64,000 bases of DNA, taken from the NCBI GenBank assembly GCA_030706405.1, contig JAUZOO010000015.1, forward strand, positions 1-64,000. Direction: 5' to 3'. This DNA is from Bacteroidota bacterium. Its GTDB lineage: Bacteria; Bacteroidota; Bacteroidia; Bacteroidales; JAAUTT01. Position numbers and translations under genes: made by a program. Under the pieces are notes generated by a model that ran no database searches, was not told the origin of the DNA, and saw nothing but the letters and a program-made list of their open reading frames with translations. The first letter of the stretch is position 1. Every line of letters starts with the position of its first letter. This document shows positions 1 to 64,000 of the stretch, piece by piece.

Positions 1-50
1 ACCTAATAATCCTAACTTGGTTTTGATTAATTTTACTTCTGTTTTCATTT

Positions 51-121
51 CTGACAGTTTTTGTGGATTAAACTTATTTGTCTTTGGTAATTCAAATTTA
101 GTTTTAATCCCTAACTGTCAG
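51..121. repeat. 9-bp inverted repeat downstream of the IS110 transposase
   Basis: CTGACAGTT at 51-59 is matched exactly in inverted orientation by AACTGTCAG at 113-121, with 53 bases between. It lies just past the transposase stop codon. It could be a long-looped hairpin in the transposase transcript, a subterminal repeat of the insertion sequence, or chance. The outer end of the element on this side is not defined by the sequence. Confidence 0.4.
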
Positions 122-133
122 ATTAAATCGTAG

Positions 134-1108
134 CTAATACAGGTCAATTGTAATGTATCCGAATGTGTATTCTTTTCCAGAATTGATAATACTGTAAACA
201 GTCCGTAAAAGCTTATTTGCAACATTATTCATTATTAAGAAATAAGGTTTCCCTTCCTGCTTCTTACGAAGATGATATAGCTTATATTCAGGGTTAAAAC
301 TGACTGCGACTACTGAGCATAAATACAATAATGATTTCAGCTCTTTGTCAGCCATATTGCTTACTCTTGATTTTTTCACCATTTTGCCGTTTGAATTAGG
401 AAAAGGACAGACTCCAGCATATGAAGCAGCTTTTCTTGCAGTATCAATTTCTTTAAAGTTTCCTGTTTTTACTATTAAATCACATGCTGTTACTTGACCA
501 ATTCCTTTTATACTTTTAACTAAGTTATAATTAGTCTTAAGTTCGTTTTTTGACATTACTATTGCTAGTATTTCAATCTCCAAATCTTCTATAGCTTTAT
601 CCAAACTCCTGACGACCCCTTGAGATATCTCATTTGCTTTAATTGAATTATAAGCCATGTGAGATTTGCCTTTCTGATGTGTTATAAGCATTTTCCTTTC
701 TTTGACTAATTGCGACCTCATGTTGTACAATTCTTTTAACTCTTTCATTTCCTCATCAGGATATTTAAAAGTCTTCAATTTGTCATAAAACCGTTCACCA
801 TACTCCCTTATTCTCTGTGCATCAATCTTATCAGATTTCCCTTTTAATAGTCCAAGACTATGCTTAATCTCATATCCAGAAGAAATTGAAATTGGAATAT
901 TCAGACAATTAGATAGAAACAACAACAAATCGCCATAAACCCCAGTATGTTCAACACAAAGCATGTCATCTTTAGAAAGCTTTTCTAAAAAAGTAACAAT
1001 ACCGTTTAGGTTGTTCTTGACAATAATGCTCTTAGCTTTATTGTTCGAACTCAAAAAGTTAACATCAAACTTTTCTTTTGATAAGTCAATTCCATAAATT
1101 TGTTTCAT
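134..1108 (-). CDS. IS110-family transposase (DEDD/serine recombinase)
   Basis: A full-length 324-aa transposase of the IS110 family, which moves DNA using a RuvC-like DEDD nuclease domain and a C-terminal Tnp domain with a catalytic serine. The expected acidic residues are visible at D8 (YGIDLS), E53 (VEHTGVYG), D93 and D96 (KSDKIDAQRI). The Tnp half starts near residue 199 (SIKGIGQVTACD) and has a candidate nucleophile at S239 (PNSNGK). The C-terminal NNVANKLLRTVY segment also fits the family. No stop or frameshift interrupts it, so it may be active. It sits inside the remnant integrative element, with a 340-base non-coding leader on its 5' side. Family assignment is firm. The division into IS110 or IS1111 group is inferred from the long 5' leader only. 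Confidence 0.92.
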   Translation of the reverse strand: MKQIYGIDLSKEKFDVNFLSSNNKAKSIIVKNNLNGIVTFLEKLSKDDMLCVEHTGVYGDLLLFLSNCLNIPISISSGYEIKHSLGLLKGKSDKIDAQRIREYGERFYDKLKTFKYPDEEMKELKELYNMRSQLVKERKMLITHQKGKSHMAYNSIKANEISQGVVRSLDKAIEDLEIEILAIVMSKNELKTNYNLVKSIKGIGQVTACDLIVKTGNFKEIDTARKAASYAGVCPFPNSNGKMVKKSRVSNMADKELKSLLYLCSVVAVSFNPEYKLYHLRKKQEGKPYFLIMNNVANKLLRTVYSIINSGKEYTFGYITIDLY

Positions 1109-1448
1109 GATTTCATAAATTTTATGAGGCTCCGCATTGAGTGGCCATTTCCGTAATAATGGGTTTTTCCCTAAATACTCTCTGGCTTTAACTCAATAAA
1201 TATGTTGTTCTTAATTCGTTTCATAGGTTTTCCCTGAACCAAAGAAAAAGTTAACGCAACATATGGAGTCTCTGTTTTATTAAAATTATGTTTTTAGAAA
1301 GAGTACTCCAAATCTAACGGAACCAAAGAAAAATGCCTGGCTGGCTGAACTCGCACCGGCGATCGCCTTTGCTCGGACAGCACCCAGCCGTAAAAGGATT
1401 GCTTTGTTGACGGCTGCGCCGGGAAGATCGATTAAAGTGAATAACCGG
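1109..1448 (-). other. Non-coding leader of the IS110 transposase; candidate bridge-RNA region
   Basis: No gene is visible in these 340 bases. IS110-group elements are known to encode a structured bridge RNA between the left end and the transposase start, and this leader is in the right place and of sufficient length. It contains a 15-bp palindrome (TCATAAA-T-TTTATGA, 1113-1127) five bases before the start codon, a repeated GGTTTTnCCCT-like string near 1162 and 1226, and a 14-bp direct repeat at 1236-1249 and 1320-1333. From about 1335 the composition becomes GC-richer, which may mark the junction with the host element. The RNA itself is inferred and no fold was computed. Confidence 0.4.
1236..1333. 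repeat. 14-bp direct repeat upstream of the IS110 element
   Basis: GAACCAAAGAAAAA occurs at 1236-1249 and again at 1320-1333, a period of 84 bases. The sequences on either side differ. It could flank a small insertion, mark an IS end, or be part of the guide-RNA leader. Confidence 0.5.
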
Positions 1449-2249
1449 TCATAAGGGTTCGTTGTAGTTTTTGCCGTTGGGTTTTATTTGGTTGGGTTGA
1501 CTGGATTGTTTTGTTGGCTGGGCAAAACGCGAAGCGTTGAGCATCCAGTTACGGGCGGCGGCTTGCCAGTTTTTCATGGGTGTTTTGCCTCCTACTTTCC
1601 AGCCGTTGCTTTCGAAGTGGTTGAAAAACTTCTTTGCTTCGAGTGTTGGGTAATTCTCTGAAGTAAAAAAAATAGACACCTCATCGAGAGAAGGTTTTTT
1701 GTACGTATTTTCTTTTTGGGGCGCAACTTTTTTTCTTTTTTGTTTTTCGGGATTTAGGGTTGCAGGGAAATCGATATCCTCAAATCCGAGTTCTGCATTT
1801 TCGAAATCCGGATTTTGAAAATTTTCCTCACACACACTATTATTGTTTGTTATGTTTATACTGTTTATATAAGGTACTAATGCTTGTTCAGTACTTGTCT
1901 GTTGACTTGACTGTTTTTTAGTACGTTGCTTGTTTGATCCCTGAATAGGCTTTTGAACGGGTTCGAAATCTAAAAGGTAGACCAGGCTTCCCTTGAAGGG
2001 GTTAAAGGATGGGACGTATTTCAAATATCCCAAGTTGTGCAAATCTTTAATGCATTTATGGTAAGTTGCAAATGCACTAATCTTACTTATTCGCATTACT
2101 TCGCTCCGGGAAATACTTATTGGATTTTTGAACCGGTTGAGGTTCCAGCACTGAAAAAGTGAAACGTAAAGGCTTATATGTGTTGGATTAAGCGATTCGT
2201 CGCGATTTACCCGGTCGAAAAAACCGGTTAGGTGTTTAATGTAATTCAT
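1449..2249 (-). CDS. Helix-turn-helix replication/mobilisation-type protein of an integrative element
   Basis: A 266-aa protein of a type seen beside integrases in Bacteroidota elements. The N-terminal 100 residues read as a winged-helix domain (LYVSLFQCWNLNRF, then SRSEVMRISKISAFATYHKC and IKDLHNLGYLKY). A low-complexity middle rich in Q, K and N follows. The C-terminal segment (DEVSIFFTSENYP, AKKFFNHFESNGWKVG, MKNWQAAARNWMLN) matches the tail often found on replication-initiator or primosome-like proteins. The start overlaps the end of the upstream HTH gene by 14 bases, so the two are probably co-transcribed. A role in element replication or mobilisation is inferred from context; the exact partner is unknown. 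Confidence 0.6.
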   Translation of the reverse strand: MNYIKHLTGFFDRVNRDESLNPTHISLYVSLFQCWNLNRFKNPISISRSEVMRISKISAFATYHKCIKDLHNLGYLKYVPSFNPFKGSLVYLLDFEPVQKPIQGSNKQRTKKQSSQQTSTEQALVPYINSINITNNNSVCEENFQNPDFENAELGFEDIDFPATLNPEKQKRKKVAPQKENTYKKPSLDEVSIFFTSENYPTLEAKKFFNHFESNGWKVGGKTPMKNWQAAARNWMLNASRFAQPTKQSSQPNQIKPNGKNYNEPL

Positions 2250-2544
2250 ACGGCTGTCCTTTCTCTTTTTGGTAGTTAACCTGGTTGTCCTGGATTAACT
2301 TTTTTATCTCATCGTAGTTGTAATAAATAAGCCTACCGACTTTTGTAAATGAGAGCGTACCATTAATTCGCATGGTGTGCAGGGTGCCGGAAGAAATGTT
2401 TAATAACTCACGGGCCTCGGAAGAGCGGAGCCATTGTTTAGGTCCTGCAATTCTATTTGTTTCGACAAGAAGGTTGGAGAGTTCGGCGAGCAGTTCGCTT
2501 TTAAACTCCCGAAGATCGTCGGTTGTGACAATTGATGCTGGCAT
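2236..2544 (-). CDS. Excisionase-like HTH protein
   Basis: A 102-aa protein with a helix-turn-helix of the MerR/excisionase class in its C-terminal half: WLRSSEARELLNISSGTLHTM, then FTKVGRLIYYNYDEIKKLI, which is the usual wing of Xis-like DNA-binding proteins. The N-terminal 40 residues look helical (LREFKSELLAELSNLLVE) and may dimerise. In related elements such proteins bend DNA near the attachment site to direct excision. The matching integrase in this window is broken, so any such role is probably lost or works in trans. It overlaps the next gene by 14 bases and its start faces the divergent alpha-CTD-like gene. Confidence 0.75.
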   Translation of the reverse strand: MPASIVTTDDLREFKSELLAELSNLLVETNRIAGPKQWLRSSEARELLNISSGTLHTMRINGTLSFTKVGRLIYYNYDEIKKLIQDNQVNYQKEKGQPYELH

Positions 2545-2601
2545 AATTCAAATAATTTGGTGACAGCACAAATCAAAATAAAAGTTTTCAGGAAAAAGGG
2601 T

Positions 2602-2625
2602 ACAGGGGGTAATTGTACCCCCTGT
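2602..2625. promoter_or_regulatory. Perfect 10-bp GC-rich hairpin between divergent genes
   Basis: ACAGGGGGTA (2602-2611), a four-base ATTG loop, then TACCCCCTGT (2616-2625). It lies 58 bases before the HTH gene start on the minus strand, in the shared divergent control region. With no T-run after it on either strand, an operator or a leader structure is more likely than a terminator. Confidence 0.45.
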
Positions 2626-2710
2626 TAAAGATTTGATAAACTGATTGGTAATGTATTGAAAAAAGTCTACAGCCCAGTAAAATCGGTGCGAATTGTTTTT
2701 ACAATAAATC

Positions 2711-2718
2711 TATCTTTG
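2711..2718 (+). promoter_or_regulatory. Candidate -7 box (TATCTTTG) for the alpha-CTD-like gene
   Basis: TATCTTTG fits the Bacteroidetes -7 consensus TAnnTTTG. A TTG at 2693-2695 is the nearest possible -33 element, with a short 15-base spacer. Transcription would start near 2724 and leave a leader of about 70 bases. Confidence 0.4.
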
Positions 2719-2793
2719 CTGCGAACTTTGGAGTAGCTAAAATATTAAAGCATAAGCTATTTTATATGTATCGAAAAATTACTAAATTTTGAT

Positions 2794-3015
2794 ATGGTAA
2801 ATAAAACTGAACGATTAGCTGTACCCCTTGGGCAATTATCTACGAGTCCAGAGTTTAGGGAAATGTGTAACGCAAATGGTTTTAACACATTAAATGATAT
2901 TTTGCGGTTTAAAGTGTCGGAACTAACCCGGAAGTCGCTTTTTGGTATGAGGATGTTAAGGGAATTAATTGCACTGTTAGAAGTCAATGAAGCTACTGAC
3001 TTGCTGATAGACTGA
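2794..3015 (+). CDS. Small RpoA C-terminal-domain-like protein
   Basis: A 73-aa protein with no other domain. Its layout resembles the C-terminal domain of the RNA polymerase alpha subunit: an N-terminal PLGQLSTSPEFRE segment, then GFNTLNDILRFKVSEL, then a helix-hairpin-helix-like FGMRMLRELIALLE corresponding to the alpha-CTD LGKKSLTEI region. Such modules bind UP-element DNA and transcription factors. It has its own candidate promoter and diverges from the HTH/replication genes. Its last 39 bases overlap the end of the convergent hypothetical gene. A regulatory role in the element is inferred; a generic helix-hairpin-helix DNA-binding protein is the alternative. Confidence 0.6.
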   Translation: MVNKTERLAVPLGQLSTSPEFREMCNANGFNTLNDILRFKVSELTRKSLFGMRMLRELIALLEVNEATDLLID

Positions 3016-3717
3016 CACTAAATCGTCGAGAAAAAAGAATAAGAGAACAGCCTGTATTTTTGTGATTTGGTTAATCATTTGAATAAGCAGCGATTTAATA
3101 GAGTCAAGTGCCGGTTCTTCGACAGCAATAAATTTACCCCTCAAACTACCCGGCGATACGCTTTCTGTTTTTTTGGTTGTTATGTTATGGGCAATTACCT
3201 CTGTTAATTGAGCAATATTTTGGTTTGTAATTATTTTAACATCGTGCATAATTTTAAAGAGGCAAGCGACCTGAGGTACAGAAAGGTCAAACTGAATCTT
3301 GGCAGTGTCGGCATTTCCTTCCGATAGGATTGAATACGCGGAGTTTTGTTTTTGTTTTTCCAGGTAACTAATCTCCTCGTCAATCCATTGGCTTATAAAT
3401 TTTCCTGCACTTTTTTGAGAAGGGTTATATTTAATATCCTTGCGGGTTTTATACTGCCTCACTTTTTTAAACTCCAAAGCCAAGGTTTTTATCTTAGTTT
3501 CAATATTAGTATTTAGGGTTGTCTGATGTTGTATCTTTTGAGCCAGGTAGTCAAAAAAACGCCATGAGTTAAAATTGATATAATAGAGTTGTTCGATGAA
3601 TGCTTCTGTGGGGTTGTGGTTCAGGGCAGAAGGACGGAAATTGGTAATGGTTGTTGATAATAATTCTAGATAATACAAGTCGTTGTAATTTAGTGTTTTA
3701 ACTGTTTTTTGGTTCAA
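2977..3717 (-). CDS. Hypothetical protein of integrative element, possibly 3' part of a frameshifted gene
   Basis: A 246-aa, mostly helical reading frame. The C-terminal segment (KKTESVSPGSLRGKF, SIKSLLIQMINQI) recalls RteC-like proteins that sit near integrases in Bacteroides elements, but that link is weak. The only possible start is a TTG at 3715-3717 with no visible Shine-Dalgarno sequence, and the first 20 bases overlap the end of the preceding frame. The two frames would join as one protein of about 400 aa if one base were removed from the T6 run at 3705-3710. I therefore suspect a frameshifted single gene. Its end overlaps the convergent alpha-CTD-like gene by 39 bases. Confidence 0.5.
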   Translation of the reverse strand: MNQKTVKTLNYNDLYYLELLSTTITNFRPSALNHNPTEAFIEQLYYINFNSWRFFDYLAQKIQHQTTLNTNIETKIKTLALEFKKVRQYKTRKDIKYNPSQKSAGKFISQWIDEEISYLEKQKQNSAYSILSEGNADTAKIQFDLSVPQVACLFKIMHDVKIITNQNIAQLTEVIAHNITTKKTESVSPGSLRGKFIAVEEPALDSIKSLLIQMINQITKIQAVLLFFFLDDLVSVYQQVSSFIDF

Positions 3718-4189
3718 ATGTTTTGATAATCAAATTATAAAGAGGTTTATCGATACCTTGAAGTTGCTTTTTGATCGAATTATTAAGTTTTTGGAATTTC
3801 GTATAGACTTCAACCCGGCCTTTTTCCGGTATATTTTGATCTTGATTTAGGTGTTGGGGAAAGTGAATTAAAAGAAAGGATAGGAGGGAGTCTAAAACGT
3901 TATGGATATTAATTAATTGACCGTAGAATCCCTGCGAGTGTATTGCAATTTTATACAGTTCGTCGGCAAGATATATGATACGGGTTTGAAGACAACCGAT
4001 GAAGTGACGAAAATGACCGGGTTTAAGCTTTAAGGAATAGTCCTTCAGTTTTTCTTCGACACAAACGTATTGGGCTTGGGCAATCCCCAACCATTCAATA
4101 AGAATTTCGTTTGAAAATGTGTTATTCGCGTAAACATCGGTAATCTCGCAGAGAACAAGCTTTTCAAGTTTAGATAATGTAGAATGCAA
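3698..4189 (-). CDS. Hypothetical protein of integrative element, possibly 5' part of a frameshifted gene
   Basis: A 163-aa helical protein beginning with ATG at 4187-4189. I do not recognise the family. It ends just beyond a run of six A residues in the coding strand (plus-strand T6, 3705-3710), after which the next frame continues with similar helical, K/Q/N-rich composition. This layout suggests that the two frames were once one gene, broken by a one-base insertion, although a sequencing error or two overlapping genes cannot be excluded. The position between the integrase and the excisionase-like gene is typical of element accessory genes. Confidence 0.5.
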   Translation of the reverse strand: MHSTLSKLEKLVLCEITDVYANNTFSNEILIEWLGIAQAQYVCVEEKLKDYSLKLKPGHFRHFIGCLQTRIIYLADELYKIAIHSQGFYGQLINIHNVLDSLLSFLLIHFPQHLNQDQNIPEKGRVEVYTKFQKLNNSIKKQLQGIDKPLYNLIIKTFEPKNS

Positions 4190-4353
4190 AATGCTTCAAT
4201 TATTGGTAACACATCAGTCATAGTTATACTTAACAAGCACAAAATGTACAAACGAGTTGGAGATAGATTTCCATACAACATTAGGCCTAACCATTTGTTG
4301 AACATGTCAAAATATCAAAATTTTGTTTACCGCCAAACTTCAAACACAAATAG

Positions 4354-4782
4354 TTAAGACCAAAGTCTTACCCTATTTTGTTGACCTATTGATGAAATAG
4401 TTTTTTCGTTGGATGAAGCTGCGATTTTCATGCGTAAACACTGCATATCCTCCGAAACTTTTTTGTCCAAAATTTTAGCATAATGCTGGGTGGTTCGAAG
4501 GTTACGATATCCTAACATCTTACTAACACTTAAAAGCAGGTGTTGTGCTTCGTAAGCTTTTGCTTTTAAGATGTCGAGATGTACATTGAGTGCTTTAATT
4601 TCTTCTTTTTGTCCTTTGCCTTTACCGGCTGCGGCATTCCAATTGTCGGGATGGCACTCGCGACAGGTTGATACTTCGGCTCTGCGACCGTTGACGGTGA
4701 TGCGCAAATACACCGGAATGGCTCCGGATACGTAGTTTTGGGGCTTCTTCAAATAGAAGAGCAAACTCAAAGATGTGTTCAT
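4354..4782 (-). pseudogene. Tyrosine integrase remnant with deleted catalytic core
   Basis: The frame starts at ATG 4780-4782 (MNTSLSLLFYLKKPQ) with the arm-DNA-binding domain usual in Bacteroidota integrases (GAIPVYLRITVNGRRAEVST, about residues 15-40, and the HPDNWN segment). Near residue 84 (EAQHLL) it jumps straight to the end of the catalytic domain (SVSKMLGYRNLRTTQHYAKI). Family members are around 400 aa; this one has 142. The catalytic arginine, lysine and HxxR box are gone and only the final tyrosine region remains. The join is in frame, so a short product may still be made and could bind arm sites, but it cannot recombine DNA. Confidence 0.8.
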
Positions 4783-4884
4783 GGTGTGGTGACCGTTAAG
4801 TTTGTAAAAATATATTTGCTTACGGTGCCTCACAAGATGTTCAAATGTTGAACACGTTATTGCACAGGTTGTTGTAATGTTTTG

Positions 4885-4932
4885 GGTGAGTTGGAAATGA
4901 CCTGAAAAAATTACTCACCAGATTACTCACCA
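4885..4932. repeat. ACTCACC heptamers beside the integrase remnant
   Basis: TTACTCACCA occurs twice in direct orientation (4911-4920 and 4923-4932), and the inverted heptamer GGTGAGT lies at 4885-4891. They sit between the integrase start and the tRNA gene, where integrase arm-type sites or excisionase sites are normally found. The att-site role is inferred. A separate palindrome GTTCAA-ATG-TTGAAC lies at 4839-4853. Confidence 0.35.
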
Positions 4933-4980
4933 ACATATTGTGCTTTAATGAATAATTTGAGAAGTTCTAAAAACAAAAAA

Positions 4981-5006
4981 GCCTGCAAATCAAACAATTT
5001 GCAGGC
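4981..5006 (-). terminator. Rho-independent terminator of tRNA-Ser
   Basis: GCCTGCAAAT (4981-4990), loop CAAACA, ATTTGCAGGC (4997-5006): a perfect 10-bp stem. Read on the minus strand it follows the tRNA by 25 bases and is followed by a run of six T residues. The plus-strand side has four T residues, so it could also stop transcription coming from the element. Confidence 0.85.
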
Positions 5007-5030
5007 TTTTGGTGGTCGTTGTTGTTAAAC

Positions 5031-5118
5031 TGGCGGAGAAAGAGGGATTCGAACCCCCGGTACCTCACGGTACAACGGTTTTCAAGACCGCCGCGATCGA
5101 CCACTCTGCCATTTCTCC
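5031..5118 (-). tRNA. tRNA-Ser(UGA)
   Basis: On the minus strand the gene begins GGAGAAAT and ends TTTCTCCG followed by an encoded CCA (5031-5033). The acceptor stem pairs GGAGAAA with TTTCTCC. The anticodon loop CTTGAAAAC gives anticodon TGA. The long variable arm (TTGTACCGTGAGGTACC) is typical of a class II tRNA, and GGTTCGAATCC forms the T arm. Its 3' end points towards the integrase remnant, the arrangement expected when a tyrosine-integrase element uses a tRNA gene as attachment site. Confidence 0.95.
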
Positions 5119-5260
5119 GGCGACAAAAGTAGAAAAAAAATCATTCCACAAAACAAATCGCGAATAAAAATTTTAAAAAAGATATATTGTATTTATTATT
5201 AGTAATTTAAATGTGATAAAGTTTTCCTTAGATGTAGCTCTAAAAATAAGCTTTATGATG

Positions 5261-5291
5261 TTTGTTAAACATTTGGAATCCTATATATTTG
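5261..5291 (+). promoter_or_regulatory. Promoter of the HU gene
   Basis: TTTG at 5261-5264, a 19-base spacer, then TATATTTG at 5284-5291. Both boxes and the spacing match the Bacteroidetes sigma-ABfr consensus. Transcription would start near 5297, leaving a leader of about 39 bases. The promoter supports the start codon at 5336, because upstream in-frame starts would precede it. Confidence 0.7.
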
Positions 5292-5335
5292 TAAATGATT
5301 TAACTAAAAATTTCTCTAACCCAAAATCTCAAGTA

Positions 5336-5608
5336 ATGAACAAATCAGAATTGATCGATGCTATCGCTTCCGAAGCAAAATTAACCAAAGCCGATTCCAA
5401 AAAGGCTCTCGATGCTTTCCTTAAAGCTACTGCAAGTACTCTCCAAAAAGGAGACCGTGTTGCATTAGTTGGTTTTGGCTCTTTTGGTACAGCAAAACGT
5501 AGTGCTCGTACAGGTCGTAATCCTCAAACCGGGAAACCGATTGACATCGGCGCGAAAAATGTGGTTAAATTTAAAGCAGGAGCCGATTTGCTGGCTAAAG
5601 TTCAATGA
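5336..5608 (+). CDS. HU-family DNA-binding protein
   Basis: A 90-aa histone-like protein, the normal size for HU. It starts MNKSELIDAIASEAKLTK and carries the DNA-binding arm GFGSFGTAKRSARTGRNPQT with the intercalating-proline turn NPQTGKPI, then the closing VVKFKAGADLLAKV. HU dimers bend and compact chromosomal DNA. An upstream extension of 41 residues in the same frame is rejected because it lacks HU similarity and lies across the promoter. A strong hairpin terminator follows, so the gene is probably monocistronic. Confidence 0.95.
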   Translation: MNKSELIDAIASEAKLTKADSKKALDAFLKATASTLQKGDRVALVGFGSFGTAKRSARTGRNPQTGKPIDIGAKNVVKFKAGADLLAKVQ

Positions 5609-5624
5609 AATTAGACGAATAGTA

Positions 5625-5652
5625 TAGGGAGCGAAAGCTCCCTATTTCGTTT
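5625..5652 (+). terminator. Terminator of the HU gene
   Basis: TAGGGAGC (5625-5632), tetraloop GAAA, GCTCCCTA (5637-5644), followed by TTTCGTTT. The stem is perfect with a stable GNRA loop, 17 bases after the HU stop codon. Confidence 0.85.
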
Positions 5653-5707
5653 GTACCCTTTAATTTTTGTTTTATTTATAAGTGTTTAGCTTATTGCTAT
5701 TTTTATT

Positions 5708-6376
5708 ATGTTTGATATAAATCTTATAAATTATTTGTCGGACTTTCTATCTGAGCGACGCTTAAATCTTTTAGATCAGGTGCTTAGCAATCGTACCCGT
5801 TATGTCACAGTTCTTCTGGAAGATATTTTTCAATCGCAAAATGCCAGTGCCGTGTTGCGAACTTCCGAGTGTATGGGGCTTCAGGATGTTCATGTTATTG
5901 AAAACCGTAATCAATATCTCTACAATCCAGAGGTAGGTAGAGGCGCCGGAAAATGGATAAACCTACATCGATATAGTGATAATCAAAATAATACACTAAT
6001 AGCAATTGAAGCTTTAAAAGCAAATGGATATAGAATTGTAGCAACGATGCCTGGCAACGATTGTACCCCGCTTAACGAGTTCGATGTGACAAAGGGGAAA
6101 TTTGCTATTGTTATTGGAAATGAGAAAAAAGGAATTTCTCAGGATGTTATAAAAGCTGCTGATGAGTTTTTGACTATTCCTATGTATGGGTTTACTGAGA
6201 GTTATAACCTGTCAGTCTCTACAGCAATTATTCTGCACCAAGTAATTGGCAGATTAAGAGCTTCTGATGTAAATTGGAGGTTATCTGTAGACGAAAAAAA
6301 TACGTTAAAACAGGAGTGGCTGCAAGCCTCAATAAAAAAATCAGAACTTCTGGTAGAACAGTTTTATTCCGTTTAG
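5708..6376 (+). CDS. trmH: tRNA (guanosine-2'-O)-methyltransferase, SpoU/TrmH family
   Basis: A 222-aa SPOUT methyltransferase that transfers a methyl group from SAM to a ribose 2'-OH, in TrmH the G18 of tRNA. The three SpoU motifs are present: NASAVLRTSECMG (residues 45-57) with the catalytic arginine R51, IVIGNEKKGIS (about 136-146), and IPMYGFTESYNLSVSTAI (about 158-175) that forms the knotted SAM site. The N-terminal helical part fits TrmH rather than the ribosomal RlmB subgroup, which has an L30e-like extension. Substrate assignment is therefore good but inferred. It follows the HU terminator and is probably transcribed alone. Confidence 0.85.
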   Translation: MFDINLINYLSDFLSERRLNLLDQVLSNRTRYVTVLLEDIFQSQNASAVLRTSECMGLQDVHVIENRNQYLYNPEVGRGAGKWINLHRYSDNQNNTLIAIEALKANGYRIVATMPGNDCTPLNEFDVTKGKFAIVIGNEKKGISQDVIKAADEFLTIPMYGFTESYNLSVSTAIILHQVIGRLRASDVNWRLSVDEKNTLKQEWLQASIKKSELLVEQFYSV

Positions 6377-6518
6377 GCCATGTAATTGCTGATAATTGAA
6401 ATATTTCGTTCTATTTTTAGGAAGTTGTTATTTATGGATTGGAAAATATTATTATCTTTGACCAAACGAACAATAAGTTTGGTTAAAATGTTGAATTGTT
6501 AGATGAATAATTGCTAAC

Positions 6519-7223
6519 ATGAATTGTATAATAATTGATGATGACAAGCTTTCGTGTCGGTTGATCGAGGAGTTTATTTCAAAAACCGAGAATTTACTAC
6601 TTTTAAATACGTTTACTAACCCGGTAGATGCAATTAATGCGTTACGCAATGAACCTGATATAGATTTGATATTCTTAGATATAGAGATGCCGGAAATGAG
6701 TGGAATCGATTTTCTTAACTCATTGACCAGCACTCCTCAGGTTATTATTGTTTCATCCAAAGATCAGTATGCACTTAATGCCTTTGAATACGATGTTACC
6801 GATTATCTTCTAAAACCAATAGCATACGCTCGCTTTTTAAAAGCTATAAACAAAGTGCTTGTGCGTTATCAGAAGAATAAACTTGATACCAAAGGCGAAG
6901 AAATTTTTATTAAGCATAACTCGTCGCTGGTACGGTTAAAGTATAATGAGATTTTATGGGTTGAAGCCCTTGAAAATTACGTGATTGTAAATACTTTCAA
7001 CGAAAAGTTTACCATACATTTTACAATGAAGGCTATTGAGCAGAAGTTACCTTTGTCCAAGTTTACACGAGTGCATCGCTCATTCATTGTAAATACTAGC
7101 AGCATCAATGTTATTGAAGATAATGCCATCCTGATTAGAACCAACGATGGCACCAAATCTATTCCTATCGGAAAATCGTATAAAGATAAGCTTATGGATG
7201 ATATTAATGTGATTATTAAATAA
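6519..7223 (+). CDS. LytTR-type two-component response regulator
   Basis: A 234-aa cytoplasmic regulator. Residues 1-120 form a receiver domain with the acidic cluster D7-D9, phospho-acceptor D54 (FLDIEMPEMSG) and the conserved lysine in LLKPIAYARF. Residues about 135-234 form a LytTR DNA-binding domain (VEALENYVIVNT, TRVHRSFIVN). LytTR proteins bind direct repeats as dimers. No histidine kinase is adjacent, so its partner lies elsewhere. A TATCTTTG box at 6453-6460 is a likely -7 element. The next gene starts 11 bases after the stop codon and is probably in the same operon. Confidence 0.9.
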   Translation: MNCIIIDDDKLSCRLIEEFISKTENLLLLNTFTNPVDAINALRNEPDIDLIFLDIEMPEMSGIDFLNSLTSTPQVIIVSSKDQYALNAFEYDVTDYLLKPIAYARFLKAINKVLVRYQKNKLDTKGEEIFIKHNSSLVRLKYNEILWVEALENYVIVNTFNEKFTIHFTMKAIEQKLPLSKFTRVHRSFIVNTSSINVIEDNAILIRTNDGTKSIPIGKSYKDKLMDDINVIIK

Positions 7224-7234
7224 ATAATTAATTA

Positions 7235-8134
7235 ATGTTTGCAACATTTATACGAGCCCAATTTATTGGGTTCTTTTTTTTTGTAGCTCTCCCTTCAATT
7301 GCGCAACAACCTCTTTCCGGTAACCTTAAAGACACCGAAGATTCTATTAAAGTATGGTTTAAGCAAATAACCCAAATTAATGATGAACAGGGAAAGTTAT
7401 TAATTAATAATAAGATAGTCGATAAGTTTAATACCGTTCTAAAAGAATCAGCATCTTTTGCATATCCATTTGATTCGCTCCGCTTTATAGGAAGGCTTTA
7501 TGCCCCTAACCATACTTTTCGTTTAATTACATGGAATGTTGCTTTTACTGACGGTTCTCAAAAATATTTTGGATTTATTCAGATGTTTAATGCAAGCACA
7601 AATGAAGTAAAGGTTTTTAAGTTAATCGATAAATCCGGCGAAATCGTCAATCCTGAAAATTCAGTTCTCAGTGCCGGAAAATGGTATGGTGGATTGTATT
7701 ATAAAATTGTTGAAAATAAAGTAGATAACCGGATTTATTATACTTTATTAGCATTACATTTTCATGATTTTTTTACCACACGTAAAGTAATCGATGTTTT
7801 GTTTTTTGATAATTGGGGAAACCCGGTTTTTGGAGCTCCTATCATTCAATCAGAGAAGTTAAAAGCTAAACATCGGTTGATATTTGAATACTCTGCCCAA
7901 GTGACCATGAATCTTACCTATGACGAAAAACTTAAAACTATTGTTTTTGATCATTTGGTGCCGTCCGATCCCCAATATACCGGGATGTTTAGTTACTATG
8001 GACCAGATATGAGTTTCGACGGGTTAACCTTTAAAAATGGACGGTGGATATGGAATTCCAATCTTGATGTGAGGCGTTCGTCAGAATCGACGAAAAGACA
8101 GTCAAGGCCTCATCCTCCCAAATTGTCCCGCTGA
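7235..8134 (+). CDS. Secreted hypothetical protein
   Basis: A 299-aa protein with an N-terminal hydrophobic stretch (FIGFFFFVALPSIAQ) that looks like a signal peptide cleaved near residue 24, so export to the periplasm or beyond is likely. The body is rich in aromatic residues and beta-type segments (FRLITWNVAFTDGSQKYFGF, YYTLLALHFHDFF). I do not recognise the family, and no catalytic motif is apparent. It follows the LytTR regulator by 11 bases and may be co-regulated with it. The C-terminus is basic and Ser/Arg-rich. Confidence 0.75.
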   Translation: MFATFIRAQFIGFFFFVALPSIAQQPLSGNLKDTEDSIKVWFKQITQINDEQGKLLINNKIVDKFNTVLKESASFAYPFDSLRFIGRLYAPNHTFRLITWNVAFTDGSQKYFGFIQMFNASTNEVKVFKLIDKSGEIVNPENSVLSAGKWYGGLYYKIVENKVDNRIYYTLLALHFHDFFTTRKVIDVLFFDNWGNPVFGAPIIQSEKLKAKHRLIFEYSAQVTMNLTYDEKLKTIVFDHLVPSDPQYTGMFSYYGPDMSFDGLTFKNGRWIWNSNLDVRRSSESTKRQSRPHPPKLSR

Positions 8135-8217
8135 CAATTCGTCATATATTCTCCACTGGCATATCCTTTGTTAAGGGAACAGGCATAACTTAATGTCAAA
8201 CTCAAAACTTAACGAAT

Positions 8218-10272
8218 ATGCAGAAAGGTCAGATAGGAGTTACTACAGAGAACATCTTTCCTATTATCAAAAAATTTCTTTATTCCGATCACGAAATATT
8301 CCTGCGCGAGCTGATTTCAAACGGTATTGATGCTACGCAAAAACTCAAAGCACTGGCTTCGGTTGGTGAGTATAAGGGTGAAGTGGGCGATTTGAAAATC
8401 AGCATTAGTCTCGACGAAAAAAAGAAAACGCTTACTGTTTCTGACCGTGGTATCGGGATGACTGCCGAAGAAGTTGAAAAGTATATCAACCAGATTGCGT
8501 TTTCGAGCGCCGAGGAGTTTCTGGACAAATACAAAAACCAGCTCAACTCCATAATCGGACATTTTGGCTTAGGCTTTTATTCGGCATTCATGGTTTCGGA
8601 AAAGGTTGAAATCATCACAAAGTCTTATAAAGAGGGTGCCTCTGCCGTTAAATGGAGCTGTGATGGAAGTCCCGAATATACACTTGAAGAAACTACAAAG
8701 GCAGACCGTGGTACCGACATTATCCTTCATATTGATAAGGAATCAGACGAATTTGCTACTGAACCACGCGTTCTCGACCTGTTGAAAAAGTATTGCCGTT
8801 TCCTGCCGGTTGAAATAGCTTTTGGCAAGGAAAAAGAATGGAAAGACGGTAAAGAAGTCGAAACCGGCAAAGATCGCATCATTAACGATACCAATCCGCT
8901 TTGGGTACGTAAACCTTCTGAGCTTAAGGACGAAGATTATCAGAAATTTTATCGCGACCTCTATCCGATGTCGGATGAGGCTATGTTCTATATTCACCTG
9001 AATGTTGATTATCCGTTTAACCTCACCGGTATACTATACTTCCCCAAAATCAAGAATAATATCGAAATTCAAAAGAATAAGATTCAACTTTACTGTAATC
9101 AGGTTTATGTTACCGACTCGGTTGAGGGTATTGTTCCCGACTTCCTGACGCTTCTGCATGGCGTTATCGATTCGCCCGATATTCCGCTTAATGTATCACG
9201 AAGTTACCTGCAAAGCGATTCGAACGTGAAGAAAATTTCGAGCCATATCACTAAAAAAGTGGCCGACCGTCTCGACGAAATCTTTAAAAATGATCGTCCG
9301 GAATACGAAAAGAAATGGGACAACCTCAAACTCTTTATCGAATACGGAATGATTACTGAAGAAAAATTCAACGAACGGGCTGAGAAATTTGCCCTTTTGA
9401 AGAATACTGAAGGTAAGTATTTTACATTCAGCGAATACAAAAAACTTATTGAAGGTAACCAAACCGACAAAAATAAGACGCTCGTATATCTTTACTCAAC
9501 CAATCCGGTTGACCAACATAGCTTTATCGAAACAGCAAAATCGCGCGGTTATGATGTGTTGGTGATGGATGGACAGCTTGATGCTCATTATATCAATAAC
9601 CTCGAAACTAAGTTTAAAGACAGCCGTTTTGCCCGTGTGGATTCGGATGTGATTGACCGTCTCATTGAGAAAGATGCCTTACCGGAATCGAAGCTTTCTG
9701 CCGAACAGCAGGAAGACCTTCGTCCTGTAATTGAAGGGTTATTGCCCGAAAAGGCTCACTTCAACATTCAGTTTGAGGACCTTACTGTTAGTGCACAGCC
9801 AATGATTATTACTCAAAACGAGTTTATGCGCCGTATGAAAGATATGGCAGCTATGGGCGGCGGCGGAATGAATTTTTATGGTGAATTGCCCGATAGCTAT
9901 AACTTGGTGGTAAATACCAATCATCCGCTTATTAATCAGCTTATTGAAGAAAAAAATAATGATTTGAGCGAAAAACTGGCCGAAATTGACAAAGAACTCG
10001 ACCCGGTTGAATTGGATCATACCAAGCTCGAAAATGAACTTAAAGACAAGAAAGACGAGGAAATTAGCGCAGAGCAAAAAGACCGTCGTGATACGCTCGA
10101 GAAACAACTCGAAAAAATCAGGAACAAACGTAAGGATATGCTTAAACATTATGGTTTAGAACATCCGCTTGTAAAACAGTTGATTGACCTTGCATTACTT
10201 TCGAACAATATGCTGAAAGGGGAGGAGCTTACCAAGTTTATCCGCCGCAGTGTAGAGATGATTCGTAAGTAA
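8218..10272 (+). CDS. htpG: Molecular chaperone HtpG (Hsp90)
   Basis: A 684-aa bacterial Hsp90. The N-terminal GHKL ATPase domain shows E31 and N35 in ELISNGIDAT, DRGIGMT, the lid motif GHFGLGFYSAFMV, and GTDIILHI. The middle domain carries FPKIKNNIE and SRSYLQSDSNVKKI; the C-terminal dimerisation domain contains a charged, coiled-coil-like region (about 580-645). HtpG remodels client proteins in the cytoplasm with DnaK. It begins at MQKGQIGVTTENIF, the usual start for Bacteroidota HtpG. A hairpin terminator follows and no operon partner is seen. Confidence 0.97.
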   Translation: MQKGQIGVTTENIFPIIKKFLYSDHEIFLRELISNGIDATQKLKALASVGEYKGEVGDLKISISLDEKKKTLTVSDRGIGMTAEEVEKYINQIAFSSAEEFLDKYKNQLNSIIGHFGLGFYSAFMVSEKVEIITKSYKEGASAVKWSCDGSPEYTLEETTKADRGTDIILHIDKESDEFATEPRVLDLLKKYCRFLPVEIAFGKEKEWKDGKEVETGKDRIINDTNPLWVRKPSELKDEDYQKFYRDLYPMSDEAMFYIHLNVDYPFNLTGILYFPKIKNNIEIQKNKIQLYCNQVYVTDSVEGIVPDFLTLLHGVIDSPDIPLNVSRSYLQSDSNVKKISSHITKKVADRLDEIFKNDRPEYEKKWDNLKLFIEYGMITEEKFNERAEKFALLKNTEGKYFTFSEYKKLIEGNQTDKNKTLVYLYSTNPVDQHSFIETAKSRGYDVLVMDGQLDAHYINNLETKFKDSRFARVDSDVIDRLIEKDALPESKLSAEQQEDLRPVIEGLLPEKAHFNIQFEDLTVSAQPMIITQNEFMRRMKDMAAMGGGGMNFYGELPDSYNLVVNTNHPLINQLIEEKNNDLSEKLAEIDKELDPVELDHTKLENELKDKKDEEISAEQKDRRDTLEKQLEKIRNKRKDMLKHYGLEHPLVKQLIDLALLSNNMLKGEELTKFIRRSVEMIRK

Positions 10273-10292
10273 GATTCGAACTATCATAAAAA

Positions 10293-10327
10293 GTCCATAG
10301 CTGAAATATCAGTTATGGACTTTTTTT
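10293..10327 (+). terminator. Terminator of htpG
   Basis: GTCCATAGCTGA (10293-10304), loop AATA, TCAGTTATGGAC (10309-10320), followed by seven T residues. The stem has one G-T wobble. It is preceded by five A residues, so it may also act on the convergent minus-strand gene. Confidence 0.88.
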
Positions 10328-10356
10328 ATAAGTAAAAGTTGAAATCACTTCGTTAC

Positions 10357-10869
10357 TTAAAATAGCTTTCTTACTTCATTTTTAAGAAATTCGATAGCTA
10401 CTCCGGTTGGTGTTTTTTCCATTTCCATGATCATCTCCAAAAGCTTGGTGCTGAGTTGAGAATAGGGGGCATCGGCTGGAATTTTATCGGCTGCCAGGTT
10501 AGTTATTTTCATGGTGTTAGCTCGGGCATTTTTTACCATCTCCCAAGCTTCGTTCGATAGGTAAAGCTGTTGAGACAGGTTATGGTCGAACTCGGCCCTT
10601 ACCGACGAAAGAATCTCGGATTGAAGCATCCGTGCTGTCATTCCAGGCTGGCTGGTACGGATTATCAGCGATTCAATGGAAATGCGTTCCAGAAAAAGGA
10701 TAATGCGTTCGTAAGCCTGCAATCGCAAAGGAGTTATTAGTTTTCGGTTCTTTAAAGCCGATTTTTGAAGGCGTTTTTTCTCCTGATCCTCAAAAAAGGA
10801 ACGTATGATATAGAACACGGTTAGGAACACAACTAACGATGGTACAGTGTATTTAAGTATCTCAAACAT
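10357..10869 (-). CDS. Membrane-anchored hypothetical protein
   Basis: A 170-aa protein with one N-terminal transmembrane segment (residues about 5-25, LKYTVPSLVVFLTVFYIIRSF) followed by a basic stretch and a helical cytoplasmic domain (LQAYERIILFLERI, ILSSVRAEFDHNLSQQLYLS). The pattern is that of small conserved inner-membrane proteins of Bacteroidota with no assigned function. It stands alone between htpG and the aminotransferase, transcribed on the opposite strand. I cannot suggest a role. Confidence 0.75.
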   Translation of the reverse strand: MFEILKYTVPSLVVFLTVFYIIRSFFEDQEKKRLQKSALKNRKLITPLRLQAYERIILFLERISIESLIIRTSQPGMTARMLQSEILSSVRAEFDHNLSQQLYLSNEAWEMVKNARANTMKITNLAADKIPADAPYSQLSTKLLEMIMEMEKTPTGVAIEFLKNEVRKLF

Positions 10870-10984
10870 AATTTTAGTTCTAATTTTTCACCCAAACCAA
10901 CGAAAGTAACCATATTTTTCGGATTAAAAAATGTATTTTTAAACAGCAAAAATGAAGCATTTATTTTCAATCTAATTTAATTGT

Positions 10985-12178
10985 ATGGAACAGCTTTCGA
11001 AAAGAATCAAGAGTTTGGGAGAATCCCAGACTATTGCTATGAATCAGAAAAGCAAAGATTTACAAGCACAAGGAATCAACGTAATTAACCTGACCGTAGG
11101 GGAACCCGATTTTTTTACCCCTCCTCACGTAAAAGAAGCAGCTAAAAAAGCGATTGACGAAAATTATTCGTTTTATACTGCCGTTAACGGTTATCCCGAA
11201 TTGTTAAAAGCCATTGCTACTAAATTTAAAAATGAAAATAACCTCGATTATAAGCCCGAACAAATTATGGTTACCAACGGTGCTAAACACGCCTTGGCCA
11301 ATGCCATTATGTGTTTGATCGATGAAGGCGATGAAGTCATCATCCCTGCGCCTTATTGGGTAAGTTATGCCGAGCTTGTCAAATTGGCACAAGGAAATAA
11401 TGTAATTCTGCCAACTTCGCTCGATACCAATTATAAGATTACTCCGGAACAGCTCGAAAAAGCCATCACTCCTAACACTAAAGCGTTATTGCTTTGCTCT
11501 CCTTCTAATCCTACCGGAAGTCTGTACAACCGCAAGGAGATGCAAGCTCTGGTGAATGTGTTGGTTAAATATCCCCGTATTTTTGTTATTTCCGACGAGA
11601 TTTACGAACATATCAATTTTGTAGGAAAACACGTTTCGGTTGCCGAGTTTCCCGAAATTAAAGAACGGTGCGTAATCATTAACGGCGTGTCGAAAGGGTA
11701 TGCTATGACCGGTTACCGTATTGGTTATATGGCCGCTCCGCTATGGTTAACCAAAGCTTGTTCGAAACTGCAAGGACAAATGACCACCAATGCATCTACC
11801 ATTGCCCAGCGCGCTGCTATCACGGCATTAACTGCCGGTAATGAATATACATTGGAAATGAACAAGGCATTCCGTCGTCGTAGGGATTTGGTTTTAGGTT
11901 TGATGAAAGACATTCCCGGATTGAAGTGCAACGTGCCAGACGGCGCGTTTTATGTATTCCCCGATGTTAGCTACTATTTTGGTAAAAGTGACGGAACGGT
12001 AACCATTAAAGACGATATGGATTTCTGTCTTTACCTGCTTGATAAAGCTTCGGTGGCAACCGTACCCGGAGGAGCCTTTGGTGATCCAAGATGTATTCGA
12101 ATTTCGTATGCCAATTCTGATGAGATTCTCGAAAAGGCTCTAATACAGATGAAAGAAGCATTGGCTAAACTGAAATAG
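10985..12178 (+). CDS. aspC: PLP-dependent aspartate-type aminotransferase
   Basis: A 397-aa fold-type I aminotransferase of the AspB/AspC Ib class, exchanging amino groups between aspartate and 2-oxoglutarate with pyridoxal phosphate. PLP-binding residues are visible: N175 in SPSNPTG, D204 and Y207 in SDEIYE, and the Schiff-base lysine K237 in GVSKGYAMTGYRIGY. The C-terminal CIRISYANSDE segment carries the arginine that binds the substrate carboxylate. Length is normal. Specificity among aspartate, aromatic amino acids or prephenate cannot be fixed from sequence alone. It ends at a long convergent terminator shared with mgsA. Confidence 0.88.
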   Translation: MEQLSKRIKSLGESQTIAMNQKSKDLQAQGINVINLTVGEPDFFTPPHVKEAAKKAIDENYSFYTAVNGYPELLKAIATKFKNENNLDYKPEQIMVTNGAKHALANAIMCLIDEGDEVIIPAPYWVSYAELVKLAQGNNVILPTSLDTNYKITPEQLEKAITPNTKALLLCSPSNPTGSLYNRKEMQALVNVLVKYPRIFVISDEIYEHINFVGKHVSVAEFPEIKERCVIINGVSKGYAMTGYRIGYMAAPLWLTKACSKLQGQMTTNASTIAQRAAITALTAGNEYTLEMNKAFRRRRDLVLGLMKDIPGLKCNVPDGAFYVFPDVSYYFGKSDGTVTIKDDMDFCLYLLDKASVATVPGGAFGDPRCIRISYANSDEILEKALIQMKEALAKLK

Positions 12179-12186
12179 ACAACTTC

Positions 12187-12246
12187 ACAATAAAACAACA
12201 AAGCCGTTCCCCAATTTACTTGGGAACGGCTTTGTTGTTTTATTGT
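12187..12246. terminator. Bidirectional terminator with a perfect 25-bp stem
   Basis: The arm at 12187-12211 (ending AAAGCCGTTCCC) pairs perfectly with 12222-12246 (starting GGGAACGGCTTT) around a 10-base loop. A/T-rich outer arms give T-rich tails on both strands, so it can end the convergent aspC and mgsA transcripts. The stem is unusually long for an intrinsic terminator. Confidence 0.9.
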
Positions 12247-12266
12247 GTTCAGTACTATACGTTTAT

Positions 12267-12737
12267 TTAATTGATTTTGCGGTTAATGTAACTGCTGAAA
12301 TCTCTTGGTTTTTCGTGGTATTCTTTGCTAAATAGTGGCGACGATATGATAAAGTCGGCCGTTGAGCGTGAAGTAGCTGTAACAACATCATAAAGCACAA
12401 TAATACGTAGCAATGCTTTTACGTCAACATCGTGGGGCTGCGGGTTCATTGGGTCCCAAAGGAAAATAACAACATCGATTTTACCTTCGCAAATCATGGC
12501 TCCAAGTTGTTGGTCGCCACCGAGCGGACCCGATTTAAGTTTGACAATGTTTAACGGGTACATCACTTTATGTTCGGCTTGTTTACGGGTAAGGGCATCT
12601 TCTACTAAACGACCAGTGGTGCCGGTGCAAACTAAGTGATGCTGTGATAAAGTCTGCCAGTTCCATTCTACCCATTCTACCAGGTCTTTTTTACAAGTGT
12701 CGTGTGCTACAAGTGCTATACGCTTTATTTTCTCCAT
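12267..12737 (-). CDS. mgsA: Methylglyoxal synthase
   Basis: A 156-aa cytoplasmic enzyme that converts dihydroxyacetone phosphate to methylglyoxal and phosphate, a bypass of lower glycolysis when phosphate is short. Conserved residues are visible: H12 and D13 (VAHDTCK), the phosphate-binding TGTTGR (about 38-43), the catalytic aspartate D75 in GPLGGDQQLG, D95 in FLWDPM, and H102 with following acids in QPHDVD. Length and order match the family. It is convergent with the aminotransferase and divergent from mltG, so it is probably transcribed alone. Confidence 0.95.
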   Translation of the reverse strand: MEKIKRIALVAHDTCKKDLVEWVEWNWQTLSQHHLVCTGTTGRLVEDALTRKQAEHKVMYPLNIVKLKSGPLGGDQQLGAMICEGKIDVVIFLWDPMNPQPHDVDVKALLRIIVLYDVVTATSRSTADFIISSPLFSKEYHEKPRDFSSYINRKIN

Positions 12738-12828
12738 ATTATGTTAATTTCAGTTTTTCCCATGAGTGTTTGGGAACAGTTATATCAAAAGTGTATTATT
12801 TTTGCGGACAATATAATTAAAAAAATCG

Positions 12829-13893
12829 ATGGCAAAGACAAAAGCAAGGCGTAATAAAGTAGGCAATGTTTCAATAATACTTGGAACTATCGGGGTTCTC
12901 GTAGTTCTAACCGTGGCATATGTAGGATATAAACGTTTTTACCAGCCCAATGTACATACTGAACAACAACAAGGTCAGAAATTTTTATATATACATACCG
13001 GAGCAAAGTTTGAGCAGGTAATCAGTGCTTTAGAACAATGCAACTGCATTTCCGATTTAAAATCGTTCGAGTGGCTGGCCGTTAAGATGGATTACCCATC
13101 GCATGTGAAGCCAGGTAAGTACCAGTTAAAAAATGGAATGAATAATCGCGAACTATTAAAAATGCTTCGTGCCGGGCGTCAGGCTCCGGTAAAGCTTGTA
13201 GTGCGGAACCGCAGATTTAAACGCGATTTGATACAGGACATAGCTAAACAGCTTGAGGCTGATACCACCTCGCTCACAAAACTGCTAAATGATGATTTGT
13301 TTTTGAGCAATTACGGATTTAACGCTAAAACCGTTCCCGCTATATTTATTCCTAATACGTATGAGATTTACTGGAATACTTCGGCCAAGCAATTTGTTGA
13401 ACGTATGGCTAAAGAATATAAGTTGTTCTGGAATGAAAACCGGATGAAAAGATGTGCCAAAATAGGTATGGGACAGGTGGAAGTATCCATTCTGGCTTCT
13501 ATTATTGAGGAAGAAACCCAGAAAAATGATGAAAAACGGGTGATTGCCGGGGTGTACATCAACCGGTTAAATAAGGATATGCTTTTGCAGGCCGACCCTA
13601 CTGTTCGTTATGCTTGGGGCGATTTCAGCATCAAACGTATTCTGGGAAAATATCTAACGGTGAATTCTCCTTACAACACATATAAATACAAAGGATTACC
13701 TCCCGGTCCAATTTGTATTCCTTCCATCTCGACCATTGATGCCGTATTGAACTATCAGAAACATAATTATATTTATTTCTGTGCGAAAGAAGATTTTTCG
13801 GGATACCATAACTTTGCCCAAACACAAGAACAACATTTGCGGAACGCACACATTTATCAGCAGGCATTAAACCGGGCAGGAATAATGAAATAA
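12829..13893 (+). CDS. mltG: Endolytic murein transglycosylase MltG
   Basis: A 354-aa inner-membrane lytic transglycosylase that cuts nascent peptidoglycan and helps set glycan-strand length. One transmembrane segment lies at about residues 13-33 (VSIILGTIGVLVVLTVAYVG). The YceG domain follows, with catalytic E227 in LASIIEEETQ and the conserved VYINRLNKDMLLQADPTV and SPYNTYKYKGLPPGPI motifs. Length is normal. It is convergent with the HD-domain gene, only seven bases apart at the 3' ends, with no terminator between them. A TATTTTTG box at 12797-12804 is a candidate -7 element. Confidence 0.95.
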   Translation: MAKTKARRNKVGNVSIILGTIGVLVVLTVAYVGYKRFYQPNVHTEQQQGQKFLYIHTGAKFEQVISALEQCNCISDLKSFEWLAVKMDYPSHVKPGKYQLKNGMNNRELLKMLRAGRQAPVKLVVRNRRFKRDLIQDIAKQLEADTTSLTKLLNDDLFLSNYGFNAKTVPAIFIPNTYEIYWNTSAKQFVERMAKEYKLFWNENRMKRCAKIGMGQVEVSILASIIEEETQKNDEKRVIAGVYINRLNKDMLLQADPTVRYAWGDFSIKRILGKYLTVNSPYNTYKYKGLPPGPICIPSISTIDAVLNYQKHNYIYFCAKEDFSGYHNFAQTQEQHLRNAHIYQQALNRAGIMK

Positions 13894-13900
13894 TAAGCAA

Positions 13901-14440
13901 TTAGTGTTGGTTGTCAATGATTTTATAAGCTTTGGCAATCAACTCATTAAACGCGATGTCGAGGCGCGGATTAATACCCCGACAGCCTTCTACCACTCTC
14001 TCCGCCCATTCGCAATATTGTTTTTTCCGGTGGGTAGACCATGTTAGGGGCAATGTCAGAATATCTTCGATGTTGGCCATTTTATCGGCTATTTTTATCA
14101 TCTTGGCATCGTCCGATAGGGTGGGTGCTTTTCGTATTTGAAGCCGTTTACGGTCATCATACGTTAATGACATGTCATCGGTAACTTCTAGAACGATGTC
14201 GGCCACTTTCTTTCCAAATTTTTCAATAAGTTCAGCTTCTGTGGCACAGGTATCTTCAATTACATCGTGTAGAATCGCCGCCGAGAGCAGTTCGGGGTCA
14301 TTTTCGGAAGCTGTATTTTGCAGAATATAAGTTACTTTTATCGGGTGGTTTATATATGGAACCATATCACAGCCTTTTCTGCGTTGTGATATATGCTTAT
14401 CTGCCGCGTATTTTAACGCCTCAATAAAGATGCCGGACAT
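13901..14440 (-). CDS. Stand-alone HD-domain phosphohydrolase, small alarmone hydrolase-like
   Basis: A 179-aa protein corresponding to the hydrolase half of RelA/SpoT enzymes. H32 (YINHPIKV), the H58-D59 pair with E62 and D63 (ILHDVIEDT), and a later aspartate in KIADKMANI give the HD metal site. RelA/SpoT-type hydrolases cleave (p)ppGpp to GDP or GTP and pyrophosphate; stand-alone members are called small alarmone hydrolases. No synthetase, TGS or ACT domain is present. Alarmone hydrolysis is inferred from the motif set, since some relatives act on other nucleotides. Confidence 0.8.
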   Translation of the reverse strand: MSGIFIEALKYAADKHISQRRKGCDMVPYINHPIKVTYILQNTASENDPELLSAAILHDVIEDTCATEAELIEKFGKKVADIVLEVTDDMSLTYDDRKRLQIRKAPTLSDDAKMIKIADKMANIEDILTLPLTWSTHRKKQYCEWAERVVEGCRGINPRLDIAFNELIAKAYKIIDNQH

Positions 14441-14499
14441 ATCGTTTTTTTTAAGAAAATATAAGTTACGAAAAAATAGGATTGGAGAAGTTATTTAGT

Positions 14500-17400
14500 T
14501 CAATTTAAATCGGTTGTGAAAGCTTCATTAGGTGCTGTAAATAAAAAATTGTGAACGATGTTAAAAAATAACTGAGGGTCGAAAGGCTTGGTCAAGTAAT
14601 GATCGCAACCGGCATCGAGGCATTTTTTGTGTTCGTTTTCCATCGCATATGCGGTTTGGGCGATTACCGGAGTCCCTTTTCTTAATTCTTTAATCTGCTT
14701 AGTGGCTTCAAAACCGTTTATTCCGGGCAAGCGCATGTCCATTAAAATAACGTCGATAATCTGGCTCGATTTACAGATGGTAATGGCTTCTTCTCCGGTT
14801 TCGGTACGTAAAAGGGTAACCCCGGTATTGGTAAGTAATTCTTTGATATATATGTAGTTTACCTCTTCGTCTTCGACAACTAAAATAGTTTTACCTATCC
14901 AGTTACGCTGAGCAACTGGCATGGATGGTGCTAAAAAGTGAGGAGCGATAGGTTCTGTTTCGGATGTTTTCCAAGGAATAGTGAAATAGAATTCGGAACC
15001 TTCTCCGGGAACAGATTTTACCCATATTTCGCCTTGTAACAATTCAACAAGACCTTTGGATATGGCGAGTCCTAAGCCGGTACCTTTTCGTTTTTGGGTA
15101 GAGTTGCCGGCTTGTTTAAAGCGTTCGAATATAATTTCCGATTCGTAGGGGGACATTCCGATACCGCTGTCTTTTACAAAAAATAGTAGGTGTTTATTGT
15201 CGGGAAGGTAGCCAAATTCGATGAATCCGCGCTCGGTGAATTTTAAGGCATTGTTTATCAGGTTGCTGATAACTTGTTTTAAGCGGAATGGGTCGGTAAA
15301 TATTTCTTTGCAATTATAATTTAAAGGAGTATTAGCAATTATTTTTAGCTGAGGCTTGTTTTGACGATTTTTCTCTCCTTCATAGAATTCTTCCAAGTCA
15401 GTCATAAGCTTTAACAAATCGACATTTTCTGGTTCAATATTGATTTGTCCAGCTTCAATTTTAGCGATGTCAATAATGTCGTTAATGAGGCTTAGCAGGA
15501 GCTTTCCACTATTATTGATGATGCGCAGATACTGGATTTCCTGTTCCCGTTCAAATTCACGCATTTCGAGCAGGTGGGCAAATCCGAGGATTCCGTTGAT
15601 GGGGGTTCGTATCTCGTGCGACATGTTGGCCAGAAAGGCCGATTTAAGCTGGTCGGCCTGTTCGGCTTTTTCTTTAGCTTTCCGAAGCCGGTATTCATTT
15701 AATTTATATTGGGTTATGTCGCGCGAAATGCCTACAACCTGGGATATATTGCCATTCATATCCTTAATACCAACAATTGTAGTTGATAACCAAATGCTTC
15801 CCTGCGTGGTTGGGATTTCATTTTCCTTATGAAGAGACGAGGCTTCTCCGGAGAAAATAATTTGTTCCGTTTTATGAAATTCGTCGGCAAATTCTTTGAG
15901 CAAATGGTCGTAAACTGTTTTCCCGATAAGCTCTTCTGGCGAATGATAGCCGAATAAACGAGCCATCCCCATATTGGCCCTTATGTAATAGCCATGAATA
16001 TCTTTGAAATATATGGCATCGGGGATATTGTCCATAATTACCTGCAGGTTGTCGCGTTCGGTAAAGAGGCGGTTTTCAATTTGTTTTTTATCGGTAATGT
16101 CGATGATGGTGCCGTGTATTTTCACGGCTTTTCCTGTCTCGGGAGCAACTTCAATTCTTCCGATTGAGTTTACATATCGGGTTGTTTCTCCTAAGGTGTT
16201 GATTCGGTGTGTAAAATTGAAATTAGACGAATGTCGTATGCTTCGGTTTAGTTGTTCGTTGGTGTAGAGGTAGTCATCCTGATGCACGTAGTTAAGGTAA
16301 TAGTCGTCGTCAGCCAATGGGTTAGAGCCCGGCTCGCGTCCCAGAATCATGTATGCCTCGTTGGACCATTTGGTTGTTCCTTCAAGTAAATCAATTTCAT
16401 ATGTACCAAAATGGATGTTTTTTTCAGCTTCTTCGAGTTGCTGACGACTTGAGTTCAAATCGTGTTCGTGATCTATTTTGTCAGTAATATCGGTGTTGGT
16501 AACCAATACACTTTCAACCACATTGTTTTGGTTGACTTCAGGTACCAGAATGGCTTCAAAGTGTTTGGTCCCAATAGGAGTTTCCAGTGAAAATATTTGG
16601 GTCAATTCTTTATTTCTGCGGATAACCCATTTGAGTTTTTTTTCGAGATAGGAGGCTTGGCTTTTGGGAATATAGTACTCTCCCAGTCTTTTGCCAATAC
16701 ATTCGCTAACAGGTATCCCGATAATTTTATAAACGTTGGGACTTACAAATACGCATTTTAAATTTCGGCTGAAACGAGTGATGAGGTTGGGGGAATGTTC
16801 AATAAGTGCCTCGAATTTTTGTTTTTCTTCAATAAGGGCTTTTTCATAAGCTTTACGCTCAGTAATATCGCGAATAAGGGCTTGGATAATTCCCCGTCCT
16901 GAGGTTGTTATTAATCTGGCACTGATGCTTATGGGGATAGCTTTTTGTTTAGGGGTAATTATCTCGGTTTCGAAATTTACCGATTTGTTGGTTATGATGT
17001 TCGCAAGTCTTCGGTGAAGATATTTGAAGGTTTCTTCGTTAAAAAAGAGCTGTACATTGCTCTGTATAAGTTCGTCCTCTTTTAAGCCGACTAAGTCGCA
17101 CAGGTTTTTATTTACCTCAAGGAATTTTCCGGAGAAATCAAATCGACAAAAGGCATCGTTAAGGTGTTCGAATATTGATTTATAGTTTTCCTGGCTTTCC
17201 TGTATTTGTTTTCTGGCAATCATCCGTTCGGTGATGTCGATAGAGATGCCGCTGATACGAATTGCATTATTTTGTCCGTCGCGTTCGATAACCCGCCCGG
17301 AATCGAGTATCCAGATATAACTCCCGTCTTTGTTAAGTACGCGGTGCTCGGTCCGGTACGATGGGGTTATGTCGTTTAAATGGTCGTTGAGTTCTTTTAA

Positions 17401-17637
17401 AACCGTGTCTTTGTCGTCGGGATGAATACGGTCGTCCCACAGGTTTGGATAAGGTTTGAGTTCTCCGTGTTTATAGCCAAGTATATTTAGCCACTGGTCG
17501 TCATAATATACATCATTGGTTTTCAGGTTCCAGTCCCAAAAACCAATTCCTGCGGCTTCAACCGCAAGTGACAGCCTGTCGTTGGCAAGTCCGAGCAGGA
17601 ATTCTATGTTGTTGGTTTTTTGGTTATCTGTGCCCAT
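14500..17637 (-). CDS. Five-PAS hybrid sensor histidine kinase
   Basis: A 1045-aa soluble hybrid kinase with no transmembrane segment. It has five successive PAS/PAC units (about 18-135, 143-262, 270-390, 400-515, 525-645), each closing with a PAC-type string such as GISIDITERM or GTIIDITDKK. The HisKA domain follows with phospho-acceptor H674 in NMSHEIRTPINGIL, then the HATPase domain (NALKFTERG, FVKDSGIGM, GTGLGLAISKGLVEL), and a C-terminal receiver with D967 in LMDMRLPGINGF. No output domain or DNA-binding partner is adjacent, so phosphate is probably passed on elsewhere. It begins 18 bases after the Omp85-like gene and is probably co-transcribed with it. Confidence 0.95.
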   Translation of the reverse strand: MGTDNQKTNNIEFLLGLANDRLSLAVEAAGIGFWDWNLKTNDVYYDDQWLNILGYKHGELKPYPNLWDDRIHPDDKDTVLKELNDHLNDITPSYRTEHRVLNKDGSYIWILDSGRVIERDGQNNAIRISGISIDITERMIARKQIQESQENYKSIFEHLNDAFCRFDFSGKFLEVNKNLCDLVGLKEDELIQSNVQLFFNEETFKYLHRRLANIITNKSVNFETEIITPKQKAIPISISARLITTSGRGIIQALIRDITERKAYEKALIEEKQKFEALIEHSPNLITRFSRNLKCVFVSPNVYKIIGIPVSECIGKRLGEYYIPKSQASYLEKKLKWVIRRNKELTQIFSLETPIGTKHFEAILVPEVNQNNVVESVLVTNTDITDKIDHEHDLNSSRQQLEEAEKNIHFGTYEIDLLEGTTKWSNEAYMILGREPGSNPLADDDYYLNYVHQDDYLYTNEQLNRSIRHSSNFNFTHRINTLGETTRYVNSIGRIEVAPETGKAVKIHGTIIDITDKKQIENRLFTERDNLQVIMDNIPDAIYFKDIHGYYIRANMGMARLFGYHSPEELIGKTVYDHLLKEFADEFHKTEQIIFSGEASSLHKENEIPTTQGSIWLSTTIVGIKDMNGNISQVVGISRDITQYKLNEYRLRKAKEKAEQADQLKSAFLANMSHEIRTPINGILGFAHLLEMREFEREQEIQYLRIINNSGKLLLSLINDIIDIAKIEAGQINIEPENVDLLKLMTDLEEFYEGEKNRQNKPQLKIIANTPLNYNCKEIFTDPFRLKQVISNLINNALKFTERGFIEFGYLPDNKHLLFFVKDSGIGMSPYESEIIFERFKQAGNSTQKRKGTGLGLAISKGLVELLQGEIWVKSVPGEGSEFYFTIPWKTSETEPIAPHFLAPSMPVAQRNWIGKTILVVEDEEVNYIYIKELLTNTGVTLLRTETGEEAITICKSSQIIDVILMDMRLPGINGFEATKQIKELRKGTPVIAQTAYAMENEHKKCLDAGCDHYLTKPFDPQLFFNIVHNFLFTAPNEAFTTDLN

Positions 17638-17655
17638 GTAGTGTAATTTAGTATT

Positions 17656-18984
17656 TTAAAAAAGAAAATTCAAACCAATGTATAATCCGTTGTTCCCATC
17701 GTTTTTGTTTACTGAAATTCCGTAATTTAAGGCAGCAACAAAGTTTTGGTTCATGGCGGCGTATGCGCCAAGTCCGTATGTCTGGTGCCATTTTTCGGGG
17801 CTTCCTTTAGATAAATAAAAGTTAGCCTCCGGATTACTTGTAGTTACGGCGTATTTGCCAGTAACACGCCCAAAATCAGTAAACCCGGCCAATGCCAGAT
17901 AGAAGTTCTGTTTGAATTTATAAGTACGTAAAAATTTCCATCGAAGTTCGATATTTCCGTAGAAAAAATCTTCTCCCACAACTCGATCCCGCAGTACCCC
18001 GCGTAAGTTCTTGCTTCCGCCCAAACCTTCGGTACTTGTATTTGAGCCATAGATAAACGGAAGCATGTAAAATGGCATTGTTCCGTTTATTTTTGCCTGA
18101 TAACTAAGGCGATATGCGAGATTTAATAATTCTTTTTTTAAGGTGAAATATTCGCGGTGGTTTATGGCCAATTTAGTGAATGCCTTGCTGTTGCCCAAAA
18201 ATGACGGAGAGATCAGTAATAAGATTTCCGACCAGATTCCCCGCATGGGATTAGGCTCATTGTCGCGCGTATCGAAAACTATCCCGGCTTTTGCCATGTT
18301 GTTTATTCCGCCGTTTTTCTGGCTGGCATCAATGATTCCCCATTCAACGAATTTGTCGTACAGTAAAGGCACGTTGGGTAAAATGTCATTTCCGGATTTT
18401 TCTTTGTTTAGATTTTGTATGTCAACGGTATTTATTTTTATGTTAAGATGCGATAATCCTGCCAGCCAACGGAATCGTCTGTCGGTGATGTTTCCTTGTA
18501 TATCGATTTTCAGATGGTCTAATTTACGATCGAGACGGTAAAAAACTTTGGAGATGTAGACTGATGTGCCCGGTTTTTCGATGTCGGGGTTGTAATAGGC
18601 GTTATAACCGTTAAACCCATAAAAATTCAAGGCCTGTTCGGTAAATATCGAGGCTTCGGAAGTTATGCGCAGCGAAGGAATGAGGGCTTCAGAATCGTAG
18701 ATTAGCTGGTTAGTGCCGCTGCCTTTTGACGTTCGTGACCATTCGAAGTATAAGGAATGGTTGTAGCGAGGATAGAATTTGCCATTGCCATAATTATAAA
18801 GGTTAGTAATAACTCCGTATCGAAACCCGATGTCGGAATCAAAGGCTATGGCCGGTAAGGCCCCGATATTCCATCCTTTTTTTATTTTTTCGTTGTTTAG
18901 CGCAGTCGAGTCAATATTTGAGGACATCACTTGCGGACAAACGGCAATTAACAGAAGATAGGCTATGAAAATTCGGGATGTCAT
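17656..18984 (-). CDS. Omp85/BamA-like outer-membrane surface antigen protein
   Basis: A 442-aa protein with a signal peptide (IFIAYLLLIAVCPQVMSS) and a C-terminal beta barrel ending in a phenylalanine (GLYIGLNFLF). GLGGSKNLRGVLRDRVVG near residue 330 is the conserved barrel motif of the bacterial surface antigen (Omp85) family. No POTRA repeat is clear, and the protein is much shorter than BamA or TamA, so it is a minimal Omp85-like barrel of unknown substrate. A GTG lies directly before the ATG at 18982-18984; I prefer the ATG. The downstream PAS kinase gene starts 18 bases later. Confidence 0.75.
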   Translation of the reverse strand: MTSRIFIAYLLLIAVCPQVMSSNIDSTALNNEKIKKGWNIGALPAIAFDSDIGFRYGVITNLYNYGNGKFYPRYNHSLYFEWSRTSKGSGTNQLIYDSEALIPSLRITSEASIFTEQALNFYGFNGYNAYYNPDIEKPGTSVYISKVFYRLDRKLDHLKIDIQGNITDRRFRWLAGLSHLNIKINTVDIQNLNKEKSGNDILPNVPLLYDKFVEWGIIDASQKNGGINNMAKAGIVFDTRDNEPNPMRGIWSEILLLISPSFLGNSKAFTKLAINHREYFTLKKELLNLAYRLSYQAKINGTMPFYMLPFIYGSNTSTEGLGGSKNLRGVLRDRVVGEDFFYGNIELRWKFLRTYKFKQNFYLALAGFTDFGRVTGKYAVTTSNPEANFYLSKGSPEKWHQTYGLGAYAAMNQNFVAALNYGISVNKNDGNNGLYIGLNFLF

Positions 18985-19019
18985 CACTAATAATGATTGC
19001 TTTTGCCGAGATAAAATAA

Positions 19020-19055
19020 AAAAGTGTTTATTAAGTAAAATTAATAAACACTTTT
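19020..19055. terminator. Hairpin terminator upstream of the Omp85-like gene
   Basis: AAAAGTGTTTATTAA (19020-19034), loop GTAAAA, TTAATAAACACTTTT (19041-19055): a perfect 15-bp stem. It lies 28 bases after the stop codon of the SPOR-domain gene on the minus strand and separates that transcript from the Omp85-kinase operon. Confidence 0.8.
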
Positions 19056-19082
19056 ATTAGAGAGCCGAAATGGTGATAAATA

Positions 19083-20201
19083 TCAATAAGTTAAAATCCA
19101 AGCATCGGCTTTGCCTTTGCCGCGTAGTCGTTGGGCTTCTTTTTCGGCCGATTCTTTGTCCGTAAAAGAGGCATAGCCTACATAATATTTGTTTTTGATG
19201 AGCCCAATCTTTTCGGCTTTAAAGCCCTGCGTTTTTAGGTCTTTTATGAATTTTTCGGCATTGGCTTCCGAGCTGAAACTTCCTGCAACTACGTGAAAAT
19301 GTGTTATTTTTGGTTTGGCTGAACTGGTAGGTTTTGCACTGGTTGTTTCTGGTTTTTCAACTTTTTTCTCGGCAACTTTAGGTTTTGCTGCAGCTTCTTT
19401 ATTGGTAGGTTGATCTTTAATAACTTTTTTTTCGTTTCCGGACGATGCTGTTTCCTTTTTTTCAGTAACAGGCTGTGATGGGGCATCAGTTTTGGCAACG
19501 ACAGTGTCCTTGGATTTTTCGGCACTGACTTTAGCTGCCTGCTGGGCTCTGATAATCGAATCGCTATTTATAATGTCCTGAGGTTTGGTCTTTTCCTTGT
19601 TAGCTTTAACCTTAAGGTCCATCTCTTCCGTTGAATTATTAAAAAAGGAGAAATAGGTAATTACGCCTAAGGTAAGTATGGCTATGGCTCCTATAACGAA
19701 GAGTTTAGCTGCAGATGTTTCGGACGAGGTATCATCGGTACGCTTTTCTTCAGCTACTTCTTCTGACTTTGCCGTAGATATGGACGAATGACCTGTTATT
19801 TCTGCAGGTTCATCGTTAAAGAAAATTTCACGGGGAGCTTCAATAATGGGTAAATCGGGTTTCGTTTTTTCTTTTATTGTCGAGCCGGGTGCTGTTCTTA
19901 GCTGAATCTTTTCATTTTCGTCCATGATTAGGGTCCCTACTCCCGTCAATTCGAATTGTTTGTGAAGCCCTAGCTGTAAATGAATATCTTCCACCATTTT
20001 TATCACTTTTTGGGTGGCTTCGGTTTTGCTGATTCCTTCTTCAATGACAATATGGTCAATTAAAAGATTGTCGTTGTAACGGAGAAATTCGTTAAAACTA
20101 ATGAGTGATGGGGTTTCGTCTTTTCGGATAAAAGCGCCAAGGTCGGGAACTATAACTTTTTTATTGTTGGCTAACAGGGTGTTAATATACTTGCTGAGCA
20201 T
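19083..20201 (-). CDS. HU-CCDC81 and SPOR domain protein
   Basis: A 372-aa inner-membrane protein typical of Bacteroidota. Residues 1-60 (NTLLANNKKVIVPDLGAFIRK) and about 61-125 (FELTGVGTLIMDENEKIQL) form the tandem HU-CCDC81 module, which is cytoplasmic. One transmembrane segment lies near 165-187 (FVIGAIAILTLGVITYFSF). A long K/E/A/T-rich linker spans about 190-290, and a C-terminal SPOR domain (HFHVVAGSFSSEANAEKFIKD) binds septal peptidoglycan. The design suggests a link between DNA or another cytoplasmic ligand and the division site. That role is inferred. A terminator follows. Confidence 0.9.
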   Translation of the reverse strand: MLSKYINTLLANNKKVIVPDLGAFIRKDETPSLISFNEFLRYNDNLLIDHIVIEEGISKTEATQKVIKMVEDIHLQLGLHKQFELTGVGTLIMDENEKIQLRTAPGSTIKEKTKPDLPIIEAPREIFFNDEPAEITGHSSISTAKSEEVAEEKRTDDTSSETSAAKLFVIGAIAILTLGVITYFSFFNNSTEEMDLKVKANKEKTKPQDIINSDSIIRAQQAAKVSAEKSKDTVVAKTDAPSQPVTEKKETASSGNEKKVIKDQPTNKEAAAKPKVAEKKVEKPETTSAKPTSSAKPKITHFHVVAGSFSSEANAEKFIKDLKTQGFKAEKIGLIKNKYYVGYASFTDKESAEKEAQRLRGKGKADAWILTY

Positions 20202-20347
20202 GACGGTGTTTCTAATATTGGTATTGTTCTAAGCCGGAAAGTTACTACAATTCCGAGTATAATTCAAAGGTAGATGAGTATATACACGTCGTGATTTTAT
20301 AAATTGCTGTGCAATAGTTTATTGTTTTGAATTTTGTGCAAAAAAAA

Positions 20348-20368
20348 GGCAGCCTGTCAACGGCTGCC
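20348..20368 (-). terminator. Terminator of the rnf operon
   Basis: GGCAGCC (20348-20354), a seven-base loop, GGCTGCC (20362-20368). On the minus strand it follows rnfA by 30 bases and is followed by a long T-run (plus-strand A tract 20340-20347). Confidence 0.85.
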
Positions 20369-20398
20369 CTGTGTTGCTATTTAATTGAGATGGTCTGT

Positions 20399-20971
20399 TC
20401 AAACTAATCCGGCAAATCCCATGAATGCGAGGGAGATCATTCCTCCGATGATTAAGGTTTGTGGAAAACCTTTCATTCCTTCAGGAGTGTCAACCAGTTC
20501 GAGTTGTTCGCGGATACCGGCCATAAGGATAAGGGCTACGGTAAAACCGGCTGCAATTGCGGCAGCATAATAGACACTCATAATTACATTGTAATTTTTT
20601 TGAAGTGCCAGTATAGCGATACCAAGAACAGCGCAGTTGGTGGTAATCAACGGAAGGTAAATACCCAAAGCCTGATAAAGCGGAGGGCTTACTTTCTTTA
20701 AAATGATTTCTACCATCTGTACCAATGCCGCAATTACCAGAATGAACGATATGGTTTGCAGGAACTCGATATGCAACGGGTTCAGTACGTAAATCTGGAT
20801 GAAATAGGTAATGAGGTTACAAAGTGCCATTACAAACATCATGGCAGCTCCCATACCTATGCAGGTGGTAATTTTATTGGTAATCCCTAAAAATGGGCAA
20901 ATTCCCAAAAATTGCGATAAGATTACGTTATTTACAAAAAGCGCAAGTATAAGTATTTGAATGTATTCCAT
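20399..20971 (-). CDS. rnfA: Electron transport complex subunit RnfA
   Basis: A 190-aa integral membrane subunit with about six transmembrane helices. With RnfE it forms the pseudo-symmetric membrane core that carries a [2Fe-2S] cluster across the membrane. The start ILILALFVNNVILSQFLGIC and the mirrored LITTNCAVLGIAILA segment are characteristic; both contain the cysteine expected to bind the cluster. It is the last gene of the rseC-rnfBCDGEA operon, 12 bases after rnfE. RnfA and NqrE are close relatives; the neighbouring ferredoxin-type RnfB and RnfC identify the complex as Rnf. Confidence 0.95.
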   Translation of the reverse strand: MEYIQILILALFVNNVILSQFLGICPFLGITNKITTCIGMGAAMMFVMALCNLITYFIQIYVLNPLHIEFLQTISFILVIAALVQMVEIILKKVSPPLYQALGIYLPLITTNCAVLGIAILALQKNYNVIMSVYYAAAIAAGFTVALILMAGIREQLELVDTPEGMKGFPQTLIIGGMISLAFMGFAGLV

Positions 20972-20983
20972 TGTAATAAAGTT

Positions 20984-21571
20984 TTATTGTCCTTTTTTAT
21001 AGCGGTTAACCATGGCAAACAAATAGCCGAAGGTGAAGAAGGCTCCCGGAGGCATGATGAATAACAGGATAGTACGGGCATCTTGGGCTACAAATTTGAT
21101 GTCGAAGAGAGAGCCGCTACCAAGAATTTCGCGGACACAACCAATCGAAGTCAATGCCATGGTAAAGCCAAGTCCTACGCCAAGTCCGTCGAGGGCAGAA
21201 GGAAATACCGAGAATTTCTGGGCGAATGATTCAGCACGGCCAAGAAGGATACAGTTGGCCACGATGAGCGGGATATAAATACCCAGTTTACCATACAATC
21301 CGGGGGTGTAAGCTTTCATCAGCAAATCCACAACGGTTACGAAAGTGGCAATGATAACCACGAATGCACCAATACGGACTTTATCGGGAATAAATCCTTT
21401 CAAAAGCGAAACGAAAATATTCGAGAACAAAAGTACAAAGGTGGTAGCAAGCCCCATACCCATTGCGTTGAATCCCGAAGTGGTGGTGGCCAGGGTAGGG
21501 CAGGTGCCGAGAACCAAAACGAAGGTTGGATTTTCTTTCCACAACCCGTTAGTGAAATATTTCAAATTCAT
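20984..21571 (-). CDS. rnfE: Electron transport complex subunit RnfE
   Basis: A 195-aa membrane subunit with about six helices, related to RnfA by internal symmetry. VLVLGTCPTLATTTSGFNAM near the N-terminus and IPLIVANCILLGRAESFA in the second half contain the two conserved cysteines for the shared [2Fe-2S] cluster. The start overlaps the rnfG stop as ATGA (21568-21571), which indicates translational coupling. NqrD is the counterpart in the sodium-pumping NADH:quinone reductase; context decides for Rnf. Confidence 0.95.
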   Translation of the reverse strand: MNLKYFTNGLWKENPTFVLVLGTCPTLATTTSGFNAMGMGLATTFVLLFSNIFVSLLKGFIPDKVRIGAFVVIIATFVTVVDLLMKAYTPGLYGKLGIYIPLIVANCILLGRAESFAQKFSVFPSALDGLGVGLGFTMALTSIGCVREILGSGSLFDIKFVAQDARTILLFIMPPGAFFTFGYLFAMVNRYKKGQ

Positions 21572-22194
21572 TTTAAACCTCCTTTCTGGATGGCTGAAGA
21601 GTCTGTTACAGCCGCGTTATTCGACGATAAAACCTTTTTATGTACAGCTTTAAAAGCATTGCCAAGAGCATCGCAAAAAGCCCTGGAGCTGATGGTTGCC
21701 GCTGTAATAGCATCAACATCGCCTCCGTCTTTCTTCACGCTTAGGTTATAGCTGTTGGGGTTCTTTCCTTTGAATTGGTTTTTGAACTTTGGATCGGTCA
21801 TTTTGGTGCCAAGTCCCGGAGTTTCTTTATGTTCCAATACCGAAGTATTGTAGATGGTGCCATCGGGCAGGAAACCAACCATGATGGAAATATGTCCGCC
21901 AAAACCTTTGTTGGTAAAGGTTTTAACAGCATAACCCACAACCTGGCTAGCCTTTTTGGCCGGATAACATACGAAAGTGTCGGTGCCATTGTTTACTTTG
22001 AACTGATCAGCAAACGGATCATTGTCGAAAGCTGGAACAACTTGTTGAATGGCAGTATTGATGTTTTTCCGTTCAACATTGGCGATAGTGTCTTTGGTCA
22101 AAAGGTATGTTACCCCTAAAGCGGCGGCCATGATGGCACTGATCAGCGAAAGGCTGATGACCATATTTGTTAATGACGATTCGAGCTTAGCCAT
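21568..22194 (-). CDS. rnfG: Electron transport complex subunit RnfG
   Basis: A 208-aa subunit with one N-terminal transmembrane helix (NMVISLSLISAIMAAALGVTYL) and a periplasmic FMN-binding domain. AITAATISSRAF carries the threonine that is covalently flavinylated in this family. I chose the ATG at 22192-22194 (MAKLESSLTN) because GGGGAGGTG, a strong ribosome binding site, lies just before it; a longer frame beginning at 22230 uses a poorer start and overlaps rnfD by 44 bases. With the chosen start the overlap is eight bases. Confidence 0.93.
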   Translation of the reverse strand: MAKLESSLTNMVISLSLISAIMAAALGVTYLLTKDTIANVERKNINTAIQQVVPAFDNDPFADQFKVNNGTDTFVCYPAKKASQVVGYAVKTFTNKGFGGHISIMVGFLPDGTIYNTSVLEHKETPGLGTKMTDPKFKNQFKGKNPNSYNLSVKKDGGDVDAITAATISSRAFCDALGNAFKAVHKKVLSSNNAAVTDSSAIQKGGLK

Positions 22195-23182
22195 TGCGCA
22201 CCTCCCCAAATTTTTTAGGTTTAAAACCAAGATTGATTAACGGGGTTGCGGCATTCATAATTAGGATGGCGAATGATACGCCTTCAGGATATGCCCCCCA
22301 AACCCTGATGATGGTAGTGATAACTCCGCATCCGAGGCCGAAGATTATCATCCCTTTGGCCGACATTGGCGTGGTGACCATATCGGTTGCCATAAAGAAT
22401 GCCCCAAGCATCAAGCCGCCTGAAACCAAGTGAAATATAGGACTGGCAAAGCGCTCGGGATTAATCAGGAACAGAATTCCGGTGAATGTGAAAACTGTGG
22501 CCAGATAGGTGAACGGAATATGCCAGGTAATCACCTTACGGAGAAGCAAAAATAACCCGCCGATGATGATGGCAAGGGCCGAAATTTCACCCAAAGAACC
22601 TCCGTGATTTCCAAGGAACAACTGGATATTTGATGGAATGTGCTGGAATATAGCACTCAACGATTCGCCCTTTTTCAATCCTTCTTTTAAGATACCGAGC
22701 GAAGTTGCACCGGTAACTGCATCGGGATGAGCCAGTTGTTCAAATCGGTTCAGCGGCCAGGTGGTCATGTCGGCAGGAAACGAAACCAAGAGGAACACAC
22801 GGCCAATCAGTGCCGGGTTGAATGGGTTTTTGCCCAATCCACCAAACGACATCTTGGCGATACCTATCGATACGATACAGCCAATCATAATAATCCACCA
22901 GGGAAGATTGCTGGGAACGTTAAATGCCAGCAGTAAGCCGGTGATGATGGCCGACCCGTCAGTGATGCAGACGTCGCCCTTTAACAGAAATTTTTGGATA
23001 GCCCATTCAATGGCTAGGCAAAATCCTACAGCCAAAATCGATACCCTCAGGGCATCGAAGCCGAAAAAGAATATCGACACCGCCAGTGCGGGGAGTAAAG
23101 CAAAAATCACGCTGTACATGATTTGCTTTACGGTCATTTCTCCATGCGCGTGCGGAGATGGTGATACTTTTAGTAAACTCAT
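22187..23182 (-). CDS. rnfD: Electron transport complex subunit RnfD
   Basis: A 331-aa polytopic membrane subunit with about nine or ten helices, related to NqrB. DAVTGATSLG (about residues 153-162) contains the threonine that is covalently flavinylated in the family. The helical core includes KMSFGGLGKNPFNPALIGRV, also conserved. Rnf couples electron flow between ferredoxin and NAD to sodium or proton transport; RnfD is thought to belong to the ion-translocating part. Its ATG overlaps the rnfC stop as ATGA (23179-23182). Confidence 0.95.
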   Translation of the reverse strand: MSLLKVSPSPHAHGEMTVKQIMYSVIFALLPALAVSIFFFGFDALRVSILAVGFCLAIEWAIQKFLLKGDVCITDGSAIITGLLLAFNVPSNLPWWIIMIGCIVSIGIAKMSFGGLGKNPFNPALIGRVFLLVSFPADMTTWPLNRFEQLAHPDAVTGATSLGILKEGLKKGESLSAIFQHIPSNIQLFLGNHGGSLGEISALAIIIGGLFLLLRKVITWHIPFTYLATVFTFTGILFLINPERFASPIFHLVSGGLMLGAFFMATDMVTTPMSAKGMIIFGLGCGVITTIIRVWGAYPEGVSFAILIMNAATPLINLGFKPKKFGEVRNG

Positions 23183-24510
23183 TTTTTTCTCGCTCTGATT
23201 ATATTATTAACCGTTGATTTTCCTTGTCTTATGTAGTCGAGCAAAGGTCTCGACGACGGGCAGGTATAACTGCACGAACCACATTCGATACAGTTCGTTA
23301 CCTTCTCTTTTTCAAGCCGTTCCGTTAAGTTGCGCTCGGTGAGCGCCATCAACAGAAAAGGCTCAAGGCCCATGCAACAGATAGAAACACATTTTCCGCA
23401 ACGGATACATGACTCAACTGGTCGGCGTTTCGATTCAGTATCAGGTAATACTAAAATTCCTGAGCTCCCTTTAACGATGGGAACATTGGTGTTTGTCAAT
23501 GCTCTTCCCATCATTGGGCCTCCGCTGAGAATTTTACCAGCTTCTTCGGTAACACCACCTGCAGCTTCCAGAAGGTTAATAACCGGAGTACCGATACGAA
23601 CCTTGAAATTCGAAGGATTTGAAAGTGTTTTTCCGGTGACGGTAACTACCCGTTCAATGAGGGGTTTGTTTTTCTGAACCGCTTCATACACGGCAAAAAT
23701 GCTACCTACATTGAAGACAACAGCTCCCAGATCAATGGGCAGAGCACCCGCTGGTACTTCGCGGCCAAGTGTGGCACGGAGCAATTGTTTTTCACTTCCC
23801 TGTGGATATTTTTCCTTTAAAGGAACTACGCTCACGCCGGGATAATCCTTAGCCAATACCGATAATTTTTCGATAGCATCGGGCTTGTTTTTTTCTATTC
23901 CGATGAAAGTTTTATCCACGTTCAGCGCTTCCATCAACAGGGCGATGCCTACCAATATCTCTTCGCTCTTTTCGAGCATCAGGCGATGGTCACAGGTCAG
24001 GTACGGCTCACATTCAACACCGTTAATGACAAGGCATTCGGCCTTTTTTCCTTCGGGGATGCTTAGTTTTACATGTGCTGGAAAAGCTGCCCCGCCAAGA
24101 CCAACCAAACCGGCGGCCTTAATTTTTTGAATGATTTCTTCGGGCGATGCTTTGATTTCGGTTATCAGTGTTTCGCTGCGGTCGATGGTTTCGAGCCATT
24201 CGTCGCCTTCTACATCGATAATAATAGCCGGTTTTTTAAATCCTGAACTGTCGGTTGCAGGTTCGATTTTTTTTACCGTTCCGGAAACGGACGAGTGAAT
24301 GTTACCCGAGATAAACCCAGCGCTTTGGGCAAGCAGCTGTCCCACTTTAACCTTGTCGCCAACCTGCACCAGCACTTCGGCCGGAGCTCCGGCGTGTTGC
24401 GATACCGGGATGGTAACAGTTGGTGGAACCGGAAGATTATCAATGGGTTTGCCGGCGGTAATTTTGTTGTCGGTGAGATGTACCCCGCCTTTAGGAAATG
24501 TTTTTAACAC
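23179..24510 (-). CDS. rnfC: Electron transport complex subunit RnfC
   Basis: A 443-aa cytoplasmic subunit with NADH/FMN-binding and iron-sulfur domains. KAAGLVGLGGAAFPAHVKLS (about 131-150) is the nucleotide-binding glycine-rich region. GVECEPYLTCDH follows. Two [4Fe-4S] motifs lie at the C-terminus: CIRCGKCVSICCMGLEP and CIECGSCSYTCPSSRPL. Translation starts with GTG at 24508-24510, preceded by the strong ribosome binding site GGGAGGA. The start and length match RnfC; the protein exchanges electrons with NAD(H). It overlaps rnfD by four bases. Confidence 0.95.
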   Translation of the reverse strand: MLKTFPKGGVHLTDNKITAGKPIDNLPVPPTVTIPVSQHAGAPAEVLVQVGDKVKVGQLLAQSAGFISGNIHSSVSGTVKKIEPATDSSGFKKPAIIIDVEGDEWLETIDRSETLITEIKASPEEIIQKIKAAGLVGLGGAAFPAHVKLSIPEGKKAECLVINGVECEPYLTCDHRLMLEKSEEILVGIALLMEALNVDKTFIGIEKNKPDAIEKLSVLAKDYPGVSVVPLKEKYPQGSEKQLLRATLGREVPAGALPIDLGAVVFNVGSIFAVYEAVQKNKPLIERVVTVTGKTLSNPSNFKVRIGTPVINLLEAAGGVTEEAGKILSGGPMMGRALTNTNVPIVKGSSGILVLPDTESKRRPVESCIRCGKCVSICCMGLEPFLLMALTERNLTERLEKEKVTNCIECGSCSYTCPSSRPLLDYIRQGKSTVNNIIRARKK

Positions 24511-24579
24511 GGTTTTCCTCCCTTATTAATTTAATAGTTAATGCTCATTTTTGTTGATGTTGTTCAACCCTTGATTTGA

Positions 24580-25446
24580 CTACGAAGCCAGGACTTCGTT
24601 TTCCGAAGTTACCGGCGTAGCCTTACGTACCGGGAAATTGATTTCCAGAATGGCACCGGTTGGGCATTCGCCAACACATTTACGGCATAATTTACATTTT
24701 TCGGAGTCGATGTAAGCCAGATTGTTTTCTATAGATATGGCTTCGTGCGGGCAGTTTTTGGCGCATTTTCCGCACCCAATGCAGGCTACAGTACAGCTTT
24801 TACGGGCAACAGTACCTTTTTCGCGGTTTACGCACGATACATATATTTTTCGGTCTTTTGCAGATTTTTTGCGAAGTTCGATAACGTTTCTCGGGCAGGC
24901 TTTAACACATGCACCGCAGGCTGCACAAGCATTGTCGTCAACAACGGGCAGGCTGGTTTCGGGGTTAATGCTGATAGCTCCGAAGTTACAAACCTTTACG
25001 CAGTCGCCTTCGCCCAGGCATCCGTGTGCGCACCCGGTATCTCCCGTATAAAGCGTATTTTTGATTTTACAGGAAGCAGCTCCATCGTATTGGTTGGTAC
25101 GTGGTCGGTTTGAATGATGTCCGTTACAACGGATTACAGCTACCATCGGGTCTTTTTCAGGAATGGTTTTTCCCAGAAGTTCGGCGATTTCAGCCATTAC
25201 GCTATTGCCGCCTACCGGACAATATAATTGGGAGATGTCGTCTCTTGAAACACAGGCTTCAGAAAGGGCCCGGCATCCGGCGAAACCGCATCCACCGCAG
25301 TTTGCCTGAGGTAGTATGGCAACTACTTCATCAATCATCGGGTCTTCGATAACTTTGAATTTTTGCGATACGATATACAATACAATAGCCAATAGCCCCC
25401 CTATTCCGGCCATCGAAATGAACGAATAAGCAATAATTGAGTACAT
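24580..25446 (-). CDS. rnfB: Electron transport complex subunit RnfB
   Basis: A 288-aa ferredoxin-type subunit with an N-terminal membrane anchor (YSFISMAGIGGLLAIVLYIVS). The iron-sulfur part begins with the [4Fe-4S] domain QANCGGCGFAGCRAL (about 48-62) and continues with several CxxCxxC motifs: CAACGACVKACP, CIGCGKCAKNCP and CKLCRKCVGECP. RnfB is the likely entry point for electrons from reduced ferredoxin. It lies between rseC (15 bases upstream) and rnfC (69 bases downstream). Compared with the short proteobacterial RnfB it has the longer, multi-cluster form common in anaerobes. Confidence 0.95.
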   Translation of the reverse strand: MYSIIAYSFISMAGIGGLLAIVLYIVSQKFKVIEDPMIDEVVAILPQANCGGCGFAGCRALSEACVSRDDISQLYCPVGGNSVMAEIAELLGKTIPEKDPMVAVIRCNGHHSNRPRTNQYDGAASCKIKNTLYTGDTGCAHGCLGEGDCVKVCNFGAISINPETSLPVVDDNACAACGACVKACPRNVIELRKKSAKDRKIYVSCVNREKGTVARKSCTVACIGCGKCAKNCPHEAISIENNLAYIDSEKCKLCRKCVGECPTGAILEINFPVRKATPVTSENEVLAS

Positions 25447-25461
25447 GATTTTTGATTAAGG

Positions 25462-25881
25462 TTAGACTTTCTCTACATCAAAATGAAAGGTTTTTTCAAG
25501 TTGAACATGAAATAGTTTCAACGAAAAAAAATATATGGCAACTAAGAGAAGTGAGGCAATTCCTGCCGTAAGTTCTTTACCCGTTAGTTTAACTCCTACA
25601 ATCAACGTAGCGAATAAAATGACAAACGGATAAACATAACCAAGTAAAATCGCTCTGACTCCAAGCGACTGGTTTAATTTAACAACAACCTTATCTCCAA
25701 TATTATATGTTCCTAAATATGGAGATACCTCGATTGTTTTTTCCACCGATTCGGCGGAAGCACAAGCGCTTTTTGCATTACAGGAAGAGCATGCCGGATT
25801 GGAGACAATACTAACCAATAGCTTCTTGGGAGTAATTTCCTGAATGATTCCTTCGTGTTCAATGCAATCGTTTGTGCTCAT
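25462..25881 (-). CDS. rseC: SoxR-reducing/RseC family membrane protein
   Basis: A 139-aa protein with an N-terminal soluble part carrying a four-cysteine set (CIEHEG, then CSSCNAKSAC) and two transmembrane helices (about 75-95 and 100-120: LLGYVYPFVILFATLIVGV, LTAGIASLLLVAIYFFSL). In proteobacteria RseC and Rnf act together to keep the SoxR iron-sulfur cluster reduced; in Bacteroidota this family commonly heads the rnf operon. Its position as the first gene, 15 bases before rnfB, supports a role linked to the complex, such as assembly or electron relay. Confidence 0.88.
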   Translation of the reverse strand: MSTNDCIEHEGIIQEITPKKLLVSIVSNPACSSCNAKSACASAESVEKTIEVSPYLGTYNIGDKVVVKLNQSLGVRAILLGYVYPFVILFATLIVGVKLTGKELTAGIASLLLVAIYFFSLKLFHVQLEKTFHFDVEKV

Positions 25882-26210
25882 ATTTTCTATAAATCGACTG
25901 ATGCAAATTTATAGATCGAATATTAACAAAAAAGAGCGATTTGTTAATATTTTTAATTTAAAAAATGTCTAAATAAATCATATAAGTTATTTTATATCAG
26001 TAATATTTGTGTTTAAAATTTAGTGTTTTTTGAATAACAAAATTGTTATTTTTATAACAAAATGATTAATTTCGTCAGATTTTTCCAGAAGTGATAAAAA
26101 GTTAAAAGAAAGATACCCCAATTAAAGTTGATAAAATTTCGAGTCAGGATAGAAGATTTTTGTGATGATTTTTGTTGAGAAATGGATCTGAAAAATTAAG
26201 ATATATTTTT
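25882..26210 (-). promoter_or_regulatory. AT-rich control region upstream of the rseC-rnf operon
   Basis: These 329 bases hold no gene. They separate the end of recG from rseC and must contain the rnf promoter. On the minus strand TAAATTTG (plus 25904-25911) fits the -7 consensus; a TTTG lies upstream but only 15 bases away, so the promoter call is tentative. A perfect inverted repeat AATAACAA-AA-TTGTTATT lies at 26033-26050, followed by a further ATAACAAAAT half-site, and may be an operator. Confidence 0.5.
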
Positions 26211-28316
26211 CTAACTTATCATTCCCCAATTAACCGGACGGTTTCGCAACGTGGTAAAGTATGATTTTAATACCTGATTTTCAGGTCTCCCCAAAGTGGG
26301 ATCATCCTCAAGGATTTCGGTGGCCAAGTCGCGGGCGTATTGGAGAATTTGTCCGTCCTGAGCAATGTTGGCTATTTTAAGGTCGAAAGCCATACCGCTT
26401 TGCTGGGTGCCTTCGAGGTCGCCAGGGCCGCGGAGTTTCATGTCGAGTTCGGCCAATTCAAAACCGTCGTTGGTACTAACCATGGCTTGGATGCGTTTTC
26501 GGGCTTCAGAGCTTAGTTTATACGAAGTCATTAAAATACAATACGATTGCTCGCCGCCTCGGCCAACTCTTCCGCGTAGCTGATGTAGCTGCGAAAGTCC
26601 AAACCGTTCGGCATTTTCAATTACCATTACCGTGGCATTGGGAACGTCAACCCCAACTTCGATAACCGTTGTGGCAATCATAATTTGGGCTTTGCCCGAA
26701 GCAAAATGGCGCATCGAAAAATCCTTTTCTTCGTTTTTCATCTTCCCATGAACCACGCTTATATTATATTGTGGTGGAGGAAATACGCGCGAAAAGCCTT
26801 CGTAACCATCTTCGAGATATTTAAGGTCGAGGTTTTCCGATTCCTTAATTAAAGGATATACGATATAAGCCTGTCTCCCGGCTTCAATTTGCTTCTTAAG
26901 GAACCCGAACATAGGTAAGCGCCGGGAATCGAAATAATGCATGGTCTGAATAGGCTTTCGCCCGGGCGGTAACTGGTCGATGACCGATACGTCGAGGTCG
27001 CCGTAAACGGTCATGGCGAGGGTGCGCGGTATGGGGGTGGCCGTCATCACCAGGATGTGTGGTGGTTTGGTGTTTTTTTGCCAGAGTTTGGCCCGCTGCG
27101 CAACGCCAAAACGGTGTTGTTCGTCGATTATAACCAGTCCGAGGTTGTTAAATTGCACTATATCTTCGAGTAGCGCATGAGTTCCTACCAAAAGGTGCAA
27201 CGAACCATCAGCAAGGCCTGTGTGGATTTTTTTGCGTGCTGCTTTGGTTGTAGAACCGGTAAGGAGCTGAATTTGAATGTCTATCCCGTTAAGGTATTTG
27301 GATATGCTTTTAAAGTGCTGGTTCGCAAGAATTTCGGTAGGAACCATCAGGCAACTTTGATAGCCGTTTGCAGCGGCAATGAGCATGGTCATTAGGGCTA
27401 CGAGCGTTTTTCCGCTTCCCACATCTCCCTGTAACAAGCGGTTCATTTGTTTGCCGGAACCAAGATCGCGGCGGATTTCTTTCATCACGCGCTTTTGTGC
27501 ATCGGTGAGCGGAAACGGAAGGTTTTGGCTGTAAAACGTATTGAGGTATTCGCCCGCAGTTTTAAAAATCAGCCCGTCAATATGCGATAGTCGCACGTGT
27601 TTTTGGAAGAGCAGGTCGAGCTGGATGAAGAAAAGCTCTTCGAATTTCAGTCTGAACTGTGCCCGTTTGAGCAAATCGTGGCTTTGCGGAAAATGGATAT
27701 TAAGCAAAGCATCGTGTAATGGCAATAGTTTGGCTCGATGTATCAGCGATGCCGGTAATGTCTCCGGTATTCTTTCCTTGACATTTCTCCAAAGTGTAGC
27801 CATGATTTTTTCGATCGCTTTGGAATGCAGGAAATTACTTTTGAGCTTTTCGGTGGTGTTGTAAAATGGTTGTAACGAATAGGATATGTTGCTATCAACC
27901 TTTGAGACATCTTCAAGCTCCGGATGCACAAAATTGATTTGTCCGTTAAACTGAGAAGGCTTGCCTAAAAGGAGGTATTCCTGATTGATTTTCAGGTTTG
28001 TAAGCAGGTATTTTAGTCCTTTAAAGAATACCAGGTCAACCGTGCCGGTACCATCAGTAAACTTGGCCACAAGGCGTTCTTTGGGCTTGGCTCCTTCGCG
28101 TTGAAAACCAGTAATTTTGCCCCTAAGTTGAATATAGGCGGCCGAAGCATCAATTTCGCGGATGGAGTAAACTTTCGAGCGGTCGAGATATTTATAGGGG
28201 TAATAACGTAACAAATCGCCATAAGAGAAGATTTGCAACTCCTTGTTTAGTTGTTCGGCCTTTTTAGGGCCAACCCCGGTTAAAAATTTTATGTCTTGTT
28301 GTGGAAATTGACTCAT
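26211..28316 (-). CDS. recG: ATP-dependent DNA helicase RecG
   Basis: A 701-aa helicase that reverses stalled replication forks and processes branched DNA. It has the N-terminal wedge/OB domain (about 60-160: AAYIQLRGKITGF), then helicase motifs: GDVGSGKT (Walker A), DEQHRFGV (motif II), MTATPIPRTLAMT (motif III) and QLRGRVGRGG (motif VI), and the C-terminal TRG-type tail. The start is ATG at 28314-28316 (MSQFPQQDIKFLTGVG); a TTG six codons upstream is less likely. The N-terminal helix-hairpin-helix (GVGPKKAEQLN) fits Bacteroidota RecG. It diverges from the methyltransferase-like gene. Confidence 0.96.
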   Translation of the reverse strand: MSQFPQQDIKFLTGVGPKKAEQLNKELQIFSYGDLLRYYPYKYLDRSKVYSIREIDASAAYIQLRGKITGFQREGAKPKERLVAKFTDGTGTVDLVFFKGLKYLLTNLKINQEYLLLGKPSQFNGQINFVHPELEDVSKVDSNISYSLQPFYNTTEKLKSNFLHSKAIEKIMATLWRNVKERIPETLPASLIHRAKLLPLHDALLNIHFPQSHDLLKRAQFRLKFEELFFIQLDLLFQKHVRLSHIDGLIFKTAGEYLNTFYSQNLPFPLTDAQKRVMKEIRRDLGSGKQMNRLLQGDVGSGKTLVALMTMLIAAANGYQSCLMVPTEILANQHFKSISKYLNGIDIQIQLLTGSTTKAARKKIHTGLADGSLHLLVGTHALLEDIVQFNNLGLVIIDEQHRFGVAQRAKLWQKNTKPPHILVMTATPIPRTLAMTVYGDLDVSVIDQLPPGRKPIQTMHYFDSRRLPMFGFLKKQIEAGRQAYIVYPLIKESENLDLKYLEDGYEGFSRVFPPPQYNISVVHGKMKNEEKDFSMRHFASGKAQIMIATTVIEVGVDVPNATVMVIENAERFGLSQLHQLRGRVGRGGEQSYCILMTSYKLSSEARKRIQAMVSTNDGFELAELDMKLRGPGDLEGTQQSGMAFDLKIANIAQDGQILQYARDLATEILEDDPTLGRPENQVLKSYFTTLRNRPVNWGMIS

Positions 28317-28415
28317 AGCATTTACCCTGGCCAAATTTATATAAAGAATGGTTACAGAAAGCAGGATTTTAGCATTTCGTTTTTTTAACGAACTTTGACG
28401 CTTTATTATATAGGT

Positions 28416-29036
28416 ATGAGTTTATTCAAGATTAAAACATTGGTCAATTGGTTGGTTTATAGATTAATTCGTCCTCATCGTGGTGGGCATGGTATTCATT
28501 CGCCGTTTTTGTATCAGTTTGTAAATCAGGTTTTATATAATAAGTTGGTTAACAAGTCAGCCCGAAAAGAAACAAAGAATCTTTCCGAAAGGTATAAAAC
28601 CAAGTATGGTAGGTTATTTTATAAGATGTCCCGGTATTTTCGGCCCAAAACGATTGTTGTTGTCGGTACAAATTCTGCGGCAGCATATTTTAAAGCAGGA
28701 ATTTCTAATACAAATATCATTGAAATAGAGGCTGATAATTTATACGGAAACCGTTTGCAATCCGCTTTGGATGAAGTGAAAACATTCGATTTCCTTTATG
28801 TTGATTGTAATGTTATGAATGATGACGTGATGTCTGTTTTCTTTCAATCTTCATTATATAGTGGTAACAGTTCTGTAATTATCTTTGATAATATTTGTGC
28901 AAACGAAGGCGTATGGAAAGCATGGCAGGAAATTTGTAGTAGTGAGCAGGTAAGTGTTTCGTTAGATTTGTTTACGATTGGTATCGTATTTTTTAACGAA
29001 AAACTAAAAAAACAACATTTCAGGCTTTATTATTAA
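28416..29036 (+). CDS. SAM-dependent methyltransferase-like protein
   Basis: A 206-aa protein beginning MSLFKIKTLVNW. The N-terminal RPHRGGHGIHSPFLYQFVNQV is a signature of a Bacteroidota family annotated as class I methyltransferases. A Rossmann-type core follows (TIVVVGTNSAAAYF, NIIEIEAD, FDFLYVDCN, SVIIFDNI). The glycine-rich SAM loop is weak, since VVVGTNSAA lacks the usual GxGxG, so activity is uncertain. It diverges from recG and lies upstream of the ABC ATPase without an obvious operon link. Confidence 0.65.
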   Translation: MSLFKIKTLVNWLVYRLIRPHRGGHGIHSPFLYQFVNQVLYNKLVNKSARKETKNLSERYKTKYGRLFYKMSRYFRPKTIVVVGTNSAAAYFKAGISNTNIIEIEADNLYGNRLQSALDEVKTFDFLYVDCNVMNDDVMSVFFQSSLYSGNSSVIIFDNICANEGVWKAWQEICSSEQVSVSLDLFTIGIVFFNEKLKKQHFRLYY

Positions 29037-29122
29037 TGATTTGGAATATTGAGGTTTCATAATTATTTTATAATATTACAACTGTAACAATTTTAAGTTT
29101 AGCTCCAACTAACAACTGCACT

Positions 29123-29839
29123 ATGGAAGAAATTATCAAAATTAAAGATATAGTTAAAAATTATAAGATTGGAACTGTGGTTGTTAACGCACTGCGGTCT
29201 GTTTCACTTACCATTCACCGCAACGAATATGTGGCCATTATGGGGCCATCCGGATCTGGCAAGTCTACCATGATGAATATTATCGGGTGTCTCGATACGC
29301 CTACCTCCGGACAGTATTTTCTGAATAATCACGATGCAAGCAAGATGGCTGACGATAATCTGGCAGAAGTTCGAAATAAAGAGATTGGCTTTGTATTTCA
29401 GACATTCAACCTCTTGCCCCGTTATACGGCTATCGAAAATGTAATGCTTCCGCTTATCTATGCTGGGGTGCCTAAGCACGAACGCGTGGAGCGGGCTACC
29501 AAAGCGCTTGAAAGTGTGGATTTGTTAGACCGTATGACGCATAAACCCAATGAATTATCGGGTGGACAACGTCAGCGAGTGGCCGTGGCCCGCGCTTTGG
29601 TGAGTAATCCCAGTATCATACTGGCCGACGAACCTACCGGTAACCTCGACACCAAGACATCTATCGACATTATGAACCTGTTTGCTGAAATTCATAGTAA
29701 GGGCAACACCATCGTGCTTGTTACCCATGAAGAAGACATTGCACGTCATGCTCACCGGATTATAAGACTTCGCGACGGGCACATTGAGTCCGACCATATG
29801 AACGAAAATATTGTTGTACCATCGGTGCAACTATCATAG
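29123..29839 (+). CDS. ABC transporter ATP-binding protein, MacB/LolD type
   Basis: A 238-aa ATPase. Walker [10 protein letters not shown] is at residues 41-49, the Q-loop in [11 protein letters not shown], the signature [16 protein letters not shown] near 143-158, Walker [14 protein letters not shown] and the switch histidine in LVTHEE. The MacB/LolD/FtsE-like group works with permeases of the FtsX type in export of lipoproteins or small molecules, or in cell division. No permease gene is next to it: a terminator follows and an unrelated gene precedes it. The ATPase therefore acts with a permease encoded elsewhere. Substrate is unknown. Confidence 0.9.
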
Positions 29840-29864
29840 ATAAAAACATTAGATTTAATTTAAG

Positions 29865-29888
29865 TCCCGCTTTTGCGGGATTTTTTTT
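29865..29888 (+). terminator. Terminator of the ABC ATPase gene
   Basis: TCCCGC (29865-29870), loop TTTT, GCGGGA (29875-29880), then eight T residues. It closes the gene as a single unit and rules out a downstream co-transcribed permease. Confidence 0.9.
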
Positions 29889-30098
29889 GTTTAAAAAAGT
29901 CTATCAGGCTTTACAAAATAGCACAAGCAATAATATTGCAGTTTTCTGTTTAAAAAGTGTGATTTTGTCGTGATATTTACTATTTTGAAAACCTAAACAA
30001 AGGGAGGATTTGAGTCGGGAAGATTTTGGGTTTTAGTATTAAATATAAAGAGTGTTTGTAATTAATAACTACCTAAATATTAATGCTGTAAAATTTTT

Positions 30099-30653
30099 AT
30101 GACAATGAAAATTTATACTAAAACAGGCGACAATGGAAGCACTTCGTTAATCGGAGGAAAACGGGTCCCTAAATATCACCACCGGATTGAGGCTTATGGC
30201 ACCATCGACGAATTGATGGCCTGCGTTGCCGTAATACGCGATCAGGATATTGATCCGGAAATTAAAGATACCCTCTTAAAGGTATTGGACAGGTTAATGA
30301 CCTGCGCATCAATTTTAGCTGCCGATTGTGAAGATTGTAACGTTAAAATTCCGGAGATGAAAGACAGTGATATCGAATTTCTGGAAACGGAAATGGATCA
30401 CATGGATGCCGACCTTCCGTCGTTGCAGACTTTTATTCTTCCCGGAGGACATAAGATTGTTTCATTTTGCCATATCGCTCGTACGGTTTGCCGAAGGGCT
30501 GAGCGATTGGTGGTGCGCGTCTCAGAAGAACTTTATGTTCCTGAAAATGTGGAGAAATACATCAACCGATTAAGCGATTACCTGTTTGTTCTTTCGCGTA
30601 AATTGGGAAAAGATTTAAGCATTAAAGAAATTCCATGGGTTCCGAAGTTGTAG
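30099..30653 (+). CDS. PduO-type cob(I)alamin adenosyltransferase
   Basis: A 184-aa enzyme that moves the adenosyl group from ATP to cob(I)alamin, making adenosylcobalamin. The family motifs are visible: TKTGDNGSTSLIGGKRVPK near the N-terminus (ATP-binding), EAYGTIDELMA, RTVCRRAERLVVRV in the middle of the C-terminal half, and NRLSDYLFVLSR near the end. A second ATG two codons downstream could also serve as the start. No cobalamin riboswitch motif is visible in the 210 bases upstream. The DUF2795 gene follows by 72 bases on the same strand. Confidence 0.92.
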   Translation: MTMKIYTKTGDNGSTSLIGGKRVPKYHHRIEAYGTIDELMACVAVIRDQDIDPEIKDTLLKVLDRLMTCASILAADCEDCNVKIPEMKDSDIEFLETEMDHMDADLPSLQTFILPGGHKIVSFCHIARTVCRRAERLVVRVSEELYVPENVEKYINRLSDYLFVLSRKLGKDLSIKEIPWVPKL

Positions 30654-30725
30654 ATTCAAAAAAAATATATAATTTCAGGCAACCTTGCTAAAATATATGT
30701 TGTTTATTATTAAATCGTTAGCCCT

Positions 30726-30947
30726 ATGTATTGGACATTAGAACTTGCATCGAAGTTAGAAGATGCACCATGGCCAGCTTCTAAAGAAGAGTTGATTGAC
30801 TTTGCAATCAGGTCGGGAGCTCCTATGGAAGTAATTGAAAACCTCCAGGAAATCGAAGATGAAGGAGAAATCTACGAGAGTATAGAGGACATTTGGCCGG
30901 ATTATCCAAGTAAGGATGATTTCTTTTTTAATGAAGATGAATATTAA
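30726..30947 (+). CDS. DUF2795 family protein
   Basis: A 73-aa acidic protein. The N-terminal ASKLEDAPWPASKEELIDFA and GAPMEVIENLQEI match the small DUF2795 family, which has no assigned activity. The C-terminal part is rich in Asp, Glu and aromatic residues (IWPDYPSKDDFFFNEDEY). The gene has its own terminator. The neighbouring cobalamin gene is on the same strand, 72 bases upstream, but no functional link is known. Confidence 0.85.
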   Translation: MYWTLELASKLEDAPWPASKEELIDFAIRSGAPMEVIENLQEIEDEGEIYESIEDIWPDYPSKDDFFFNEDEY

Positions 30948-30955
30948 ATAAAAAA

Positions 30956-30982
30956 GCCGGAATTAAAATTCCGGCTTTTTTA
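30956..30982. terminator. Bidirectional terminator after DUF2795
   Basis: GCCGGAATT (30956-30964), a two-base loop, AATTCCGGC (30967-30975), flanked by A-runs upstream and T-runs downstream. It can end both the DUF2795 transcript and the convergent OstA-like transcript. Confidence 0.9.
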
Positions 30983-32518
30983 TTATTTCCAAATGAACAC
31001 ATCGCGCCACGATCGCGGACGTAGATGGTCGAGCCATATAAAATCTTTTAACTGTAAATCAAAACCGGAAAGCTCGAATGGCGGATGGAAAGCCCCGTTG
31101 ACTTGCGAGAGATAGGTTAGCCGATCAAGCTTACGTTGTTTAAAAAACAGGATAATATCCGAGCTCTCGGCCTTTTGTACTCCCACCAGGCTGCCTTGGT
31201 CTTTGGCAAAATAAATGGTTTGTCCGTTCCCTTTTACCAACATTTTGTAAAGTTCATTATCCTTATTAAAATAGCCAGTCATATCCCTTCCTTTAATCTG
31301 ATTGAAACGAATTGAATCTTCCTGCGAAATGATAAATCCGGCATTGGTCATTTCCATTCGTTCCATCTTTTGGTTTTTGGTGAAGATGGTTACATGCTCG
31401 GCTTTTAGCTGAGTGCCATTATTCCATAATACAGGGTCGTTGATAAACTGTAGTGTCGAATCCTTAAACGAATAATACAACGAGTCACATTTCCCCTGTA
31501 AATCGGTGCGAAAAAATTTTACACGATGGTAAGCTTTCACATATTTGAAGGTATCAACACGCGCTAATGTTTCGTTTTTTTCGGTGAATATGCCGGAATA
31601 GATGGTGTCGGCATGAAGGTACAGCGAGTCTTTTTTATCCACCTGTATCATCAGGGCTTTTTTGGTTATCAGGGCTTTTTGCCGGATGCGGTCGTAACTG
31701 GCAAAGTTTCCTCGCAGGATAATATTTTGAGTGGTATCGCGCATTTGGGCGTTACCAAAGACTTTGCCAAGTGAAGAGCGTTTTTCGTAATACAGCGTAT
31801 CTCCTTTGATGATTTTACCAGAACCTTTAAGCCAAGCTTTTCGCTGGAACGAAGATATGTCGGTAGCGGTATTGTACCATCCGCGTTCGCAATAAATTGA
31901 ATCTTTGTCGTTGCTGACAATAGTAGTGGGGCCGAGGAAATCGACCACTTTCGATTCGGTGTTGTAATTCATGGTGTCAGTATGGATTACGTATTGAGGG
32001 TTGGTAACTACTACCTTGTGTTTAAAGTAAAATTGTTTGAGGTCTTTGTTGTATGATCCCTGTTGACTTACAAGTTTGTTTTTATCGCTCGTGATAATTC
32101 CCTGGGTGTTGTAATCGGCAATGCCGGTGATCATGTTATAGATAATCATATCGGTGACAAGCGTTGTGTTGTCATCGACCAAAGTAACTCCGCCCGAGAT
32201 TATAGCCTGTCGGCTATCGGCACTATAATGAAGCATCTTTCCCGAAAGGGACGTGTGACCCTTGTGAGGAACAATGCGGACCCTTCCGAAAGCATCAATG
32301 TCTTCATTTTTTTCGTAGAAATAAGCACTGTCGCAATACATATTGGCCGATTTTTCGCGAAACACCACGTTCCCGATAAGTCGTTGTACATTGGGGCCAA
32401 TTCGTTTATCGTATTCCATGGAATTGGCCGAATATCCGATACGTTGGGCAAAAACCGGGGAAATGGACAACAGTAGGACTGCGGATAGGACTATCTTGTA
32501 CAATGGTTTTGTGTGCAT
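30983..32518 (-). CDS. OstA/LptA-like outer-membrane biogenesis protein
   Basis: A 511-aa exported protein. The signal peptide is KIVLSAVLLLSISPVFAQ. I chose the ATG at 32516-32518 (MHTKPLYK), since the 20 residues further upstream do not resemble a leader. Repeated beta-strand units are those of OstA-like domains: VQRLIGNVVFREKSANMYCD, QAIISGGVTLVDDNTTLVTD. This fold forms the periplasmic lipopolysaccharide bridge in LptA, LptC and LptD. The protein lacks the long barrel of LptD. It ends the cluster of three SurA-like genes, which is compatible with a role in LPS transport. Confidence 0.8.
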   Translation of the reverse strand: MHTKPLYKIVLSAVLLLSISPVFAQRIGYSANSMEYDKRIGPNVQRLIGNVVFREKSANMYCDSAYFYEKNEDIDAFGRVRIVPHKGHTSLSGKMLHYSADSRQAIISGGVTLVDDNTTLVTDMIIYNMITGIADYNTQGIITSDKNKLVSQQGSYNKDLKQFYFKHKVVVTNPQYVIHTDTMNYNTESKVVDFLGPTTIVSNDKDSIYCERGWYNTATDISSFQRKAWLKGSGKIIKGDTLYYEKRSSLGKVFGNAQMRDTTQNIILRGNFASYDRIRQKALITKKALMIQVDKKDSLYLHADTIYSGIFTEKNETLARVDTFKYVKAYHRVKFFRTDLQGKCDSLYYSFKDSTLQFINDPVLWNNGTQLKAEHVTIFTKNQKMERMEMTNAGFIISQEDSIRFNQIKGRDMTGYFNKDNELYKMLVKGNGQTIYFAKDQGSLVGVQKAESSDIILFFKQRKLDRLTYLSQVNGAFHPPFELSGFDLQLKDFIWLDHLRPRSWRDVFIWK

Positions 32519-32612
32519 ATCTTGAAACTTCACAGTTTTATGGTTCAAAAAAGATAAAAGTGCGAACCTGTATTGCAAGATTCACACTTTCAGTATTTTA
32601 TTAGGGTGAATA

Positions 32613-33974
32613 TTACAAATCGGCTTTCACCCAGCCTTTTGACTTGAAATTGCAATTTTTGAATGAATCGTCAACATGAATATACGTGCTACGTTGTTTC
32701 TCTGTTATCCAATCCTGAAGTACCGACATTCGTTTATGATTTTTAGCGATATTCTGAATCAGGTCATAATCATCTTTCAGGTTGGCAGTATGGGGCTCAG
32801 TTTTTGATTTAAGCATTATTATTTTGAAGATGATCTTTCCGTTTTTATCGCGGGATTCAAAAGGATCAGAGATTTCACCTACTTTAAGTTTTTTGATGTT
32901 GTAATAATCAGCCGGGGCAAGTTGTTCAATATCGAAGCGGGTACTTCCGGTTGCCTGGTTTACAACTACACCATTGTTAAAGCGGGTATCAACATCCATC
33001 GAATAATACATTACCGCTTTGTTAAAATCAATGGAGTCGTGACGGATTACACGGGCAAGGCTGTCGAGCACACCTTTAACCTTGACAACAGCTTCCGGAT
33101 CGGCCTTGGGCTTTAACAGAATGTGTCGTGTATTGATTTGGTCGCCGCGTTTTTCGATGAGCTGAATGAGATGGTATCCAAATGTTGATTCTACAATACG
33201 CGATATTTCACCGGGAGTATTCAGTGCAAAAGCTGCTTTGGCATATTCCTTGTCTAGTTGAGAACGGGGCAAAAAGTCGGTTTCGCCACCACGACGGGCA
33301 GTTCCTTCATCTTCCGAATAAACTCCGGCAAGGGCTGAAAAACTTTTTCCTTCAATAATCTGTTTTCGTAAATCGAGAAGTTTTTCTTTGGTTGCCAGTA
33401 TCGATTTTTCGGTGTAAGGGGGATAGGCTGTGATTTGCGAATATTCAATTTGCGAATTTATTTTCGGAAGACTGTCTTTTGAAGTCTTGTTATAGAAATT
33501 TTCGACCTCGGTAGGAGTGATTTTCGTTTCGCCAACAATGGTACGTTGCATTTCCTGCGTCATCTGCTGTTCGCGGAACGATTCGCGAAGGTCTTCCTTT
33601 ATTTCCGACATACTTTTATTAAAGTATTTTTCTATTTTTTCTTGTGAACCAAGTTGGGCAATAAAGTTGCTTAACCGATCGTTTAGTTGGGCTTCTACTT
33701 GTGTGTCCGAAATTTTAACACTATCGAGAATGGCTTGTACAGTCATAAGTTTTTGACCGAGAAGGTTTTCGTAAATTTCACATTTCTGACTTTCGTCGGT
33801 GGCTTCACCCTGTGCTTTTAGCCTTTGATATTCAGATTCGACATCTGATTGTTTAATCATTTTATTTCCTACAACACCAACAACCCGGTCGATGACTATC
33901 GGCTGTTGTTGGGCAAAAAGGCTAGCATGAATCAACAGTAATGCAATAAAGAATAGGGCGTGTTTTTTATTCAT
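32613..33974 (-). CDS. surA: SurA-like periplasmic chaperone/peptidyl-prolyl isomerase
   Basis: A 453-aa protein with a signal peptide (MNKKHALFFIALLLIHASLFAQ) and the SurA-type N-terminal chaperone segment (IVIDRVVGVVGNKMIKQSDV, then a helical region to about 165). A parvulin-like domain spans about 170-270 (FSALAGVYSEDEGTARRGGETDF, ESTFGYHLIQLIEKRG). A second, degenerate unit follows (NTRHILLKPKADPEAV to about 395). SurA-type proteins guide outer-membrane barrels through the periplasm. It overlaps the upstream lipoprotein gene by ATGA (33971-33974), so the two are translationally coupled. The symbol is by similarity. Confidence 0.88.
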   Translation of the reverse strand: MNKKHALFFIALLLIHASLFAQQQPIVIDRVVGVVGNKMIKQSDVESEYQRLKAQGEATDESQKCEIYENLLGQKLMTVQAILDSVKISDTQVEAQLNDRLSNFIAQLGSQEKIEKYFNKSMSEIKEDLRESFREQQMTQEMQRTIVGETKITPTEVENFYNKTSKDSLPKINSQIEYSQITAYPPYTEKSILATKEKLLDLRKQIIEGKSFSALAGVYSEDEGTARRGGETDFLPRSQLDKEYAKAAFALNTPGEISRIVESTFGYHLIQLIEKRGDQINTRHILLKPKADPEAVVKVKGVLDSLARVIRHDSIDFNKAVMYYSMDVDTRFNNGVVVNQATGSTRFDIEQLAPADYYNIKKLKVGEISDPFESRDKNGKIIFKIIMLKSKTEPHTANLKDDYDLIQNIAKNHKRMSVLQDWITEKQRSTYIHVDDSFKNCNFKSKGWVKADL

Positions 33975-34858
33975 TTTGATTTTTTTTCGAGATTGTATAT
34001 CACAAACTTGTTATGGTCTTGTGCGTCGTTATAAATTTTTGTTTCGTGGTCGCTCAGAAATTTAATTTTCCGTTTATTGATGATAATTTCCCTGATTTTA
34101 GTTTTTACAAAAGACAGGGGAGAGGCCGAACCTTTCAGGTTTTTGTCTTTAATATAAACAAAGTAAAAAGAAGCATTATCTTCCTGCTCAATGGATTTAT
34201 TTGATTGCAAAAAAACATCCTCATTTTCGATATTGCGAGGCAATAATTTCTGAATAGCCTCAAAACTAACCCACTCATCTTTAAATGTGTCGTATTTCGT
34301 AGCAAAAGTATAGCAGTAGTTTTCCAGTTTTTTAATGTCGTCACTGTTTTCAGAACGGTACCATTTTCTGACGTTACTGATGTCTTTGGCTGTTTTGGGT
34401 ATCACTATATACCGGGCTTTAACATAATTTTCGTCAAGAGTGAGGCTGGCGGCATTTTGCTTGAAATATTGTTCTATATCGGCGTCGGATACAAGTGTAT
34501 CGTGTTGCTCTTTAATAAGTTGCTCTTCGTATTTGTAAATTAGCAGCGACGAACGGTAATTTTCAATCTGTTCGTTAATGTCGAGTTGTTCGGGAGTAAG
34601 CTTGTTTTCGGCCTGGTTTACCAACAGCTGGTTTTTTATCCAGGAGGTGATAAAGGCCTGGGCTAACGCGATGCTGTCTTTCTTGGTGACTTTTTCGGGA
34701 AAAATGTGCTTAATATCCGATAGGTACAGGTATTTATCCAGTACTTTGGCTATGATAACACGGTCTTTATGTTTTTTTCCACACGAAAAAAGCATGGAAA
34801 CACCGAGTATCATTACTAAAATTTTTATCGATATGTTGCTACTGGCTTTCACCGGCAT
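33971..34858 (-). CDS. SurA-like lipoprotein, peptidyl-prolyl isomerase-related
   Basis: A 295-aa protein starting MPVKASSN at 34856-34858. It has a lipobox (SMLFSCGKK), so it is probably anchored in a membrane by lipid. The body is SurA-N-like and helical (VLDKYLYLSDIKHIFPEKVTKK, YRSSLLIYKYEEQLI), followed by a parvulin-type remnant (ARYIVIPKTAKDISNVRKWY). The isomerase domain is short and may be inactive. The start follows the stop of the upstream gene by one base, and the end overlaps the next gene by four. It probably works with the flanking chaperones. Confidence 0.78.
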   Translation of the reverse strand: MPVKASSNISIKILVMILGVSMLFSCGKKHKDRVIIAKVLDKYLYLSDIKHIFPEKVTKKDSIALAQAFITSWIKNQLLVNQAENKLTPEQLDINEQIENYRSSLLIYKYEEQLIKEQHDTLVSDADIEQYFKQNAASLTLDENYVKARYIVIPKTAKDISNVRKWYRSENSDDIKKLENYCYTFATKYDTFKDEWVSFEAIQKLLPRNIENEDVFLQSNKSIEQEDNASFYFVYIKDKNLKGSASPLSFVKTKIREIIINKRKIKFLSDHETKIYNDAQDHNKFVIYNLEKKSK

Positions 34859-34859
34859 C

Positions 34860-36545
34860 TTAATGCGTATTTTTGTATTTATCTGCAATTTTATGTAAAA
34901 GTTCCCTGTTAATAACTACTTTGTATTTATTTTTTAGTTCTTCGAGCCATTTTTCTTCGAGGTATTCCTGATAATCGGCTGTTATTGAACCTTTTATTTC
35001 GTCGAGTTTTTTGGGGTTATTTTTTCCTTTCACCCATACGTTGTTATAATATTCCTGAAGCTTGGAGGTATCGCGCGAAGCCTTCGACCAGATTTGTTTT
35101 TCCATGATGTCGAAAAGCAGCAATCCTTCATAATATTCTTTCATGAGGCTTCCGAAATCGGGGTATTTAGTTTCGAGCCTGCTATTTTCGAAGTTGTATA
35201 AAGCGAAATCGATGAAGTTTTTAAACGATAGCTCGATGTAATCTTTAACAGGAAAACGAGGACTCGAAATTGGATTTGCTTCCAGATATTGTTTGAAATT
35301 TTCTCCGGTAAGATTTTCTTTTTCGATGGTGAGGAGCGGTAATGCGAGAGCGGCTTTACCAATATTAATTTTTCCCTTATAGATGCTGCTGTCGGCCGCG
35401 AGAAAGGGTTTTAAATTTTGAGGATAGGGTTGGGGCGAATATTCTTTTTTTAACGTAGAGATGAATGCCTGGGTGATGATGGCCACTCTGTCGTTGTTTT
35501 GTAGTTTGGTTTTCAGGCTTGCTTTGGCTTGGTCAAAAGTTGGGACGCCTCGTTTATCGATTAATTTAAGAATATGCCATCCCGCAGCACTTCGCACCGG
35601 TTGTGATATCTGTCCGGGCGTTTTGAGCTGAAACGCTACGTTTTCGAATTCGGGTACCATAACCCCTGAGCCGAACCATTGCAGTTCGCCTTTTTGTTTG
35701 GCAGAGTTTTGGTCGTCAGAATAGTTCTCGGCAAGTTGCCCGAAATCTTCTCCATTTTTTATTCGTTGATACAAAGAGTCTATTCTGCTTTTGTTGTACT
35801 TCCATTCGCTTTCGGGGGCATCCTGCGGAACGGCAAGCATGATGTGGGCTACCTTTATCTCTCCGGGCGATGGGCGACGGGCTTCTACTTTTATCAGGTG
35901 AAAGCCAAAAGTGGTGCGTACCGGTGTCGAAATTTCGCCTGTTTTGGTTGTGAAAGCTGCCGTTTCGAACGAGTATGGAAAATGAAATGCCCCGAAATAT
36001 CCCAGGTTTCCGTGATTGGTTTTGGCAGAAGGGTCGTCGGAGATTTCTGTGGCAAGTTTGTCAAACGGCTCTCCGGCATTAAGTCGCTCGCGGATTTTCA
36101 TGATTTTTTGGTAAGCTGCCAGCGTGTCTGCCGGGGTGGGATTGGCCGGAATCCTAACCATGATGTGACTGACATTTGCTTCGTTTATGGTTCGCTCGTA
36201 AGCCTCGTGGATTAACTGGTTGGTGGTGGCGGAATCGGTGAGGTAGTTTCGAGCCAGTTGGTCGCGGTAGTTCCTAAATTCCTGTTTGAATGTCGCTGCC
36301 GTATCCAACCGGGCATCGACAGCTGCACAAACTTTAAGTTTGAACTTCAAAAACATATCGAAATAGTCCTGTATGTTTTGCTGTACCGCAGGTTGGATGT
36401 TGTAGTTTTTATTAAAAATGCGTTCAAATTCGGCGGCTGTAACTTCTTGTTTATCAATAGTAAATAATTTATCGGAAGGGGAATATTGTGCAGAAATTGT
36501 AAGGCAAAGGAATGAGAAAAATAGCAACGCCAAAAAAAACCTCAT
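34860..36545 (-). CDS. Double-parvulin peptidyl-prolyl isomerase
   Basis: A 561-aa periplasmic protein with a signal peptide (MRFFLALLFFSFLCLTISAQ). It carries two successive PpiC/parvulin domains: the first from about 120 (NVSHIMVRIPANPTPADT) to about 222 (RTTFGFHLIKVEARRPS), the second from about 225 (KVAHIMLAVPQDAPES) to about 330 (RSAAGWHILKLIDKRG). The N-terminal part is helical and the C-terminal 200 residues are a chaperone-like extension (TADYQEYLEEKWLEELKNKY). Members help fold outer-membrane and secreted proteins. It heads the cluster and is divergent from recQ. Confidence 0.9.
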   Translation of the reverse strand: MRFFLALLFFSFLCLTISAQYSPSDKLFTIDKQEVTAAEFERIFNKNYNIQPAVQQNIQDYFDMFLKFKLKVCAAVDARLDTAATFKQEFRNYRDQLARNYLTDSATTNQLIHEAYERTINEANVSHIMVRIPANPTPADTLAAYQKIMKIRERLNAGEPFDKLATEISDDPSAKTNHGNLGYFGAFHFPYSFETAAFTTKTGEISTPVRTTFGFHLIKVEARRPSPGEIKVAHIMLAVPQDAPESEWKYNKSRIDSLYQRIKNGEDFGQLAENYSDDQNSAKQKGELQWFGSGVMVPEFENVAFQLKTPGQISQPVRSAAGWHILKLIDKRGVPTFDQAKASLKTKLQNNDRVAIITQAFISTLKKEYSPQPYPQNLKPFLAADSSIYKGKINIGKAALALPLLTIEKENLTGENFKQYLEANPISSPRFPVKDYIELSFKNFIDFALYNFENSRLETKYPDFGSLMKEYYEGLLLFDIMEKQIWSKASRDTSKLQEYYNNVWVKGKNNPKKLDEIKGSITADYQEYLEEKWLEELKNKYKVVINRELLHKIADKYKNTH

Positions 36546-36879
36546 GATATTAACTGTTATACTTCAACCATTAAACGTAAAGATGTCTGCAATATTATCC
36601 ATACCATCCTGTGGGGTTCAACTTTCGTCGATTTTATGGATAAAACTTCGCTAAAATACAAAATATGTGAATAGAGAATTGTGTAATTATTAAAAAGACC
36701 GATATACCTCGTTATTGCTGCAAGGACGACGGAATTTTGATACCGGGCAGATATTATCCGATTGTTGCACCACGTTGTTTAATGCTTGCATTTTCAACCC
36801 TGCAGGTACTTGTGTTGTCAAACGCTTAAATGGTATATTTGATTAACTTTACCCGTCCAAAAAAAGTTATAACATACAC
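36546..36879. other. Divergent promoter region between the chaperone cluster and recQ
   Basis: These 334 bases have no gene and separate two divergently transcribed units. The plus strand holds a good recQ promoter near 36810-36841. On the minus strand no box matches the consensus clearly. A GC-richer stretch near 36725-36785 has no recognisable structure. No repeat or RNA gene was found. Confidence 0.5.
36810..36841 (+). promoter_or_regulatory. Candidate recQ promoter
   Basis: TTG at 36810-36812, a 21-base spacer, then TATATTTG at 36834-36841, which matches the Bacteroidetes -7 box. A transcript starting near 36847 would have a leader of about 33 bases before the GTG at 36880, which supports that start. 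Confidence 0.55.
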
Positions 36880-38787
36880 GTGACTTCGATTATTCACGAA
36901 ATACTTAAAAAATACTGGGGATATTCCGATTTTCGGCCATTGCAAGAAGAGATAATTCTTTCTGTACTTAATGGTAACGACACCTTGGCCCTGATGCCCA
37001 CCGGCGGCGGTAAATCCATCACTTTTCAGGTACCGGCATTGGCAAGGGAAGGGATATGTTTGGTGGTTACTCCCCTTATTTCGTTGATGAAGGATCAGGT
37101 TGAGAACCTTAAAAAGCGCGATATCAAGGCTATGTCTATTCATTCGGGGATGACTCGCGATGAAATTGACGTGGCACTTAATAATTGCATATTTGGAGGA
37201 TATAAGTTTTTGTACCTCTCGCCCGAGCGGTTGGGTACCGAAATATTCCGGGTACGCCTTCAAAGCATGAACGTATCGCTCATTGCTATCGACGAGGCAC
37301 ATTGTATCTCGCAATGGGGCTACGATTTTCGTCCGGCGTATCTTCGAATATCCGAATTACGCAAACAGTTGCCCGATGTACCTGTCCTTGCCCTTACAGC
37401 TACGGCAACTCCGCAGGTTGCCAACGATATTATGGATAAGCTGGACTTTGCCCGTCCCAATTTATTATCCAAAAGTTTCGAGCGGAACAACCTGGCCTAC
37501 CTTGTGCGACAAACGGAAGACAAATTAAAATACCTGGTACGAATTATCAGTAATACTCCGGGCACGGGTATTGTTTATGTTCGCAATCGGAAGAAAACAA
37601 AAGAGATTGCGTATTTCCTGAAAAAACAAGGAATTCCGGCCAATTATTACCATGCCGGCGTAAGCGACGAAGAACGGGCTGCCAGACAGGACGAATGGAA
37701 AAGTGGATTTTGCCGCGTGATGGTGGCTACCAATGCTTTTGGTATGGGTATTGATAAGCCCGACGTAAGGTTTGTGGTACACCTCGAACCGCCCGATTCG
37801 CTCGAATCGTATTTTCAGGAAGCCGGCCGTGCCGGGCGCGACGAGAAAAAAGCCTATGCCGTGCTGCTCTGCGACAACACCGATCGGTCCAAACTTGAAA
37901 AGAATATTGGCCTTACTTTTCCCGAAATATCCGTGGTTAAAAGTGTGTACCAATCGTTGGGTAATTACCTTAAAATCCCGTACGGCGGGGGAAAGGACAT
38001 GGTTTTTGACTTTGACCTTGCCGCTTTTTGCTCGGCCTACAATTTAAATATCGTAACTGCCTATAACTGTTTAAAAATACTTCAACGCGAAGGGTATATC
38101 GAATTCAGCGAAGAGGTTAATAATCCGTCTAAGCTGCTTTTTACTGTGGGGCGCGATGATCTTTACCGTTTTCAGGTAGCCAATGCTGCGTTCGATAGTT
38201 TTATCAAACTGTTGCTGCGTTCCTATACCGGATTGTTTACCGATTATACGGCTATTGACGAGCAAACGCTTGCCCGTCGCGCTAAGGTAAGCCTTGATGT
38301 GATTTTTCAGTTTCTCAACAAACTTAACTCCCTGCGACTGGTAAAATACATTCCACGTAAAAATACGCCGCTGATAGCTTATACCGAGGAACGTCTCGAC
38401 GATAAAACCATTTACATTTCGCCCGAGGATTACCGTAATCGCAGGGATACATATAGTAAGCGGGTACACGAGGTTATTCGCTATACTTTTTCGGACGATA
38501 AATGTCGCAGTCGCATGTTGCTCGAATATTTTGGTCAGCACAATGCTCCAAACTGCGGTCAGTGCGATGTTTGTCTGCATAAAACCGATACCGGGCTTAC
38601 TTTTTATGAATTAGAGCAGATAAAAAAATTAATCACAGATAAGCTTAACGAAATGCCGCTTTCTGTTGAGAAATTGGTGGAATTTATTAATTTTAGTGAA
38701 GAAAAGGTAATAATGGTAATACGCTGGTTACTCGATAACAATTATCTTTATTACCGCAACGATCAAACGATAGCATTGAAAAATTAG
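36880..38787 (+). CDS. recQ: ATP-dependent DNA helicase RecQ
   Basis: A 635-aa superfamily 2 helicase that unwinds forks and recombination intermediates. Motifs in order: FRPLQEEII (motif 0), MPTGGGKSITFQVPAL (Walker A), DEAHCISQWGYDFRP (motif II plus the RecQ aromatic loop), ALTATATPQV (III), and the arginine-finger motif QEAGRAGRDEK (VI). The RQC region has a zinc-binding set (CRSRMLLEYFG, CGQCDVC). The C-terminal 60 residues are a winged-helix-like end rather than a clear HRDC domain. The start is a GTG, placed just before ILKKYWGYSDFRP, where RecQ proteins normally begin. Confidence 0.95.
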   Translation: MTSIIHEILKKYWGYSDFRPLQEEIILSVLNGNDTLALMPTGGGKSITFQVPALAREGICLVVTPLISLMKDQVENLKKRDIKAMSIHSGMTRDEIDVALNNCIFGGYKFLYLSPERLGTEIFRVRLQSMNVSLIAIDEAHCISQWGYDFRPAYLRISELRKQLPDVPVLALTATATPQVANDIMDKLDFARPNLLSKSFERNNLAYLVRQTEDKLKYLVRIISNTPGTGIVYVRNRKKTKEIAYFLKKQGIPANYYHAGVSDEERAARQDEWKSGFCRVMVATNAFGMGIDKPDVRFVVHLEPPDSLESYFQEAGRAGRDEKKAYAVLLCDNTDRSKLEKNIGLTFPEISVVKSVYQSLGNYLKIPYGGGKDMVFDFDLAAFCSAYNLNIVTAYNCLKILQREGYIEFSEEVNNPSKLLFTVGRDDLYRFQVANAAFDSFIKLLLRSYTGLFTDYTAIDEQTLARRAKVSLDVIFQFLNKLNSLRLVKYIPRKNTPLIAYTEERLDDKTIYISPEDYRNRRDTYSKRVHEVIRYTFSDDKCRSRMLLEYFGQHNAPNCGQCDVCLHKTDTGLTFYELEQIKKLITDKLNEMPLSVEKLVEFINFSEEKVIMVIRWLLDNNYLYYRNDQTIALKN

Positions 38788-38840
38788 CGGTTTCAGATAG
38801 TTTTGTACTATTTTTATCCCGAATTTATATCGAAAGACTT

Positions 38841-39479
38841 ATGGAAAAGACGAAAACCCACAAGAAAGACGAAGGCATTGAATTCGTTAAACTATGTAAC
38901 GAATATTGTAAGATTCTGGATAACGCCAAAAAGTATCCCCTCCACGAACTTTTTGATCGCATCTCGGAAAGCCTGATGAAGGTTTATCAGAAAACGTTTA
39001 CCATTCCTCGTTTTCAAACCCGTTACGAAAGTGACGCCCAAAAATTTCTCTCCGAGAAACAATACGACACTGTACGCGGGGTACTTTTAGACCTTCTTGA
39101 AAAGCGCGACTCTTATACCGAAATACTTGACCCCAACCGTCCTGCATTACAGAATATTTTTAAGGCAAGCATTTCGGAGGATTTGACCGATATTTATCAG
39201 GACCTGTATGATTTTACAACCTGGTATTCGCAGGGAACCCTCGAAGCTGTAAACGATTCGCTCATCGAATGTCTTACTAATTTTGAGAAATACTGGGGCG
39301 TTAAATTGCTTAATGCACTGCGGGCCGTCCATGTTATTCGCTACCTGCAAAAGGATGCTACTCTTTTTCGTGATGTTACGGGCGATGATGAAGAATTTCC
39401 GGCAGGAATTGACGAAGACGAGGAAGAAGACTTGGACTCCGATGAAGATATAAGTGAATTTTTGAAAGAGGAATTATAA
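38841..39479 (+). CDS. DUF5063 family protein
   Basis: A 212-aa cytoplasmic, mostly helical protein. EFVKLCNEYCKILDNAKKYPLHE and the acidic C-terminus (GIDEDEEEDLDSDEDISEFL) fit the DUF5063 family, which has no known activity. It is followed after two bases by the DEDDy exonuclease gene, an arrangement that suggests co-transcription and perhaps linked work in DNA or RNA metabolism. RecQ lies 53 bases upstream on the same strand. Confidence 0.75.
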   Translation: MEKTKTHKKDEGIEFVKLCNEYCKILDNAKKYPLHELFDRISESLMKVYQKTFTIPRFQTRYESDAQKFLSEKQYDTVRGVLLDLLEKRDSYTEILDPNRPALQNIFKASISEDLTDIYQDLYDFTTWYSQGTLEAVNDSLIECLTNFEKYWGVKLLNALRAVHVIRYLQKDATLFRDVTGDDEEFPAGIDEDEEEDLDSDEDISEFLKEEL

Positions 39480-39481
39480 GA

Positions 39482-40051
39482 ATGTTTGCATCAAGCATAA
39501 GCAAAGAAGAACTAAGGGAATTACCCACTGGTCACTTTAAAGGACACATTCATCTTATTGATACGCCGGAACACGCCGAAAAGGCATGTCTCATGCTTCA
39601 GAATGTTCACATTATGGGGTTCGACACCGAAACCAAGCCATCTTTTACCAAGGGCAAAACTCATCGCGTTTCCCTGTTGCAACTTTCCACCGAAACGGAT
39701 GCTTTCTTGTTTCGGCTAAATAAAATAGGGCTGCCTGCCAAGGTGGCCCATATTCTTTCCAACCCACGGCAGATAAAACTTGGGGTTGCCATCCACGACG
39801 ATATTCGCCACCTGAAAGTACTGCGTCCGTTTAAACCCGAAGGATTTATCGAGCTTCAGGAGTTTGTAAAGCAGTTTGGTATCGAAAATAGTGCTTTGTC
39901 GAAACTGGCAGGCATTGTTCTTAATTTTCGTATCTCCAAGTCGCAGCAATTAACCAACTGGGAAAGCGAAACCCTCACCGAACCGCAGCAGCTGTATGCC
40001 GCCACCGATGCCTGGGCAGCTCTTGAAATCTACAAGGCGCTGCCTAAATAA
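39482..40051 (+). CDS. DEDDy 3'-5' exonuclease
   Basis: A 189-aa exonuclease domain without accessory parts, of the RNase D/WRN exonuclease type. Exo I is GFDTETKPSF, exo II includes KLGVAIHDDIRHL, and exo III is YAATDAWAALEIY with the tyrosine that defines the DEDDy group. The enzyme removes nucleotides from 3' ends using two metal ions. The ATG follows the DUF5063 stop by two bases. The position after recQ suggests a repair role, as WRN combines the two activities in one polypeptide, but RNA processing is equally possible. Confidence 0.88.
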   Translation: MFASSISKEELRELPTGHFKGHIHLIDTPEHAEKACLMLQNVHIMGFDTETKPSFTKGKTHRVSLLQLSTETDAFLFRLNKIGLPAKVAHILSNPRQIKLGVAIHDDIRHLKVLRPFKPEGFIELQEFVKQFGIENSALSKLAGIVLNFRISKSQQLTNWESETLTEPQQLYAATDAWAALEIYKALPK

Positions 40052-40144
40052 TCCCGTTTTCGGAAGTATGAATTTTAGCATTGTTTAGCCTTACGGAATG
40101 ACTTACTTTAGGACTTTGACTATTCCTCCAAATCCGGTTGGTTT

Positions 40145-41293
40145 ATGATTCGATTTCTTATTGTTAATGTTTTTATAGTTAGTTATTTATGTAACGGTGC
40201 TCTGGCTCAGGATAAAAAAAAGGGCTACCAGTTTACCAATGTCAATATATTAGCGGCTCCCCCTGTTAAAAATCAGGGAAGCACGAGCACTTGCTGGGTA
40301 TTTTCTACCCTGGGCATGCTCGAATCTGAAATGATGAGAAACGGAAAAACGGCAACCGATCTTTCCGAAATGTTTATTGTACATGAGGCGTATAAACCCA
40401 AAGCCGAAAAATACGTCCAGCTGCATGGAAATCTTAGTTTCTCGGGTGGAGGGGAATATAATGATGTGATGAACGTGATTAAAGAGTCGGGCATCGTTCC
40501 CAGAGAAGTTTATGCAAAGATGATAGTTAAAAACGGCCATCTCGACAATAACGATATGGATAATCTTCTGAAAAACTATGTGGACAGTCTGGCTAAAACG
40601 CCTGACGAAAAGATCCTTTGCAAAGACTGGAAACCGGGGCTCGATAAAATTTTAGATACGTGTTTGGGCGAAATTCCTCAAAACTTTAACTATTCCGGAA
40701 AAGAGTTTACGCCCAAAAGTTTTGCCACTTATTTGGGCATTAATCCCGATGATTATATTCTGGTCACTTCCTATACTCATCATCCTTTTTATGAAAAATT
40801 TGTTCTTGAAGTCCCGGATAACTGGTCGTGGGGCCAGTACTACAACGTACCTTTAGACGAACTGGAGACGATTATCGACACTGCTTTATATAAGAATTAC
40901 ACCTTAACCTGGGCGGCCGATGTGAGCGAAAAAGGTTTTTCGTTTTCGAAAGGTATTGCCGTTGTGCCCGACCTTGCAGATCAGGATACATGTAAAGAGC
41001 ATTGGGAAAGGGCACTTACCACTCCGGGTGCCGAAACAACAATAACCCAGAGCCTTCGTCAACTGCAATTTGATGATTATGCCACAACCGACGACCATGG
41101 GATGCAAATTATAGGTACAGCCAAAGACCAAAATAATACCAAATATTATTATGTGCGAAATTCGTGGGGTACTGATAATCCATATAATGGGTACATCTAT
41201 GCCAGTGAGGCTTATGTACGGTTAAAGACAATGTCGGTAATGGTAAATAAACATGCTTTACCTCTTTATATTCAAACAAAATTAAAGATCTGA
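40145..41293 (+). CDS. C1-family (bleomycin hydrolase-type) cysteine peptidase
   Basis: A 382-aa papain-fold peptidase with a signal peptide (FLIVNVFIVSYLCNGALAQ), so it acts outside the cytoplasm. The catalytic triad is visible: C50 in NQGSTSTCWVFSTLG, H318 in DDHGMQII and N339 in VRNSWGTDNPYNGY. The order and the long insertion between C and H fit aminopeptidase C/bleomycin hydrolase. The cytoplasmic form of that family has no signal peptide; an exported version is common in Bacteroidota. It lies upstream of tag with a six-base gap. Confidence 0.9.
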   Translation: MIRFLIVNVFIVSYLCNGALAQDKKKGYQFTNVNILAAPPVKNQGSTSTCWVFSTLGMLESEMMRNGKTATDLSEMFIVHEAYKPKAEKYVQLHGNLSFSGGGEYNDVMNVIKESGIVPREVYAKMIVKNGHLDNNDMDNLLKNYVDSLAKTPDEKILCKDWKPGLDKILDTCLGEIPQNFNYSGKEFTPKSFATYLGINPDDYILVTSYTHHPFYEKFVLEVPDNWSWGQYYNVPLDELETIIDTALYKNYTLTWAADVSEKGFSFSKGIAVVPDLADQDTCKEHWERALTTPGAETTITQSLRQLQFDDYATTDDHGMQIIGTAKDQNNTKYYYVRNSWGTDNPYNGYIYASEAYVRLKTMSVMVNKHALPLYIQTKLKI

Positions 41294-41299
41294 ATTAGT

Positions 41300-41875
41300 A
41301 TGGAAACAGTACGCTGCGCATGGCCGGCAAACCATAAGCTTGCCATCGAATATCACGATAACGAATGGGGCGTTCCGGTGCACGATGACCATAAACATTT
41401 CGAATTTTTGGTACTCGATGCCTTTCAGGCTGGGTTGAGTTGGAACACGATTCTGAACAAACGCGAAAACTTTCGCCGCGCACTCGACAATTTCGATTTT
41501 GAAAAGATAGCTCTTTACGGAGAAGACAAAGTGCAGGAATTGATGAACGATGCCGGAATAATCCGCAACCAGCTTAAGATACGAGCCACGATCAGTAATG
41601 CTGCGGCTTTTATTAAAATACGGGAAGAATTTGGTTCGTTCGATGCTTTCATCTGGCAGTTTACCGGTGGAAAACCTTTAGTAAATAACTACAACGTACT
41701 AGGTGAAATTCCGGCCAAAACCCCGCAGTCCGATGCCATGAGCAAAGCGCTTCTGAAGCGAGGTTTTCGTTTTGTTGGTTCTACTATTTGCTACGCGTAC
41801 ATGCAGGCCGCCGGAATGGTTAACGACCACGTAACGGGATGTTTTCGCCATAAATTGTTGAAGGAATTGGTTTAA
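41300..41875 (+). CDS. tag: DNA-3-methyladenine glycosylase I
   Basis: A 191-aa base-excision enzyme that removes 3-methyladenine from alkylated DNA. The N-terminal CAWPANHKLAIEYHDNEWG motif, FEFLVLDAFQAGLSW and the C-terminal DHVTGCFRH match the family; the cysteines and histidines at the two ends (CAW..H, DH..C) are the zinc site. Length is normal. It is six bases after the peptidase gene and two before the DUF2905 gene, so these three genes are probably one transcript. Confidence 0.95.
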   Translation: METVRCAWPANHKLAIEYHDNEWGVPVHDDHKHFEFLVLDAFQAGLSWNTILNKRENFRRALDNFDFEKIALYGEDKVQELMNDAGIIRNQLKIRATISNAAAFIKIREEFGSFDAFIWQFTGGKPLVNNYNVLGEIPAKTPQSDAMSKALLKRGFRFVGSTICYAYMQAAGMVNDHVTGCFRHKLLKELV

Positions 41876-41877
41876 TC

Positions 41878-42099
41878 ATGCAATTTCTAGGTAAGATATT
41901 GATTGTTGCAGGAATTGTTGCCGTTATTGCGGGAATCATCCTCTACTATGCGGGCGACAAGCTTTCGTGGCTTGGTCATTTGCCAGGCGACATTCGTATC
42001 GAGAGGGAAAACTTTAAGTTTTATTTTCCCATCACCACCATGATTATCATAAGTGTTTTACTTTCGTTGATATTGAAATTGATTCAGAAGTTTTTTTAA
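41878..42099 (+). CDS. DUF2905 family membrane protein
   Basis: A 73-aa protein with two transmembrane segments (about 4-26: LGKILIVAGIVAVIAGIILYYAG, and about 50-69: PITTMIIISVLLSLILKLI) joined by the short conserved loop LGHLPGDIRIER. These features match DUF2905. Function is unknown. It lies two bases after tag and ends the run of plus-strand genes. Confidence 0.85.
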   Translation: MQFLGKILIVAGIVAVIAGIILYYAGDKLSWLGHLPGDIRIERENFKFYFPITTMIIISVLLSLILKLIQKFF

Positions 42100-42383
42100 T
42101 AACCAATTAAAAGCATTGATGTAGTCTTCGTTAACATTAACGGAGACTTAATGAGTTGAATTTGCTGCGTAAACAAATTCAACATTACCAACCTGTGTTT
42201 TGCCGTTTTTTGTAAAGAAGCTTAAATTGCTCATTGCAAAATTGAGCAAAATAAAAAACATTGAACATTACCGTATTGAAATTATCAATAAACAATATGT
42301 TTAAAGACCATTTTATGAAATTATACACATTGTCAGAAATTTAATTAAGTTTAACCATAAAAATTTACCAATCCAATTATCCA
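42100..42383. other. Intergenic region with three hairpins
   Basis: No gene is visible. Three inverted repeats follow each other: GTCTTCGTTAA/TTAACGGAGAC with one wobble (about 42124-42147), GTTGAATTTG/CAAATTCAAC (42155-42183) and TTGCTCA/TGAGCAA (about 42227-42249). None has a clear T-run on the plus strand. They may together end the upstream transcript or form an untranslated RNA structure ahead of the DUF6263 gene. No promoter box is convincing. Confidence 0.4.
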
Positions 42384-43289
42384 ATGAAAACATTAATTTC
42401 CTTAGTTTTTGTAGCCCTTTTAGGCATCTCGTTAATGGCCCAAACTCCCGTTAACCTTAAGTTAAATCTCGAAAAAGGCAAGTTGTACACAATTAAGAGT
42501 ACAAGTAAACAAGCCATTCAACAATCCGTTAATGGACAACAGTATGCTGTGAATATTTTTTCCAATACCGTTGTTAGTTATAAAGTTCTTCGGCAGGAGA
42601 ATGATATTATGGACATTGAATTAAAATTTGATACCATTGCAACTAAAATTAGTTCGCCCATGTTTAATCGGGAAACCAATTCAACAAAAGCAGGGAAAGA
42701 ACCCATCGAGAAACTTATGAATAAATTTAGCAAGTATAAGTTAATCGCAAAAATTTCGACCAGCGGTAAGTTTGTTGATTTTGTTAACTACCATAAGTTT
42801 AAAGACAGTGTTATGATGGTTCTCGATTCGGTTCCTGCCGCAAAAAAAGACCAGGCAAAAATGCAAGCCGAAGGACTGTTAAAGGAATCGGCTATTAAAA
42901 GTATGGTAGAACCATTCTTTGCTTATCTGCCCGAAAAAGCTGTAAAAATTGGCGACACCTGGGAAACTTCGTACTTCAGAAATGCAAACAATATTAGTAT
43001 GCTGTCGGCTAATTCCTTTACGTTAAAAGGCGTGGAAAATAATGAGGCTTTAGTATCCGGTAAATCCGAAATCGAATCGATGCCTCCCGTTGATGCTTCT
43101 CCCCAAATGTCCTCCGATTTAAAAGGTACTATAACCTTTGATGCTACAATAGACTTAACAACAGGTTTAGCTTTGCACAATACAGCAAAAGGACATATCG
43201 AGGGAACTAATACGATGAAGAATAATGGTAATGAGATGAAGATGCCAATGGTAGTTGATTCACAGTCGGAAACTATAATGATTAAATAA
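42384..43289 (+). CDS. DUF6263 family exported protein
   Basis: A 301-aa protein with a signal peptide (MKTLISLVFVALLGISLMAQ). The body is beta-rich, with LNLEKGKLYTIKSTSKQAI near the start and VEPFFAYLPEKAVKIGDTW in the middle, as in DUF6263 proteins of Bacteroidota. It has no recognisable catalytic residues and is probably periplasmic or surface-located. The receptor-type gene starts 29 bases after its stop codon and the two are probably co-transcribed. Confidence 0.78.
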   Translation: MKTLISLVFVALLGISLMAQTPVNLKLNLEKGKLYTIKSTSKQAIQQSVNGQQYAVNIFSNTVVSYKVLRQENDIMDIELKFDTIATKISSPMFNRETNSTKAGKEPIEKLMNKFSKYKLIAKISTSGKFVDFVNYHKFKDSVMMVLDSVPAAKKDQAKMQAEGLLKESAIKSMVEPFFAYLPEKAVKIGDTWETSYFRNANNISMLSANSFTLKGVENNEALVSGKSEIESMPPVDASPQMSSDLKGTITFDATIDLTTGLALHNTAKGHIEGTNTMKNNGNEMKMPMVVDSQSETIMIK

Positions 43290-43318
43290 GCTTGGGTTAA
43301 TTCGTTAATAAGTTAAAA

Positions 43319-45709
43319 ATGATTAAGAAATTTCTTTTCGTACTGTTGTGTTTTGTTGCTGTAAATGTAAATGCCCGCCAGGTAATAACAGGGAGCCTTA
43401 CCGACAAGGAAACCACCAAACCGGTGGAAGGTGCTAACGTTGAGTTGTTGCAGTTGCCGGATAGCACCATCGTTGAAATGTCAAAGACAAACTCCGAAGG
43501 GCTTTTTGTATTTTATAAAGCCGATACGATTAAAACGTATTGTTTAAGGGTAAAACACATTAGTTATAAAGCCATGTTGTTTCCTGTTGTTTCCAAAAAG
43601 AAAAGCATGATTAACAATGTTGGGGCTTTGGCACTTACGCCTTCTATGTATAGTTTCAAAGAGGTTGTAGTAAATGGCACCAGAGTTAAAGTAACGGAAT
43701 TGGGCGATCGTACTATTTACGGAATTCCCGACGGTATAAAAAAGACATCCACCGATGGTCTCGATGTGCTTCGTAAAGTTCCGTCGGTACAAGTCGACTA
43801 TTTTAACGAGAACATCACCGTTAACGGAAAATCGAATATTAAAATTGAGGTGGATGGCATAACCCGCGATAAAGAATATCTAAAGAAGTTGCATCCTTCG
43901 CAGGTTGATAAGATGGAAGTTATTACCAGCCCATCGGGTAAGTACGATGCCGATGTTGATGCTGTTATTAATATTGTTACTAACCCGGCCATGCGTTTTG
44001 GGCTTAAAGGAATGGTAAATATTATGGCTTTGCCGGTCAATTCCCACACTTACATGGGACGGGCAAACGGAAGTCTGGATTATGGCGTGGAAAAAATTTC
44101 GTATTACATTGCTGCCAATGGTATGGCCCAGGATTTTAATTTTATTACCGACATGAACCGTACCTCAGGTGTTACCAATTTACAACGTAATAGCAGCCAA
44201 ACAACCAAAGGTGGTAATGGAAATGTTAATCTGGGTTTAATCTACGATCCCAACGAATTAAATAACCTTAACCTAAATGTTTCATATAACAATAACGCCT
44301 CCAATGGAAATAGTGAAGCGTGGAATTACAACCATCTTAATGGTGTGATGAACAGCATTTCCAAAACGATTTCTAATTCGAATAATAATAATGACGGATT
44401 TAGCTCATCAGTGTTTTATAAACATAAATTCGATAAGAAAACGCAGCACGGATACGAAGTAGAGTTAAATTATAACACAAGCCTGAACAATACTTCAACC
44501 ACAGATTTTCAGAATGTGAACTATAACCCTAACGATCCATCGTTAGAGACATCCCGTAGTCCGTGGCAAAAAGAGTATAATAATATCCATCGGCAAACTG
44601 TTTCGGGACAAAGTAATTATACCCTGCCATTCGACAGTGTGTATTCGTTTAACATGGGGATAAGCGGTAACTTCAATAAATATTCTGTTGATAATACAAG
44701 CTCCGTTGCTCCGGTTCAGAACTTGGATTATACCGATTTTCGGTCTGGTGGTTATGCCGAATTGTCGAGAACGTTTAAAAAAGGAAGCATAAAGATTGGT
44801 TCAAGATTCGAGAACTCGCATGTGGAGATTAATTCATCGGGTAGTAGCAATTACTTTTCGCCGCTGCCTTATGCAAACGGTTATTATAAAATTAATGGCG
44901 ATAATAGTATTAAACTATCCTATTCCCGCAGAGTAATACGGCCCGGAGTTGGTCAGCTCAACCCTTTTGTAAGTGTAGTGGATAGCCAGACAATAAGTCG
45001 GGGTAATCCAAATCTTAAACCTGCTTACAGAGACAATTTTCAGTTAACCTACAATGTAAAAGTATCTGTAAAGAAGGTTACTGTAAACTTTTCTCCTCAG
45101 TTGTTTTACGAATATAAAACCGGCCTGATACAATCGATTTTAAGTTATAATCAGGATAGAAAAATATACGAAAGCGTACCCGAAAATATCTCCGATGGTT
45201 ACGAAGCTGGTGGCGGATTATCGGTTAATTCGCAAATAGCCATGGTAATGTTTAACTCCAATTTCAGGTATTCGTTTAACCATGTAGATAAATACGGAAC
45301 ACAGATTGAAGCTACAAACCAGCGGAACTGGAATTGGAATTCGTTTGTGATGTGCCCGCTGCCAAAGAATTTGAAATTTATCTCCATTTTTAATATCAAC
45401 GGGCCGGTATTAAACGGACAAACCGAAAGCAAGATGTCTCCTTTTTATATTGTAGGTATTATCAAACAATTTAAAAACAACAGCACGCTCAACTTTATGG
45501 CATTTAATCCTTTTGCCAAAAGGTTTTTCGATAACACAGTCACCCTCCGAAATAATACAATTAACCAGAGAACAGAATCGTATATGAATATGAAGAACGC
45601 TTTTGTGGTGATGTATAGTTACAATTTTAAAGTTGGTAAAAGCGTCGAAAAACAAAAACATAACGTAGAACAGCAGGGCGAAGATAATGGGTTTAAATTG
45701 CCTTTCTAG
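43319..45709 (+). CDS. Outer-membrane beta-barrel (TonB-receptor-like) protein
   Basis: A 796-aa outer-membrane protein with a signal peptide (FLFVLLCFVAVNVNA). An N-terminal carboxypeptidase-regulatory-like domain (about 22-95: ITGSLTDKETTKPVEGANVEL) and a plug-like domain (about 100-215: DGLDVLRKVPSVQVDY, VEVDGITRDKEYLK) precede a barrel rich in N, Y and S strands. It belongs to the outer-membrane beta-barrel family typical of Bacteroidota. No TonB box and no SusD partner is seen, so glycan import is not supported. It ends VEQQGEDNGFKLPF and is followed by a terminator. Confidence 0.88.
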   Translation: MIKKFLFVLLCFVAVNVNARQVITGSLTDKETTKPVEGANVELLQLPDSTIVEMSKTNSEGLFVFYKADTIKTYCLRVKHISYKAMLFPVVSKKKSMINNVGALALTPSMYSFKEVVVNGTRVKVTELGDRTIYGIPDGIKKTSTDGLDVLRKVPSVQVDYFNENITVNGKSNIKIEVDGITRDKEYLKKLHPSQVDKMEVITSPSGKYDADVDAVINIVTNPAMRFGLKGMVNIMALPVNSHTYMGRANGSLDYGVEKISYYIAANGMAQDFNFITDMNRTSGVTNLQRNSSQTTKGGNGNVNLGLIYDPNELNNLNLNVSYNNNASNGNSEAWNYNHLNGVMNSISKTISNSNNNNDGFSSSVFYKHKFDKKTQHGYEVELNYNTSLNNTSTTDFQNVNYNPNDPSLETSRSPWQKEYNNIHRQTVSGQSNYTLPFDSVYSFNMGISGNFNKYSVDNTSSVAPVQNLDYTDFRSGGYAELSRTFKKGSIKIGSRFENSHVEINSSGSSNYFSPLPYANGYYKINGDNSIKLSYSRRVIRPGVGQLNPFVSVVDSQTISRGNPNLKPAYRDNFQLTYNVKVSVKKVTVNFSPQLFYEYKTGLIQSILSYNQDRKIYESVPENISDGYEAGGGLSVNSQIAMVMFNSNFRYSFNHVDKYGTQIEATNQRNWNWNSFVMCPLPKNLKFISIFNINGPVLNGQTESKMSPFYIVGIIKQFKNNSTLNFMAFNPFAKRFFDNTVTLRNNTINQRTESYMNMKNAFVVMYSYNFKVGKSVEKQKHNVEQQGEDNGFKLPF

Positions 45710-45785
45710 GCTTTTGGTTACTTGCTAAATTGTCGGCTGTTCAGCTATTATTTCAATATTTAAGGAAATAAAACTGATTTATATG

Positions 45786-45813
45786 GGCACGGATTTTTAT
45801 CCGTGCCTTTTTA
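45786..45813 (+). terminator. Terminator of the receptor gene
   Basis: GGCACGGAT (45786-45794), loop TTTT, ATCCGTGCC (45799-45807), then TTTTTAT. A perfect 9-bp stem. Confidence 0.9.
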
Positions 45814-45854
45814 TTTGGTTAAATAGATATAAGTATACTAACCCGTAAGGGTAT

Positions 45855-45946
45855 GTTCGACGATGAGAGCCTTCTGTCGAACTCAGTTTATAGCCTTGCC
45901 TTATCATGGAAATAACCCAGTCAGGGTTTAAAAATCTGACTGGGTT
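45855..45946. repeat. Two further hairpins in the receptor-DUF6261 gap
   Basis: GTTCGAC (45855-45861) pairs with GTCGAAC (45876-45882) over 14 bases. AACCCAGTCAG (45914-45924) pairs with CTGACTGGGTT (45936-45946) over 11 bases; it lies just beyond the DUF6261 stop on the minus strand and may end that transcript, though its T-run is poor. Confidence 0.5.
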
Positions 45947-45957
45947 TACACTGTATT

Positions 45958-46722
45958 TTAATTTGTTTCCGTTTGTTTATCCGTCTGCAAAGTGTCGGAT
46001 TTCTTCTTTTTGTTTTCGGTACGGGTTTCAGTGGCGCGAGCGGTGGACATTGTAACCGAAATAAGTTCGTTCACAGCTTTCATATAATCCGCAAGCTTGG
46101 TGTTGGAGCTGTCGGCCGAATATTGCAGGTCGAGCAGCGTGAGCAACGACCGGATGGCATTAACCAGTAGCGGACGGGTTTCGTTGATGGTTGGGCCATC
46201 ACTATCGGGTCGGCTAACACTCGCATTGAAGGTTTGTTCGAAATCGTCCTGGGCCGAAGCCAATTCGTTTAACCATTCGTTAGCAGCCAGCAGAGCCAGT
46301 TCGGCAGAACATTTGTTATTTATCTCAGCAATCATGCTGGTGATGGCAGCAGTACCGGTCTGGTAGCCGCGCGATGGTGCACTCCAACCATGTTTACGGA
46401 TAATATCGGCCACACGCGTACCTGCTTCGTTCCAGCCTTTAGCAGGACGATGGCTGCAAGCTACAATGTAGTTGCGGAACCCCAGGAACGAAGTGCCGCG
46501 CAGTGCATCCTTTTGGGCCAACAGCTCGGTATACGGGTTTTTAGATTCGCGTTCAAAAGCCTTGCAAAAGGTATCGTATGCCGACGAATGCCGGGTGACG
46601 AACGGAGTAAAGATATGCTCTTCGGGTTCGTTAGCGATGGGCTCAAAAATTTTAACCAGGCGATGTCCAAATGTTTTTAATTGGTCGCTCGATAATAACG
46701 AGTAATTAAGGGAATCGATCAT
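45958..46722 (-). CDS. DUF6261 family protein
   Basis: A 254-aa protein starting MIDSLNYSLLSSDQLKTFG at 46720-46722; the upstream in-frame ATG adds 26 residues that look unlike the family. The helical body includes TPFVTRHSSAYDTFCKAFERE, RGTSFLGFRNYIVACSHRP and NAIRSLLTLLDLQYSADSS, as in DUF6261, a family known almost only from Bacteroidota and without assigned function. There is no signal peptide. The K/T/E-rich tail is disordered. The 41-bp tandem-repeat array begins 165 bases before its start codon. Confidence 0.8.
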   Translation of the reverse strand: MIDSLNYSLLSSDQLKTFGHRLVKIFEPIANEPEEHIFTPFVTRHSSAYDTFCKAFERESKNPYTELLAQKDALRGTSFLGFRNYIVACSHRPAKGWNEAGTRVADIIRKHGWSAPSRGYQTGTAAITSMIAEINNKCSAELALLAANEWLNELASAQDDFEQTFNASVSRPDSDGPTINETRPLLVNAIRSLLTLLDLQYSADSSNTKLADYMKAVNELISVTMSTARATETRTENKKKKSDTLQTDKQTETN

Positions 46723-47583
46723 AATTGTTGTTTTTAGAGTGAAAAAATAGTTAATGATTATTTTCGAAATTTTTTTTGGTTTGTTTTCAAGCATAAACAT
46801 AACGGGTGATTATTGCTTATGCCCGGTATTTTTACAAAATGGCAGGCCGTTTGCCTATGGGTATTACTATTACAAGATATTGCGTGGCGAAAAATTTCTT
46901 CCTCGTTGAAATGCAGGAAGGTATTCGGCGGTCAATTTTTATCTCGTTGAAATGCGGAGATATAATTGACGGTCAATTTTTATCCCGTTGAAATGCAGAG
47001 ACGAAATTGACGGTCAATTTTCATCCTGCAGAAATGCGGAGACATAATTGACGGCCAATTTTCATCTCGTTGAAATGCGGAGACGAAATTGACGGTCAGT
47101 TTTTATCCTGCAAAATTGCAGACACAAAATTGACGGCCGTTTTTCGCCCTGTCAAAATGCAGGAGCCCTAATCATTCGGTAAATAGTACTTAAAATATTA
47201 ATCATACAATCCGGAAAACAGTATTGGTGGCATTAAAATAACCAATGTTGCATTGCACCAATTAATTAAACTTTTAAAATTCCGACTTTGTTTATGGCGG
47301 ATAATTTTTTGTTAATTGAAATTAAACATTTTTTTTCTTATAATAAACATCTCTATTTCAAATTTCTAAAACTTTTTGAAAAAAAAGACGATGTATACCG
47401 AATCCGTTATGTCTAAATTAATTATTAATTAATTACTCCCGTTTAGTTTTGTGCTATTAACAACTTCTTTTACTGGTTTTAACTATGTTTTGTTTATATG
47501 TTTTATCCAAAACAGTCATGTGAAAAATCGTCTTAGAATGTTGCTAACTAAACCTAATTAATAATTATAAAAATCATTAAAAA
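46723..47583. other. 861-bp non-coding region with a 41-bp repeat array
   Basis: No gene is supported in this gap, which separates divergent DUF6261 and GH71/99-like genes. The repeat array covers 46888-47174. From 47175 to 47583 the sequence is AT-rich and contains a TAGTTTTG box at 47444-47451 that could be a -7 element for the lipoprotein gene, although no good -33 box is at the right distance. Confidence 0.6.
46888..47174. repeat. 41-bp tandem repeat array, seven units
   Basis: Units start at 46888, 46929, 46970, 47011, 47052, 47093 and 47134, each exactly 41 bases apart; the first and last are degenerate. Each has the core GTTGAAATGCGGAGA, or the variants with CTGCA. The unit junctions read AAATTGAC-G-GTCAATTT, a palindrome with a single central base, best kept at the third and fourth starts. 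41 is not a multiple of three, so the array is non-coding. There are no unique spacers, so it is not CRISPR. A possible older unit begins at 46847. Confidence 0.9.
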
Positions 47584-49278
47584 ATGAGAAGAATTGAAAC
47601 ATGGTTATTGGGAGTAATGCTCCTTGTAGCTGCCAGTTGTTCTAAAACCAATACTGTTGACAGTATGGAAAGTTCAGCAATGGGTAAAACAATGCTTAAA
47701 TCATCGGCCGTAGGCGATGTAGTCGGAAAAGTAACGGTAGGTTACCAGGGATGGTGGGACTGTGCCGGCAGTGGCTCACCTTTTAATTCGTGGCAGCACA
47801 TGAACCTCGAATGTTGGCCCGATGTACGCGAATATACCAACACGTATGGAGGATGTACGTTTAACCAGGCAGGCGTTCTTCAACCGGCATTCAATGGTAA
47901 TTTGGGCAATGGACAACCGGCAAAAATGTTCTCGTCGTGGAGTGACCAAACCGTTGACGTCCATTTTAAATGGATGAAACTTTACGGCATCGATTGTGCC
48001 GCTCAGCAACGCTTTGGAAGTGCCATTGTAGCCGGAGCCAAAAAAGATTTCTTCGACCAGATTCTGACCAAAGTGAAAACTTCGGCCGAAAAGTATGGTG
48101 TTAAATTTTACGTGATGTACGATTGCAGTGCAACCAACGCCATTGATACCGACTGGACAAATACGATTGTAAATACCTTGCACCTTACCTCGTCGTCGGC
48201 TTATGCCAAACAAAACGGCAAACCCGTTGTTGCCCTCTGGGGCGTTGGCAAAAGCGACCGCGGAAGTATTGCCGATTGGGTTGCCAAAATCAACTGGTTT
48301 AAGGCTCAGGGTTGTTATGTAATTGGTTGTCCGTTGCAGGGCTGGCGCAGCGGAACCGACATGTCGGCCTACAACGCTTGCGATATGATTATGCCCTGGA
48401 TGGTCGGAAAAACCTCTACGGCGAACTTCCAGGGTTGGTATACCGACGACCTGACGTATTGTAATGCTCACGCGCTCGATTACCAGGCCGATATCTATGC
48501 CGGTACATCTTTTTATAATACCGATGCTACCTGGGTGAAAAATAAAATTCCGCGTATGTACGGAAACTTTATGTGGCAGCAATTTTCGGCAGCCAAAAAT
48601 GCAGGTGTAAACAGCGTTTATATTTCGATGTTCGACGAGGCTCAGGAGGCTACCCAAATTTTTAAAACTGCCGAAGACGCTTCGATGATTCCTGCCGGGA
48701 ACTATTTTCTCACGCTCGATGCCGACGGTGTTCCCTGTTCTTCCGATTTTTATCTGCGTTTAACCAACGAAGGCGGAAAAATGATCAAGGGGTTAATCCC
48801 ATATCAGGAAACACACTCTACACCGTATACTAATTATCTGGACAGATGCGATGCCAATACCAGCTGGATTTCTGCAAACACATTGTCGGTGAATACCAGC
48901 GACAAGAAAGAGGGAACAGGCTGCCTTCAATCGGTAGGAAGTGGCACCGACGAGTTTAAGAAAGTATTTACCGCGTTTAACAGCGGTGCAACTGTTGGCA
49001 ATGGTTCGCTTCAGTTTTGGTATTATGTATCGGACGTTACCAAGTTAGGAACTTCCAACCAGGTGGAACTGGGTAGCGGCGGGGCTGCCGATACCAATGA
49101 GTACAACTGGAACATTGGTACGCTTGTTAATGGATGGAACCTTATTACCCTGAAGTTTAGCAATGCAGGTACAACTGGCGGAACTCCCAATCTGGGAGCA
49201 ATTAACTGGTTTCGTATTTACCATGCCAAAACCGCCAGCATAACTACCAAGGTGGATGCTATCCAGATATTACCATAA
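47584..49278 (+). CDS. Glycoside hydrolase family 71/99-like lipoprotein
   Basis: A 564-aa surface or periplasmic lipoprotein; the lipobox ends at C19 (LLVAASCSK). Residues about 48-385 form a TIM-barrel-type domain like the GH71/GH99-related proteins: VTVGYQGWWDCAGSG, HFKWMKLYGIDCAAQQRFG, KFYVMYDCS, QGWRSGTDMSAYNACD and YISMFDEAQEATQIF with candidate catalytic acids. GH71 and GH99 enzymes act on alpha-glucans and alpha-mannosides. The C-terminal 180 residues are beta-rich and look like a carbohydrate-binding module (SISTKVDAIQILP-type end). No SusC/SusD pair is nearby, so substrate is unknown. Confidence 0.82.
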   Translation: MRRIETWLLGVMLLVAASCSKTNTVDSMESSAMGKTMLKSSAVGDVVGKVTVGYQGWWDCAGSGSPFNSWQHMNLECWPDVREYTNTYGGCTFNQAGVLQPAFNGNLGNGQPAKMFSSWSDQTVDVHFKWMKLYGIDCAAQQRFGSAIVAGAKKDFFDQILTKVKTSAEKYGVKFYVMYDCSATNAIDTDWTNTIVNTLHLTSSSAYAKQNGKPVVALWGVGKSDRGSIADWVAKINWFKAQGCYVIGCPLQGWRSGTDMSAYNACDMIMPWMVGKTSTANFQGWYTDDLTYCNAHALDYQADIYAGTSFYNTDATWVKNKIPRMYGNFMWQQFSAAKNAGVNSVYISMFDEAQEATQIFKTAEDASMIPAGNYFLTLDADGVPCSSDFYLRLTNEGGKMIKGLIPYQETHSTPYTNYLDRCDANTSWISANTLSVNTSDKKEGTGCLQSVGSGTDEFKKVFTAFNSGATVGNGSLQFWYYVSDVTKLGTSNQVELGSGGAADTNEYNWNIGTLVNGWNLITLKFSNAGTTGGTPNLGAINWFRIYHAKTASITTKVDAIQILP

Positions 49279-49285
49279 CCTTAAA

Positions 49286-49350
49286 TTACCAACGAGAAAA
49301 ATTGCCGGATTGACCGTTTCTCAAAATTGAGCAGTTTTTCTCGTTGGTAA
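49286..49350. terminator. Long hairpin after the GH71/99-like gene
   Basis: TTACCAACGAGAAAAA (49286-49301) pairs perfectly with TTTTTCTCGTTGGTAA (49335-49350), a 16-bp stem with a 33-base loop. It lies between two convergent genes and probably ends both transcripts, although the loop is large and no long T-run follows. Confidence 0.6.
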
Positions 49351-49396
49351 GATTATTTCTGAACTTTTTGTCAGAGATATTTAACATCATAAGATA

Positions 49397-51364
49397 TTAC
49401 CGAATTTTGATAACCCGTTGCGATTTTAACTGCCCCCTGGCATTTTGAACGGTAAGCAGGTACATTCCGGCATTGATATCCGACGCCGGATAGGAAAACC
49501 GGTATTGCCCGGACTGCAATTCGGTGAATGGCATTAAGGTTTGTATTTTCCGGCCTGTCATCGAGAATAGCGAAATGGTTAGTTTTTCATTTTGTTGCAG
49601 TTGCAATTCAATATTCAGGTTATCGGTAAACGGGTTAGGCATTAACACGATGTTTACATCGAACAACGTGGCTTTGCATTCTTCGAAATACGTACACGAC
49701 GAACTTAGTTTCGATTTTACTTCGAGTGGAACGGCCGGGTCGCGCCTCATCATAATTGTTTTGTATTCCTGTTTGAGCTGGTTTCCAATGCGCGGAGGCA
49801 GGGAATCGAAAAAAGCTTCGGTTGGGGCGTACCAAAAGATTAAGTCATCCTCGAGTTGGTACCCATCAGGTAAATCTTTTTTTATCCTGACAGGAATTAA
49901 TTCATTCATCTTTAAAGAATCTCCATTTGGTTCCTTTAGGCCTAATTTACGTAATATTTTTTCTTTAAAGTTTGAAATAAATAGTGCGTAAACATCTAAC
50001 TTAACAGGATTCCGTCTACCACCGCTAGTGCTAAAATCGGGATTTTTACTCAAAAATAGATGGTTGTTTATATTTCGATAATCTATCCCTGCATCAAATT
50101 CTGTTTCGCCATTAAGAAAACGAATGCCAATTTTTTTTAATTCTTCTTTCGAGAGGTCTATATAATGAATATTTTCCATGTAATCGTAGAATTCGTAATG
50201 CTTGTTGTAATCTACAAGGTTTGCATCCGGATATTTTTTCTTCAAAAGCTTTTTGTTTTCATAAAATTCTCTGACGTTTTGATACCTCGCGGGTAAAGCA
50301 TTGTAAAAATCGTTGTTGGATACAAACCACAAAATTCTTGTTTTATAAACGATGTCGGTATAGTATTTCTGGCGGATAAGCACAGGAACCAGCGTATCGT
50401 CCATGCTCTTCAGCGGAAGTTTTAACATACTGAAAAGAAAATTCCGGTCGGTATTTTCGTTGAGCGAATCGAGGGTCGAAAAAAATCTCCTGGTAAAATT
50501 TGTAGAGTCCCAACGGTTATAAAATAGCGGGGAGGCAGTTTGGGGATAAAAGGGCAACAGTTCCTTATAATACGAAACAGATACATTGTTAAAACTGTTG
50601 ATGATTTGTTCGTTGGTGGAATAACAAAGATAAAACGGAAGGAACGATACGGTTTTCTCAATATCTTTTTGATATCTCGTTTTTCGTTTAAAGCCCGGGA
50701 TTTGCCGGGATTCATAAGAAGCCCAGAAATAGGGCCGGTTGTACCCCGAAATGATTCCGTTGGGAGTGACGTTTAAATAATACAGTCCGGAATCGTTTAA
50801 TAAAACGCCAAGGTTTTTAAGCTCGTCGCTGGTCAGTTCCATAATATAATCGTCGCCCGAAGCCGGTTTCCCGTCCCATTCGGGTAACGGTTCGGTTTTA
50901 GAAAAAGTTTCCGGTTGCTTATTGCTAATGGTTGTAGCAACAGTATTTGTTTTTGCCGGAATTACTGAGTCGGGAGCAATGATAAGATGTGCTCCTTCTT
51001 TTATTGTTTTAGCCGTTAAATGCCCGTTCTTGCCATTGGAGGCTGTTGTTTGGCGGTTATTGTTTAGGCTATACGTTTTTTTCGCGATAAAATTCTGCGC
51101 ATTGTTTTTAATAGTCGGCGATTTGTGTTGACCGGCTGGCATCAGCAATGTCACCCCAACAAATATGGACGAAATAATTGTGCTCATGATGATAAGATTT
51201 AGGTACTTTTTAAAAAAATGTTTGACAGAGTGTCCCGAACTGGCCGGTTGCGGGGCGTGATATAATAAAAAGTGCACTTTTTCGTCATCGATGATGGGCG
51301 GTTGGTTCGCGGCCTTTTCAAATAACCGCTCGATATCTTTGTCTGAAAATTTTAGATTTTTCAT
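49397..51364 (-). CDS. Membrane protein with T9SS sorting domain, putative anti-sigma partner
   Basis: A 655-aa protein. Residues 1-55 are charged and cytoplasmic-like, residues about 56-76 form one transmembrane segment (NLIIMSTIISSIFVGVTLLM), and a large exported part follows. Two related modules occur: ELTSDELKNLGV near 176 and LSKEELKKIGI near 404; PVLIRQKYYTDIVYKTRILWF near 327 and PVRIKKDLPDGYQLEDDLIFW near 491. The last 80 residues form a type A T9SS sorting domain (PNPFTDNLNIEL, GRKIQTL, NAGMYLLTV, SQRVIKI). Its start overlaps the sigma-factor stop by four bases, the usual layout for an anti-sigma factor, but no known anti-sigma domain is recognised. Confidence 0.7.
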   Translation of the reverse strand: MKNLKFSDKDIERLFEKAANQPPIIDDEKVHFLLYHAPQPASSGHSVKHFFKKYLNLIIMSTIISSIFVGVTLLMPAGQHKSPTIKNNAQNFIAKKTYSLNNNRQTTASNGKNGHLTAKTIKEGAHLIIAPDSVIPAKTNTVATTISNKQPETFSKTEPLPEWDGKPASGDDYIMELTSDELKNLGVLLNDSGLYYLNVTPNGIISGYNRPYFWASYESRQIPGFKRKTRYQKDIEKTVSFLPFYLCYSTNEQIINSFNNVSVSYYKELLPFYPQTASPLFYNRWDSTNFTRRFFSTLDSLNENTDRNFLFSMLKLPLKSMDDTLVPVLIRQKYYTDIVYKTRILWFVSNNDFYNALPARYQNVREFYENKKLLKKKYPDANLVDYNKHYEFYDYMENIHYIDLSKEELKKIGIRFLNGETEFDAGIDYRNINNHLFLSKNPDFSTSGGRRNPVKLDVYALFISNFKEKILRKLGLKEPNGDSLKMNELIPVRIKKDLPDGYQLEDDLIFWYAPTEAFFDSLPPRIGNQLKQEYKTIMMRRDPAVPLEVKSKLSSSCTYFEECKATLFDVNIVLMPNPFTDNLNIELQLQQNEKLTISLFSMTGRKIQTLMPFTELQSGQYRFSYPASDINAGMYLLTVQNARGQLKSQRVIKIR

Positions 51365-51915
51365 ATCAATTCGGTTTTAGAAAGGTTTGAAGATTGGTTC
51401 TGCAGCGCATTACTTTCGCTGTCGGAGAGTAATTGCCTGAGCCTGTATCGTGCGCGTTGAAGCCTGTTCTTTACGGCGGCTTCGGAAAGGTTGAGTTGCT
51501 GTTGAATCTCGAGCAACGAAAACCCCAAAATGTGGAACATGGTTAAAACCTCGCGTTGGTCGGTATTGAGTTTGGCAATGGCATTATGGAGCAACGCAAT
51601 GTCGGGCTGTATTTCGATGGCGTCGGGAGTAATGGCTACGCTTTGTTTTTCGGTTTCGGACTGGCTGCTCCAGAATTTCCAGCGGCGTTTTTGTTTAAGA
51701 TGTCTGTTGCGGGCGATGCTGCACAGGTAATAAATGAAGGATTCGGTTTTGCGAAGCTCATCAAATTTCTCGAAAGCCGTCAGCAAGGTATCCTGCAATA
51801 AATCGAAGGCCGCATCTTCGTCCGCAGTCAAAGCCCTGCAATAAGCCGATAGCTGTCGCTGTACAGGCTTATACAGTAACATGAAAGCGGATATTTTTTG
51901 ATCTTTATCGTTCAA
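51361..51915 (-). CDS. ECF-type RNA polymerase sigma factor
   Basis: A 184-aa sigma-70 family factor with only regions 2 and 4. Region 2 runs from about 15 to 80 (RALTADEDAAFDLLQDTLLTAF, SFIYYLCSIARNRHLKQKRR). Region 4 runs from about 115 to 170 (LNTDQREVLTMFHILGFSLLEI, then the HTH QQLNLSEAAVKNRLQRARYRL). It directs RNA polymerase to a dedicated set of promoters. The 4-base overlap with the membrane-protein gene downstream suggests that the two form a sigma/anti-sigma signalling pair. Confidence 0.93.
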   Translation of the reverse strand: MNDKDQKISAFMLLYKPVQRQLSAYCRALTADEDAAFDLLQDTLLTAFEKFDELRKTESFIYYLCSIARNRHLKQKRRWKFWSSQSETEKQSVAITPDAIEIQPDIALLHNAIAKLNTDQREVLTMFHILGFSLLEIQQQLNLSEAAVKNRLQRARYRLRQLLSDSESNALQNQSSNLSKTELI

Positions 51916-52067
51916 GGTTGTTATGTTTATTATAAAAGTACCGCAACGGATAAAAAAGTATCGGTAAAATGAGAAAATATATTGAATTTATGTTTCATAA
52001 TTATGTTTAATTCAATTTGTATTTTTTTATACATTTATCCCATTCAATAAACCAACTAAATTTAAAT

Positions 52068-52790
52068 ATGAAAAAGAGTGCAATCGTTTTTACAATGTTT
52101 TTGGCATTTATTGTCGTATCAAAAAGTTATGGACAGGATTCAATAAAAGCAAATTATCGGGATTTTTTAACAGAGTTGAATGTTAATCTGTTTCAGGGAG
52201 AATTGTCGTTAAGTAATGCATTAAAAGAGGTTAAGGGTAGATATATGTTCGAAAAAGACAAGGCATTGAGAGGTGGACTTATTATCGATAGCAAGAGAGA
52301 AACGGGTGAAGAGCTTACTATGTCAAAAAAAAAATATACCCGGACCAGTACTTTGATTGGTTTTAGTGTGGGAATTGAAAAACATTTTCCAGGCACCAAG
52401 CGGTTGTCTCCGTATATAGGCTGTGATCTTTTTGTAGCCAATAAGTGGACAAAAGAGAAAGATACTTTTTATGGGTCAACAGCTGCTACTATAAATGGAG
52501 CCTGGGAAGAAACACAAATAGTGTCAACTACAGGGATGCTTTCGACAACAACGACAACATACGCGGAAAGAGGTTATTTTTCATGGGGCGTTAATTTTAT
52601 ATCCGGATTTGATTTTTACATAGCAAAACATCTGTTTGTGGGTTATGAAGTGGAATTTGGATTAACAGGTAAACAATATTCTAAAATCGAGGAGTCCGGA
52701 AGTTATAAAAACACTATAAGTCCCGAAAGTAACGAATTTTCTATTGGCCCAAGGATAGTCAATGGAATTCGTATTGGTTATGTTTTTTAA
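52068..52790 (+). CDS. Exported beta-barrel-like hypothetical protein
   Basis: A 240-aa protein starting MKKSAIVFTMFLAFIVVSKS at ATG 52068-52070, with a signal peptide. Alternating strands ending in aromatic residues (LIGFSVGIEKHFPG, RLSPYIGCDLFVAN, FSWGVNFISGFDFYI, LFVGYEVEFGLTG, FSIGPRIVNGIRIGYVF) indicate an eight- to ten-stranded outer-membrane barrel with a terminal phenylalanine. I know no specific family. It diverges from the sigma-factor gene, 150 bases apart, and could be a target of that factor. Confidence 0.72.
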   Translation: MKKSAIVFTMFLAFIVVSKSYGQDSIKANYRDFLTELNVNLFQGELSLSNALKEVKGRYMFEKDKALRGGLIIDSKRETGEELTMSKKKYTRTSTLIGFSVGIEKHFPGTKRLSPYIGCDLFVANKWTKEKDTFYGSTAATINGAWEETQIVSTTGMLSTTTTTYAERGYFSWGVNFISGFDFYIAKHLFVGYEVEFGLTGKQYSKIEESGSYKNTISPESNEFSIGPRIVNGIRIGYVF

Positions 52791-52855
52791 ATCACTACCT
52801 GTAATATAAATGGATATTTGCCAAATTATTAACATTTACAATACCTTAAAAAGCT

Positions 52856-53701
52856 ATGATTACATTTTTGAAAATTAAAAAGTTATCCATATGGGCAATC
52901 ATGCTTTGTGTGGTGCTTTTTTGCTGTTTGAATATCAATGCGCAAAGTCGTTCTCCAAAATTCAGGGTAATCGCATTTTATACGGGTAAAAACGACCAGG
53001 CACACATCAGCTATGTACATGAGGCCAACCGCAGGTTTCCGAAGATGGCTGCAAAATATGGGTTTGCATACGATTCAACCAATAACTGGAACAATCTTAA
53101 TGCACAGTTTCTTTCCAAATATCAGGTTGTATTGTTTTTGGATACCCGGCCCGATGCACCCGAACAAAGAGCAGCCTTCCAAAAATACATGGAAAACGGT
53201 GGGGCCTGGATGGGGTTTCATTTTGCAGCCTTTGCTTTAACGCCTTCTACTTATCCTCAAAACTGGGACTGGTATCATAACCAATTTCTGGGTTCAGGTT
53301 CGTATGCAGGTAACACATGGAAACCAACTTCTGCTATTTTACGTGTGGAAACCTCGCATCCGGCTACTAAAAATCTCCCTAAAACATTTAAAGCCTCACC
53401 TAACGAATGGTATAAATGGACCAATGATTTGCGCACCAATCCGGATATTCAGATTCTTTTGGCAGTCGATTCAACGAGTTTTCCATTGGGTACAGGTCCT
53501 AAACCTCATGAAATATGGCACAGCGGTTATTATCCGATGGTATGGACCAATAAAAAATACCGGATGATTTACGTAAACATGGGACATAATGACATCGATT
53601 ATGAGCATAATTCCAATAAAGAACTCTCGTTTACGTTTGATAACGAAATTCAGAATAAATTAATCATTGATGGTCTGCTATGGCTGGGAAAAAGAAGGTA
53701 A
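52856..53701 (+). CDS. ThuA-like exported protein
   Basis: A 281-aa protein with a signal peptide (IWAIMLCVVLFCCLNINAQ). The body matches the ThuA fold, a glutamine-amidotransferase-like domain: FRVIAFYTGKNDQAHISYVHEA near the start, KYQVVLFLDTRPDAPEQRAAFQ, MENGGAWMGFHFAAFAL, SHPATKNLPKTF and YVNMGHNDIDYEHN. The nucleophile elbow cysteine of amidotransferases is absent (GFHFAAFA), as is usual in this family. ThuA was named from a trehalose-utilisation locus; here no sugar genes lie beside it, so substrate is unknown. It follows the barrel gene by 65 bases. Confidence 0.85.
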   Translation: MITFLKIKKLSIWAIMLCVVLFCCLNINAQSRSPKFRVIAFYTGKNDQAHISYVHEANRRFPKMAAKYGFAYDSTNNWNNLNAQFLSKYQVVLFLDTRPDAPEQRAAFQKYMENGGAWMGFHFAAFALTPSTYPQNWDWYHNQFLGSGSYAGNTWKPTSAILRVETSHPATKNLPKTFKASPNEWYKWTNDLRTNPDIQILLAVDSTSFPLGTGPKPHEIWHSGYYPMVWTNKKYRMIYVNMGHNDIDYEHNSNKELSFTFDNEIQNKLIIDGLLWLGKRR

Positions 53702-54025
53702 TTTTTTTGTATGATATTTTTAGGTTTCCGAGCCATATTTTTTCATTTCATACAGTATTTATAATGAGTTTGTTGGAATGGAAAAATGAAAAAGATTAAA
53801 AAAAATTAAAAACCGAGGGTTACTTTTTGCCTCCCAATGGTATTAATACATGAAACAAGTCAGTTAAGCGTTTTAAAGAAGCAATCAGTAGCCAACAGAA
53901 GCAAGTTAAAAGATAGGCGATATACAGAAGCAAGTTTCGACAAACCTCTCCTGCCTCCGAAAAGGAGGACTGTTAAGTATAATTTGACCGAACAGCACTG
54001 GCCTCTCTAAGTGATTAGAGAGGCT
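53702..54025 (+). other. 324-bp gap with repeats and hairpins; candidate small RNA
   Basis: No gene is visible. ACAGAAGCAAGTT occurs at 53895-53907 and 53924-53936, with a related AAAGAAGCAA at 53875-53884. A hairpin CCTCC/GGAGG with loop GAAAA lies at 53954-53968, and a strong terminator lies at 54001-54032. This arrangement, with structured elements ending in a terminator far from the ThuA gene, would suit a small RNA or a decayed insertion. Confidence 0.4.
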
Positions 54026-54034
54026 TTATTTTTT
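54001..54034. terminator. Terminator between convergent genes
   Basis: GCCTCTCTAA (54001-54010), loop GTGA, TTAGAGAGGC (54015-54024), then TTTATTTTTTT. A perfect 10-bp stem with a T-run on the plus strand; it directly precedes the end of the minus-strand gene at 54026. Confidence 0.88.
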
Positions 54035-54838
54035 TGATGGATTACCCAATGATTCCATAAACTTATCGTAACATTGATAAATATACCGATACAGTTCATA
54101 TTCTGTAGCTCCCACTACAAAAGTGTCGTCGGGCTGGCAAAATTTCATAAATTGTTCGAGCATCTCGCCTGTTAATCCGGTAACATAAGTAACCACGTTC
54201 CGGTTATATTTCCCGGATACGGCATTTAACAGTTTATCACGTTCCTTAGCCTTTTCCAGTCGCCGCAGTTGCCGGCCTTCCTTGCTGAAAAACATATAGA
54301 GAGCAGTTACCGGGCTTCCAAGAGGAATTGAGGCCTGCTCCTGCAAAGCATGTTTGGGAATCATTCCCAGTTCTTTGTTAATTTGGGTTATAACACTTTG
54401 GGTTTTGTTTTCGGGCAAAGGAGCCGTCAATACTTTGTGTTTAAATTCCTGATAAGTACCTAATGAATAAATCTCCACATCGGCCAGGTTATAAACTCGT
54501 GCTTTCAGTTTAATTTTGGGTATCCGTATCAACTGACTTAACGAATCGACCACAGCAAGTGTTAAGGGGAAATAACCGATGGTGGAAATGAATAGTGAAT
54601 CACGGGGGAAAGCCCTGAGTGTAAAAATTCCGAGGGTGTCGGATGACGTTCCGGTATGTCTGGTTTTATTAATAATGTGGGCAAAAGCTACCGGACGCAG
54701 TGTTTGCTGGTCTACAAGTTGAGCCCTGACGTTTAGCGGAGCCTGTGCATTTTCCTGTCCGTTGGCATTGCGGGTAAACGCCATAAGTGAAATAAATGTA
54801 ACCGCTGGAAAAAGCCATTGGGCAGTCCGTAATATCAT
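54026..54838 (-). CDS. Exported protein with carboxypeptidase-regulatory-like domain
   Basis: A 270-aa protein starting at ATG 54836-54838 with a signal peptide (WLFPAVTFISLMAFTRNANG). Residues about 35-120 form a carboxypeptidase-like Ig-type domain (VRAQLVDQQTLRPVAFAHIINK, IFTLRAFPRDSLFISTIGYFPL). The C-terminal half is helical (LEQFMKFCQPDDTFVVGATEYELYRYI) and includes the IPLGSPVTALYMFFSKEGRQLR segment seen in small Bacteroidota surface proteins. It may have a scaffold role at the envelope. The small lipoprotein gene lies 17 bases upstream on the same strand. Confidence 0.8.
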   Translation of the reverse strand: MILRTAQWLFPAVTFISLMAFTRNANGQENAQAPLNVRAQLVDQQTLRPVAFAHIINKTRHTGTSSDTLGIFTLRAFPRDSLFISTIGYFPLTLAVVDSLSQLIRIPKIKLKARVYNLADVEIYSLGTYQEFKHKVLTAPLPENKTQSVITQINKELGMIPKHALQEQASIPLGSPVTALYMFFSKEGRQLRRLEKAKERDKLLNAVSGKYNRNVVTYVTGLTGEMLEQFMKFCQPDDTFVVGATEYELYRYIYQCYDKFMESLGNPSKK

Positions 54839-54854
54839 TAGCAAGAGGTTAAGT

Positions 54855-55064
54855 TTATGTGCGGCTGTCAGCTTTGACCGGGTCGCAATATATCATTCCT
54901 AATTTGGGGCAATTGCAGGATTTGCCAGTTTTCTTCCAGTTCCTTGCGCCTTCGTTGTATTTGTTTCCCGAGGCACACGATGAAACTCCGGAAATCAATA
55001 AAACAGCTAACAGGATTCCGAAAATTTTAACTATCGTTTTGGGCGTGTTTGTTTTTGTTCTCAT
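54855..55064 (-). CDS. Small lipoprotein
   Basis: A 69-aa lipoprotein. The signal segment IVKIFGILLAVLLISGVSSC ends in a lipobox cysteine. The mature part of about 40 residues contains NWKKTGKSCNCPKLGMIYC with three further cysteines, a pattern I have seen in short conserved Bacteroidota proteins of unknown role. It ends 17 bases before the start of the carboxypeptidase-domain gene and is probably co-transcribed. A promoter for the minus strand must share the 99-base gap with the DUF4924 promoter. Confidence 0.72.
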   Translation of the reverse strand: MRTKTNTPKTIVKIFGILLAVLLISGVSSCASGNKYNEGARNWKKTGKSCNCPKLGMIYCDPVKADSRT

Positions 55065-55108
55065 TTGTTGCGAAAATTAAAGATTTATTCAGTTAGGAGA
55101 TATTAAAA

Positions 55109-55138
55109 TTTGTTAAAGTATAAATACTCGTATTTTTG
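55109..55138 (+). promoter_or_regulatory. Promoter of the DUF4924 gene
   Basis: TTTG at 55109-55112, an 18-base spacer, TATTTTTG at 55131-55138. Both boxes fit the Bacteroidetes consensus. The start site near 55144 would leave a leader of about 20 bases. Confidence 0.65.
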
Positions 55139-55163
55139 CAAATTGTTTTAAAATTATCCAATT

Positions 55164-55700
55164 ATGTTGATTGCCCGCGAAAAATATCAGACTAATATTG
55201 TTGAGTATATTCTTTATATGTTTCATATCGAGGATCTTATTAGGTTAAATCATTTTAATATGGAAGAACTGGAGAAGACTGTTATCTCCAAATATCATCT
55301 TCCTGAAAATCAGTTAAACGAAGTCAGAGAGTGGTATGCCGACTTAGTAAGGAAAATGGAAAAAGAATCCGTTCAGGAGTCGGGACACATCTCGTCGGTA
55401 AAAGAATTGATTTTTAAGCTGAACGACTTACATCTTCAATTAATTAATTCGTTGGAAGAAGAACGTTATCTTGAGCATTACAAATGGGCTTCGGGGTATA
55501 TAAAGGAGCTGAAAGCGAAGATGAACAACCCGGAACTTACCGAAGTGGAAGTTTGCCTGGATGGCTTGTATGCTTTTATGTTGTTAAAAATGCGGGGCGA
55601 TGAGGTTACAGACGAAACTACCCAAGCTATGAGTATATTCAGCCAGATGCTTCGGTACGTATCCAAAAGATATAACGAAATGTTTAGGCCGAACGTTTAG
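55164..55700 (+). CDS. DUF4924 family protein
   Basis: A 178-aa cytoplasmic helical protein. AREKYQTNIVEYILYMFHIED and IRLNHFNMEELEKTVISKY at the N-terminus and EVEVCLDGLYAFMLLKMRG near the C-terminus match DUF4924, which occurs across Bacteroidota and has no assigned function. Its stop codon overlaps the stop of the convergent DUF3078 gene (TTAG at 55697-55700). Confidence 0.85.
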   Translation: MLIAREKYQTNIVEYILYMFHIEDLIRLNHFNMEELEKTVISKYHLPENQLNEVREWYADLVRKMEKESVQESGHISSVKELIFKLNDLHLQLINSLEEERYLEHYKWASGYIKELKAKMNNPELTEVEVCLDGLYAFMLLKMRGDEVTDETTQAMSIFSQMLRYVSKRYNEMFRPNV

Positions 55701-56635
55701 ATTTTATAAGAAAACCCGATTCCAAAAAATTCTTTTATCTGTACCTCCGAAGAGTTAATATCTTCGTATAATAAATTGGTTTTCAGGTTTGCCGAAATAA
55801 GTTTGTTAACTTTCATGCTAACCAGCATTTCCATGTTCCAGTCCAGTTTGCTGGGATCTTTCTGGAAATTGGAAAACCCGTTGAATGTGGTTTGGTAGTT
55901 AAACCGTTTCAGGAAATCGCCTTTGGCCGAAATTGCTACCGAACCGCCCATTTCGTAGCGTGCGTGCCTGTCTCTCGAAACCCCATATGCTCCGCTGATG
56001 CCGTCGTAGTGCAGAATATGGTCGCTGTTTACAATGGTAATTTTGCCTGCAACCGGCGATAGCATTACGGTAAATTTTTCGCTTGGTCTGTAATCCATAC
56101 CCACCGATGTTACGATATAGGCCGGCGATAGAAAATCGGAACGTTTAATAGTATCCCTCTTGTCTTTATACCCGGGGAAAAATTGGGTAACAAAATTACA
56201 ACTTGCCGAGTAGTTCCATTTTTTGCTGAACTTTCGTCCGTATTTGGAATTGAACTCAATGCGGTCGTCGGTTTTTATTGTTTTTATATCTTTTTGTTTC
56301 ATTAAGCCATACGAATATTTCAGCGAGTTTTCCCACGTGGCATTCTCCGATTTGTAGTTCAGGTTTAAATTTTCGTATGTATTACCGGCAATGGCATTGT
56401 CGCCGCCCGATGACCAGTTGCTGAAAGCTATCTGAGAGAAGTTCAGTAACAAATTGCCGTCAAATTTCCAAGACTTGATTTTTTCTTTTTTAACTTTTTG
56501 AACAGTATCCGACTTAACTGTCATAACTACGTCGATATCGGAAAGTGCCTTGGCTGATGGTTGAATGCCCCAAAGCATAAAAAAAGAAATAATGGTAAAA
56601 TTTTTGAAATACGGCGTCTTGTTCCCGATAATCAT
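55697..56635 (-). CDS. DUF3078 family outer-membrane protein
   Basis: A 312-aa protein from ATG 56633-56635 with a signal peptide (NFTIISFFMLWGIQPSAKA). WKFDGNLLLNFSQIAFSNWSSG and GGDNAIAGNTYENLNL are the DUF3078 signature, followed by amphipathic strands ending in aromatic residues (ATWENSLKYSYGLMKQ, FFGIGFSYKI). It is probably a beta barrel in the outer membrane; function unknown. A longer frame beginning 30 bases upstream would use TTG and is less likely. It is convergent with DUF4924. Confidence 0.85.
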   Translation of the reverse strand: MIIGNKTPYFKNFTIISFFMLWGIQPSAKALSDIDVVMTVKSDTVQKVKKEKIKSWKFDGNLLLNFSQIAFSNWSSGGDNAIAGNTYENLNLNYKSENATWENSLKYSYGLMKQKDIKTIKTDDRIEFNSKYGRKFSKKWNYSASCNFVTQFFPGYKDKRDTIKRSDFLSPAYIVTSVGMDYRPSEKFTVMLSPVAGKITIVNSDHILHYDGISGAYGVSRDRHARYEMGGSVAISAKGDFLKRFNYQTTFNGFSNFQKDPSKLDWNMEMLVSMKVNKLISANLKTNLLYEDINSSEVQIKEFFGIGFSYKI

Positions 56636-56797
56636 AAGTCGTGCAATTAATAAATCAATTTTCAATGTTGTTTCGGAACTGCAACTAACTATTTATTAAT
56701 TAGAAAGCAATTATATAAGTAAGTTATTGTTAGCTCCATCATTGATAAGAGTGTGTAAATTTTTAGTTTTTCTTATCAAATAACGTGCCTTTCCGGA

Positions 56798-57319
56798 TTA
56801 TCTTATGTTGGAACTTAAACAATTTGTAATTTCTCCTATAAAGAAATGGTGAAAATCGTTTTGCGGATAAAATTCCTTGATAAGATTGGTGGCAAAAAAG
56901 TTTTCGGGTTTAAGTTCGTCAACATAAAGTTTTTTGCATTCGAGCACCAAACGGGCTTCCGAAAAATGGACTCCGCTATTTTCTGAAAATACAGGAGTTA
57001 TGCCGGTTTGAGCAATCTTGTCGACTTCGCGGCCCGAATGACTTCCGCAGAAATTAAGCACTTTGCGGTAATCGTGGCTGAAGAATGATAAGGTGAAATG
57101 CTCAGTTTGATTGGCAATGTCGAATGTATATCGTTGCGGCCTGATAAACCCGATAGCAATGGGCTTATTCCAAAGCATACCGAATGCTCCCCAGCTGGCG
57201 GTCATGGTATTGAACAACTCGCGGGTTCCTGCAGTAAGCAGCATCCAATCGTCTTTCAGAAGCGAAAAAACATTATCGTTGAGGTTTTTAATGTCGAGCG
57301 GTTTTAATTTTGATTCCAT
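56798..57319 (-). CDS. Flavin reductase family protein
   Basis: A 173-aa protein of the flavin reductase-like, FMN-binding split-barrel type. WMLLTAGTRELFNTMTASWG (about 26-45), GMLWNKPIAIGFIRPQRYTFD (about 47-67) and FTLSFFSHDYRKVLNFCGSHSG (about 75-96) correspond to the FMN-binding region. Such proteins reduce free flavin with NAD(P)H or bind it for another partner. The specificity cannot be determined here. It is divergent from the BASS transporter gene. Confidence 0.88.
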   Translation of the reverse strand: MESKLKPLDIKNLNDNVFSLLKDDWMLLTAGTRELFNTMTASWGAFGMLWNKPIAIGFIRPQRYTFDIANQTEHFTLSFFSHDYRKVLNFCGSHSGREVDKIAQTGITPVFSENSGVHFSEARLVLECKKLYVDELKPENFFATNLIKEFYPQNDFHHFFIGEITNCLSSNIR

Positions 57320-57439
57320 TTTTTGATAAATATGTTGGTTTTATTGGTGATGGTTACGTTTCTTTGTTCTCGAACTGACAAATTTCGATAAAATTTGTTG
57401 CTTTGCATCATAAAAAATACCGGCTGAGCAATTTGTAGC

Positions 57440-58360
57440 ATGACAGAATCGTTGAATGTACTTGATAATATACGGCTTAACTTTAGTGAAGGCGGGCTGC
57501 ATTTTTTAAATGTTACGCTCGCTTTGATTATGTTTGGAGTTGCCCTCGAAATCAAACTATCGAATTTTAAAAAGATTGTTCATAACCCCAAGCCTGTATT
57601 GGTTGGGCTATTGTCGCAATACATTGTGATGCCTGCTGTTTCGTTTTTGTGCGTATTGCTGCTGCACCCCTCACCATCGGTAGCTTTGGGCATGATTTTG
57701 GTAGCAGCCTGTCCCGGCGGAAATATCTCCAACTTTCTGTCGTTAATGGCAAAAGGAAATATTGAACTTTCAGTCTCACTTACCGCCATCATTACCATTG
57801 CAGCAGTCTTTTTTACGCCTTTTAATTTTGCTTTTTACGGAAACCTGTATTCGGAAGCTGCGCATATTATGATGCCCATTAGCATTGATCCCTGGGAGAT
57901 GGTACGGGCTGTTGTGCTCCTGCTTGGCATTCCGCTTATCTTGGGAATGCTTTTTGCATGGCGTTTCCCCGACCTTACAAAGCGGATATCCAAGCCCATG
58001 AAAATCTTTTCGCTGTTGGTTTTTGCCGGATTTATTGTTGTGGCATTGTATGCTAATATTCAATTTTTTTTAAAGTATATCCATTTAATAATTCTGATTG
58101 TTTTTGTTCAGAATTCAATGGCTTTTTTATCGGGATACTTTACAGCCCGTTCGTTTAAACTCGCCCGTAACGATGTGAAAACCATCTCTATCGAAAGCGG
58201 CATTCATAATACCGGGTTGGGTCTCGTTCTTATTTTTAATCCGCGGCTATTTAACGGATTGGGAGGCATGGCCTTTATCGCTGCATGGTGGGGTATATGG
58301 CATATTGTGGCAGGCATGGGCGTTGCCTGGCTTTATTCACGAAAAAGTAACAGACATTAA
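57440..58360 (+). CDS. BASS-family sodium symporter
   Basis: A 306-aa membrane protein with about nine or ten helices of the bile acid:sodium symporter family, which use sodium gradients to import organic anions. The family signature LGMILVAACPGGNISNFLSLMAKGN (two unwound helices binding sodium, about residues 95-119) is clear, as is SIESGIHNTGLGLVLIF near residue 255. In bacteria the substrates are often keto acids such as pantoate or pyruvate; bile acids are not implied. The stop is followed after 13 bases by the acyltransferase start. Confidence 0.9.
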   Translation: MTESLNVLDNIRLNFSEGGLHFLNVTLALIMFGVALEIKLSNFKKIVHNPKPVLVGLLSQYIVMPAVSFLCVLLLHPSPSVALGMILVAACPGGNISNFLSLMAKGNIELSVSLTAIITIAAVFFTPFNFAFYGNLYSEAAHIMMPISIDPWEMVRAVVLLLGIPLILGMLFAWRFPDLTKRISKPMKIFSLLVFAGFIVVALYANIQFFLKYIHLIILIVFVQNSMAFLSGYFTARSFKLARNDVKTISIESGIHNTGLGLVLIFNPRLFNGLGGMAFIAAWWGIWHIVAGMGVAWLYSRKSNRH

Positions 58361-58373
58361 ACTTTATATAGAA

Positions 58374-59711
58374 ATGGATCAGCAACATCTTTTTAGATAC
58401 TCAAAATCCTACGCGTGGGTTAAAAAATATGTAAAATTTGCCCATTCGTTATTTTATAAAGAGGTATGTGTGGTGAATGCCGAACGGGTTCCGGATAACG
58501 AACCGGTTATTTTTGTTCCTAACCATCAGAATGCTTTGATGGATGCCTTGGCTATTCTTCTTACGGTTGATAAACAGCCGGTTTTTATGGCTCGCGCTGA
58601 TATCTTTAAAAAACCAACGGTAGCAAAAATCCTTCATTTTCTTAAGATTATTCCTGTTTACCGCATCCGCGACGGTGTTAACTCTCTTTCCAATAACGAC
58701 CAAACCTTTGATATTGCATTTAAAGCTCTTGCCAGTGGCCAGTCGGTAGGCATTATGCCCGAAGGCAACCATGGCGATCAGCATTTGTTGCGCCCTCTGA
58801 AAAAAGGGGTGATTCGTTTGGCTTTTAACGCCCAGGAGCAGTTGGGGTCTGACGTTCGGGTAAAAATTGTTCCCGTTGGACTCGAGTATAGCCATTACAG
58901 TAATTTTCGGAGCAGACTTTTGGTTAATTACGGAGTTCCTATTGAGGTTAATGAATTTCTTAACGATTACAAGACCGACCCGCAGAAAACCATCAACGAA
59001 TTCAGGGACAAGCTGGCCGGGGAAATGAAGAAATACATGCTTAATGTCGATAATCAGGAATATTATAACCTGATTCTGGATATTAAAAATGTGTATGCTC
59101 CCCGTTTGCAGAAACACCAAAAGCTGCGGGATAATTATTACGGTCGTTTTTGTGCCGAAAAGGAATTAACGGACAAACTTGTGGCTATTGCAGAAAACAA
59201 CCCAGCCATACTCGATAACCTGAAACCATTGGTACAGGAATATAATACCGGGTTGAAAAAGCTCAAACTACGTAACTGGCTGTTCAATATGCCTCAATCC
59301 GAAAAGAATTCCTTTACGTTCGACGTTATTAAAAGCATTGCCTTCTTTCCAATCTTTTTAATAGCCTTTGTATTCAACGCATTGCCTTATTACCTTACAC
59401 AATATTTTTCTGGTAAAACCGACGATACGCAATTTCGCAGTTCGTTTAAATTTGCGGTGGGACTCATACTGTTTACGCTGTATTACCTGTCTGTTCTTAT
59501 ATGGCCGTTGCCTTTAATATCGAGGTTTTTACTTATTATAACCATGCCGGTATTAGGGATATTGTCGTTCGTATTTGCAATCTCGATTAAAAAAATATTA
59601 GGCAAACGCCGATACTTTAAAATGATACAGCGAAACGACCCTGAATTGGCACAACTTTGGCATGTCCGCCAAAAGATTTTCAGTACCTTGGACGGCCTTT
59701 TTGTAGTGTAA
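58374..59711 (+). CDS. 1-acyl-sn-glycerol-3-phosphate acyltransferase-like protein
   Basis: A 445-aa protein starting MDQQHLFRYSKSYAW at 58374-58376; a longer frame that overlaps the transporter gene is rejected. The acyltransferase domain has the catalytic HX4D box in PNHQNALMDALAIL (about 43-56), GIMPEGNHGD (about 124-133) for phosphate binding, and VKIVPVGLEYSHY. The C-terminal 130 residues hold three or four transmembrane segments (FFPIFLIAFVFNALPYYL, LILFTLYYLSVLIWPLPL, FLLIITMPVLGILSFVF). It probably acylates a glycerophosphate-type lipid at the inner membrane. The SDR gene follows by four bases. Confidence 0.88.
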   Translation: MDQQHLFRYSKSYAWVKKYVKFAHSLFYKEVCVVNAERVPDNEPVIFVPNHQNALMDALAILLTVDKQPVFMARADIFKKPTVAKILHFLKIIPVYRIRDGVNSLSNNDQTFDIAFKALASGQSVGIMPEGNHGDQHLLRPLKKGVIRLAFNAQEQLGSDVRVKIVPVGLEYSHYSNFRSRLLVNYGVPIEVNEFLNDYKTDPQKTINEFRDKLAGEMKKYMLNVDNQEYYNLILDIKNVYAPRLQKHQKLRDNYYGRFCAEKELTDKLVAIAENNPAILDNLKPLVQEYNTGLKKLKLRNWLFNMPQSEKNSFTFDVIKSIAFFPIFLIAFVFNALPYYLTQYFSGKTDDTQFRSSFKFAVGLILFTLYYLSVLIWPLPLISRFLLIITMPVLGILSFVFAISIKKILGKRRYFKMIQRNDPELAQLWHVRQKIFSTLDGLFVV

Positions 59712-59715
59712 TTTT

Positions 59716-60522
59716 ATGTGCATGAAAGTTTCGTATAAAGATAAAAATGTTTGGATAACAGGAGCTTCGTCGGGTATTGGCGAGGCGTTGGCGTATGCGT
59801 TTGCTCGTGAGGGGGCAAGGCTTATCCTTTCGTCGCGACGCACGGATGAGCTGGAACGGGTTGCTGCCCGTTGTCGCGAATTGGGAAGCGAAGCATCTAT
59901 CGTGTTGCTCGACCTTGCTGTTTCATCGCAACTGGAAAAAGCCGCCGACGAAGTATTGGCAACATTTGGTCATGTTGATGTATTGGTAAATAACGGAGGA
60001 ATAAGCCAACGTTCCATTGTCGCCGAAACACCTATCGATGTGGACCGTCGCATTATGGAAGTCGATTATTTCAGCGGCGTTGTCCTTACCAAAAAAGTAT
60101 TACCGGCCATGCTTCAACGTGGCAAAGGACACATAGTAGCAGTAAGCAGCATCACCGGAAAATTCGGATTTTCATACCGTTCGGCTTATGCGGCTGCCAA
60201 ACACGCTATTCATGGGTTTTACGAATCGCTTTGGGCCGAAGAACATCGCAACGGCATTGATGTTACCATTATTTGTCCGGGTCGGGTGCATACCAATGTT
60301 AGTCTGAACGCTATCACTAAAACTGGCGAAGCTTATGGCATCATGGACCACGGGCAGGACGGGGGCATATCGTCCGAACAATGTGCACGGGAAATAATTA
60401 AAGCCATGAACGCTAAAAAGGTGGAAGCCTATATTGGCGGAAGGGAAATACTAATGGTTTACTTTAAACGTTATATTCCGTGGTTGTTTTATAAACTGGT
60501 TACCAAAGTAAAGCCAACGTAA
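59716..60522 (+). CDS. Short-chain dehydrogenase/reductase
   Basis: A 268-aa classical SDR. The NAD(P)-binding motif is TGASSGIGEA (residues 15-24), with NNGG near 92 and the catalytic S145 (VSSITGKFGFSYR), Y158 and K162 (YAAAKH). The arginine pair RR after SS (about 39-42) favours NADP. A C-terminal hydrophobic stretch (ILMVYFKRYIPWLFYKLVTKV) may bind membranes, as in SDRs that reduce lipid substrates such as 3-ketodihydrosphingosine. The close link with the acyltransferase, four bases apart, supports a lipid substrate, but this is inference. Confidence 0.88.
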   Translation: MCMKVSYKDKNVWITGASSGIGEALAYAFAREGARLILSSRRTDELERVAARCRELGSEASIVLLDLAVSSQLEKAADEVLATFGHVDVLVNNGGISQRSIVAETPIDVDRRIMEVDYFSGVVLTKKVLPAMLQRGKGHIVAVSSITGKFGFSYRSAYAAAKHAIHGFYESLWAEEHRNGIDVTIICPGRVHTNVSLNAITKTGEAYGIMDHGQDGGISSEQCAREIIKAMNAKKVEAYIGGREILMVYFKRYIPWLFYKLVTKVKPT

Positions 60523-60594
60523 CAAAAAATTTAGGTTTCTGGGAATTAAGAACCTAGACAAAGACAGTATATTTACAAAATATTATTTGAGATA

Positions 60595-61653
60595 ATGGAT
60601 AACATCGTCATAAGCGGGATTCAACAAGTAGGAGTAGGGGTTGCCAACATGCCCGAAGCATGGAAATGGTACCGTCGTTATTTTGGAATGGACATCTGTA
60701 TTTTCGAAGAAGAAGCCCAGGCCAAGCTCATGCTCCCTTATACGGGTGGTGAGCCCCGAAGCCGTCACGCCGCACTTGCACTGAACATGCAGGGTGGGGG
60801 AGGCTTCGAAATATGGCAGTACAAAGGCCGCACTCCCGAAGCTCCGGAACATCCTATAAAGTTGGGAGATTACGGAATTTTTGCCGCCAAAATAAAGTGC
60901 CGCAATGTTAAGCAAATTTATGATTATTATATTTCCGAAGGCTTGAAGGTTACCACATTGACCAAAGACCCGCAGGGAATGGATACCTTCTTTGTTATTG
61001 ACCCGTACAATAATTATTTCCAGCTTGTATCTGCCAACGATTGGTTTAAAGATGAAAATAAACTCACCGGAGCAGCTTACGGTGCATTGATTGGCGTTTC
61101 CAACATCGAAAAATCAAAAACCTTTTATAAAGAAATTTTAGGATACGATGAAGTGGTTTATGATACCACTGACGTATTTTCTGATTTGACCGATATCCCC
61201 GGAGGTAAACATTTGTTTCGCCGGATATTGTTAAAACACAGCAAACCGCGTATTGGCGCATTCAGTCCGATTTTGGGAAACAGCCAGGTCGAACTATTTG
61301 AAGTGGCCGATCGCGATGCAAACAGCGTTTTTGAAAACCGATTTTGGGGCGACTTAGGCTTTATTCATTTATGCTTTGACATTAACGGCATGAGCGAACT
61401 TCGCGAGAAATGTAAAACCTTTGGTTGTCCGTTTACCGTTGATAGCAGCAATGTTTTTGATATGGGCGAAGCAGCAGGGCATTTTTCGTACATCGAAGAT
61501 CCTGACGGGACACTCATCGAATTTGTGGAAACTCACAAGGTGCCAATCATGAAGAAATTTGGCTGGTATCTGAACCTTCAAAAGCGCGACCCCCGAAAAG
61601 CCCTTCCTCGTTGGATGTTGAAAGCATTAAGCTTTAACAGGGTGAAAGATTAA
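60595..61653 (+). CDS. Double VOC-domain (glyoxalase/dioxygenase-fold) protein
   Basis: A 352-aa protein with two vicinal-oxygen-chelate domains: about 5-150 (ISGIQQVGVGVANMPEAWKW, RHAALALNMQGGGGFEIW) and about 155-320 (AYGALIGVSNIEKSKTFYKEI, LGFIHLCFDINGMSELREK, YIEDPDGTLIEFVET). Metal-ligand residues of VOC enzymes (H, E, and the E of LIEFVE) can be picked out, mainly in the second domain. The family includes glyoxalase I, dioxygenases and epimerases. No activity can be assigned from sequence alone. A strong terminator follows. Confidence 0.85.
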   Translation: MDNIVISGIQQVGVGVANMPEAWKWYRRYFGMDICIFEEEAQAKLMLPYTGGEPRSRHAALALNMQGGGGFEIWQYKGRTPEAPEHPIKLGDYGIFAAKIKCRNVKQIYDYYISEGLKVTTLTKDPQGMDTFFVIDPYNNYFQLVSANDWFKDENKLTGAAYGALIGVSNIEKSKTFYKEILGYDEVVYDTTDVFSDLTDIPGGKHLFRRILLKHSKPRIGAFSPILGNSQVELFEVADRDANSVFENRFWGDLGFIHLCFDINGMSELREKCKTFGCPFTVDSSNVFDMGEAAGHFSYIEDPDGTLIEFVETHKVPIMKKFGWYLNLQKRDPRKALPRWMLKALSFNRVKD

Positions 61654-61663
61654 TGAATAACTC

Positions 61664-61696
61664 AAAGAGGCGTAGCATTTGTTACGCCTCTTTTTT
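61664..61696. terminator. Bidirectional terminator after the VOC gene
   Basis: AAAGAGGCGTA (61664-61674), a short loop, TACGCCTCTTT (61683-61693), then further T residues. The convergent SRPBCC gene ends at 61695. Confidence 0.9.
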
Positions 61697-62132
61697 ATGC
61701 CTTCTCGCCTTTTAAATAATTAAATAAGGCAATATTTACAATGTAAGTCCAGCCTTCTGCAAAATTTTCGCTTGCAAAATCAGGGACGGAAGAGTCAAAG
61801 GTTTCGATTCCGGTGTGTGTTAGTTTCAGTTTTGTTTTTTCGCCCTCTTCAATGAGCTCAAAAGTTACCAATGAATTGCCGATATATCCGTCATACCTCC
61901 AGCTATAGGTTAGTTTTTTGCCTTTTATCACCTCAGTAACTTTACATACGTGTAAATACTGCTTGCCCTCCGGTTTACCGCCATAAAACTGAAATTCAAA
62001 TCCAGCTTCGGCTTTAAACTCCGCTAAATTAAAATACCATTGTTTCATTTGTGCATTCTCGGTAAGGGCATCCCATACTTTCTGAACAGAAGCATCAAAT
62101 ATTTTTTCGATGATTATGGCTTGGTTGCTCAT
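61695..62132 (-). CDS. SRPBCC/AHSA1-like protein
   Basis: A 145-aa START-like protein of the AHSA1 group: IIIEKIFDASVQKVWDALTENAQ, MKQWYFNLAEFKAEAGFEFQFYGG and SWRYDGYIGNSLVTFELIEEG (beta-grip strands), ending FAEGWTYIVNIALFNYL. The fold forms a pocket for small lipophilic ligands. In bacteria these proteins are often stress-related or unassigned. It has no signal peptide. It is convergent with the VOC gene. Confidence 0.85.
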   Translation of the reverse strand: MSNQAIIIEKIFDASVQKVWDALTENAQMKQWYFNLAEFKAEAGFEFQFYGGKPEGKQYLHVCKVTEVIKGKKLTYSWRYDGYIGNSLVTFELIEEGEKTKLKLTHTGIETFDSSVPDFASENFAEGWTYIVNIALFNYLKGEKA

Positions 62133-62279
62133 GGCACAATGATTTTGAATGATTTTACATTGATGTGTTAACCATTAAACGCATTCCCGAGGTGGAATAA
62201 CCTGCATTAAAACGCAGAACATTGTGGCAATGTTCAACGCGTGTTACCATAATCACAATAGCATTTGGTGCCAACAGCT

Positions 62280-62534
62280 TTAATTATCTTCTTTTGAGTT
62301 TTTCTCGTATTCTTCAACAATTAACCTTGCTTTATCATAATCCTGGTTTGAAACAAATACACTTACGGCACCGGCACCACCGGGAGCAGTCCACCATGGA
62401 TTTAATGTTCCCATGATTTCATCTTTCAAAAATGCTTCAATTTCGGCATCCTCCAATAAACTTTTAACCATTCCGGCTTGCCATGTTGTTCCCGAAAAGA
62501 CTTCAACCGGTTCAATTTCTTCGTTAGTTTTCAT
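62280..62534 (-). CDS. DUF2007 family protein
   Basis: An 84-aa cytoplasmic protein with the ferredoxin-like, signal-transducing-type DUF2007 domain: VEVFSGTTWQAGMVKSLLEDAEIEAFL near the start and VSVFVSNQDYDKARLIVEEYE at the end. A Gly/Ala-rich loop (NPWWTAPGGAGAV) lies between. No partner is known. It lies 39 bases downstream of the SIMPL gene on the same strand and is likely co-transcribed with it. Confidence 0.85.
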   Translation of the reverse strand: MKTNEEIEPVEVFSGTTWQAGMVKSLLEDAEIEAFLKDEIMGTLNPWWTAPGGAGAVSVFVSNQDYDKARLIVEEYEKNSKEDN

Positions 62535-62573
62535 GAGTTATTATTGTTAAGCATGGTTGTTAAATGAGGTTAA

Positions 62574-63332
62574 TTATTTTACCGCGTAATTGATACGAAT
62601 GGTGATGGTTGCTTTTTTGGTTTTTGAAGAAGTGTTGAACGTACCTCCAAAACTGAAGCTCTCGTTACTATTGGGTGCCGTAATTTGAAAAACACCCATA
62701 TCGGCTTTGAGTATTTTGCCTAATGAACTGCCGGAGTTTTCGGCAATGGTTTCCGCTCTCTTTTTGGCATCGGCACTCGCTTTTGCTAATAAATCAATTT
62801 TAAGTTCCGACAGTTTTGTGTAAAAATAAGACGGTTCCAACGAACTGATTTCTATACCGCTTTCGATAAGCTTAGTAACTTCGCGTGAAACAAGTTCAAC
62901 CTTGTCAATATTCTTAGATTCAACGGTGACATGCTGCGACAACTTGAAACCTGTGAATACCGAACTGACGGTATGCCCGTTCTCATCTCTTTTTTGGGTG
63001 TATTCCTTTTGAATAGTGATTGATGAAAATACAATTTCGTTGTCGTTTATTTTATTTGATTTTAGGTATTGCCTTACTGTAGCTTCATCATTTTTGATTA
63101 AACGGTACGCATCCTTTAGTTCGAGCGATTTACGTTGATATTCGCCACTCCATGTAATTAAATCGCTAACAAATTCTTTCTCGGCAAGTCCGGTTACAGT
63201 AATGGTTTCCGTTGTTTTGAACTTGTACTTGTAAGCGCCAGCAAAAATTGAGGCTGTAATGATAATGGCTATTGCAATAATAACCGAAGGAATAAAATTT
63301 TTGGAGAGCAAGGATTGATTTGTGGATTTCAT
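62574..63332 (-). CDS. SIMPL-domain (DUF541) protein
   Basis: A 252-aa protein with an N-terminal membrane segment (FIPSVIIAIAIIITASIFAGAY) and a SIMPL domain (ETITVTGLAEKEFVSDLITWSG, AKASADAKKRAETIAENSGSSLG, KKATITIRINYAV). The family is named from mammalian SIMPL and, in bacteria, includes periplasmic proteins of unknown role that assemble into ring-like particles. Its topology here, with one helix followed by a long exported domain, suggests that it is anchored on the outer face of the inner membrane. Confidence 0.9.
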   Translation of the reverse strand: MKSTNQSLLSKNFIPSVIIAIAIIITASIFAGAYKYKFKTTETITVTGLAEKEFVSDLITWSGEYQRKSLELKDAYRLIKNDEATVRQYLKSNKINDNEIVFSSITIQKEYTQKRDENGHTVSSVFTGFKLSQHVTVESKNIDKVELVSREVTKLIESGIEISSLEPSYFYTKLSELKIDLLAKASADAKKRAETIAENSGSSLGKILKADMGVFQITAPNSNESFSFGGTFNTSSKTKKATITIRINYAVK

Positions 63333-63468
63333 AATTAAACAGGGATTAAAGGTTGATTTTGTTTATTTAATTGATGACTAAAGTTAAAAAATATTTTATA
63401 ATTAGCATAACTTCCTGCTTCGTTAAGAATTAGAATTCAATGGATTTTTTGCCGACCGAACCCATTCC

Positions 63469-63996
63469 TCAGCATTTCAGCATGGTCATTTTATCATTAT
63501 TCCTAATTTTAAAGATTGCATGCCGTAATTTATTATTAGCCCCTCCATTATTATATTCGAGTATGTAGCCCAATTCAAAATATTTTAAGAATACGCCGGA
63601 TACTACGAAACAATATTTTTTAAGTGAGTTGTCGACAATTAAACCAGTTAATAATTTATCATTAAAAGATAAAGAGCCTTTTAATCGTAATTCTGTTTTA
63701 TGAGAATCATTAAAAATGATTATTTCAGGCAAAATCTTCGTTTTTTTGGATAGTTTATAACAGGCAAAATAGTTAACCAGTAATGTCTTTTTAGTAATAT
63801 CATAAGTTGTAAAGCCCTCTTTCGTGGAACTGTTTATCATTTCAAGATAAGATATTCCAATGTTCTGATTTGATCTGCGATAGACCAATCCTATATCCAG
63901 ATTAGGATAATAAGACCATTTAACATTGGATGATGTAAGGCCTGAAAAACTATTATAATATGGATCAAATTTGAATCTTGAAAACCCTAAATTCAT
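63469..63996 (-). CDS. PorP/SprF-like outer-membrane protein, cut by the window edge
   Basis: The visible 175 residues read as the C-terminal half of a PorP/SprF family barrel: WSYYPNLDIGLVYRRSNQNIGIS, LLVNYFACYKLSKKTKILPEI, KGSLSFNDKLLTGLIVDNSL and YFELGYILEYNNG. These barrels belong to type IX secretion or gliding systems, where SprF-like copies often pair with a large adhesin. The real start lies beyond base 64000, since the reading frame remains open at the edge and the family has about 130 more residues. The internal ATG at 63996 is not a reliable start. Confidence 0.65.
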   Translation of the reverse strand: MNLGFSRFKFDPYYNSFSGLTSSNVKWSYYPNLDIGLVYRRSNQNIGISYLEMINSSTKEGFTTYDITKKTLLVNYFACYKLSKKTKILPEIIIFNDSHKTELRLKGSLSFNDKLLTGLIVDNSLKKYCFVVSGVFLKYFELGYILEYNNGGANNKLRHAIFKIRNNDKMTMLKC

Positions 63997-64000
63997 CCCC

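Follow-up and report, generated by a model that had tools for sequence, protein, structure and literature searches.

The DNA analysed here, referred to as the window, is a stretch of 64,000 nucleotides from a genome of the phylum Bacteroidota. It contains a tandem array of seven 41-bp units between two divergently oriented genes, one of which encodes a protein of the DUF6261 family, recognized at 67.5 bits against a Pfam cut-off of 27 and over the whole of the profile (positions 1-154). The locus is arranged as follows:

45958-46722, minus strand: gene of a DUF6261 (PF19775) protein of 254 aa, identified with Pfam
46723-46887, minus strand: spacer separating the DUF6261 start from the array, the expected place of the promoter
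46888-47174, no strand: the array, seven tandem units of 41 bp, each having two dyad axes, from repeat scan and unit alignment
46888-46928, no strand: unit 1, an edge variant with the inner inverted repeat CTTCCT..AGGAAG and diverged outer arms, from comparison of the units
46929-47133, no strand: units 2-6, the core, with the junction palindrome and the inner inverted repeat around GAAATGC / AAAATTGC
47134-47174, no strand: unit 7, a terminal variant, diverged apart from the shared lead-in GACACAnAATTGACGGCCGTTTT, from comparison with a second array
47584-49278, plus strand: right-hand divergent gene, 564 aa, no family assigned

The seven units claimed in the sequence-only reading were all confirmed at their starts (46888, 46929, 46970, 47011, 47052, 47093 and 47134) and follow one another without gaps. 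The self-identity of the array is 0.75 at a lag of 41 and 0.77 at a lag of 82, and its TRF score is 199-325. Stop codons occur in all six frames and no frame is open across the array, in agreement with its description as non-coding. A unit pattern that tolerates up to two mismatches matched the window six times, five of them within the array, compared with 0.79 matches expected; none of 100 shuffles reached six.

Two dyad axes, separated by about 20.5 bp, run through each unit. The palindrome that had been proposed for the unit junctions, AATTGAC-G-GTCAATT, is perfect at two of the six junctions (46964-46978 and 47005-47019) but one base off at two more and eroded at both ends. The second palindrome, CTGCA-AAAT-TGCAG, is perfect in the 47093 unit only. 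The dyad symmetry of the window unit exceeds that of letter shuffles (p = 0.027). About a quarter of the positions differ between units, for which reason the array cannot be regarded as freshly amplified and the earlier suggestion of a recent amplification does not fit.

The array is upstream of the DUF6261 gene, at a distance of 165 bp from the ATG at 46722 or of 87 bp from an alternative ATG at 46800. The right-hand gene yielded no match in Pfam, NCBIfam or the PDB; its previous label, "GH71/99-like", was not confirmed, and a tie of the array to this gene is not supported. Pfam scans of five neighbouring genes revealed no replication or partition gene, such that an iteron or replication origin, as had been considered, is not supported either.

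A second array of the same unit family occurs elsewhere in the genome, at C1:450685-451012, where it is flanked by genes for an ABC transporter and a DUF4407 protein. It consists of eight 41-bp units, the end ones diverged, and in the part examined for self-identity (L003:5727-6000) the value at lag 41 is 0.73. A unit model was derived from 13 units of the two arrays that it then scored; the 11 core-type units of both arrays obtained 43.8-59.5 bits with it. Over the 4.93-Mb genome it detected these two arrays, the best match outside them having E = 0.25. In both arrays GACACAnAATTGACGGCCGTTTT leads into the last unit (in the second array at L003:5973 = C1:450972), the last units being otherwise identical at 23 of 40 positions. 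This shared lead-in hints that the two arrays descend from a single one that had a defined end. Outside the arrays, the flanks of the two match one another no better than chance. The sequence-only reading had named occurrence of the same repeat at unrelated positions as evidence against its proposal, and this applies in part: there is one such copy, itself an array of the same class. DUF4407 is encoded in three of four congeners, there in other neighbourhoods, and no tandem repeats were found in the 4-kb DUF4407 loci of the congeners. On the same stretch as the second array, a SAM-II riboswitch (L003:1424-1483; 58.5 bits, gathering threshold 44) is located just upstream of a gene that reads by eye as S-adenosylmethionine synthetase.

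Within the searched collections, the letters of the unit were not found beyond this genome. Of 392 other genomes in the order, 25 gave weak single matches to a unit profile at E≤0.01; no 41-bp repeat surrounds these matches and, without 41-bp periodicity, they were treated as chance. The unit model had no match at E≤1e-4 in 394 other genomes of the phylum, and neither four congeners nor 94 other genomes of the order contained the array; in the four congeners no DUF6261 gene was seen either. One blastn match in another genome, within what reads as coding sequence, was likewise attributed to chance. A two-unit pattern had no match in GTDB contigs or viral contigs. A one-unit pattern had none in viral contigs and one in GTDB contigs, a lone match without repetition in a gammaproteobacterial MAG, which was rejected. 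A blastn search for the array in plasmids and phages found none. Judged by its letters only, the array would pass for a lineage-specific repeat. As to the expected recurrence of the array beside DUF6261 genes elsewhere, the architecture does recur, as described below, but the unit sequence does not.

A tandem-repeat scan of 877 kb of the window's genome disclosed further arrays with periods of 41-42 or 21 bp and different palindromes, one of them upstream of a second DUF6261 gene (L086:18152-18898). Some palindrome clusters obtained by an early cluster detection proved not to be arrays. Because the second DUF6261 gene of the genome was also preceded by an array, DUF6261 was searched across the order. 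PF19775 was present in 31 of 295 genomes, often in several copies (at least 12 in several genomes), and in none of 14 control genomes. Among the first 30 DUF6261 loci, 18 had an upstream array with a period of 41-43 bp, and each of the 17 arrays displayed had its own sequence. In the complete survey a TRF array with a period of 40-43 bp was found upstream of 48 of 75 DUF6261 loci of the order, a count that contains both L117 and L144, which are identical arrays at two places of one assembly. By contrast, the downstream flanks of the same genes contained an array in 3 of 73 cases, and 800-bp control stretches of same-order genomes in 0 of 73, the stretches L035-L060 among them being chance matches of the unit model and not a random draw. 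The association of DUF6261 genes with a phased upstream array is as good as certain.

For the survey, an array was called by TRF up to 800 bp upstream, with periods of 38-45 bp searched and only 40-43 bp observed, at 75 distinct DUF6261 loci having at least 400 bp of upstream DNA. These comprised 28 best matches per genome, 39 loci from 40 stretches picked before their flanks had been seen, 6 in the first 400 kb of genome G197, and 2, the window and L086, which had prompted the hypothesis. Left out were L113 and L152 (the places of L086 and L179), L121 (equal to L180) and L169 (less than 400 bp upstream); the uncorrected upstream tally, 49 of 76, still includes L121 and L144. The controls were downstream flanks, 800-bp stretches and genome tiles. 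Of the tiles of the window's genome, 5 of 1000 held an array, one of which was linked to DUF6261 and one of which had a period of 39 bp, a multiple of three. G197 is array-rich, as follows from the 23 of 500 tiles with an array in its 400 kb. L117 and L144 (G221 C1 and C7) also share the same DUF6261 score, as a result either of recent duplication or of assembly redundancy.

When any period of at least 10 bp was allowed, the best period was 40-43 bp or about two or three times this value in 50 of 51 upstream array regions (one locus counted twice). Most of the 27 loci without a TRF array show a weaker form of the same spacing: in 19 of them the best self-similarity lag was 40-43 bp, whereas 40 rounds of shuffling gave 4.25 such loci on average and never more than 10, and the downstream flanks gave 5 of 26. 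At one DUF6261 locus (L149:2367-3104, G033), an exception to the 40-43 bp rule, the upstream lag peak is 30, with 110 of 110 matches. The window's genome itself has five DUF6261 loci, three with a TRF array and two that peak at lag 42. In other orders and classes of the phylum, arrays with a period of 41, 42 or 84 bp occurred upstream of 9 of 16 loci, two of the nine (L209 and L215) being near-identical arrays of one genome, and downstream of 0 of 16. With its period of 41 bp and a distance of less than 800 bp to the DUF6261 start downstream of it, the feature in the window belongs to a widespread, apparently undescribed module that combines DUF6261 with a phased upstream array.

In Prevotella nigrescens FDAARGOS_1486 (NZ_CP082843.1), a 41-bp array is found at the start of a DUF6261 gene, the annotated start of which, inside the array, is probably too far upstream. 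A 120-bp repeat of 3.3 copies and 98% identity (L199:3198-3593) adjoins this array and gene, and genes of equal length (3669 bp) lie on both sides.

The distance from the end of an array to the DUF6261 start is 24-353 bp, with a median of 139 bp. The mean period is 41.49 bp, equivalent to 10.37 bp per turn if a unit spans four turns. Units within an array differ by 16.7% mismatches and 1.3% indels, and 27 of 47 arrays are without an indel. L144 was left out of these period and mismatch values as well as of the compensation and array-pair comparisons given below. Consensus units were more palindromic than letter shuffles in 25 of 49 arrays at p<0.05, a tally that still includes L121 and L144, and in 12 of 49 at p<0.01; the other 24 of 49 were not palindromic at p<0.05. 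In 17 arrays two dyads were callable; the distance between the two was 20.5-21 bp in 10 of these arrays, and in 6 of 9 and 1 of 2 when the cut-off was made stricter. These results support the earlier view of phased palindromic sites about four helical turns apart that are tied to the DUF6261 gene.

The letters of the arrays behave differently from their spacing. Only 1 of 1081 array pairs matched at E<1e-3. Even arrays whose linked proteins are 65-80% identical did not match (0 of 3 pairs), nor did those with proteins at 50-65% (0 of 5); these eight pairs share short stretches of 12-18 bases that fall short of the E<1e-3 threshold. Exceptions to this sequence turnover are arrays repeated within one genome (L117/L144 and L209/L215). 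Pooled compensatory changes in the palindromes numbered 29, not above the 24.5 (sd 3.9) of shuffles. Compensation at chance level fits protein sites better than hairpins, and it weakens the case for a strict maintenance of the palindromes. In the units of the window's genome, own arms paired no better than swapped arms in any of four groupings (p = 0.069, 0.62, 0.66 and 0.46). A unit hairpin selected as such was rejected on the swapped-arm test together with the compensatory changes. Between array and gene, the Bacteroidota promoter motif occurred 6 times in 7045 bp, compared with 4.6 times in shuffles, and is thus not enriched.

Arrays also exist away from DUF6261 genes. The window array has one such copy, the second array of its genome. 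An array before a DUF6261 gene of G197 (G197:3317-3573) has four more copies in G197 that are 77-91% identical; the 3 kb around each of these four, about 1.5 kb to either side, contain no DUF6261 gene. Once the arrays had been removed, the five copies showed no mutual match between their flanks at E≤0.01, although in one alignment (L252 with L254) the similarity had extended about 160 bp beyond the arrays. Among 28 unlinked arrays from sampled parts of two genomes, 5 matched a linked array of their own genome, whereas 0 matched a linked array of the other; as only ten linked arrays were available for comparison, the true share may be higher than 5 of 28. The 400 kb of G197 contain 20 arrays, 4 of them within 600 bp upstream of a DUF6261 gene. 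One G197 array that was counted as unlinked (L186:15853-16109) is situated about 1.5 kb upstream of a DUF6261 gene, and its unit resembles by eye an array directly before a DUF6261 gene in a related genome (L159). In the window's genome, an array at L101:795-935 (C15:240795-240935) has changing palindromes, TCCCACATGTGGGA, TCCACCACGGTGGA and TCCACCATCGTGGA, between GCCTGACTTTTTT spacers; it matches the DUF6261-linked L140 of the same genome over 22 bases, and its spacer motif is, by eye, common to L086.

A second gene family is associated with arrays of half this period. It was recognised through a gene that follows a 21-bp array in the window's genome and whose small product has a weak, sub-threshold fn3 match:

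L072:13092-13480 and L072:13553-14170 (C1:73092-74170): second-family locus in the window's genome

Relatives were found in 17 of 295 genomes of the order. Their loci (L222-L251) had an upstream array in 21 of 26 cases, with 21, 42, 63, 84 or 126 bp as the only best periods; 4 of the 30 loci were left out because they had less than 400 bp upstream, one of these with a 20-bp array. Downstream, 4 of 30 had an array, two of period 21. Because 21 is divisible by three, the possibility of coding was examined: the array regions had an open frame in 10 of 15 cases and none in 5 of 15, some of the spans running past the array, and these 21-bp arrays may be coding. A further 21-bp arrangement, the TTTCTTATAAGAAA palindromes at L096:8338-8539 (C15:148338-148539), has a DoxX-like gene on one side and, on the other, a gene pair that includes one for an ABC-3C CTD6/Mrr-type protein; the surrounding 20-kb stretch contains no DUF6261 gene.

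The DUF6261 protein itself offers few clues. Many members have, by eye, a Lys/Arg-rich C terminus. A single-sequence AlphaFold2 model was helical with a pLDDT of 43 and provided no trusted fold, and the best PDB profile match was a designed helical protein (E = 0.008), the others being weaker. DUF6261 had no PHROG, PADLOC or NCBIfam match. Relatives were detected neither in viral contigs (single-protein search) nor in phages (tblastn). In the CC-licensed papers searched, the family is named once, in unrelated work on daptomycin resistance in Streptococcus oralis (PMC10376253). No report of tandem or palindromic repeats in Bacteroidota was found in CC-licensed PubMed Central, a scope outside which most of the subscription literature falls; the portions of the REPIN/RAYT literature available there deal with known REP systems, related transposases or insertion sequences.

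From the arrangement of the sequences we infer that the array acts as double-stranded DNA, that DUF6261 binds to it and that the binding is autoregulatory. The reading that we prefer, with a probability of about 0.45, is that an oligomeric protein, most likely DUF6261, binds a DNA array whose sites are in phase with the helix and thereby regulates its own synthesis. The window array would then be the cis half of a two-part module, the other half of which would be the DUF6261 gene. Sites, often palindromic, would recur every 41-42 bp, that is, after about four turns at 10.4 bp per turn, and in some arrays a second palindrome would be placed midway, after two turns. Spacing by whole helical turns (two or four) in combination with free sequence argues for double-stranded DNA with the sites on one face, and sites aligned in this way would allow an oligomeric protein to bind the whole row and form a large nucleoprotein complex. 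DUF6261, as the likeliest binder, would control its own gene and would also occupy copies of its array elsewhere in the genome. In favour of DUF6261 is the position of the array beside the gene of what appears to be the natural candidate binder, a member of a diverse, multi-copy family. Arguing against the model are the occurrence of arrays that are not confined to DUF6261, the lack of palindromes in 24 of the 49 arrays and the non-enriched promoter motif.

An ordinary sequence-specific operator is hard to reconcile with the turnover of the letters, the main difficulty for such a reading; the turnover suggests recognition of geometry, very fast co-evolution or propagation of the repeats. As spacing is conserved and letters are not, recognition would have to rely largely on geometry or else specificity would have to co-evolve very fast. 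A bolder version, which we regard as doubtful, is that DUF6261 recognises, and perhaps builds or maintains, arrays by their geometry, such that each gene re-invents its array and seeds copies in the genome.

A selfish system similar to REPINs and RAYTs would account for the turnover by bursts of amplification, DUF6261 or a recruited factor amplifying the arrays, with the linked array as the source and the dispersed arrays as its non-autonomous offspring. The dispersed copies of linked arrays within the same genome (one for the window array, four for G197:3317-3573) point in this direction, as do the own-genome matches of the unlinked arrays (5 of 28, with 0 of 28 for the other genome), the flanks that cease to match once the arrays are cut off (except for the L252/L254 alignment) and the likeness of units within an array in contrast to the rare matches between loci. 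However, no transposase, nuclease or polymerase signature was found in the scanned DUF6261 proteins, the copies are few and diverged (77-91% identical), and pure amplification explains neither the fixed period of 41-42 bp nor the upstream bias; on the whole this scenario is unlikely. Neutral tandem slippage in roomy intergenic regions, with the link to DUF6261 brought about by array-rich genomes, could be read from the abundance of unlinked arrays in G197 (4 of its 20 arrays in 400 kb are linked), but it would not produce the difference between 48 of 75 upstream and 3 of 73 downstream regions of the same genes, nor a period confined to 40-43 bp across unrelated sequences and elsewhere in the phylum, and we consider it very improbable.

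The arrays could instead be transcribed as tandem hairpins that form the leader of the DUF6261 mRNA or a decoy for a protein. Both strands of both own-genome arrays of the window's unit family indeed fold with energies 4.6-5.6 sd below those of shuffles, but such values do not discriminate because any inverted-repeat array yields them. Among mismatches in the palindrome arms, G-T (92) does not exceed A-C (125) on the sense strand; this weak bias runs opposite to the expectation for RNA (p about 0.03, with cells that are not independent). Unit-level covariation is absent, the window array matched no Rfam family at gathering thresholds, and RNA would not require whole helical turns, which together make an RNA module improbable. 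Hardly probable at all is an array for partition, replication or chromosome organisation, comparable to iterons or a centromere. Its geometry of phased tandem sites resembles that of iterons or partition sites as generally known, but no gene for such a function is among the five neighbours scanned, a genome may contain several arrays of different sequence, and the assembly amounts to 4.9 Mb in 21 contigs.

The phased array with its candidate binder has counterparts among known systems. With REP/REPIN sequences and their RAYTs it has in common palindromic extragenic repeats, a dedicated gene and copies elsewhere in the genome. It differs from them in that DUF6261 was the only Pfam match in the two linked proteins scanned (2 of 2), with no match to an HuH transposase (TnpA-REP), and in that the repeats form strict 41-42 bp tandem arrays upstream of the gene with a unit sequence rarely common to different loci. 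Iterons and the cooperative operator arrays of plasmids and phages are helically phased tandem sites beside the gene of their binder, an arrangement much like the present one with its candidate binder; unlike iterons, the window array has no replication gene among the neighbours scanned, and the DUF6261 arrays occupy several loci per genome and differ in their sites from locus to locus. Like the present arrays, the BOX elements of Streptococcus pneumoniae consist of tandem core units between distinct end modules and are dispersed in intergenic DNA. BOX constitutes one sequence family, whereas the arrays described here keep their spacing but not their sequence and are linked to a gene family. 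CRISPR arrays are also regularly spaced and partly palindromic, but the window array has no unique spacers, since the whole 41-bp unit is repeated.

A cis-element that keeps its spacing and changes its letters escapes motif and homology searches, which is why modules of this type would be missed. The association opens a first experimental route to DUF6261, which occurs in multiple copies, has no known function and is predicted to bind DNA arrays. It also supplies natural pairs of protein and array with which to ask how a protein recognises repeated sites. If recognition, and perhaps maintenance, by geometry were true, these arrays together with the 21-bp arrays of the second family would represent protein-palindrome systems of a class that has no relation to RAYTs, CRISPR and known operators and in which the heritable signal lies in the spacing. 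Should DUF6261 spread the arrays, they would constitute a system that propagates repeats but has no recognisable transposase; should they be operators, DUF6261 would be a paralogous family with unusually large ones.
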